A stretch of DNA of 32,773 bases from Candidatus Sumerlaeota bacterium (GCA_030613245.1 JAUWMI010000049.1:1-32773); one strand, 5' to 3'; shown: positions 1-32,773, counted from the first letter of the stretch. Numbers and translations are program-made. The notes: generated by a model not told the origin, from the letters alone.

Positions 1-26
1 ATAAGAATTTTGGTCATTGCTGTGTC

Positions 27-87
27 GGGCCCGCCCGGGGGGGGCCCCTACTGGATATTGTCTCTTGTCGTCATAATTATGAAGATG
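27..87. repeat. Composite repeat copy A: GC palindrome plus 36-bp tail
   Basis: A GC-rich imperfect palindrome (27-51) ending in GGGGCCCCTAC is followed by a 36-base tail (52-87) containing CATAATTATG. The same arrangement recurs at 1520-1583, where 31 of 36 tail bases match and all five differences are transitions. Together the two copies bracket the lamin-tail gene. The palindrome belongs to the TAGGGGC family scattered through this window. Confidence 0.7.
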
Positions 88-186
88 TGTACTCATTGCA
101 ATTTAAACAGTTTTTCGAAAGAAACCCCAACAAAAAACGCTTTGGCGTATACAAAACTACCTTGTCTTCTGTAAAGAGGTTCACAA

Positions 187-217
187 TAAAAAAGGAGGGC
201 GTAACTTTAGCCCTCCT
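187..217 (-). terminator. Rho-independent terminator of the lamin-tail gene
   Basis: Read on the minus strand, AGGAGGGC and GCCCTCCT form a perfect 8-bp stem around a 9-base loop, followed directly by a run of T. It lies about 25 bases past the stop codon of the minus-strand gene ending at 243, so it is the natural terminator for that gene. Confidence 0.88.
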
Positions 218-242
218 ATTAATAAACAACACTGGGTTAATA

Positions 243-1094
243 TTAATAGAGACTCCAGTCCACTACCCGAGTCGTTGATCCATAAGCTTGACCCGGAGAG
301 GGCACTGTCTCCACCACAAAAGCAGTATAGAAGTTCTCACTCGTTTCGTCATGGCCAGTGATTCCATTGCCGCCGGAGGCAGTCTCACTGGCTTCAGAAG
401 TTACGCTACTTCGGGCAACTGAAGAACCACCAGAATGGTTAATGGCCGGAATCTGACTGGCAACTGCCGTATCGTTGAGATAAGCTGAGGCAACGGCATC
501 ACCATCAGGCCCATCTTTAGTTTTCCCGGTTTTATCAATTGCCTCAGAATTCCCACCAGCAGAGCCTGTGGCAGTCTCTTCATAATCCACATAATCAACA
601 TCATCAACTAAATCAGAGACCCCGGCCCAATAAAAGAGCAGGACACATTCTCCTGCGTTAGTAAGACCCGCGCTAGCTCCTATGCTTCCAGTTTGTGTTT
701 CAAGCATATCCGGAACTGACCCAGAAGTGCCAAGAAGTTCATAATCAGCGTCAAATGCATAGGTGGTATTAAAAGCCGCACCATCCATAGCTACGACTAA
801 ATATTGACCATTAGCAATCGATGCTCCTGAAGGGAACTGGCAGAGAAAATCAGAAGAGTAATCAGTGTAGGTGTCATCGACTACGTTGATATAGTCGTCG
901 TCATTGGTATAGTTGGCATCGTAAAGATAGTAGTTCTCAAGATTAACTGTAGAGCCTGTGCCGTTATAAATCTCAATAAATTCTGCGGCTGTTGGCGTAA
1001 CACAGAATTCAGAGATTAGTAGATGGTTAACTTGAGCCGAAGCTATAAAACAGCACAAGCTAAACAAAACTATAAGCATGATAATTTTGCGCAT
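243..1094 (-). CDS. Secreted lamin-tail-domain protein with C-terminal W-x-L-Y motif
   Basis: A 283-residue protein of unknown specific role. Residues 1-20 form a Sec signal peptide (MRKIIMLIVLFSLCCFIASA). Residues about 24-170 look like a lamin tail domain (LTD): the opening pattern LLISEFCVTP then EFIEIYNGTG is typical of bacterial LTD proteins, which are usually exported and often sit beside nucleases or cell-surface modules. The rest is rich in Ser, Thr, Gly and Asp, like an extracellular linker. It ends VVDWSLY, sharing W-x-L-Y with two other secreted proteins here. The ATG is preceded by AAGGAGGG at good spacing. A sigma70-like promoter lies at 1203-1232 and a terminator at 187-217, so it appears monocistronic. 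Secretion is well supported; the function is not known. Confidence 0.82.
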   Translation of the reverse strand: MRKIIMLIVLFSLCCFIASAQVNHLLISEFCVTPTAAEFIEIYNGTGSTVNLENYYLYDANYTNDDDYINVVDDTYTDYSSDFLCQFPSGASIANGQYLVVAMDGAAFNTTYAFDADYELLGTSGSVPDMLETQTGSIGASAGLTNAGECVLLFYWAGVSDLVDDVDYVDYEETATGSAGGNSEAIDKTGKTKDGPDGDAVASAYLNDTAVASQIPAINHSGGSSVARSSVTSEASETASGGNGITGHDETSENFYTAFVVETVPSPGQAYGSTTRVVDWSLY

Positions 1095-1160
1095 TTTAAC
1101 CCTCCTTTTCTTTTTTTCTACTACCTAAAGGTTGTTTCATATTGCAGCCTAAAAATTCGT

Positions 1161-1170
1161 TCACCTCCTT
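1161..1170 (-). promoter_or_regulatory. Orphan strong Shine-Dalgarno in the lamin-tail leader
   Basis: The minus strand reads AAGGAGGTGA, a full Shine-Dalgarno match, about 70 bases upstream of the gene's own SD. A 22-codon frame from the overlapping GTG (1164) stops at 1096, one base before the ATG of the main gene. The GTG is too close to the SD for ordinary initiation, so whether a leader peptide is made is uncertain. Confidence 0.35.
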
Positions 1171-1202
1171 ATTTATCATTTATCAATAGACCAAAACATT
1201 TA

Positions 1203-1232
1203 CCTATACCTCTATCTCAGTCCTTGTGTCAA
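1203..1232 (-). promoter_or_regulatory. Predicted sigma70 promoter of the lamin-tail gene
   Basis: On the minus strand a perfect -35 TTGACA (1227-1232) is separated by 18 bases from a -10-like TATAGG (1203-1208). It implies a leader of roughly 100 bases before the ATG at 1094. The -35 is strong and the -10 is moderate. Confidence 0.6.
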
Positions 1233-1387
1233 TTGAAAAATTGAGGCCATTTTCAGAAGCTTGGCTTATTTGCTATCGTATATTTGCTGATGTTCACCTT
1301 GTATTCAGAGAAAACGCCTCCAGCTCCCTGCTCACTCTCGGCATTGTGACAAACGGTGTCTGGGAGACTATGGCATTAATGGAATCT

Positions 1388-1416
1388 GTAGGGGCAGGTT
1401 TCAAACCTGCCCCTAC
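1388..1416. repeat. Dispersed TAGGGGC palindrome (perfect copy)
   Basis: Two perfect 14-base arms (GTAGGGGCAGGTTT and its complement) surround a single central base. This is the cleanest member of the family in the window. In the plus frame it encodes GAGFKPAP, a peptide that commonly appears in spurious predicted proteins. Confidence 0.9.
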
Positions 1417-1439
1417 TTTTCGAATAGAGACACGCTGTC

Positions 1440-1497
1440 ATTCTGACCCGCCGCAGGTTGAGAATGCGCCTTGTGCGTGCGGACGAAGAATCTCAAA
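1440..1497. repeat. CATTCTGA / GAAGAATCTC dispersed repeat
   Basis: The segment begins TCATTCTGACCC and ends CGAAGAATCTCAA, with a GC-rich middle. These end sequences are the hallmark of a dispersed element seen between genes in many bacterial genomes (established knowledge of the pattern; only one copy is in this window). Confidence 0.6.
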
Positions 1498-1519
1498 TTA
1501 TCAATTTTGGCATTGCAGT

Positions 1520-1583
1520 GTAGGGGCACGCCGCGGCGTGCCCCCACCGGATACCGTCTCTCGTCGTCATAATTATGAAAATG
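1520..1583. repeat. Composite repeat copy B: GC palindrome plus 36-bp tail
   Basis: The palindrome GTAGGGGCACGCC / GGCGTGCCCCCAC (1520-1547, one arm mismatch) is followed by a 36-base tail (1548-1583) matching the tail at 52-87 in 31 positions. The tail includes the small palindrome CATAATTATG. It is in direct orientation relative to copy A. Confidence 0.75.
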
Positions 1584-1694
1584 CCTACCACATGTCTAAG
1601 CCTTTCAAGCTGAAGCACGTGCGAGGTGCATGTCGTAGTGGATGGGTTTGGTGCGAAAGAGATTAACCTTAACAGAGAATTCACGATTTTTTTA

Positions 1695-1724
1695 TTGACT
1701 TTTCTAAGACCCGCTGGGTATAAA
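1695..1724 (+). promoter_or_regulatory. Predicted sigma70 promoter for the OB-fold-like secreted protein
   Basis: TTGACT (1695-1700), an 18-base spacer and TATAAA (1719-1724) match the sigma70 consensus at 5/6 positions in each box. It lies about 360 bases upstream of the ATG at 2086, so the transcript would have an unusually long leader. Confidence 0.65.
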
Positions 1725-1756
1725 GAAAGGATTGATTAGAGAAGGAAGATCTTACG

Positions 1757-2085
1757 CTCCCAGCTCATTGTCGGCATTGTACTCTTGCAGTTAAGCGCTC
1801 GCGCCCACGTGAATCCCAGTGCTTACCAGGCTCTCTGGCACCACGGTAAATGTCAAAGCCGTTTAGGTTATATTTATGCGAAGGTGTGCTGGGGGAATGA
1901 AATCTTATTTTGGACATTGGACGTAACCTACGTGACGCTCGTGGGCAAGCAGAGCGAGCGAGGTTCGAAAGGAGGTGATCCTGACCCGAAGACCTAATCA
2001 GGAAAACATTAAATAAGCGTGCGTATGAGTATTGTGTGTAAAGTTTTGTAGTACGATAATGACTAATCTAAGGAGGGACCATCAC
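1757..2085 (+). promoter_or_regulatory. Long, possibly structured 5' leader
   Basis: The leader between the promoter at 1695-1724 and the ATG at 2086 contains nested complementarity. CGCTCG and GCCCACG near 1797-1811 can pair with CGTGGGC and CGAGCG near 1939-1960. Between them, TTACC...GGTAA and CCAGG/CTGG pairs occur near 1823-1852. Near its end is AAAGGAGGTGATCC, followed by a CCTGA/TCAGG hairpin. I found no match to the TPP, cobalamin or c-di-GMP riboswitch consensus from memory. It could be a regulatory RNA or a decayed remnant such as an intron fragment. Confidence 0.35.
1967..1981 (+). other. 15-base exact complement of the 16S rRNA 3' end
   Basis: GAAAGGAGGTGATCC is the exact complement of the near-universal 16S rRNA tail GGATCACCTCCTTTC. 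No start codon follows at a working distance, and the true SD of the downstream gene is a separate AAGGAGGG at 2070-2077. Confidence 0.6.
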
Positions 2086-2862
2086 ATGAAACATTATTGG
2101 ATTTTCGGAATGGCACTGGTTGCTTCTATTCTCTTGCTAGCCGTGCCCGGGTTCACCCAGACCTATACAGATGTGGCAAACATCACTGCGGCCCGCGCCG
2201 AGAGTGATGGGACGTATGTTAACATCACCGGGAAGGTGAAGGTGCTTGGCCATGGTAAGCTCCAATTCAATCCTATATACCCTGACTTCGCTGTTCAGGA
2301 CACTTCGGGTACAGACGGACAGACCGGCATTTTTGTCTATTACGGCTCAAAGGTCGAGGGTATCTCAGAGGGTTCCACTATCAGTGGTTTGAAGGGTCAG
2401 CTGATCAACTATAACGATATGTGGGAGATATCTCTGCAAAATTCTCTCATCACTGCATACACGCCAACCATCTACACCGGCGGCGATGTCTTGCCTGATC
2501 CAGCACCTCTGGTATTGACCGGCACAGAGTATACAACCAATTACGCAAACTATGAAGGTGAGCTTATTCAGCTGGCGGGTACGTTTGACAGCCCCGGTGG
2601 CACTTTTCCTAGTGGAAACACAAACCATGATTTTACCACGAGTGACGCGCAGGCCATAGTCGTCCGGGTTTTTGGTGCATCTGATCTGCCTGGCGATCCG
2701 ATTCCAAGTGGCACGCAGACCATCATTGGTAATGCCGCAATATACCAGGCGAATATTCAGATCTGGCCGCGCTTTGATACCGATCTCCAGGTCTGGACGG
2801 CGCCGACGCCGACGCCTGGGCCGACCACTGCTGTTTCCGTGCATTGGGAGCTGTATCAATAG
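2086..2862 (+). CDS. Secreted OB-fold-like protein with C-terminal W-x-L-Y motif
   Basis: A 258-residue exported protein of unknown role. The start is the ATG at 2086, chosen because AAGGAGGG lies 8 bases upstream and a Sec signal peptide follows (hydrophobic core MALVASILLLAVPGF, likely cleavage after FTQ). The mature part begins TYTDVANITAARAESDGTYV and then VNITGKVKVL, a pattern typical of bacterial OB-fold domains found in exported nucleases and surface proteins. A second similar beta-rich segment covers about residues 150-235 (YEGELIQLAGTF...). A TPTPTPGP linker precedes the C-terminus VSVHWELYQ, which shares W-x-L-Y with two other secreted proteins in the window. It is monocistronic, with a terminator at 2979-3021. 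No catalytic motif is visible. Confidence 0.8.
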   Translation: MKHYWIFGMALVASILLLAVPGFTQTYTDVANITAARAESDGTYVNITGKVKVLGHGKLQFNPIYPDFAVQDTSGTDGQTGIFVYYGSKVEGISEGSTISGLKGQLINYNDMWEISLQNSLITAYTPTIYTGGDVLPDPAPLVLTGTEYTTNYANYEGELIQLAGTFDSPGGTFPSGNTNHDFTTSDAQAIVVRVFGASDLPGDPIPSGTQTIIGNAAIYQANIQIWPRFDTDLQVWTAPTPTPGPTTAVSVHWELYQ

Positions 2863-2896
2863 CCGGAGCCGCGTTTGATTGCTGGGAACTTTAAGA

Positions 2897-2943
2897 GTAG
2901 GAGCAGTTACGCCTGAGGCGCACAAGTCATGAACTGCCCCTAC
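2897..2943. repeat. Dispersed TAGGGGC palindrome with extended loop
   Basis: The arms GTAGGAGCAGTT and AACTGCCCCTAC flank a 23-base loop that contains GCGCCTGAGGCGC. It looks like a family member whose centre has been replaced or expanded. Confidence 0.65.
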
Positions 2944-2978
2944 TATCTGAAGTAACGAGAAAGTAGCGGCAGGTTTTT

Positions 2979-3021
2979 CCCCTGAGGGATTTTAGCCGAA
3001 TCACTCAGGGGTGTTTTTTTT
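2979..3021 (+). terminator. Rho-independent terminator after the OB-fold-like gene
   Basis: CCCCTGAG (2979-2986) pairs perfectly with CTCAGGGG (3004-3011), followed by TG and eight T residues. It is placed about 120 bases past the stop at 2862 in the correct orientation. Confidence 0.88.
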
Positions 3022-3156
3022 GTGTCGAGGTTCATCATAAAGATAAAGAGATTCATTCCTTGAGAATCTCTGTGTCTCTGTGTCGGTCTTTGGAGACACG
3101 ATCAAGATGTGCGCCTGAGGCGCATTGACCACTGCGATACAACGTACACATCAGGA

Positions 3157-3189
3157 GTAGGGGCGATCCGCCGCGGTGGGTCGCCCCTC
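3157..3189. repeat. Dispersed TAGGGGC palindrome
   Basis: The arms GTAGGGGCGATCCGCC and GGTGGGTCGCCCCTC are imperfectly complementary around CGC. It lies 18 bases from the next copy at 3208, in tandem. Confidence 0.7.
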
Positions 3190-3207
3190 AATGTGTCATT
3201 CAGAACT

Positions 3208-3236
3208 GTAGGGGGCAGTTCATGAACTGCCCCTAC
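3208..3236. repeat. Dispersed TAGGGGC palindrome
   Basis: GTAGGGGGCAGTTCA faces TGAACTGCCCCTAC with one extra G. The core CAGTTCATGAACTG is shared with the copy between rpsE and rpmD (22681-22709). Confidence 0.8.
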
Positions 3237-3405
3237 TGCTACGCGTCGTGCCGTGGTGGTTTGATAGTTCTTTCTGTTAGGCGCTCATTAATCAAAACAG
3301 GCATAAGGCATTGCACGGTGCACCGTTTTGCAGCAGTTAAATCAATGAAATGACCTCAGGCCTGCCCTCCATGCACATTTCCTGCTTGTGGCAGCGATAA
3401 ATCTC

Positions 3406-3435
3406 TTGACAAAGCCTCAGACCCATCCATATGTT
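3406..3435 (+). promoter_or_regulatory. Predicted sigma70 promoter of galT
   Basis: A perfect TTGACA (3406-3411) is followed after 18 bases by TATGTT (3430-3435, 4 of 6 matches). The ATG of galT is about 110 bases downstream. Confidence 0.5.
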
Positions 3436-3544
3436 CTACGGCATTATTCAGGTTAGAAAGAAAAAAAGGGTATATAAATATAGATAGGCAGCGTTTTTAT
3501 CGAGGCTGGTAATTGACTGCCTACGACACGGTAAGGAGGCGTGA

Positions 3545-4576
3545 ATGCCTGAGTTGCGCAAAGACCCTGTGATTGGCCGCTGGGTTATAGTCGCTACTGA
3601 ACGCGCGAAACGGCCTACCACTTTTGCCAAAACCGAAGAGCTGAAGAGCGAGGGCTTCTGTCCTTTCTGCTCGGGAAACGAAGTCTATACCCCGCCCGAA
3701 GTGCTCAGTTATCGTCCACCTAATTCCCAGAAGGATAAGCCAGGCTGGTGGGTGCGTGTCATTCCCAACAAATTTCCCGCGCTTGGGATCGAGGGACAAC
3801 CGCGGCGTGTCGCAGAAGGCATGTTTGACAAAATGAATGGAATCGGGGCGCACGAAGTGATCGTCGAAACCCCGGAACATAATCTTTCCATTGCTGACAT
3901 GCCGGAGACGCAAGTCCAGGAAGTCATCTGGGCTTACCGCGATCGTACGATCGCACTGCATAAGGATCCGCGGTTCCGCTACGTCCTGATCTTCAAGAAT
4001 CATGGGCGCGATGCTGGTGCGACGTTGGATCATGCGCATTCGCAGATCATTGCCCTGCCGATCGTGCCAAAGCGCGTGCAGGAAGAACTCTCAGGCTCGA
4101 GTCGCTACTACGATTATAAGGAACGCTGCGTATTTTGCGACATCATCCACCAGGAACTGAAGGACAATGTCCGCATCGTGGCCGAAAATGAGCTCTTTCT
4201 TTCCTTCCTGCCCTTCGCATCGCGTTTCCCATTTGAAACGTGGATCATTCCCAAACAGCATGAATCCTACTTTAACGACATTCAGAAAAATGGGGTGATC
4301 GCCCTGAGCAAGATTCTCCGCCTAACGCTGCGGAAAATTCACCTGGCACTCCAGGCACCTGACTATAACTACATCATTCACACCATGTCGTTCGAAAATG
4401 GCCCTGCACCCTTCTATCACTGGCATATCGAGATCATGCCACGGCTAACCAAAGTGGCCGGGTTTGAGTGGGGAACAGGTTTTTATATCAATCCCACGCC
4501 GCCAGAAGAGGCCTGTCGGTATCTCGCGGAGATTGAAGCCGAGGTGCCGGCCAAGGTTAGAGAGATTGCGAAATAA
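3545..4576 (+). CDS. galT: Galactose-1-phosphate uridylyltransferase (GalT family)
   Basis: A 343-residue cytoplasmic HIT-superfamily nucleotidyltransferase, close to the usual GalT length of about 340-350. GalT moves UMP between UDP-glucose and galactose 1-phosphate in the Leloir pathway through a uridylylated histidine. Visible motifs are the zinc cysteines C39-P-F-C42, the catalytic HAHSQ at 163-167 (H165 as nucleophile), a second CVFC pair near residue 195, and HWHIEIMPR in the second HIT half. HAHSQ replaces the HPHGQ of enteric GalT, a form common in other bacterial and thermophile members and close to ADP-glucose phosphorylase, so the exact sugar phosphate is not certain. AAGGAGG precedes the ATG. 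It stands alone, with no galK or galE beside it. Confidence 0.9.
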   Translation: MPELRKDPVIGRWVIVATERAKRPTTFAKTEELKSEGFCPFCSGNEVYTPPEVLSYRPPNSQKDKPGWWVRVIPNKFPALGIEGQPRRVAEGMFDKMNGIGAHEVIVETPEHNLSIADMPETQVQEVIWAYRDRTIALHKDPRFRYVLIFKNHGRDAGATLDHAHSQIIALPIVPKRVQEELSGSSRYYDYKERCVFCDIIHQELKDNVRIVAENELFLSFLPFASRFPFETWIIPKQHESYFNDIQKNGVIALSKILRLTLRKIHLALQAPDYNYIIHTMSFENGPAPFYHWHIEIMPRLTKVAGFEWGTGFYINPTPPEEACRYLAEIEAEVPAKVREIAK

Positions 4577-4680
4577 CACCACTACTACCGCGTTTGTCTA
4601 ACGATTCCTACCATCTCCCTGTGTCCTCTCAATCGCATTATAGCCTATCTTGATTAATGAGCCTGATCATCACTAAACAA

Positions 4681-4857
4681 TGCCACAGAGACACAGAGGC
4701 ACAGAGGCACAGAGATTTTCAAAGAGAGAGAAATTGCAAAATTAAGAATGCAAATATCAAATTTTGAATTTGCCTTTTACAATTTTCATTTTGCAATTTA
4801 CAATTTAGTACTTTTGTGAGCCTTAGGCTCACTGTGCCTCTGTATCTCGGTGGCTCT
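4681..4857. repeat. MITE-like element with CACAGAGACACAGAGGCAC ends
   Basis: The left end CCACAGAGACACAGAGGCAC is matched in inverse by GTGCCTCTGTATCTCGGTGG on the right. Between them lie AT-rich segments of the TTGCAATTTACAATTT type and a GTGAGCCTTAGGCTCAC hairpin (4816-4832). There is no coding capacity. Terminal CACAGAG-type sequences of this kind recur between genes in many bacterial genomes. Confidence 0.65.
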
Positions 4858-4898
4858 ACTGAAGGCAGTCCCCAATTTAGTATCTGGATAGGTTTATA

Positions 4899-4927
4899 TT
4901 GACTCGGCGATGCAAGTTCCGTATTGT
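4899..4927 (+). promoter_or_regulatory. Predicted sigma70 promoter of exeA-gspB
   Basis: TTGACT (4899-4904), a 17-base spacer and TATTGT (4922-4927). It lies 69 bases upstream of the exeA start and is the only good candidate before the operon. Confidence 0.5.
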
Positions 4928-4995
4928 TTGAAAACAAATATGGAGACATAGCGCAGCGGTTCTTTCCCTGTGATTTCAGCTAACGGTTCACGTTC

Positions 4996-6864
4996 ATGTA
5001 CACCAAATTCTTTGGTCTTGCAGAAGCGCCGTTTAATATAACACCCGATTCGCGATTTCTTTTTCTCAGTAAACGCCACAAAGAGGCCCTTGCCAGCTTG
5101 CTTTACGGCATCAAGCACCGCAAGGGCTTTATTGCCATCACCGGAGAGATCGGCTCGGGAAAGACCACCCTCTGCCGGGCATTGCTCAACGAGCTTGATC
5201 CTCACACCACGAAAGTTGCCCTCATTCTGAATTCCTCCCTGAGCGAACTGGAGCTGCTGAAAACGATCAATGAGGAGTTTTCAATTCGCTCCACCTTCGA
5301 CAGCAAGAAAGCGCTTATTGACGAACTTAACCGATTTCTACTTCTGCAAAATAGCCAGGGCAATAATGCCGTCATCATCATAGACGAAGCGCAGAACCTT
5401 TCGCCAGATTGCCTGGAACAAGTCCGCATGCTGGGCAATCTGGAGACCGAAACGGAAAAGCTCCTGCAGATCGTTCTGATTGGCCAGCCGGAGCTTGGGT
5501 ATACATTAATTTTGCCAGCCCTGGAGCAACTGAACCAGCGGATTGCAGTGCGCTATCATATCAGTGCACTGAGCGAAGAGGAAATTGTCCACTACATACG
5601 CCATCGCCTTTTTGTTGCTCAGGCAAAGATTGAAGTCGAGCTTACACCACAAGCCCTCCAACTGATCTACGAATACTCGAAAGGTATTCCCCGCAAAATT
5701 AATCTGGTATGCGATCGAGCCATGCTTGCTGCGTACGTCGAGGCAACGTATACGATAGATGCGAGGCTGGTGAGATGTGCCATTGCGGAACTTGTCGGTG
5801 GCCAACCGCGCGCCCTGACGCGCGAGCAACATCGTGCGCTCGTTGGGCCAACCCGTTTGATTGTCAAATATGCGCTGGTTGGAAGCGCACTCGTCATTCT
5901 CGGTGGTGCCATTGGCGGCGGAATATGGTTTGCTAATTACAACCTACGCTCGCTCATCCAGGACCGGAACACAACGGCACAACGCTCTTCAATCGCCAGC
6001 AAAAGCGAATCTACAGCTGCTGAATCCTCTGGCGCATTGACGAGTGAGGCATCTCTCAACGAGTCCGGGTCGGAGGGTGTAGAGGACGCAGACCAGTCGC
6101 GCTACGAGTCTTCGCAAGCCTCCGTGAGCTTGCCGGAGCCAGCAGAGCTGGCGTCTGAACCGGTCAGACCATCGCCAACTCCAGCAATCTTATATTACAA
6201 CTGGGAATATGACGAGGATAATATTGTCCGGGTGAATGATCCAGGGTACGCGTACCACGCATCAATCCTGACGTGGCTGGGGTTGTGGAATATGCGAGTT
6301 GAACTTTCGGATTTTAAGCACTACAGCCCCGAGACTCTGAGTCAGCTTGCGCTTCTTACAACCAACTCGCCCCTGGGATTGAAGATGGTTGACCTTGACA
6401 GCGAGCTGTCTGAGGCCGTCAAGTATGACGTACCTCTCATTTTGCACCTTGACGACCCAACTGGACGATTCTCACCCTATGTTGTGCTGCAGTGGGTGGA
6501 GGGCGAAGCCTGCACGCTTGCAGATCCTGTGCGTGGCCTTATGATCACCGGACGCAGCAAGGTGGGTAGCTGTTTTCAAAACGCCCTGGCTTTGTATTTT
6601 GATAAGGACGACCTAAGCTCAATCCAGCGGGGTGAAGAAAGCGAACGCATTGGGAAGATACAAGAATATTTATTACGACGGCACTTTTATACCGGCCCTT
6701 TATCGGGCGTATTCGATCTTCAGACTGCAAGAGCGATTAGGAATTTTCAGCGTTACTACAATCTCGAGGCTACAGGCAGACTAGATGAGAAAACGGTTCT
6801 CCTGCTCAGCTCCCGCATGCACTCAGTACGACCTCGCCTGTTCTCGTCCGGAGGTGAAGATTAA
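4996..6864 (+). CDS. exeA: ExeA/GspA-like AAA ATPase with C39-like and peptidoglycan-binding domains
   Basis: A 622-residue inner-membrane ATPase of the ExeA/GspA family. With GspB it helps insert the type II secretion secretin through the peptidoglycan. The start MYTKFFGLAEAPFNITPD is the family signature. Walker A is GEIGSGKTT (50-58) and Walker B is VIIIDEAQ (DE at 129-130), followed by an AAA lid to about residue 275. One membrane helix lies near 288-313, then a Ser/Glu/Pro-rich linker. A periplasmic papain-like (C39-type) segment covers about 395-545, and a PG_binding_1 domain about 548-615 (LSGVFDLQTARAIRNFQ). The SD is weak. gspB follows after two bases. No other gsp genes are in the window, so they must lie elsewhere or the pair serves another secretin. 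Confidence 0.9.
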   Translation: MYTKFFGLAEAPFNITPDSRFLFLSKRHKEALASLLYGIKHRKGFIAITGEIGSGKTTLCRALLNELDPHTTKVALILNSSLSELELLKTINEEFSIRSTFDSKKALIDELNRFLLLQNSQGNNAVIIIDEAQNLSPDCLEQVRMLGNLETETEKLLQIVLIGQPELGYTLILPALEQLNQRIAVRYHISALSEEEIVHYIRHRLFVAQAKIEVELTPQALQLIYEYSKGIPRKINLVCDRAMLAAYVEATYTIDARLVRCAIAELVGGQPRALTREQHRALVGPTRLIVKYALVGSALVILGGAIGGGIWFANYNLRSLIQDRNTTAQRSSIASKSESTAAESSGALTSEASLNESGSEGVEDADQSRYESSQASVSLPEPAELASEPVRPSPTPAILYYNWEYDEDNIVRVNDPGYAYHASILTWLGLWNMRVELSDFKHYSPETLSQLALLTTNSPLGLKMVDLDSELSEAVKYDVPLILHLDDPTGRFSPYVVLQWVEGEACTLADPVRGLMITGRSKVGSCFQNALALYFDKDDLSSIQRGEESERIGKIQEYLLRRHFYTGPLSGVFDLQTARAIRNFQRYYNLEATGRLDEKTVLLLSSRMHSVRPRLFSSGGED

Positions 6865-6866
6865 CG

Positions 6867-7718
6867 ATGAGCACCATTTTCGATGCCCTGAAGAAATCCA
6901 GCAAGGAAAGAAAACACCACGTCACAAAGTCCGTTACGCACGGACTTGAAGATCGACTCTGCCAGATTGCCGGTGAGGCGCACGGCGATGCACCCAGACC
7001 CCCGGCTCGGCGCCCTTTGCTCCTTATTGGGGGAATCGTGGTGGTTCTGGCAGCTGTCGTGCTTGTGCTCTCGCTTGTTGTGACGTTGTTTCAGAGACCA
7101 GAACACTCGCGTACTTCTGTAGTGTTATCGGACGACGTACAACCTTCAGCGCCTCCTGCCGTTGTCATGCCTGTCGAACCCCAGCCACCAAGCCGACCAA
7201 CAACCGAAGATAAGCGACCTGAACCGAGAATGCTGGCCGTGGCTGATCTGGCCGCCAAGCCTGCAGCGCGTGCTGCGCCTGTGCTGCAGCAAAGTGTCCA
7301 GCCGCCGACAATTATCAAGATTAATCTTCAGCCAGTCACCCCAGCAGCCCCGACAGTCGTACAGGGACCTGCTTTAACTGTTCCCGCAGCGAGTACTCCA
7401 TCCTCACCCGCAAAATCAGCACCTGCTCAGCAAGTCGCTCCACACTTCTCCCCTCAGCCGGTCTTCCCTTCACCTGACGAGCTTGCTAAGGAATCCGCAG
7501 CTTCTGCCGAGGTTTCTTCTGCGCCGATCCGCGAAGAAGGCAAGACGTTTGGTTTACAGCTGGAGGGAATTGTGTGGGACAAAACCGAGCCAATGGCGAT
7601 GATCAATGGAAAAATCGTTGAAGAAGGCGACAAGATCGAGGGCGTCAGGATTGTGAAAATACTCAAGACCACAGTTGAGATCGAAAAGGAAGGAAAGCAT
7701 TACTCCATAAAATACTAG
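6867..7718 (+). CDS. gspB: GspB-like type II secretion assembly protein
   Basis: A 283-residue inner-membrane partner of ExeA/GspA. The N-terminus MSTIFDALKKSSKERK is the typical cytoplasmic start of GspB. One transmembrane helix lies at residues 51-74. A long Pro/Ala/Val-rich periplasmic spacer (about 80-220) is followed by the GspB C-terminal domain (about 225-283: LEGIVWDKTEPMAMINGKIV...), which is related to the GspC HR/PilP fold that docks on secretins. The start lies two bases after the exeA stop, so the two are translationally coupled. A terminator follows at 7728-7785. The long proline-rich spacer suits a protein that must span the periplasm and reach the peptidoglycan. Confidence 0.87.
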   Translation: MSTIFDALKKSSKERKHHVTKSVTHGLEDRLCQIAGEAHGDAPRPPARRPLLLIGGIVVVLAAVVLVLSLVVTLFQRPEHSRTSVVLSDDVQPSAPPAVVMPVEPQPPSRPTTEDKRPEPRMLAVADLAAKPAARAAPVLQQSVQPPTIIKINLQPVTPAAPTVVQGPALTVPAASTPSSPAKSAPAQQVAPHFSPQPVFPSPDELAKESAASAEVSSAPIREEGKTFGLQLEGIVWDKTEPMAMINGKIVEEGDKIEGVRIVKILKTTVEIEKEGKHYSIKY

Positions 7719-7727
7719 TCTCTACTC

Positions 7728-7785
7728 GCGCGCTAACGTGAAACTCATGCTAAGGCATACTGCTCGTAATGCGCGCTTTTTTTAT
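7728..7785 (+). terminator. Terminator of exeA-gspB
   Basis: GCGCGC (7728-7733) plus TAACG pairs with CGTAAT plus GCGCGC (7771-7776), followed by seven T residues. The loop holds a smaller ATGC/GCAT hairpin. It lies 10 bases after the stop. Confidence 0.7.
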
Positions 7786-7835
7786 TTTCGGTTCTTCAGA
7801 GAAAATTGCGCAACGAATGAAGATTGATCTAATTC

Positions 7836-7910
7836 TGCATATATCTGCGTGCATCTGTGGTTGCAGCACTAACTCAAGTAGTGAAACCACAGATGAACAC
7901 AGATAAACAG
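7836..7910. repeat. CATCTGTGGTT inverted repeat
   Basis: ATCTGCGTGCATCTGTGGTTGC on the left is answered by GAAACCACAGATGAACACAG on the right, giving an imperfect inverted repeat around an 18-base centre. It is a common style of intergenic element, with one copy here. Confidence 0.65.
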
Positions 7911-8043
7911 CAAAGACTTTTTGCTTTATTGTTCATTTTATTTGTACAGCACAAAAAATAACGATGACCCTTATAGAACGCTAAAGAGGTTGCAGAAAAA
8001 TACTGGAAGGCGCAGGTATGGAGTATAGGAGGGATTCAAATGA

Positions 8044-9756
8044 TCATCGATACAGTTGCCACAGGCTTTTCTCAACAGCAGCCGGGATGTCCTGAGAGTG
8101 AGAGGTAATTATATTGAAGTATTCGTATCGTGCAGTGCCGAACAGTGCCCACACGCTTCCGAAACCGCTATTGACGCCCGAAACTCTGTCTCCTGTCAGC
8201 ATAAAATCATCTATTGCGTCGCCGTTGATATCGCCTGTAGCAAGATGATAGCCAACAAAATCGCCTGGTTCCCCGCCCAGTATGTCAACATCAGCGTGTC
8301 GGTCGCCAACCCAAGCATAGCCAGAGAGAACATCCGTGCCACTTCTCCCCATAATAATGTAAGCAGCTCCAGCATAATCCCGACCTGCTGCCGCTCCATA
8401 GGGGACTGACATAATCACGTCCGCAATGTTGTCGTCATTCAGGTTGAAGGTAGCGACGCGATGGCCGAAGTGGCCGTTAACGAAGGTAGAGCCGACCGTT
8501 AAATCAACGTGGCTCTGAAGATTGAAGTACAGAATATTCCTGAATCGGCCCTTGTTGTAGACAAAATATACCTTTCCAGCATTTGAGACGTTAAGCAAAT
8601 CCCCATACGGTGCGCCGATTATCAAATCCTGCAGCCCATCGCCGTCGCAATCGCCGACCGCCACAGCAGAGCCGGCTGTGTCGTTTGCCATTGGATTAAT
8701 GATCATGACGCTGGGTGCCCGCTGAGCGAGATCAATTGTCCAGTGCTCCACTGTCGGACCGCTAGTGAGAAGATCACTGTTATGCAGAATGTAGACCTTT
8801 CCGGAATATGGGGCGTACTCACTATTCATGGGCGCTCCAATGACGAGGTCAGGACGTGAGTCGTCGTTCATATCGCCGATTGCAAGCGATGCACCCAGCT
8901 GGTCATTCTCATCCTCGGCAAGGATCACAACGTGAGGTGACGGGACGGAATGGATGGGTGTGAAGTGGAAAGGAATAAAGTCGCGGCCAAAAAAGATATC
9001 CACTTCTCCGCCAGTGCCGGCATGGGGCGAGCCGATCACCAGATCCTCTTTGCCATCCATATCAATATCCGCAAAAAGCAGCACCTCGCCAAATCGGTCG
9101 CCAACCTCACGACCCGTGATATAGAACGAATTGGTATAAAAACGTTCCTGCTCCAGATCGAGGGTGCCATGAATTCCGCTGCGGCCACGCAAGAGATACA
9201 CGCGTCCAGTACCTGATGGCCCAAGGCGCTCACTCGCCGTAATTGCGAGATCATCATACCCGTCACCGTCAAAATCGCCTGCTGCCACCGCATCGCCAAA
9301 TAAATATCCTGCAACCTCGCCATTGATCTGGACACCCGCAGGCCGGCCAAATTTGTCGTCATAATTGAGCCTTGATATCGTGGGAGCCGATATAGGTGTA
9401 GAGGTGGTTAAATCAAAGAAATTCTCTTCTGCTTGACCAATGCCAGTCCCGTAGTTCAGTCCAAAGCGAATGTAAACGATCCCTGTGTCCGCCGTGCCCT
9501 CGCACATAGCGCGGGGAGCGCACATGATCATATCGCCGTAACCATCGCCGTTGACGTCACCAATTGCTACCGGGCCAATCCGGCCAAGATTGCGTCGATT
9601 GTCACATATTCGGTAGTCTTCCATCCAGACCATGAGATCCTCAACGTTTTCTCCAGGCTGTGCGTAAAGTGTTTGAACAATGAGCAGGCTAAGAATGCAT
9701 AGCACGAGAATGATTTTCGTGGGGGCGCTTATTTTCATAACAGTGCGGGTTCTCAT
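8044..9756 (-). CDS. Secreted FG-GAP seven-repeat beta-propeller protein with C-terminal W-x-L-Y motif
   Basis: A 570-residue exported protein. An N-terminal signal (core IILVLCILSLLIVQTLYAQ, about 14-32) precedes seven FG-GAP/integrin-alpha type repeats with Ca-binding loops: GDVNGDGYGD, GDFDGDGYDD, ADIDMDGKED, GDMNDDSRPD, GDCDGDGLQD, FNLNDDNIAD and GDINGDAIDD. Seven such repeats suit a complete seven-blade propeller of the integrin alpha type, often used for surface binding. The sixth and seventh loops are less canonical. The protein ends EKSLWQLYR, sharing W-x-L-Y with two other secreted proteins here. No good SD is seen. A second ATG six codons in (9738) is an equally possible start and keeps the whole signal peptide. 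A strong promoter lies at 9888-9917. The ligand is unknown. Confidence 0.87.
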   Translation of the reverse strand: MRTRTVMKISAPTKIILVLCILSLLIVQTLYAQPGENVEDLMVWMEDYRICDNRRNLGRIGPVAIGDVNGDGYGDMIMCAPRAMCEGTADTGIVYIRFGLNYGTGIGQAEENFFDLTTSTPISAPTISRLNYDDKFGRPAGVQINGEVAGYLFGDAVAAGDFDGDGYDDLAITASERLGPSGTGRVYLLRGRSGIHGTLDLEQERFYTNSFYITGREVGDRFGEVLLFADIDMDGKEDLVIGSPHAGTGGEVDIFFGRDFIPFHFTPIHSVPSPHVVILAEDENDQLGASLAIGDMNDDSRPDLVIGAPMNSEYAPYSGKVYILHNSDLLTSGPTVEHWTIDLAQRAPSVMIINPMANDTAGSAVAVGDCDGDGLQDLIIGAPYGDLLNVSNAGKVYFVYNKGRFRNILYFNLQSHVDLTVGSTFVNGHFGHRVATFNLNDDNIADVIMSVPYGAAAGRDYAGAAYIIMGRSGTDVLSGYAWVGDRHADVDILGGEPGDFVGYHLATGDINGDAIDDFMLTGDRVSGVNSGFGSVWALFGTARYEYFNIITSHSQDIPAAVEKSLWQLYR

Positions 9757-9887
9757 ATGTACGACCGTGCGGCCATATCTTATGTGTGCTGCTTGTGCCA
9801 GCAGTAGATTAAAGGTGTTCGGCCTGACTCTTTCTGTGCATGCAGGGATAATATGTAATACGGTATGGAAGCCAGATATTCTATATT

Positions 9888-9917
9888 AGTATACAACGCA
9901 TTGCATGTTTTCGTCAA
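9888..9917 (-). promoter_or_regulatory. Predicted sigma70 promoter of the FG-GAP gene
   Basis: On the minus strand, TTGACG (9912-9917), an 18-base spacer and TATACT (9888-9893) match the consensus at 5 of 6 positions in each box. It lies in the 230-base gap after rph and would give a leader of about 125 bases. Confidence 0.7.
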
Positions 9918-9986
9918 CACAGGTTTGCGGCTTCCTCACTGATTTTGCGGCGCTGAATCGGGACCTCTCGTTAATATTGGTGCAGG

Positions 9987-10715
9987 TCACTGCAGCGACT
10001 CGAGGCCCAGGGCTTCCTTTTGCTCACGGATGAGCTGATCTATGCCACTGCGTGCCAGCTCGAGGAGTTCCATCATTTGTTTCTCGCTAAAGGGTGTTTT
10101 CTCAGCAGTACCTTGAACTTCAACCATCTTGCCAGAGCCAGTTATTACTACATTCATATCAACCTCAGCCTGGGCATCTTCTAAGTAGCAAAGGTCTAAA
10201 ACGGCACGGCCTTCGACGATACCGACGCTTACTCCTGCCAGAAAGTCGCGCACCAGCATCTTGCCAATTTTCTTACCATCGTATAGCCGTTTCAATGCAA
10301 GGGTCATTGCAACGAATCCGCCGGTAACTGCCGTAGTTCGGGTTCCCCCATCGGCTTGAATCACGTCGCAATCCACAATGATTGTGCGCTCACCCAGGCC
10401 GCTCAAGTCCACAACCGAACGCAGGGAACGGCCGATCAGTCGCTGTATCTCATGGGATCGTCCCCCAATGAAGCCCCTGTAACCATCACGGACAATGCGG
10501 ATTTTCGACGACCTCGGCAGCATAGCGTATTCTGCAGTTACCCATCCCTCACCCTGGTCTTTGAGATGCAGAGGAACCCTATTCTCAACCGTGGCACTAC
10601 AGATCACCTGCGTCTCGCCTACTGCAATGTAGACTGATCCTTCGGCGTACTTCAAATAATTCGGCTTAATCACAATAGAGCGCATTGCGCCAGGCTCTCG
10701 GCCATCAACTCGCAT
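9987..10715 (-). CDS. rph: Ribonuclease PH
   Basis: A 242-residue 3'-to-5' phosphorolytic exoribonuclease that trims tRNA 3' ends using phosphate and forms a hexamer in the cytoplasm. The start is the ATG at 10715 (MRVDGREPGAMRSI), preceded by CAGGAG at 7 bases. A longer frame from 10757 adds 14 unlikely residues. Family signatures are YAEGSVYIAVGETQVICSA, GQGEGWVTAEYAMLPRSS, EIQRLIGRSLRSVVDL, the phosphate-site QADGGTRTTAVTG, and the catalytic aspartates within VLDLCYLEDAQAEVDMN. VQGTAEKTPFS closes the core. The length matches the usual 240-250. The common neighbour (an RdgB/HAM1-type pyrophosphatase) is absent here. Confidence 0.95.
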   Translation of the reverse strand: MRVDGREPGAMRSIVIKPNYLKYAEGSVYIAVGETQVICSATVENRVPLHLKDQGEGWVTAEYAMLPRSSKIRIVRDGYRGFIGGRSHEIQRLIGRSLRSVVDLSGLGERTIIVDCDVIQADGGTRTTAVTGGFVAMTLALKRLYDGKKIGKMLVRDFLAGVSVGIVEGRAVLDLCYLEDAQAEVDMNVVITGSGKMVEVQGTAEKTPFSEKQMMELLELARSGIDQLIREQKEALGLESLQ

Positions 10716-11146
10716 CGTGATGCTCCTGTCTGAGTGCGGCAATTGCTCCCATACCACTGCGCGCAGGATTTACCTCTCACCATGCAGTTTTCCGTCGCTG
10801 CACTGGTGCTGTTAGTTGCACTGTGTAGCGAATCGCCAGGCTGAAATCAATACAATTCTTGAAATGAGCGAATGGCGAGATTTTCGGGCTACAAGAGCAG
10901 ATAGTCATGTCGCTGAATTGCAAAGTCATGGGCAAGATGCCCATGCCACCACATTCTATCGAAGTGGCACGGGCATCCTGCCCGTGTGGGGCCGTCAAGA
11001 GATCTGAGAATCCTGAAAGCCTCTGTATTCGCGCTATTTTTCTATTTACAAATGCCCCACGCGGAATTAGCTTCTTGAAGAGAATTACACAGAGGCGAGG
11101 TGTCTGTGTGTAAAAAAATGTACAGCAAGAAAGGAGTACCATTTCT
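10716..11146. other. Spacer between divergent rph and thi4
   Basis: No gene is supported. It contains the inverted pair of GGGCATCTTGCCC-type palindromes at 10923-10990 and an imperfect CACAGAG/CTCTGTG pairing near 11020-11110. A minus frame across it yields the repeat-derived peptides HGQDARAT and MGILPM. I see no TPP riboswitch upstream of thi4 and no convincing promoter. Confidence 0.65.
10923..10990. repeat. Inverted pair of HGQDARAT/GILPM-type palindromes
   Basis: CATGGGCAAGATGCCCATG (about 10928-10946) and CACGGGCATCCTGCCCGTG (about 10968-10986) are each near-perfect palindromes and are set in inverse orientation around ACATTCTATCGAA. Their translations (HGQDARAT, GGMGILPM) are a known fingerprint of a dispersed repeat in several PVC-like and other bacterial genomes. 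Confidence 0.8.
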
Positions 11147-11935
11147 ATGCCTATTTTTACCAGCGTGAGCGAAAAGGATGTGACGCGGGCGATTGTGTCG
11201 GAGTTTATGAAACAGTTCGACCAATACGCTGAGGCGGACTGCATGATTGTTGGCGGGGGACCAAGCGGCCTGATGGCCGGCCGCGAGCTGGCTCGTCAAA
11301 AATACAAAGTGCTGATAATTGAGCGCAATAACTATCTCGGCGGCGGCTTCTGGTTGGGCGGATACCTGATGAACAAAGTTACGGTGCGCGAGCCAGCGCA
11401 GAAGATTCTTGATGAGTTGCAAGTTCCTTACATCAAATACGTCGAGGGGCTCTATGTTGCGGATGGCCCCCACGCCTGTTCGAAGTTGATTGCTGCTGCG
11501 TGCGATGCAGGTGTGAAAATTGCCAACATGACAGTTTTTGATGATGTGGTCATTGGAGAGAATAACCGTGTGCGCGGCGTGGTGGTGAACTGGACGCCGA
11601 TTACAGCGTTGCCGCGCGAACTTACCTGTGTAGATCCTATTGCGCTCGAGGCCCAGATCGTGATTGACTCGACAGGTCACGATGCCTGCGTAGTGCGAAA
11701 GCTTGAAGAACGCGGCGTTCTGAAGGCGAAAGGCTACGGCGCGATGTGGGTGAATCAATCCGAGGATCTGGTGGTCGAGCACACCGGCGAGGTGTTTCCG
11801 GGGCTTGTGATATCAGGCATGGCAGTCTCGACGATGTATGGCTTGCCGCGCATGGGCCCGACATTCGGTGCCATGCTGCTTTCAGGCAAACGCGCAGCAG
11901 AGGTAGTTGCCAACATATTGACAAAGCAGAAATAG
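11147..11935 (+). CDS. thi4: Thiamine thiazole synthase, Thi4 family, with Cys at the sulfur-donor position
   Basis: A 262-residue cytoplasmic FAD/NAD-binding-fold enzyme that makes the ADP-thiazole precursor of thiamin from NAD, glycine and a sulfur source. Visible are the dinucleotide-binding GGGPSG (36-41), the acidic turn [11 protein letters not shown] (58-67), [17 protein letters not shown] (149-164), IDSTGHDA (173-180), and the C-terminal [21 protein letters not shown] loop. The residue before VDP is C161. Family knowledge: Cys here is the suicidal sulfur donor of yeast and plant THI4, while many archaeal and anaerobe enzymes carry His and use free sulfide. AAAGGAG precedes the ATG. The next gene, 261 bases on, is a conserved unknown in the same direction. 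No thiC, thiE or thiG is visible here. Confidence 0.92.
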
Positions 11936-11947
11936 GGTGTTTAATCT

Positions 11948-12028
11948 CAGGGTGTAAGGCGCTGAAAGGCCGGGTCATGCGTGGCCTTGTGATGAAGCTT
12001 GAAAAGCGCGCTGCACCCTGTTTGTTTT
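11948..12028 (+). terminator. Complex hairpin terminator after thi4
   Basis: CAGGGTG (11948-11954) pairs with CACCCTG (12014-12020), followed by TTTGTTTT. Inside, AAGGCC...GGCCTT forms a second helix and GCGCT/AGCGC a third, making a branched fold of about 80 bases. It is a plausible terminator for thi4, though larger than usual. Confidence 0.6.
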
Positions 12029-12070
12029 AGCTCACAGGAAGTTTTAAACTCAATTCCATACTTTCTCATT

Positions 12071-12151
12071 TCTCTGTGATCTTCGTGTGCTCCTGCGGTT
12101 TAAAAAGGAATATTAACTCACCACGAGTAACACGAAGAACACGAAGGAACC
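12071..12151. repeat. CTTCGTGT / ACACGAAG inverted repeat
   Basis: GTGATCTTCGTGTGCTCCTG on the left is answered by CACGAGTAACACGAAGAACA on the right, around an AT-rich centre. A related copy lies at 14878-14935. It sits immediately upstream of the gene at 12197. Confidence 0.7.
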
Positions 12152-12196
12152 ATATAGCAATTTTCATCGGATTAACATACCACGGATCTCTGAGGA

Positions 12197-12997
12197 ATGA
12201 AAACGTCTGTATGCATTTACGACGAAGGAACGTGCCCGGAACTGGATTGTGGCGCTCTGTGTGCCGAGCTCCAGGTGCTTCTTCCCTGGGTTGAACCTAA
12301 GGTATTGCGCGCATGGCACAATGAGTTCGGTGTGGACCGCAACGCAGTTGCAGAGACGATGGCGCGAAGCAAGGTCGTCCAGGATATCGCCGTAACGGAG
12401 AACGAGCCGCTCCCCGGCGAGGTTACCTATGAGCTGCGACAGCTGGAAAAAGGCCCGTCAAGCATCGTTGGGCTTGTATACAATGGATTTCTTCTTCAGG
12501 CGAAGATTCGTTCGCTTTGCCAGATTCGCTCTATGCGTGCAGTGCACATCGTTATTACAAACCAGCTGCTTGGCACTTATGACGAGCAAGACCGCCGCTA
12601 CCACCTGCGCACAATAATCCTGGGGAATCCGAGCCTGATTTCCACAACGGGACTTCGAGAAGCGCCGGCAAAACCAAAAGAATTTTACCTGCTCAAACGA
12701 GGCATCAGCATACTTCCGGGAGGACAGCAATATTTCGACCAAATGATGCAGCACGATGTGACAGAGCAGCTCCGACATCGCATGTTGCTGCCTCAGGACT
12801 CGCGCATCAATGCGGTGCTCGTGGGCATGTGTACCCAGGCAATCATGTATCAGGTGACCGGAGAGGCGTTCTGCCCGGATGTGCACTGTTTGCTTTATAA
12901 TGCCCACTGGCAGGAGGAGCTGATCCAGGCCATGGTGGAAAATGAGGAGAAGTTCTGTGTGCGCCATGGGCGGATGGTAGAGGACCTATCATCCTAA
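12197..12997 (+). CDS. Conserved protein of unknown function, possible metal-binding (DUF6775-like)
   Basis: A 266-residue cytoplasmic protein with no signal peptide. It resembles a conserved family that I recall as DUF6775 (putative metallopeptidase-like), but I am not sure of the name. Conserved-looking stretches are ITNQLLGTYDEQDRRYHLRT (about 115-134), NPSLISTTGLREAPAKPKEFY (about 139-159), and a Cys/His-rich end: FCPDVHCLLYNAHWQEEL (about 230-247) and FCVRH (about 254-258). These could bind a metal. The ATG directly abuts GAGGA, so initiation looks poor, but no other start fits the family-like opening KTSVCIYDEGTCPELD. It follows thi4 in the same direction, separated by a terminator-like structure and a repeat, so a functional link to thiazole synthesis is only a suggestion. 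Confidence 0.72.
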   Translation: MKTSVCIYDEGTCPELDCGALCAELQVLLPWVEPKVLRAWHNEFGVDRNAVAETMARSKVVQDIAVTENEPLPGEVTYELRQLEKGPSSIVGLVYNGFLLQAKIRSLCQIRSMRAVHIVITNQLLGTYDEQDRRYHLRTIILGNPSLISTTGLREAPAKPKEFYLLKRGISILPGGQQYFDQMMQHDVTEQLRHRMLLPQDSRINAVLVGMCTQAIMYQVTGEAFCPDVHCLLYNAHWQEELIQAMVENEEKFCVRHGRMVEDLSS

Positions 12998-13027
12998 GCA
13001 CACCGCACGGTCTTATTGCATGCCTTT

Positions 13028-13056
13028 GTAGGGGCAGTTCAATTGAACGCCCCTAC
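13028..13056. repeat. Dispersed TAGGGGC palindrome containing a stop codon
   Basis: GTAGGGGCAGTTCAA faces TTGAACGCCCCTAC with one extra base. The minus-strand gene ending at 13039 runs into this copy: its last residues VGAFN and its TGA stop are read from the palindrome. Confidence 0.85.
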
Positions 13057-14865
13057 TGTCTCTTCTGGGCCAAAAAGCTCAACATCTATGATGGAATAAG
13101 TGCTTATCGCGCGCTTTCCTTTTGTGCAGGCAATTTTGATAAAGCGTATGGTCTGCGGCGGAAACGTAATCGTTGTGGTGCCGCCGGAACCTTTGTCTGT
13201 CTGATACACGTTGCGCCAGCGCTTTCCATCCTCTGAGACAATCACCCCAAAGTTGGTTGCAGCCTGCGGGCCCCAGATGATGCGGCATTCAGCAACCTGG
13301 CGTGGCTCGACCAGATCGATGGTAAGCCATGCTTCATCCGTGCCGTCTCTAGACACCCATGCCGGGGATGCCCAGCGGGTGTGAGGATCGCCGTCAATTG
13401 CGCTTTGGGGCTTGAAGGAGGGTCCGGTTTCGCTATAGCCAGAGGCCATGGCAATGGCGCCGCGGACCAGATTGGGCCTCGCCACTGCCGACTTCGCCGT
13501 GAATTCAATTGCTGTGATCGAATACGGTGGTGCGAGATACCTGAACGCGTGGCCATGCACGGGAAGATCCGGGAGTGCGCTACCGAATTCACTTTTTGAA
13601 ACACGCCAGATCCTTGCCGTTGGCGCTGGCTGAAAATTCTCAAGTGCAATTGTCACGAAGTAAGCCTTCTTTGGATCCTTGTTCAGCAGTATTACACCGA
13701 GTCGCCCGCCATCTGGCCGGCATGCGAAGAGGCGAAGTTTGTCGCTTGCACCTGTGAGTTGTGCGCTCAACAATGTGCCGCCGAAATGGTGAGCCATCAG
13801 GCGAAACACGTAATACGTATAAGACGGCGTGTTAGAGCCGTCTGCAGAGAGGAAACCGAAGTCTCCGCGCCGTGGCGGATAGTAATTATGCATAGCCCAT
13901 AAGCACGCCATGTCGGTTCCGGTTTCGGCAAACATGCCGAGCATTTCTCCTACATATATGCCATTTCCGAGCGACAGTGTTTGAGGGCCTGGAAATGAGG
14001 ATACGGAGTTATAGCCGACGCAGCAGTACTTCATGGTATCCGCACAATCAGGAATGGCGGCCTTTACTGTAGCCTGCAGGGTGTTAAACATCTCGCGAAA
14101 CTTCGCAGGCGCGGTGAACAGATTCTCATCCGTCTCTGCTTGTCTCCCGAGCGGGAAAAAGGTAAACGTAATGATGTTGCATTCCTGTCCGAGCGCTGCC
14201 AGGGCCTGTCTGTTCCACTCCTGGTGCGACTCAGAGAGACTCATATTAGCAGCCATCTGAATTGTTGGGTCAATGGCGCGCATGGCACGCGCAAAACGCA
14301 CGAACCGATTGCCATATTCCCGGCCGCTTGCGTGGCTGTCGGCCCATGACCCCCATGCTTCATCACCAACCTCCCAGAGCTGGATGGCGTAGTTGTGCTT
14401 ACGATTACAATACTCAACCCACTGGGCGGCCAGCTCGGGCGACTCCGACGCATTCGCCGTGATGAATCCAACTGCACCGGTGGTACGCAAAAAGGCATAA
14501 TATTCTTCGGTGTCCATCTCCGATTTCATATTCGCCGGGTCATTCCAGATATACTTATCAGCGTCATTGCCTCCTGGATATTTCAACAGCGTCACTCCGG
14601 CCTCTTTGACTTTACGAATTGCATCTCGATCGCAGGTGAGCAACATCTGGTCGGCAGGATAAGGGAAGAGCGACTCGTCCCAGCGTGCTGTGTTCAAGCC
14701 ATACAGCAACGGATTGATTGTGCCGGCCGGCGCTGCCGCATCTATTCGCACCAAAACGACCTCGTCTGTCTCAAGAACAAGCGGGGGACTCGTCGGGTTC
14801 TCTCCATAGGCCATTATTGCACTTGCTATGAATATGAGCACGAGCCAGAGACGCACTGGATTCAT
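13039..14865 (-). CDS. Secreted GH51-like protein with F5/8 type C domain, probable loss of the catalytic nucleophile
   Basis: A 608-residue exported protein. The start is the ATG at 14865 with AAAGGAGTG upstream; a longer frame to 14943 only translates a dispersed repeat (TTKHTKITK). A signal peptide covers 1-20. Residues about 35-455 resemble alpha-L-arabinofuranosidase-like (GH51/clan A) barrels: LLYGLNTARWDES, LKYPGGNDADKY, LWEVGDEAWG, then a beta-sandwich. The expected acid/base E169 is kept, but in GDE rather than GNE. At the expected nucleophile, where relatives have T/D-E-Y/W-N, this protein reads CCVGYNS with Gly284. GGC is two changes from a Glu codon, so a single sequencing error is unlikely. 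Residues 465-599 are an F5/8 type C (CBM32-like) domain. The C-terminus is set by a repeat. It may bind rather than cut arabinose-containing glycans. Confidence 0.82.
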   Translation of the reverse strand: MNPVRLWLVLIFIASAIMAYGENPTSPPLVLETDEVVLVRIDAAAPAGTINPLLYGLNTARWDESLFPYPADQMLLTCDRDAIRKVKEAGVTLLKYPGGNDADKYIWNDPANMKSEMDTEEYYAFLRTTGAVGFITANASESPELAAQWVEYCNRKHNYAIQLWEVGDEAWGSWADSHASGREYGNRFVRFARAMRAIDPTIQMAANMSLSESHQEWNRQALAALGQECNIITFTFFPLGRQAETDENLFTAPAKFREMFNTLQATVKAAIPDCADTMKYCCVGYNSVSSFPGPQTLSLGNGIYVGEMLGMFAETGTDMACLWAMHNYYPPRRGDFGFLSADGSNTPSYTYYVFRLMAHHFGGTLLSAQLTGASDKLRLFACRPDGGRLGVILLNKDPKKAYFVTIALENFQPAPTARIWRVSKSEFGSALPDLPVHGHAFRYLAPPYSITAIEFTAKSAVARPNLVRGAIAMASGYSETGPSFKPQSAIDGDPHTRWASPAWVSRDGTDEAWLTIDLVEPRQVAECRIIWGPQAATNFGVIVSEDGKRWRNVYQTDKGSGGTTTITFPPQTIRFIKIACTKGKRAISTYSIIDVELFGPEETVGAFN

Positions 14866-14877
14866 TTTGCGCACTCC

Positions 14878-14935
14878 TTTTGTGATCTTCGTGTGCTTCG
14901 TGGTTAAACTGTGAGTATTGATCCACCACGAAGAG
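14878..14935. repeat. CTTCGTGTGCTTCGTGGTT (KHTK-type) repeat
   Basis: GTGATCTTCGTGTGCTTCGTGGTT followed by CCACCACGAAG gives an inverted pair like the element at 12071-12151. Read on the minus strand it encodes TTKHTKITK, which extends the open frame of the neighbouring gene artificially. Confidence 0.75.
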
Positions 14936-15023
14936 GTAGACATACTATAATACCATGCGTTTGATCCTGATTGTTAACTCGCCGTGAAGTTTGCTGTTTG
15001 TTTTCAATTCAGCCGCGCAATGT

Positions 15024-15287
15024 CTATTGTTTTAAGAGCAGCGAGAGAGCGACAAGCCCGAACCCGGCAAGAATCACGATAGGGGAGAGAATCGCTGCGA
15101 CGTTGGTGGCCTGAGCGTCTACTATGCTTAACAGAATGTAGCCAACCACCAGACAGACGATTCCGAAGAGGAAAATGATAACGTTTGAGAGTGATCCGAA
15201 TGGAGTGGAGCGGCGTGAATTGGACTCGTCAGCATTATTAGCCGATGGAGATAGGCCGTGATGCGTTGAGCCCTGGCCTGAATTCAT
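15024..15287 (-). CDS. Small two-helix membrane protein downstream of rplQ
   Basis: An 87-residue protein with a hydrophilic, Ser/Asn-rich N-terminus (about 1-30) and two transmembrane helices (about 36-57 and 64-85), the second in LSPIVILAGFGLVALSLLL. The topology and the helix-turn-SPI-GF pattern resemble the small DUF3098-type membrane proteins, but I am not sure of the family. GAGGA lies 9 bases before the ATG at 15287. An ATG at 15293 is too close to it, so I chose the inner one. It begins about 100 bases past the rplQ stop with no terminator seen between, so it is probably co-transcribed with the alpha operon. Function unknown. Confidence 0.62.
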   Translation of the reverse strand: MNSGQGSTHHGLSPSANNADESNSRRSTPFGSLSNVIIFLFGIVCLVVGYILLSIVDAQATNVAAILSPIVILAGFGLVALSLLLKQ

Positions 15288-15384
15288 AGCCATCTGTCCT
15301 CTTCAGCCACATGCGGCCATGCCAAGACCCGGAGACATGCGTCGTGCCATATATTGCAGCTGGGGAAGTTCAAGCGGTGATCAG

Positions 15385-15801
15385 TTACATCTGCGGGCGG
15401 AGTGGACGCCGTTTCTCTTTCTTTGGCTTCTTGACTTCCTTTTCCTTGCGTTCAACGAACTCGATATACGATAGCAAGGCCGCATCGCCAGCGCGCGGCT
15501 GATCCTTCACAATGCGCGTATAGCCTCCCTGACGACTGCCAAATCGAGGGCCAATCTCTTCAAACAGCTTGTGCACCACCTTTTTTTTCCCGAGGTGACT
15601 GAACGCCAGACGCCGCGCATGCAGACTGCCGACTTTCGCCAGGGTCACCAATCGTTCGACAAACGGGCGGAGCTGGCGTGCTTTAGCATGGGTCGTGAGA
15701 ATGCGCTCCTCACTGATCAGGGCTGCTGCCAGATTCTTTAACAGCGCTTTGCGATGCGCTGTTGTCCGATTCAATTTGCTTCTAATCTTGCGATGCCGCA
15801 T
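15385..15801 (-). CDS. rplQ: 50S ribosomal protein L17 (bL17)
   Basis: A 138-residue large-subunit protein near the exit tunnel. MRHRKIRSKLNRTTAHRKALLKNLAAALI is the diagnostic start, followed by RILTTHAKARQLRPFVERLVTLAK and a C-terminal basic tail (KEVKKPKKEKRRPLRPQM). Compared with the E. coli protein (127 aa), the tail is slightly longer. It is the last ribosomal gene of the cluster and follows rpoA, as in most bacteria. The gap after rpoA is 38 bases. Confidence 0.97.
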   Translation of the reverse strand: MRHRKIRSKLNRTTAHRKALLKNLAAALISEERILTTHAKARQLRPFVERLVTLAKVGSLHARRLAFSHLGKKKVVHKLFEEIGPRFGSRQGGYTRIVKDQPRAGDAALLSYIEFVERKEKEVKKPKKEKRRPLRPQM

Positions 15802-15839
15802 GCTGTTCCTCGCGGTGCCAGAGTTTGTTCAATTTCTCA

Positions 15840-16901
15840 TCAGGCTGCAGACGTGTTCTGCTGATCCGAGTCCTGGGTGCTTTCTGCCTTCTCCTGCTCT
15901 TCAAAAATGGGCAACCCTTGCTCGTCAATCGTCATGTTGAACGAGAGGCCCATGTCTTTCAGAATGTTCTTAATTTCTGTAAGTGACTTGCGGCCAAAGT
16001 TGCGATATTTTAACATTTCCTGCTCGGTCTTCTGGACAAGATCGCGAATGGTCTTGATCCCAGCCGCTTCGAGACAATTGAACGAGCGCACCGAGAGCTC
16101 CAGCTCTTCGATGCTTTTGTCGAGCTTTTCTTCTAGTTCGCTCAGCGGAGTGACTTCCCCCTTTTCTTCTTCGTATTCTTCTACGGCCTTCTGCTCGTCT
16201 TCCATGCGAATGAACATCGTGAGATGATCGCGCAGAATACAGGCGGCATAGGATGCCGCCTCCTCGGGGGTCACACTTCCGTTTGTCCAGATTTCCATAA
16301 TCAGCCGGTCATAGTCTGTTCGCTGGCCGACACGAGCGTTTTCGACCAGGTACTTTACATTGCGAACGGGAGAGAAAACCGAATCAATCGGAATAATGCC
16401 AAGGGGCTCTTCTTCATCTTCAGGCTTGTGTTCACTGGCAGGCACATAGCTGCGACCCAACGCCACATTGACTTCCATCTTCAATCGATTCCCTTTGGTC
16501 AAAGTTGCAACGTGCTGATTCGGATTGAGAATCTCCACGTTATTATTAAGCTCAAAATCACCACCGGTGACTTCGCGTGCGCCTTTTACATCGAGATAAA
16601 TTGTGGTTGCCCCAACATCGCCAAGCAGCTTGAAATTCAGCGACTTGATGTTAAGCAGAATCTCGCTTATGTCCTCTTTCACTCCCTCCACATTGGTAAA
16701 CTCGTGTTTGACCCCGGTAATGATCAGCGAGGTAGCTGCGGCTCCCTGGATCGAAGAGAGCAGGACACGCCGCAGCGAGTTGCCCAGGGTTGTGCCGTAT
16801 CCCCGTTCAAAGGGCTCGGCATAAAACTTCCCATACGTTGCGGTTAATGTTTCCTTATCAAAATAGAGCCCGCGTGGCATGATAAGCGGTTTGAACTCCA
16901 T
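15840..16901 (-). CDS. rpoA: DNA-directed RNA polymerase subunit alpha
   Basis: A 353-residue subunit that dimerises to start RNA polymerase assembly. The N-terminal domain shows FERGYGTTLGNSLRRVLLSS and NIKSLNFKL. It has an acidic insertion (PASEHKPEDEEEPLG, about 155-170) before IPIDSVFSPVRNVKYLVENARVGQRTDYDRL. After an acidic linker (about 235-260), the alpha-CTD carries ELSVRSFNCLEAAGI, with the UP-element and activator contacts corresponding to R265 and N268 of E. coli, and NFGRKSLTEIK. The C-terminus is longer than in E. coli (329 aa) and ends in a Gln/Ser/Asp-rich tail. It lies between rpsD and rplQ. A 124-base gap separates it from rpsD. Confidence 0.98.
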   Translation of the reverse strand: MEFKPLIMPRGLYFDKETLTATYGKFYAEPFERGYGTTLGNSLRRVLLSSIQGAAATSLIITGVKHEFTNVEGVKEDISEILLNIKSLNFKLLGDVGATTIYLDVKGAREVTGGDFELNNNVEILNPNQHVATLTKGNRLKMEVNVALGRSYVPASEHKPEDEEEPLGIIPIDSVFSPVRNVKYLVENARVGQRTDYDRLIMEIWTNGSVTPEEAASYAACILRDHLTMFIRMEDEQKAVEEYEEEKGEVTPLSELEEKLDKSIEELELSVRSFNCLEAAGIKTIRDLVQKTEQEMLKYRNFGRKSLTEIKNILKDMGLSFNMTIDEQGLPIFEEQEKAESTQDSDQQNTSAA

Positions 16902-17025
16902 ACTGCGCTACCCCCTATTTAGTTTTTAAACCCCAGAAGAGCATACTCGCAAAGCCCGCTAGAGCAGACTGATACTCACAAGCAATCTCTGCCGGGAAAA
17001 TAGCCAGATCTCAAACAGCCGTTTG

Positions 17026-17655
17026 CTATTTGGAATACAGCTCCACGATGAGCTGCTCTTTAATATCAACTGGAATGTCCTCACGCTCTGGAATAGCGGT
17101 GACTCTGCCCTCAAAGGTCTCTGGCGAAAAGTCCACCCACGAGACGCGTCCGCGTCTTTCTGCTAGTGCCAGTGCAGCCTGCACGTGCGGGTTGGATCGT
17201 GCCTTCTCAGACAACGCCACCTCATTGCCCGCCTTCACAAGGTATGATGGAATATCAACCTTCTTTCCACTTACCCGTACGTGACCATGGCGAATAAGCT
17301 GTCGGGCAGCAGCCCGCGATGAAGCCACACCCATGCGGTACACCACACTGTCCAGGCGTCGTTCAAGCAGCTGGAGGAGAACCGTACCGGTGACATTGCG
17401 ATACCGCTCAGCGGTTTCGAAATAGCGCCGAAACTGGCGCTCCAGTACGCCGTAAATTCGCTTGGCTTTCTGTTTCTCGCGCAGCTGCAGGCCATAAGTT
17501 GACATCTTCCGGCGTCTCTTCTGGCCGTGCTGGCCCGGGGGATAATTCTGTCGTTCTAATATACACTTCTGTCCCAGACACCGTTCACCTTTCAAGTACA
17601 GCTTCGTGCCTTCGCGGCGACACAACCGACATACAGCATCATGATATCGAGCCAC
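17026..17655 (-). CDS. rpsD: 30S ribosomal protein S4 (uS4), zinc-binding form
   Basis: A 209-residue primary 16S rRNA binder that nucleates small-subunit assembly. It has the four N-terminal zinc cysteines C9, C12, C26 and C31, which mark the C+ form. [33 protein letters not shown] is the family core. An S4 RNA-binding domain ([29 protein letters not shown]) and a standard C-terminus follow. In many bacteria uS4 represses the alpha operon by binding its leader; no such structure was identified here. Confidence 0.97.
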
Positions 17656-17673
17656 TTGTTATAGTCCTCCTCG

Positions 17674-18066
17674 CTAGACGCGTCGCCTCTTGGGTGGACG
17701 ACACCCATTATGAGGAATTGGAGTCACATCTTTGATCACAGTGATGTCAAGTCCCACAGACTGCAAGGACCGAATAGCAGCTTCACGTCCTGACCCTGGA
17801 CCTTTTACGTAAATCTCCACGGTTCGCACCCCGTGCTCCATAGCTTTTTTCGCGCACGATGCAGCGGCCAATTGTGCGGCAAACGGGGTGCTTTTTCGCG
17901 ACCCCTTAAACCCTTCCGATCCCGCACTGGCCCATGCAATGGTGTTACCACTCTTGTCGGTGATCGTGACAAGGGTATTATTGAATGTCGCCTGGAGATG
18001 CACAATCCCGTGGGAAATATTTTTCTTCTGTTTCTTCTTTACTTTGGGCGTTTCTTTTTTCCCCAT
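17674..18066 (-). CDS. rpsK: 30S ribosomal protein S11 (uS11)
   Basis: A 130-residue protein of the small-subunit platform that contacts 16S rRNA and uS7 around the E site. The basic N-terminus [14 protein letters not shown] is followed by the conserved [22 protein letters not shown], then [10 protein letters not shown] and the C-terminal [15 protein letters not shown]. In some bacteria Asn119 of this loop becomes an isoaspartate. The stop lies 18 bases before the rpsD start. Confidence 0.97.
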
Positions 18067-18166
18067 GAATGTATCACCTTTAATTACTCGAGATATTTAA
18101 AAATCTGAAATCAGAAATAGCTTCTGTACTACCTTGCCAGATAGTACGCGCTGCAAGGGGTAGCGC

Positions 18167-18553
18167 TTAACCGGACCTTTTGGACTCCTTCTTCCGCCTG
18201 CCAACGGTCTTGCGGGGGCCTTTGCGCACCCGGGAATTGGTGCGCGTTCGCTGCCCGCGTACCGGAAGTCCCCTGCGATGCCGCAGTCCTCGATAACAAC
18301 CGATGTCCATGAGACGCTTAATGTTCTGACTGACTTCGCGCCGCAGGTCACCCTCAACGCGGTGGGTGGCCGTGATTACAGCGCTGATCTTACTCACTTC
18401 ACTTTCAGTCAAATCGCGCACTCTGATATCCCGGTTTACCCCGGCAGCTATTAGAATGCGATTTGACAGCATTCGCCCAATGCCATAAATATAGGTGAGG
18501 CCAATTTCAACGCGTTTTCCTCGTGGTAAATCAATACCTGCAATGCGTGCCAT
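18167..18553 (-). CDS. rpsM: 30S ribosomal protein S13 (uS13)
   Basis: A 128-residue head protein that forms bridges to the large subunit and contacts P-site tRNA through its basic tail. [26 protein letters not shown] is diagnostic. The C-terminus [23 protein letters not shown] is standard and extends into KKESKRSG. A 100-base gap with no obvious structure separates it from rpsK. Confidence 0.97.
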
Positions 18554-18597
18554 AAATACCGTCCCTTTCTACGTCTTTCAGGAGGAGTGCCGCAGGA

Positions 18598-18711
18598 CTA
18601 TCCCTGCCGCTGTTTATGGCGTGGGTTGCTGCAAATGACCCGCACCACCCCTTTTCGCTTAATCACTTTACACTTGCTACAAATTGGTTTAACCGATGCT
18701 CTAACTTTCAC
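18598..18711 (-). CDS. rpmJ: 50S ribosomal protein L36 (bL36), zinc-binding form
   Basis: A 37-residue gene between rpsM and infA. The translation opens [20 protein letters not shown] and ends HKQRQG, agreeing closely with known bL36. Zinc ligands C11, C14, C27 and H32 are all present, which marks the C+ form. The start is GTG, preceded by CAGGAGGG at a good distance (within 18715-18735). The order infA-rpmJ-rpsM is the usual bacterial arrangement. Confidence 0.96.
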
Positions 18712-18750
18712 TGCTTTTTTCTCTCCCTCCTGTAATCAGAAGAACGCCCA

Positions 18751-18969
18751 CTACTTATAGCGATAAATGATCCGCCCCCGGCTTAAGTCATAGGGTGACA
18801 GTTCGACCATTACGCGGTCGCCAGGCAAAATGCGGATAAAATGCATTCGCATCTTGCCGGAAATGTGGGCGAGCACTTTGAGCCCATTGTCCAATTCCAC
18901 GCGAAACATGGCATTGCGCAATTTTTCCAGCACTTTTCCTTCAACTTCTATAGCCTTTTCTTTTGCCAT
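18751..18969 (-). CDS. infA: Translation initiation factor IF-1
   Basis: A 72-residue OB-fold protein that occupies the ribosomal A site during initiation. [24 protein letters not shown] and [32 protein letters not shown] are the family signature. The start is ATG with GGAG about 5 bases upstream. A 188-base AT-rich gap separates it from map, and TTGACT occurs on the minus strand near 19127-19132. A promoter for infA and the following alpha operon could lie there, but I could not place a good -10. Confidence 0.96.
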
Positions 18970-19157
18970 TGGCTCCTTCGTTCCCTGCCATGATATCTGG
19001 ATACCCTATTCGCGCAGAGAAAAATAAGGCAATATCTGTCGTACAAAAACCTCGAATGTTTTTTTCATCTCTACCGAGTGCTTCTTTATCAACGCACAAA
19101 TATTCTATTTTTATATTTTATGACCGAGAGTCAAGAACAAATTTTGTTGTGCCGCTT

Positions 19158-19919
19158 TTATGTTAGAATCCACGGCTCGTTATCAGTAACAGCCACGGTA
19201 TGTTCAAAATGTGCCGACAGCTTGCCATCTGCAGTCACCACAGTCCACTGGTCATCTAACGTGACGGTCTTCCAGGTTCCAATATTGACCATTGGCTCGA
19301 TTGCCAGCACCATCCCGGGCTGGAGACGTGGCCCGCTACCCGCTTTGCCGAAGTTAGGAATTTGTGGCGGTTCGTGAATCTTGCGCCCGATTCCATGGCC
19401 GGTGTATTCGCGCACAATGGAGAATCCCGCGGCTTCGACGTACGCCTGGATTGCTGCGGAGAGATCGCCAAGCCGTTTATTCGGCCGTGCCATATTAATG
19501 CCAATCCGCAGCGCTTCTTCAGTCACCTGAACAAGCCGTTGCCCTGAAGGTGCCACCTTGCCGACCATTACCGTCACAGCCTTATCCACATAAAACCCGT
19601 TTTTAAACAGTCCCACATCAATACTGACAATATCACCGTCGCGCAGGCGTCGCATTGAGGGAATTCCGTGTACAATCTCTTCATTGATTGAAACGCAAAT
19701 GGTAGCTGGGTAATCGCGATATCCGAGAAATGCCGGACGACCTCCATCCTTCTCAATGAGCGCCCGCGCCATCTCATCCAATTTAATTGTCGGAATCCCG
19801 GGTTGCATGCCCCGGGTAATCTTCGCTACCACCTCGTGCAGCAGTTGGCCTGCTCGCTGCATCACGTGTAGTTCATCAATGCTCTTAATCTCAATTACCG
19901 TATCGTCGTACTGGTTCAA
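19158..19919 (-). CDS. map: Type I methionine aminopeptidase
   Basis: A 253-residue cytoplasmic metalloenzyme that removes the initiator methionine from new proteins. The five metal ligands are visible as D101 (IDVG), D112 (YVDKA), H175 (TGHGIG), E208 (IEPM) and E239 (HFEHTV), with H84 in NEEIVHGIP. The predicted start is TTG (MNQYDDTVIEIKS), with AAGG about 10 bases upstream; no ATG is available before residue 20, and the family usually opens with IEIKS, so a short extension from TTG fits. It lies between adk and infA. The length is ordinary for the short bacterial type. Confidence 0.96.
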   Translation of the reverse strand: MNQYDDTVIEIKSIDELHVMQRAGQLLHEVVAKITRGMQPGIPTIKLDEMARALIEKDGGRPAFLGYRDYPATICVSINEEIVHGIPSMRRLRDGDIVSIDVGLFKNGFYVDKAVTVMVGKVAPSGQRLVQVTEEALRIGINMARPNKRLGDLSAAIQAYVEAAGFSIVREYTGHGIGRKIHEPPQIPNFGKAGSGPRLQPGMVLAIEPMVNIGTWKTVTLDDQWTVVTADGKLSAHFEHTVAVTDNEPWILT

Positions 19920-19944
19920 TCACTCTCAACCTTCGCTATCGCTC

Positions 19945-20598
19945 CTAAAGAACGTCCGACAGAAGCGAGACAAGATGTTGAAACACCTCGTCGACTTTTC
20001 CGTCTCCACACACTGTGTGGAGGAGTCCCCGCTCTCCATAGATGTTTAGAACGGGTCGTGTTTCGGATTGATACACGCTAAGACGTTTCTGAACAATTGC
20101 CTCATCGTCGTCAACCCGCTGGATGAGCTCGCCACCACAGACCTGGCAAGACTGCTTGTTCCCGGCTTGTTGCAAATTAATGTTAACGGTGCGTCCGCAT
20201 CCGTCACAGGTACGCCGTCCCAGCAGGCGCTGAAGAAGAGTCTGCTCAGACACCTCCAGGCTGATTACATGCGACAATGCCAGTTGCTGCTTGGCCAGAA
20301 TCGCGTCGAACTGATATACTTGATTCCCATTTCGAGGATAGCCGTCGAACAGAAATCCGCCACCCTGCATTGCCGGTGTTCGTAGTCGTTCACCCACCAG
20401 CCCACTCACAATATCATCGGAAACCAATTGACCTGCCTTAATCTGTGCTTCAGCCTGAATGCCAAGAGCGGTTCGCGCATTCATCGCCTGGCGCAAGATG
20501 TCGCCTGTTGAAATGTGAACCAGCTGATAGCGCTTTGCAAGCAGATCTGCTTGAGTGCCTTTTCCCGAACCTGGGGGCCCAAGCAGTACAATATTCAT
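19945..20598 (-). CDS. adk: Adenylate kinase, zinc-type LID
   Basis: A 217-residue cytoplasmic enzyme that interconverts ATP+AMP and 2 ADP. The P-loop is GPPGSGKGTQ near residue 9. FDGYPRN and the LID RLLGRRTCDGCGRTVN follow, with CxxC...CxxC (CDGC and CQVC) forming a structural zinc site as in Gram-positive and many other bacteria. I chose the ATG at 20598 because GAGGA is 10 bases away. Two TTG codons just upstream (20604, 20601) would be closer than usual. It is located in the standard secY-adk-map order. Confidence 0.96.
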   Translation of the reverse strand: MNIVLLGPPGSGKGTQADLLAKRYQLVHISTGDILRQAMNARTALGIQAEAQIKAGQLVSDDIVSGLVGERLRTPAMQGGGFLFDGYPRNGNQVYQFDAILAKQQLALSHVISLEVSEQTLLQRLLGRRTCDGCGRTVNINLQQAGNKQSCQVCGGELIQRVDDDEAIVQKRLSVYQSETRPVLNIYGERGLLHTVCGDGKVDEVFQHLVSLLSDVL

Positions 20599-20642
20599 CA
20601 ACAAAAATCCTCTCTGATGCCATAGCCGTGGCGCATGGCTTT

Positions 20643-22034
20643 CTACCAGCGTCCACGTCCGCGTGCACGTAACTTAAACCCTTCATAATGGCGCATAAGG
20701 AGGTGCGATTCTACCTGTTTCATGGTATCTAGAACAACGCCGATGACGATGATCAGCCCTGTACCTCCCACAAAATCGGTCAGTGCCCAGGGAATCTGGA
20801 ATGAGACGACGAAGACGTTTGGCAACAGGGCCACGCTGACCAGGAAGATAGCGCCGACCAGCGTAACGCGGGTTAACACAAAGTCAATGAAGTCAGACGT
20901 TGGCTTGCCGGGTCGTCGCCCTGGGATGAAGGCTCCGTATTTCTTCAGATTCTCAGCCGTGTCTACGGGATTAAAGGTAATCGCAGTATAGAAGTAACAG
21001 AAGAACATCGTCAGGATAGTATAGAGCACGGTGTAGAGGTTCACAACCTTCAGCAGATAGAAAATTCCGCCCTTGCTAAGCCCCAGCCAGTAGTAGGGAT
21101 TCTGGCGGGAACTCATGTCGAACCATTGGCCAAGGTCGGAAAAAAAGCCCTGACCTCCTGGTCCCAGCCAGGAGAAGATGAGGCCTGGGAAACTCAGAAT
21201 CGCTGAAGAGAAAATCACGGGAATCACGCCTGCGGTATTGACCTTGAGCGGCAGGTAAGTGGTTGAGCCACTCATCATGCGCCGGCCTACTACCCGCTTG
21301 GCGTGCTGAATCGGTATCTTGCGTGCTCCCTCCTGGATGTAAATAATCGCCACCGATACGATCACCAAGGAGGCAAACAAGATCGGCACCCAGATCGGCC
21401 GCAGGTTACCCACCCGAATACTTTCCATGCCGATGCCAATGTCATAGGGATAGGATGCGATGATTCCAAAGGCAATGATGAGGGAGATGCCGTTACCGAT
21501 GCCGTGCTCTGAGATCTTTTCCCCGAGCCACATGAGAAAGGTTGTGCCCGTAGTCATCGAAACCATGGTTATGAGAATAAACAGGAGCTTGTGATTCGCT
21601 GCCAGGGGCGTCCATTCTTGCGATATGATCATAAGCGCCAAGCCCATTGACTGAAACGCACTCAGCACCACAGTACCGTAGCGCGTGTACTGATTAATCT
21701 TCTTGCGACCGGCTTCGCCTTCTTTGGCGATTTTTTCCAGACGTGGCCAGACTACCATGAGCAGCTGCAGAATAATCGAGGCGCTGATGTAGGGCATAAT
21801 GCCCAGGGCCATTACCGTCATGTTTTGGAATGCCCGGCCGGAAAACATATCAATCATCTTCAGGATACCGCGCCCGGAGACCTGGGTCTGCCAGAACTCC
21901 TTGATTGCATCAGGATCAATGAAGGGGGTTGGAATGTGGCAGCCAATCCGATGGACTATGAGAATAAACAGCGTGAAAAGAATCTTCTTCTTTAGGTCGG
22001 GGATTTTAAAAATGTTGGCTATCGACTGGAGCAT
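20643..22034 (-). CDS. secY: Protein translocase subunit SecY
   Basis: A 463-residue inner-membrane channel with ten predicted membrane helices, the core of the Sec export pathway. Family segments are RIGCHIPTPFIDPDAI, the plug-region MFSGRAFQNMTVMALGIMPYISASIILQLL, and NPVDTAENLKKYGAFIPGRRPGKPT. A long loop (about 290-330: GPGGQGFFSDLGQWFDMSSRQ) looks like a bacterial variant. The start is the ATG at 22034, whose A is shared with the TGA stop of rplO (TGATG) and which has GAGG 7 bases upstream. A GTG one codon earlier is possible. It would handle the Sec-dependent secreted proteins coded in the left part. Confidence 0.97.
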   Translation of the reverse strand: MLQSIANIFKIPDLKKKILFTLFILIVHRIGCHIPTPFIDPDAIKEFWQTQVSGRGILKMIDMFSGRAFQNMTVMALGIMPYISASIILQLLMVVWPRLEKIAKEGEAGRKKINQYTRYGTVVLSAFQSMGLALMIISQEWTPLAANHKLLFILITMVSMTTGTTFLMWLGEKISEHGIGNGISLIIAFGIIASYPYDIGIGMESIRVGNLRPIWVPILFASLVIVSVAIIYIQEGARKIPIQHAKRVVGRRMMSGSTTYLPLKVNTAGVIPVIFSSAILSFPGLIFSWLGPGGQGFFSDLGQWFDMSSRQNPYYWLGLSKGGIFYLLKVVNLYTVLYTILTMFFCYFYTAITFNPVDTAENLKKYGAFIPGRRPGKPTSDFIDFVLTRVTLVGAIFLVSVALLPNVFVVSFQIPWALTDFVGGTGLIIVIGVVLDTMKQVESHLLMRHYEGFKLRARGRGRW

Positions 22035-22474
22035 CACAACGCCTCACACGTGCCGCCCTTTGCGACAATCTTGTCTCGCGCCGACTTTGAGAATGCGTGG
22101 GCTTTGACGTGCAGCTTTTTCTTCAACTCGCCATCACCCAGGATCTTGACTCGAATGTCGGTAGAGCGAATCAGTCCATGCTCTTGAAGAGCCGCTGGGT
22201 CAACAGTGGCGTTGTTCTTGAATTGATTGAGCGTCTCTAGATTCAAGATCCTGTAGACTTGGCGGAAGATATTTCGGAACCCTCGCTTCGGCACACGGCG
22301 CACCAAGGGCATCTGCCCTCCTTCAAAGGCGGGCCCTTTTCCTCCACCGCTCCGTGCCAGCTGACCCTTGCTGCCACGGCACGACGTCTTGCCATGGCCA
22401 GACGCCTCACCGCGTCCCACACGCTTGGGCTTCTGTCGCTTGCCAGGATCTGCTGGGATGTCGTGCACTTTCAC
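22034..22474 (-). CDS. rplO: 50S ribosomal protein L15 (uL15)
   Basis: A 146-residue late-assembly large-subunit protein. VGRGEASGHGKTSCRGSKGQLARSGG (with the GHGKTS motif), FEGGQMPLVRRVPKRGF and the C-terminal AHAFSKSARDKIVAKGG are diagnostic. The GTG start overlaps the rpmD stop by four bases (GTGA) and the stop overlaps the secY start, so rpmD, rplO and secY are tightly coupled. Confidence 0.97.
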   Translation of the reverse strand: MKVHDIPADPGKRQKPKRVGRGEASGHGKTSCRGSKGQLARSGGGKGPAFEGGQMPLVRRVPKRGFRNIFRQVYRILNLETLNQFKNNATVDPAALQEHGLIRSTDIRVKILGDGELKKKLHVKAHAFSKSARDKIVAKGGTCEAL

Positions 22475-22662
22475 GATTTGGCAACCTCCTCAACCGCTAC
22501 CAGATACGATACCTTTCGCAGCATACCCTTGATCTGTGGACTTGGGTCGTGATAAACTACACCATGAAGGCGCTTCAGGCCAAGGGCTCGAATCGTACGC
22601 CGATGCTCGCGCCTGCATCCAATCGTGCTTTTGACCCACGTAATTTTCAATTTCTTTGCCAC
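22471..22662 (-). CDS. rpmD: 50S ribosomal protein L30 (uL30)
   Basis: A 63-residue large-subunit protein. The start is GTG at 22662 (MAKKLKITWVKSTIGCRREH) with GGAG 9 bases upstream. A longer frame to 22737 would add 25 residues encoded by a dispersed palindrome and is not credible. KLKITWVKS and IRALGLKRLHGVVYHD are the standard features, and the length agrees with the family's usual size of about 60. The TAGGAGC palindrome at 22681-22709 sits just before its SD. Confidence 0.95.
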   Translation of the reverse strand: MAKKLKITWVKSTIGCRREHRRTIRALGLKRLHGVVYHDPSPQIKGMLRKVSYLVAVEEVAKS

Positions 22663-22680
22663 GTCATTCAACTCCGTAGA

Positions 22681-22709
22681 GTAGGAGCAGTTCATGAACT
22701 GCTCCCTAC
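22681..22709. repeat. Dispersed TAGGGGC-type palindrome inside the spc operon
   Basis: GTAGGAGCAGTTCA faces TGAACTGCTCCCTAC with a single bulged base. It lies in the gap between rpsE and rpmD, about 18 bases upstream of the rpmD GTG. Its core CAGTTCATGAACTG equals that of the copy at 3208-3236. Confidence 0.88.
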
Positions 22710-22782
22710 TTCCCAAGTGTGTGCCAGCCCACAACATGGAGAAAAACGCTTAACGCCTAGCCCCGCTGCCCTTGTAGGGTTT

Positions 22783-23598
22783 TTAAGACGACGAGGGTTC
22801 TTGCTTCTCGTCTTTGGCCGGAGGAGGCGATTCGAGTGGCTGGCTCTGGGGCTTCTCTTCGCCGGCTACGGATGCTTGTGACTCATCTGGTGGCTGAGGC
22901 GTCTGCGGTTCCGGGGAAGGAGAGATCTCCTTAGCCGCAGCCACTGGAGCTTTAGCTTCTTCAGCAGGTTGAGCTGCCTCGGCGGATTTCTTTTCTTCTT
23001 CTGGCTCCTTTTCCGCCTGTAGCCGAATTTCGCGATAGAGCGCCGCGCGTGACTTTCCCATAATCTCTTCCAGCGACTTGTTCCGTAGCTGGGCAACACG
23101 CTCCGGGCTCTGAAGCGACTTCAGGCCTTGCACTGTGGCCTTGACGACATTGATCTTATTGTTCGTTCCATGACATTTCGTCAGAATGTCTTTGATGCCA
23201 GCCAATCTTAGCACTGCCCGCACTGCAGCGCCGGCAATCAGACCGGTTCCTTCAGATGCAGGCCGAAGCAACACACGTGCTGCACCAAACCTGCCTATGA
23301 TCTGATGCGAAATCGTGCGGCCCACAACCGGCACCGAAAAGATATTCCTCTTCCCGTCTTCAATAGCTTTCCTGATCGCCTCGGGAACTTCGTTAGCTTT
23401 GCCGAATCCAAACCCAACGTGTCCCTTTTCATCTCCGACGACAACCAGAGCGCTAAAGCTAAAGCGGCGACCGCCCTTGACGACTTTAGAGACCCGCTTC
23501 AGAGACACCACCTCTTCCTGAAGCGCCAGACTTTCAACGTCCAGTTCCGCTTTGCCCAGTAGCAGCGACTGAGTATTCGTTAACTTTTTGTCAACCAC
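22783..23598 (-). CDS. rpsE: 30S ribosomal protein S5 (uS5) with long acidic/proline-rich tail
   Basis: A 271-residue accuracy and helicase-related protein of the small subunit. Residues 1-190 are ordinary uS5: [82 protein letters not shown]. The usual protein has about 165-175 residues. After [23 protein letters not shown] it runs a further 80 or so low-complexity residues rich in Pro, Glu, Ala, Ser, Lys and Gln (about 192-271). The tail should be disordered on the solvent side of the ribosome. The start is GTG with AAGGGG 8 bases upstream. The frame stays open with no sign of a read-through artefact. Confidence 0.95.
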
Positions 23599-23651
23599 AA
23601 TGAGAGCCCCTTATGCTAATAATGTATTGGTCGGCTGCGCAAGAGCCGTGC

Positions 23652-24014
23652 CTAGAACTCAATTCCTTCGGCCCGTACAGCATCTGCCAGGGCTTTGACG
23701 CACCCGTGGTATTTATTGCCGCCACGATCGAACACTATCCGGATCACACCTTTGCCTTTCGCTTGCTTCCCCAGCATTTGTCCAATTAGCTTGGCAGTAG
23801 CGACATTACAGAAGCTTTTGCCCTTAGACTTAAAGGCTTTGGTATTCGAGGTGACGAATACCAGCGTTCGGCCTTCAACGTCGTCCACCAATTGAGCGTA
23901 AAGGTGACGTAAGCTTTTATAGATACAAAGCCGCGGCCTTTCTGGCGTTCCGCTAATTTTCCGCCGGATGCTTACGTGGCGTTTTTTCCGTGCCTGTTGC
24001 TTTGTTAGTCGCAT
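23652..24014 (-). CDS. rplR: 50S ribosomal protein L18 (uL18)
   Basis: A 120-residue 5S rRNA-binding protein of the central protuberance. KKRHVSIRRKISGTPERPRLCIYKS is diagnostic, followed by YAQLVDDVEGRTLVFV and the C-terminal VFDRGGNKYHGCVKALADAVRAEGIEF. It lies between rplF and rpsE with gaps of 35 and 53 bases. Confidence 0.97.
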   Translation of the reverse strand: MRLTKQQARKKRHVSIRRKISGTPERPRLCIYKSLRHLYAQLVDDVEGRTLVFVTSNTKAFKSKGKSFCNVATAKLIGQMLGKQAKGKGVIRIVFDRGGNKYHGCVKALADAVRAEGIEF

Positions 24015-24049
24015 GCTCAGCCAGACTCCTGGGCGGTGTAATAGCAGGG

Positions 24050-24589
24050 CTACTTCGCCCCTGTCTTCCCTACCTTTTTGCGCACATATTCGCCCGCGTA
24101 TCGAATCCCTTTTCCCTTATAAGGTTCTGGAGGACGATATTTCCGAATCGTCGCCGCCACCTGTCCGACCTGCTGTTTATCAATCCCCTTCACGACAATT
24201 GACGTGGGTTTCGGCGTCTCAACCGTGATACCAGGTGGGGGAACAAACGAGATCGGGTTACTGTAGCCGACCTGGAGCGTGAGCTTCTCCCCCTCCATCT
24301 TTGCCCGATACCCTACTCCAATAAGCTCGAGATCCTTCTGGTAACCCTGGGTAACCCCTTTGACCATGCTGGTTATAAGTCGCTGGTAGAGCCCATGGAA
24401 GGCCTTACTGCGCCGATTATCGTCATGGCGCTTCACGCGAATTTCCCCCGGTGCTTTTTCCACCTGGACGTGCTCGTGCAGCTTCAGGGAAAGCGACCCT
24501 TTTGGCCCTTTCACGATGACAGTTCCCTCGCTCAGGGTGACATCAACGTCTTTTGGCAACTTCACCGGTATTTTTCCAACTCGCGACAC
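24050..24589 (-). CDS. rplF: 50S ribosomal protein L6 (uL6)
   Basis: A 179-residue protein near the sarcin-ricin loop and factor-binding site. MSRVGKIPVKLPKDVDVTLSEGTVIVKGPKGSL starts the first of two repeated domains. GVTQGYQKDLELIGVGYRA and the C-terminal YRPPEPYKGKGIRYAGEYVRKKVGKTGAK are standard. The length is typical. Confidence 0.97.
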   Translation of the reverse strand: MSRVGKIPVKLPKDVDVTLSEGTVIVKGPKGSLSLKLHEHVQVEKAPGEIRVKRHDDNRRSKAFHGLYQRLITSMVKGVTQGYQKDLELIGVGYRAKMEGEKLTLQVGYSNPISFVPPPGITVETPKPTSIVVKGIDKQQVGQVAATIRKYRPPEPYKGKGIRYAGEYVRKKVGKTGAK

Positions 24590-24635
24590 GATTAATTCCT
24601 CCCACCTCTCCGCCTATCCGCCTGAGGCAAAGGAC

Positions 24636-25034
24636 TCACCAGATGTTGCACAGTATCTCTCCACCAATCCTGGCCCGCTTGCATTCCTGGCCAGTCAGCA
24701 ACCCGCGCGAGGTTGATAGAATCGTAATCCCCAGGCCACCAAGCACGTTGGGAATCTCGTCCTTCGACACGTACCTACGGATCCCAGGTTTGCTCACCCG
24801 CGACAGGCCATGAATAATCCGCTCATTGTTGGCCCCATATTTGAGAAAGACACGTAGAATCCCTTGCTTCTTATCCCGAATCACCTTGTAGTATTTAACA
24901 TACCCCTCATCCTTCATGGTGCGGGCAATGGCGACTTTGATTTTCGAGGCGGGGATGTCAACGTAATCCTTCCGTACCATATTGGCATTCCGGATTCGCG
25001 TTAACATATCCGCAATTGGATCACTCAATGTCAT
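24636..25034 (-). CDS. rpsH: 30S ribosomal protein S8 (uS8)
   Basis: A 132-residue primary 16S rRNA binder of the central domain. DPIADMLTRIRNANMVRKDYVDIPASKIK starts the protein and VSKPGIRRYVSKDEIPNVLGGLGITILSTSRGLLT gives the C-terminal signature. In E. coli it is the spc-operon repressor that binds near rplE. A 150-base gap separates it from rpsN upstream, wider than usual, with no convincing gene in it. Confidence 0.97.
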   Translation of the reverse strand: MTLSDPIADMLTRIRNANMVRKDYVDIPASKIKVAIARTMKDEGYVKYYKVIRDKKQGILRVFLKYGANNERIIHGLSRVSKPGIRRYVSKDEIPNVLGGLGITILSTSRGLLTGQECKRARIGGEILCNIW

Positions 25035-25184
25035 GGCTGCTGCTTAACCCCCTGCATCAAGTCCTTTACCGCTTAATCTGCGGTATTAATTATGCCAACA
25101 GGCTTTAAGTTATGGCCCTTCTTCTTTTTCTTGTACCGTTGCCGAGGCGTGTGTGTACCCCTGCCTGTTTTGACAGACGAGTGC

Positions 25185-25370
25185 TCACCAACTCGACTTG
25201 GTCACGCCGGGAATCTGACCACGGCTGGCCAACGTCCGGAAGCAGATGCGACACATATTGAATTTGCGCAAATATCCACGCGACCGGCCGCATAGAGGGC
25301 AACGATTATAACGCCTGCTCTTATATTTTGGTTTCTGGAGTGCCTTGACCCTCAGGCATAACTTAGCCAC
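25185..25370 (-). CDS. rpsN: 30S ribosomal protein S14 type Z (uS14), zinc-binding
   Basis: A 61-residue head protein of the short zinc type. It has C24-P-L-C27 and C40-R-I-C43 and the core [20 protein letters not shown], with C-terminus [14 protein letters not shown]. The long zinc-free form of 89-101 residues is not present here. It lies between rplE and rpsH. Confidence 0.97.
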
Positions 25371-25435
25371 TAACCCTCTGCCTCCTCTTTTGATAATATC
25401 AGACGCCTGGCAACACGGCCATCATATTGCTTTGG

Positions 25436-25984
25436 CTATTCCTTAAACGGCATTCCGAATAGGCTCAGTAACTCCAAGCATTCCTCGTCAGTTCTTGCAC
25501 TGGTCACCGTTGTAATATCCATACCTCGCACTTTAGATACCTTGCTATAGTCTAACTCCATAAAGATGAGATGCTCTTTAATCCCTATACAATGATTACC
25601 GCGTCCATCAAAAGATTTCGTGGGCAGACCACGGAAGTCACGAATACGCGGAATCGCCACGTTGATCAGCCGATCCAGGAACTCGTACATGTACGTACCC
25701 CGTAGCGTGACGAAACAGCCGACGGGCATCCCTTCGCGTACTTTAAAGGCGGAAATTGATTGCTTTGCCCGCGTCGTGCGAGGTTTCTGTCCGGTGATAA
25801 GCGCCAGCTCTTTTTCAGCTGCATCGAGTTCTTTGATGTCGCGCGCTGCCTCACCGACGCCCATGTTGACCACGATTTTCATCAGGCGCGGCACCTGCAT
25901 GACGTTTTTATAACTAAATCTCTTCATCATCGCTGGGATGATCTCTTGTTTATAGCGTGTAAGCAGCCGAGGTTCCGTGGACAC
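25436..25984 (-). CDS. rplE: 50S ribosomal protein L5 (uL5)
   Basis: A 182-residue 5S rRNA-binding protein that contacts P-site tRNA at the central protuberance. [19 protein letters not shown] and [27 protein letters not shown] are diagnostic, followed by [21 protein letters not shown] and [20 protein letters not shown]. It starts 26 bases after rplX. Confidence 0.97.
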
Positions 25985-26009
25985 CTGTATTTCTCCTCAG
26001 TGGCCCGGA

Positions 26010-26327
26010 TTATACCGGGGCACCGCATTTCTTGCACACACGTATGCGTACGCCGCTCTCTTCTCGCCGTGTGCCAATCCGCGTAGGTTTACTGCACTTT
26101 GGGCACACTAGCATAATACTCGACAGAGCAATTGCAGCTTCCTTTTCGATAATGCCGCCTGGCCCGGCACGCGGATTCTTCGAGCGCTTGTGACGCTTGA
26201 TGAAATTCACACCCTCTATGATCGCCCTGTCTTTTTCGGGGATGACAAAGAGTACCTTACCAGTGACTCCTTTGTCCTTCCCACCCATCACCAGAACCGT
26301 ATCGTTTTTCTTGATCCGAAATGTCAT
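26010..26327 (-). CDS. rplX: 50S ribosomal protein L24 (uL24)
   Basis: A 105-residue assembly initiator near the exit tunnel. FRIKKNDTVLVMGGKDKGVTGKVL is the KOW motif. The C-terminus has CPKC (about 75-78) and CKKC (about 98-101), matching the CxxC pairs seen in many bacterial uL24 proteins that may hold zinc. It is followed by rplE. Confidence 0.97.
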   Translation of the reverse strand: MTFRIKKNDTVLVMGGKDKGVTGKVLFVIPEKDRAIIEGVNFIKRHKRSKNPRAGPGGIIEKEAAIALSSIMLVCPKCSKPTRIGTRREESGVRIRVCKKCGAPV

Positions 26328-26385
26328 AGCTCTCGCTCTTTTAACAAAAGGACTCTGCGTGATGTGAGACAGGCTTCCGTTCTGC

Positions 26386-26754
26386 TCAAATCACCTCTGG
26401 AGCCAGCGAAATGATTTTCATGAAATTCTTCTTGCGCAACTCGCGCCCCACGGCGCCGAAAATGCGCGTCCCGATTGGCTCGTTCTGATTATTAATGATC
26501 ACCGCCGCATTTCTGTCGAACTTGATATAGGAGCCGTCTTCGCGGCCGATCTCTTTGGTCGTCCGCACGACTACAGCGCGCACCACCGAGCCTTTTTTGA
26601 CCGTAGAGGTCGGTGTGGCTTCGCGCACCGACGCTATGATCACGTCACCGATTCGGGCATAGTGGCGACGCGTACCCCCAAGAACTTTAAAGCAGCGAAT
26701 CTTTTTCGCGCCCGTATTATCTGCAACATCTAGGACTGTATATTCCTGAATCAT
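26386..26754 (-). CDS. rplN: 50S ribosomal protein L14 (uL14)
   Basis: A 122-residue intersubunit-face protein that contacts bL19 and helps form bridges to the small subunit. [27 protein letters not shown] and [26 protein letters not shown] are standard. A 180-base spacer precedes it after rpsQ, containing a CCCGCC/GGCGGG hairpin near 26879-26893. The spacer could host a processing or regulatory site. Confidence 0.97.
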
Positions 26755-26934
26755 CCTGCGCGTTCCTCACCACTCTACACTGCCTGCTGCTCTTATCCCA
26801 CCTGTTTTAGTTAAAACCTAAAAAAGTATTGGCCCAAGAATTCAAATGCCTACGCGCGCTGATCTCCCTGACTGTTGGCCCGCCGATGGCGGGCTGATGG
26901 CCGGTGGCTGCACGCCTCGTATGACGCGCGGGGC

Positions 26935-27210
26935 CTATTTTTTCTGTTTCAGCACGCTCAGCACGCGCCAGCGCTTTAGCTTGCTCAGTGGCCGCGTCTC
27001 TATAACGCGCACCGTGTCGCCCATGTTACAGGCATTCGTGCTGTCGTGGGCGTAAATGCGACTGGTGCGTCGAATATATTTCTTATACCTCGGATGCTGG
27101 ACAAGGCGCTCCACCGCCACAATTATTGTCCTGTCCATCTTATTGCTCACAACTCGGCCCACGCGAATCTTGCGTTTTCCGCGCACCTTCGTCGGCATTT
27201 CTGTCTTCAT
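26935..27210 (-). CDS. rpsQ: 30S ribosomal protein S17 (uS17)
   Basis: A 91-residue primary 16S rRNA binder. The start chosen is the ATG at 27210 ([20 protein letters not shown]), because GGAGGAAAG lies 8 bases upstream and the length then fits the usual 80-90. An upstream GTG at 27285 would add 25 residues rich in Glu and Ser and lacks a comparably clear [29 protein letters not shown] and [20 protein letters not shown] are diagnostic. If the inner start is right, a gap of about 100 bases separates it from rpmC. Confidence 0.93.
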
Positions 27211-27313
27211 CTTGCCGCTTTCCTCCATGCTCTCAGCTGCCGATTCTGATTCGTTTCTTTCCACGCGGATACCTTTTCCTTTCACACAGCCATGATCGCC
27301 ACGGCGGTGCAGA

Positions 27314-27511
27314 TTAAAGCTTAACTCCCTTTTCTCTCAAAACGGTTTTGACCCGGGCCAGCTCGCGCTTTTCATCTCTAATTTTTATCACGTTCTCCAG
27401 CTCTTTGGTTGAGGCCCGAACACGCAGATTAAAGATGCTGCGGTAGAGTTCATCTGCTCGGCTTACTAATTCGTCAACGCTCAAATCTCTTAAGACATTG
27501 GCCTTCGTCAT
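27314..27511 (-). CDS. rpmC: 50S ribosomal protein L29 (uL29)
   Basis: A 65-residue two-helix protein by the exit tunnel, a neighbour of uL23 and near the trigger-factor/SRP docking area. [28 protein letters not shown] and [20 protein letters not shown] are standard. Its ATG overlaps the rplP stop by four bases (ATGA), so translation is coupled. Confidence 0.96.
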
Positions 27512-27933
27512 GTCGTACCCCCTGCGTGTTCACGCATCACAAAGACCGTCTTTAAAGGTAGCTTATGAGATGCCCGTCGCAAGGCTTCCTGCGCAGTCTT
27601 TTTCTCCACCCCTTCCAGCTCGAACAGAATACGGCCGGGCTTTACCACGGCAACCCAGTGCTCAGGATTGCCCTTTCCTTTGCCCATCCGCGTTTCAGCG
27701 GGCTTCACCGTCAGGGGCTTATCAGGGAAAATATTGATCCAGAGCTTCCCACCACGCTTAACGTAGCGGGTGATGGCAATCCGCGCCGCCTCAATCTGGC
27801 GGTTGGTTACCCAGGCACACTCGGTGGCCTTCAATCCATACTCGCCAAAGTTCAATTTACTCCCGCGATATGCCTTTCCTCTGCGGCGCCCTCGCTGGAC
27901 CTTACGATGTTTTACTCGCTTCGGCAGTAACAT
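27508..27933 (-). CDS. rplP: 50S ribosomal protein L16 (uL16)
   Basis: A 141-residue protein at the A-site side of the peptidyl transferase centre. [34 protein letters not shown] is diagnostic, followed by [24 protein letters not shown] with the conserved arginine loop, and [16 protein letters not shown]. The length is ordinary. Confidence 0.97.
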
Positions 27934-27989
27934 CTGGCGATTCCCTCTTTGCGAGACAACTTAAACCTAGAACGACCACCATGGCTATA

Positions 27990-28652
27990 TTACTCGGCTG
28001 CAGTCTCCTCGACGGGTTTCTGCTCCTTCTTAAACACCTCACCCCGAAATATCCACACCTTGACTCCGATCATGCCGTATTTAGTTTTGGCTTCAGTCAA
28101 GCCGTAGTCAATGTCAGCACGAAGCGTGTGCAGTGGAACGCGTCCCTCACGATACCACTCAGAACGCGCCATTTCGGCTCCAGCCAACCGGCCGGCGCAA
28201 TTGATTCTAATCCCCAAAGCACCGCATTTCATCGAGGCCTGCACAGCCCTCTTCATTACCCGACGAAAGCCGATACGACGCAGCAGCTGCGAGCTCACGT
28301 TATCAGCTACAAGCTGGGCCACGAGTTCAGTTCTCTTGACTTCTTCAATATTAATCAATATTTTCTTGCCCGTCTTTTTTTCCAGGTCGCGCCTTAGACT
28401 CTCGATCTCGATCCCTTTGCGTCCGATAATAATCCCCGGGCGAGCTGTCTGAATTGTAATCTTGGCACGATTTGAGGCCCTCTCAATATCAATCTTAGCA
28501 ATGCCTGCATGATGGAACCGATTCTTGATCTCTTTGCGAATAGAAAGATCCTCGTGTAATAGTAGGGCATAATCTCGCTGTGAAAACCAGCGCGACTCCC
28601 AGTCTTTGATCACACCTAGCCGAAATGATGTCGGGTGTACTTTTTGTCCCAC
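27990..28652 (-). CDS. rpsC: 30S ribosomal protein S3 (uS3)
   Basis: A 220-residue head protein at the mRNA entry tunnel. [23 protein letters not shown] begins it. The KH domain carries [27 protein letters not shown], and [41 protein letters not shown] marks the C-terminal domain. The tail KEEQ-like end [13 protein letters not shown] is short. A 162-base gap separates it from rplV. Confidence 0.97.
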
Positions 28653-28814
28653 AATCCTCCTCCATCTTTAGTCGCGCTTCTACGCGCTCGTGTGACGCCG
28701 CATTCCTGTCAGACCCTCAAAGTCTGCATTGTTTTTGAGCCGTGGATTTGCACGGAATTTCAGCGTTTACCCCTGTTCATCAGTGGCCTTATTTTTTTTC
28801 TCGCTTTGCCCTTC

Positions 28815-29177
28815 TCAGGCCATCAGAGTAATGGAAATATGGCTGCTGCGCTTGCGAATCGTGCAGGCGCGCCCCATTGCCCGCGGCTGATAGCGCTTGA
28901 GCACCGGGCCACCGTCAACGTAGATCCTGCTGATAATGAGGGAGTCCGTATCCGGATGCTCCTTCTTATCAACGTTCGAAACAGCCGACTTTAACAGTCG
29001 CTCTATGATCGGCACTGAGGATGGGCGCATGGTGAAGCGCAAGATCTGAAACGCTTGGGCTACTGTCTTGCCGCGAATCAAATCTGCTACGTAGCGGGCC
29101 TTTCGAGGAGGAACTCGAACAAACAGTGCACTAGCCTCACTGACCTGCTGCTTCGTCTTTGTACGCTTCTTTGCCAT
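28815..29177 (-). CDS. rplV: 50S ribosomal protein L22 (uL22)
   Basis: A 120-residue protein whose beta-hairpin lines the exit tunnel and is the target of macrolide-resistance changes. RVPPRKARYVADLIRGKTVAQAFQIL and AMGRACTIRKRSSHISITL are diagnostic. It follows rpsS with a 61-base gap. Confidence 0.97.
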   Translation of the reverse strand: MAKKRTKTKQQVSEASALFVRVPPRKARYVADLIRGKTVAQAFQILRFTMRPSSVPIIERLLKSAVSNVDKKEHPDTDSLIISRIYVDGGPVLKRYQPRAMGRACTIRKRSSHISITLMA

Positions 29178-29238
29178 GCTCTGCCACTCCTACAGCCCTT
29201 GACCCCGATTGCTCAACAGGTATTGGCCACCGAGCGAC

Positions 29239-29523
29239 CTATCTCAAGGTTGTAGATTTTGCCGTCTTCCCACCGTGTGCGCGAAAAATGCGGGTCGGAG
29301 CAAATTCGCCCAGCTTGTGTCCCACCATGTTTTCGTTAATGAAAACCGGCAAAAATTGCTTGCCGTTGTGTACAGCGATTGTATGACCAACCATTTCCGG
29401 AGAAATAATCGAGGCACGCGACCAGGTCTTGACTACCCGTTTTTCACCCGTAGCTTCAATCACGCGAATGCGTTGCAGGAGCTTCTCGTCAATGTAAGGT
29501 CCTTTCTTCAGCGACCGTGCCAT
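29239..29523 (-). CDS. rpsS: 30S ribosomal protein S19 (uS19)
   Basis: A 94-residue head protein that pairs with uS13 at the A-site finger. [41 protein letters not shown] and [19 protein letters not shown] are diagnostic. It starts 17 bases after the rplB stop. Confidence 0.97.
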
Positions 29524-29540
29524 ATCATTACGTCTCCTTG

Positions 29541-30380
29541 TTACTTTCTGCGTTTCAAAACCCTGCGTTTCAAAATCATCTTATTGGACGACTTGCGTTT
29601 CTTACGAGTTCTGAATCCTTTTGTTGGTTTGCCCCAGGGTGTGCATGGATGTCGTCCCCCTGATGTTTTACCTTCGCCACCACCCAGCGGATGATCAACG
29701 GGATTTTTTGCCACACCTCGCGTACGCGGCCGCTTGCCAAGCCATCGGTTGCGCCCAGCCTTGCCAATGGTGATGTTTTCGTGATCAGGATTTCCCACCT
29801 GCCCTACTGTTGCCCGACACTCGCCATGAACCAGGCGCACCTCGCCCGAAGGGAGCTTGATCGTTACATAGCTACCCTCCTTGGCCATCAATTGCGCAGA
29901 GCTTCCGGCGCTCTTGGCCAGCTGTGCCCCTTTCTTTGGCTTTAACTCAACGCAGTGAACATCCGTGCCCAGAGGGATGTTTTTCAGCGGCAGGGTATTG
30001 CCAACCCGAATGTCTACATTCTCGCCCGAGAGCACGGTTGTACCAACCTGCAACTCGTTTGGTGCCACTATATACCGACGTTCGCCATCCTGATACTGTA
30101 ACAGGGCGATACGGGCCGTCCGATTCGGGTCGTACTCAATGGTTTTCACTACGGCCGGCACACCGTCTTTGTCGCGTCTGAAATCAATCACGCGATATTT
30201 GCGCTTATGGCCGCCGCCGCGATGCAGAATAGTTATGCGACCGTAGACGTTTCGACCAGCCTTTTTCGGCAAGGCCCTGGTCAGGGACTTCTCGCAGGTC
30301 TTGCGCGTAATCTCGTCAAACGTCGCCCCGGTCATCGAGCGCCGTGACGGCGTAACTGGTTTATAGGTCTTAATTGCCAT
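29541..30380 (-). CDS. rplB: 50S ribosomal protein L2 (uL2)
   Basis: A 279-residue core protein required for subunit association and peptidyl transfer. [21 protein letters not shown] is the typical N-terminus. [23 protein letters not shown], the KOW-like middle, and [30 protein letters not shown] (with the functionally important histidine near residue 230) are standard. The length is a few residues longer than E. coli (273). Confidence 0.98.
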
Positions 30381-30405
30381 CTGGTATCATCTCTATGCGT
30401 TCACG

Positions 30406-30690
30406 TTAGATCAAATCAATGCGGTCACCCTTTTGCAGAGTCACAATCGCCTTTTTCCAGTCCGGCCGCTTTCCCTCTTTGAAGCGAACTCGCTTGCGCT
30501 TACCCTTAACCCGCTGGGTATTTACGTTTGTGACCTTGACGTTGAAGCATTGCTCAATCGCCTTCTTGATTTCGCACTTATTAGATTTGATATGTACCCG
30601 GAACGCATACTGCGCCTCTTCGCGTTCACTCAGATGCGTGCTGCGCTCCGTAATCACCGGCCTGATGATGATAGACCACGGATTATTCAT
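30406..30690 (-). CDS. rplW: 50S ribosomal protein L23 (uL23)
   Basis: A 94-residue exit-tunnel protein that docks trigger factor and SRP. IIIRPVITERSTHLSEREEAQYAFRVHIKSNKCEIKKAIEQCFNVKVTNVNT is diagnostic. The ATG overlaps the rplD stop by four bases (ATGA), so the pair is coupled. Confidence 0.97.
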   Translation of the reverse strand: MNNPWSIIIRPVITERSTHLSEREEAQYAFRVHIKSNKCEIKKAIEQCFNVKVTNVNTQRVKGKRKRVRFKEGKRPDWKKAIVTLQKGDRIDLI

Positions 30691-31310
30691 GCTAGAGATT
30701 CCTCGAGCTTCTTAATCCCTTGCTTCGTCGTCACGAGATTGTCGTGGTATAGAAGATCAAAGATGTTGATATTTTCGACCACGGAGACCTTGACATTCGG
30801 AAGATTCCTGCCCGCCAGTACCACGTTGCGTTTAACGGAATCCAGCAAAATTAAAGTCTTCCCCTCAAGCTTAAGCTGGTCGAGCGTTTCCAACAGGAGT
30901 TTGGTTTTGGGCTCCTTGAGCTCGAGACTCTCAAGCACAAAGAGCTTATTGTCGGTGCGAAATGCCGTAAGCGCCGAGCATAAGGCCTGGCGTTTTTTGC
31001 GTTTGTTCATCTTTAGCCGGTAGTCTCTAGGCTGTGGCCCAAAAGTAACGGCACCCCCTCGCCATAATGGCGAACGGATCGAACCCGCGCGGGCTCGGCC
31101 CGTGCCCTTTTGTCGCCAGGGCTTGCGCCCTCCACCGCGCGCTTGGCCACGCGTCTTCGTCGACGCAGTGCCCTGATGTTGATTGGCCAGGTACTGAGTC
31201 AGTGCTTCCCGCACGGTGTGGAGGCTGATCTCAGCGTTCACCAGCTCGTCTTTCACCTCCAGGGTGCCTGACTTCTTTCCTGTTGAATCAAAGGTGTTAA
31301 CTGTTGACAT
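30687..31310 (-). CDS. rplD: 50S ribosomal protein L4 (uL4)
   Basis: A 207-residue protein with an extended loop in the exit tunnel. GTASTKTRGQARGGGRKPWRQKGTGRARAGSIRSPLWRGGAVTFGPQPRDY is the family's conserved loop. In E. coli uL4 represses the S10 operon; whether that applies here cannot be read from this window. Confidence 0.97.
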   Translation of the reverse strand: MSTVNTFDSTGKKSGTLEVKDELVNAEISLHTVREALTQYLANQHQGTASTKTRGQARGGGRKPWRQKGTGRARAGSIRSPLWRGGAVTFGPQPRDYRLKMNKRKKRQALCSALTAFRTDNKLFVLESLELKEPKTKLLLETLDQLKLEGKTLILLDSVKRNVVLAGRNLPNVKVSVVENINIFDLLYHDNLVTTKQGIKKLEESLA

Positions 31311-31379
31311 CCTGCAGTCTGCCTTCCTCTACCTGCAACAACACATTTCAGACGGAGAGCGTCTGCGCCCTAAGCGCAT

Positions 31380-32012
31380 TTATCCGACCTTGGGTCTCTT
31401 GCGAATAATGAGATAGCTATTCATATGGCCGGGTACCGACCCCCTTAGCACCAGCAGATTCTTCTCTTTGTCCGTCTTTCCCACCTGCAGATTCAGAGTC
31501 GTACATCGAGCATTGCCCATGTGGCCCGGCAGCGCTTTTCCCTTAAAAACCCGAGATGGGTCTGCAGAGCCACCCATGGAGCCCGGGCCCCTGTGATACA
31601 TTGATCCATGCGATTCTGGCCCGCGGCTGGTATGGTGACGCTTAACCGTGCCCGCAAAACCACGCCCTTTGGAAATCCCCGTCACATCAACTTTCTCCCC
31701 TTTTTTAAACACCTCAACATCCAGCACCTGACCCACTTCATACTTGCTCACATCCTGGATGCGAATCTCACGCATGTAACGTACGGGCGAGACATTGCTC
31801 TTAGTGAACCGTCCCATTTCTGGCTTGTTTGTCAGACGTTTGGGCTTCGGATCAAACCCGATCTGCAGTGCATCGTAGCCATCCTTGCTCTTTTCCTTCT
31901 TTTGCAGAATCGGGCATGGGCCGGCCTCAATGAGTGTGACCGGTACTACCCTTCCGTCCTCATCAAAAATCTGCGACATTCCTATTTTTTTTCCTAGCAA
32001 TCCAAGTGACAT
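31380..32012 (-). CDS. rplC: 50S ribosomal protein L3 (uL3)
   Basis: A 210-residue assembly-initiator protein that reaches the peptidyl transferase centre. The start is the ATG at 32012 (MSLGLLGKKIGMSQIFDEDG). A longer frame to 32033 adds seven residues and includes the GGAGG SD itself, so it is rejected. KGKGF-type core ISKGRGFAGTVKRHHTSRGPESHGSMYHRGPGSMGGSADPSRVFKGKALPGHMGN is present across about 120-180. Confidence 0.96.
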   Translation of the reverse strand: MSLGLLGKKIGMSQIFDEDGRVVPVTLIEAGPCPILQKKEKSKDGYDALQIGFDPKPKRLTNKPEMGRFTKSNVSPVRYMREIRIQDVSKYEVGQVLDVEVFKKGEKVDVTGISKGRGFAGTVKRHHTSRGPESHGSMYHRGPGSMGGSADPSRVFKGKALPGHMGNARCTTLNLQVGKTDKEKNLLVLRGSVPGHMNSYLIIRKRPKVG

Positions 32013-32105
32013 TATGCAGGCTAACCTCCACAAAAATTTCCCCTGCTTATGCCAGAGAACAAGTCCTGTTCTGTTTCGTCTGGCGGCGCCTCTGCTCTCT
32101 ACGCA

Positions 32106-32417
32106 CTACGTCAGCTTTATCTCGACATGAACTCCGGCTGGCAAATCAAGCTCCGTCAATGCATCGAGGGTCTTCTGGGTAGGATCAATAATATCCACGA
32201 GGCGCTTATGATTACGCATTTCAAATTGCTCGCGCGACTTCTTGTCTACGTGCGGAGAACGCAGCACAGTAAACTTGTTGATCCGCGTCGGCAGCGGAAT
32301 AGGGCCCGCTACCTTCGCCCCGGTGCGCTTAGCTGTCTCAACAATTTCATGCACCGACTGGTCCAGCAACCGATGGTCAAACGCCTTTAGATTTATACGG
32401 ATTTTTTGCTTCGCCAT
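32106..32417 (-). CDS. rpsJ: 30S ribosomal protein S10 (uS10)
   Basis: A 103-residue head protein that also acts with NusB in antitermination. The start is the ATG at 32417 ([21 protein letters not shown]), which matches the family. The open frame upstream to 32498 is non-homologous. [36 protein letters not shown] is diagnostic. The SD is weak. It follows tuf after a 100-base gap, the usual str/S10 junction. Confidence 0.96.
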
Positions 32418-32517
32418 GCCTGTCTTTGACCAATCCTTTCTCGCGCACGAGATCCGTCCGGCTTGGGCTTTAGACCGCCCTGCTGGCCACGAAGACACAT
32501 GAGTGTACCACTAAGCC

Positions 32518-32773
32518 TTACTCAACAACCTCAGTAATGACGCCAGCGCCGACCGTACGACCTCCCTCTCGAATCGCAAACCGCAACTCCTTCTCCATCG
32601 CTATCGGCATGATCAACTCTATCTCCAGCCCCACGTTATCTCCTGGCATCACCATCTCAACTCCTTCGGGCATCTGAACCATACCCGTCACATCCGTTGT
32701 CCGAAAGTAAAACTGCGGCCGGTAGCCAGTGAAAAACGGCGTGTGACGCCCTCCCTCGTCCTTCGTCAGCACA
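32518..32773 (-). CDS. tuf: Elongation factor Tu, C-terminal part (cut by window edge)
   Basis: The last 84 or so residues of EF-Tu domain 3, which with GTP delivers aminoacyl-tRNA to the ribosome. [51 protein letters not shown] and [21 protein letters not shown] are canonical. The gene continues past the right edge, so its start and its GTPase domain are not visible. It precedes rpsJ in transcription. Confidence 0.97.

Follow-up and report, generated by a model that had tools for sequence, protein, structure and literature searches.

A short, strictly C-terminal W-x-L-Y tag on unrelated exported proteins of Candidatus Sumerlaeota

INTRODUCTION

Several described systems recognize exported proteins by their C termini. 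In PEP-CTERM, which depends on exosortase, a motif is followed by a transmembrane (TM) helix and then by a basic end (PMC1569441). MYXO-CTERM, the signal of myxosortase (PMC11980579), and GlyGly-CTERM, that of rhombosortase (PMC3237569), combine three parts, including a TM helix and basic residues, and are cut by an intramembrane protease; each has many substrates and one reader, and MYXO-CTERM also has an invariant Cys (PMC11980579). The LPXTG motif of sortase substrates is followed by a TM helix and a basic tail, and the C-terminal domain (CTD) of type IX secretion system (T9SS) substrates is folded and spans about 80 residues.

Here, we analyzed a 32,773-nucleotide stretch of DNA from a Candidatus Sumerlaeota bacterium (GCA_030613245.1, JAUWMI010000049.1:1-32773), referred to below as the window. 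A sequence-only reading of it had noticed that three genes for exported proteins end in W-x-L-Y and had set this motif apart from PEP-CTERM, LPXTG, the type IX CTD, and MYXO-CTERM. The tails agree with that distinction, as they have neither a hydrophobic helix nor a folded domain. We followed the motif through the source genome and across the phylum and weighed what might read it.

RESULTS

Three differently folded exported proteins share an ending

The first of the three window genes encodes an exported lamin-tail-domain (LTD) protein of 283 amino acids (positions 243 to 1094, minus strand; PF00932, E = 1.1e-11) that ends in STTRVVDWSLY-stop. Its C-terminal tag (the TTRVVDWSLY region and the stop codon, 243 to 275, minus strand) has a short form, D-W-x-L-Y-COOH, and contains the short-form pattern match GAYTGGNNNHTNTAYTRR at G000:C90:243-260, where G000 is the source genome. 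The second gene, at about 2086 to 2862 on the plus strand, encodes an exported DUF5689-like (OB-like) protein of 258 amino acids from the start MKHYWIFG (PF18942, E = 8e-8). Read on the DNA, its open reading frame (ORF) ends in GPTTAVSVHWELYQ, i.e., AVSVHWELYQ-stop, and a TPTPTPGP linker is present; the tag, of a long form (TAVSVHWELYQ and stop, 2827 to 2862, plus strand), includes a pattern match at C90:2845-2862. The third protein is an exported FG-GAP beta-propeller of 564 amino acids from MKISAPT (8044 to 9738, minus strand; PF01839, E = 2e-52). Its ORF opens at 9756 and ends, as read on the DNA, in DIPAAVEKSLWQLYR; the tag, AAVEKSLWQLYR and the stop codon, is again of the long form (8044 to 8082, minus strand; pattern match at C90:8044-8061).

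All three ORFs and their endings were borne out by the DNA, and the difference in folds by the Pfam matches. A Sec-type N-terminal export signal is visible by sequence in each of them; our signal-peptide heuristic called two, the LTD protein among them, and placed the FG-GAP protein (MKISAPTKIILVLCILSLLIVQTLYAQ) in the membrane class. Structure prediction with AlphaFold2 without an alignment gave a mean pLDDT of 33.5 for the FG-GAP protein and 32.4 for the DUF5689 protein, values so low that the models were useless and nothing was concluded from them about the structure of the tag.

The tag is enriched on exported proteins and strictly terminal

The source genome measures 4.29 Mb, of which 1.63 Mb (38%) was sampled in stretches for counting the motif; in this sample, a simple self-trained, home-made caller found 1,153 genes. 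With protein classes assigned by a home-made signal-peptide heuristic, endings of the form W-x-[LIF]-Y-x(0,1)-end were present on 33 of the 304 proteins with a signal peptide, on 4 of the 598 classed as cytoplasmic, and on 3 of the 251 in the membrane class (Fisher P = 1.2e-12 for signal-peptide versus cytoplasmic proteins). In 2,000 shuffles of the last 30 residues, the mean number of tagged proteins was 0.10 and the maximum 2. The W-x-L-Y tail on exported proteins is therefore real and far from chance genome-wide, and the outcome that the sequence-only reading had named as fatal to its proposal, a motif no commoner in secreted than in cytoplasmic proteins, was not what we found. Most of the seven tagged proteins that had no called signal peptide are only apparent exceptions: three were cut by a contig start and three had a hydrophobic N terminus that the heuristic missed, leaving one (C26:92933). 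About 10% of the signal-peptide proteins in the sampled genome were tagged; other exported enzymes carried no tag.

The sampled proteome contains 90 W.[LIF]Y motifs, and 40 of these sit 0 or 1 residue from the C terminus. Five stop exactly at Y, 35 have one residue after it, and none has two or three. The wording of the earlier reading needed two small corrections: Y is the final or penultimate residue of the chain, and the L position can also hold I or F (and, in relatives, M).

The tag is a protein-level terminal module

Clustering by BLAST, with the last 15 residues removed beforehand, divided the 40 tagged proteins into 30 unrelated clusters. The proteins span 74 to 2,058 amino acids, and conservation among them is confined to about 10 terminal residues, with the profile [TP]-[TA]-[AV]-[AV]-x-x-W-x-L-Y-[EYQ]. 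Two dialects occur, a long A-x-x-x-W-x-L-Y-[ER] and a short V-x-D-W-x-[LIM]-Y. Tyr codons in the 40 tags are divided evenly (TAC 20, TAT 20) and Leu codons are also fully mixed; this free synonymous variation indicates that selection acts on the protein, not on the DNA. The 45 nucleotides before the W codon have a mean identity of 29% across tagged genes, and of 31 to 33% among the three window genes, arguing that the tails are not recent copies of a paralogous tail, a possibility that the earlier reading had raised. The tails of one pair, at the starts of contigs C35 and C48, are 96% identical.

Linker-like segments had been described ahead of the motif, and tagged proteins throughout the sampled genome fit that description, the 13 residues upstream of the tag being enriched in Pro (13.8% versus 5.4%) and Thr (11.5% versus 7.5%). 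A TM-like segment lies in the last 45 residues of only 1 of the 40 proteins, Cys occurs within the last 30 residues of 8, and Lys or Arg occurs within the last 6 residues of 8. The paralogs g921 and g913 share 69% identity over their first 284 residues, beyond which g921 has the tag and g913 a different C-terminal module, indicating that the tag behaves as an exchangeable terminal module. A second recurrent ending, FDxLNFDPxD...P, was considered as another tag and rejected, as it belongs to a repeated module of ~190 residues with copies also inside chains.

The tag is found across the phylum

Relatives were screened with DNA patterns for the long form (W-x-L-Y-[DEGHQR]-stop) and the short form (D-W-x-[LIMF]-Y-stop), using reversed patterns as a crude control. 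Across 40 genomes of the phylum, the long pattern matched 415 times versus 226 for the control, and the short pattern matched 173 times versus 36. In 26 genomes of other phyla, where the long form was counted, there was no excess (152 versus 188). Tagged ORFs, many with a signal peptide, were read in 10 relatives (G001, G002, G004, G005, G007, G008, G009, G012, G028, and G037) and also in G039, a member of another class; those of G030 are of the short form (VVDWQIY, VEDWTIY, VADWQIY, and VQDWEIY). At loci of relatives, the tag was present on 34 of 199 signal-peptide genes versus 24 of 501 others, most of the 24 being cut at the locus edge; these loci were partly picked by the pattern, and the comparison is therefore only supportive.

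By DNA counts, families f4, f6, f9, f10, and f14 have the long form only, while f1 to f3, f11, f12, and f13 have the short form as well. The short form is strong in f13 (81 versus 10 for the control); in f12 (22 versus 5), the tag is known from DNA pattern counts alone, and a 210-kb sample of one genome of this family, G021, held no tagged protein. Among named genomes, the closest RpoA proteins were about 50% identical and belonged to Nitrospinaceae, Omnitrophota, and Planctomycetota. The tag is thus strictly terminal, conserved at the protein level, and phylum-wide, sits on unrelated exported proteins in a linker context, and comes in two dialects.

Tagged proteins resemble surface and extracellular proteins

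In the source genome, tagged families include beta-helix, FG-GAP, NosD-like, golvesin, M6 protease, polysaccharide deacetylase, GHL10, and LTD proteins. Several of their closest NCBIfam relatives are T9SS or myxosortase dependent in other phyla, and another is an anammox S-layer protein. A sample of untagged signal-peptide proteins was richer in peptidoglycan enzymes, NHL propellers, and pilins. Judged by family, the tagged proteins would fit an extracellular or surface destination. No CTERM tail model was found among the 25 commonest of the 42 NCBIfam families that match whole tagged proteins, and seven tails searched alone matched no NCBIfam family at E values up to 10, in a search whose filters can hide weak short matches.

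Candidate readers and type II secretion

The sequence-only reading had envisaged a co-occurring protease, sortase-like, or outer-membrane partner, but marker searches in the 40 genomes tied none to the tag. Exosortase/archaeosortase (PF09721; Methanocaldococcus jannaschii control positive) was found in 4 of the 40 and sortase (PF04203) in 2, the source genome being negative for both. PorV (NF033709) was found in none of the 40, with its positive control detected; SprA (TIGR04189) gave no match, but its control was silent too and the result was not used as evidence. Genes enriched in the neighborhood of tagged genes belonged to beta-helix and other secreted families only and offered no candidate reader.

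One candidate is the type II secretion system (T2SS), for which the tag could be a secretion signal that docks cargo through GspC/GspD or the pseudopilin tip. The source genome encodes a complete T2SS operon at C86:144-156 kb (E, F, G, I, J, K, PilM-like, PilO-like, and D), each of the 40 genomes has between 2 and 26 matches to secretin, and tagged proteins resemble the kinds of proteins that are T2SS substrates. Between the tagged genes, the window itself carries, as context, a GspA/ExeA-like ATPase gene with a peptidoglycan-binding domain (4996 to 6864, plus strand; AAA_22, E = 9e-28; PG_binding_1, E = 2e-13) and a GspB-like gene with a T2SSB C-terminal domain (6867 to 7718, plus strand; PF16537, E = 7e-5, below the curated cut-off; CdsD_C, E = 3.5e-7). 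The phylogenetic fit appears poor, however. In family f13, with its strong tags, no GspD match was both full length and above the cut-off, and T2SSK was not found in G028, G030, and G033. The markers are divergent and T2SSK is a weak one, which keeps this mismatch with the tag from being decisive against the T2SS. T2SS substrates elsewhere are not known to share a linear tag. The T2SS is a possible reader, one without backing from co-occurrence, and overall we regard this explanation as unlikely.

DISCUSSION

The motif that we describe is enriched on Sec-exported proteins, strictly C-terminal, and carried by unrelated proteins, the general properties of a C-terminal sorting signal. The proposal of an undescribed short tag, with which this analysis began, has gained ground: the motif is enriched genome-wide, recurs in relatives and in about 30 unrelated families, and matches no NCBIfam CTERM model, and the source genome has neither sortase, exosortase, nor PorV. 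We consider it likely that W-x-[LIM]-Y-(0-1 residue)-COOH is a short, linear sorting signal of this phylum, which an envelope machine recognizes at the C terminus once the protein has passed Sec. Tagged proteins, with their predicted signal peptides, would cross the inner membrane via Sec and then fold in the periplasm, displaying the tag on the flexible Pro/Thr/Ala-rich linker seen in the sequence. A periplasmic or outer-membrane receptor may then bind the free carboxyl end together with the W, L/I/M, and Y side chains and deliver its cargo to the cell surface, by export across the outer membrane or by transfer to a surface structure. Given tails with no hydrophobic helix and a source genome with no sortase or exosortase, the reader is probably not an intramembrane sortase but a protein that is soluble or resides in the outer membrane. 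The dialects of different clades (long, -YE/-YR; short, DW..Y-COOH) suggest coevolution with one receptor. A more specific version, in which W-x-[LIM]-Y-COOH marks the substrates of a new, phylum-specific outer-membrane secretion or attachment system whose receptor binds the free C terminus directly, with no membrane helix or folded signal domain, is put forward tentatively, as a plausible conjecture that falls somewhat short of probable.

After release by any route, the tag might serve as a noncovalent retention peptide that binds a surface receptor, such as an S-layer or outer-membrane protein, and holds its carrier on the cell. Its free terminal position behind flexible linkers, the aromatic W and Y typical of groove-binding short linear motifs, the adhesin-like and S-layer-like proteins among its carriers, and the variation of the dialects by clade would all suit such a role. 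We nevertheless find it doubtful, as no receptor was found and carriers ranging from the shortest to the longest tagged proteins would all need export by other routes.

C-terminal positions are also read by Tsp/Prc-type proteases, and a proteolysis or quality-control signal, e.g., for a tail-specific (S41) protease, is another conceivable reading. Dozens of secreted enzymes that are presumably functional have kept the tag throughout the phylum, which makes this very improbable, as does its composition, since known tail-protease tags are small or nonpolar, unlike W-x-L-Y-[ER]. A BAM-like beta-signal of outer-membrane beta-barrels, brought to mind by the C-terminal aromatic residue and hydrophobic spacing, is hardly credible: none of the tagged types (propellers, beta-helices, proteases, and LTD domains) is a barrel; the W-x-L-Y-x spacing is unlike an alternating pattern with a terminal aromatic; and linkers stand before the tag. 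Coincidence or recently duplicated tails, which might account for the C35/C48 pair, are refuted by the excess of tagged proteins over shuffled termini, the number of unrelated clusters, and the low DNA identity of the tails.

Full-text literature searches covering open-licence papers returned no description of the tag, and it may be new; in one genome survey of Sumerlaeota (PMC8092238), the word "C-terminal" is absent. As a practical matter, the tag offers an immediate starting point for predicting, from sequence alone, which proteins of a poorly known phylum are secreted or surface located, and for finding its machine by phylogenetic profiling.

Among described systems, PEP-CTERM/exosortase resembles this tag in placing a short C-terminal signal on dozens of unrelated exported proteins per genome, and it too was found through profiling of C termini (PMC1569441); the W-x-L-Y tag differs in having no helix and no basic end. 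MYXO-CTERM/myxosortase (PMC11980579) and GlyGly-CTERM/rhombosortase (PMC3237569) are likewise phylum- or clade-wide tags on surface proteins, but their tripartite architecture is missing from the W-x-L-Y tag, as is the invariant Cys of MYXO-CTERM. With LPXTG/sortase, it shares a linear C-terminal motif behind a linker, whereas its tails, read directly, show neither the TM helix nor the basic tail. The T9SS similarly uses a post-Sec C-terminal signal on diverse surface enzymes and adhesins, and some tagged families are T9SS cargo elsewhere, yet nothing like its folded CTD is present here. Type II secretion, which exports folded proteins post-Sec and is encoded in the source genome, has no known linear tag, and its presence does not appear to track the W-x-L-Y tag; were it the reader after all, the tag would be the first linear cargo signal known for the T2SS, where the nature of that signal has long been a puzzle. 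The C-terminal tags compared here all led to dedicated machines (exosortase, rhombosortase, myxosortase, and the T9SS), and a tag so short and helix-free, with clade dialects, implies a reader of another type.

In homologs of the tagged proteins, the C-terminal W-x-L-Y tag is replaced by a module of ~190 residues with the signature FDxLNFDPxDxAxAxLxLDxVxIE...P, which may represent a second surface or carbohydrate-binding module. Within the source genome, this repeated module forms the C-terminal end of many untagged large beta-helix proteins, among them the products of genes g545, g589, g413, and g363; these and further examples lie on contigs C41, C47, C37, and C32. The window itself encodes an untagged exported protein, arabinofuranosidase-like and bearing an F5/8 C domain (positions 13039 to 14943, minus strand), whose C terminus reads EETVGAFN; lying close to the tagged genes, it provides a natural comparison without the tag.

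In the source genome, fragments of tagged genes that are 92% identical open contigs C35 and C48 (bases 59 to 565); this pair is a recent duplication, which may have broken the assembly. On contig C65, g912, which adjoins g913 and lies near the tagged gene g921, carries a tail 95% identical to that of g921. This tail continues for 11 residues beyond the tag (RWTLYEIEVQRLGSSLV) and may reflect a stop-loss or decay of the copy.

The motif YDPTNGTxSxGDIxR (g272, g684, g685, g772, g773, and g32) is typical of GspG-like pseudopilins in this genome, yet it also terminates larger proteins. Both g684 and g685 encode larger proteins with an embedded pilin-like globular domain and the motif at the end, and the g772 product, also larger, ends in it but looks unrelated.

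Secretin-family matches reached as many as 26 per genome among the source genome and its 39 relatives (G000 to G039), with high counts in relatives G004, G005, and G007. Even with split matches allowed for, counts this high exceed the need of one type II secretion system (T2SS) plus one type IV pilus.
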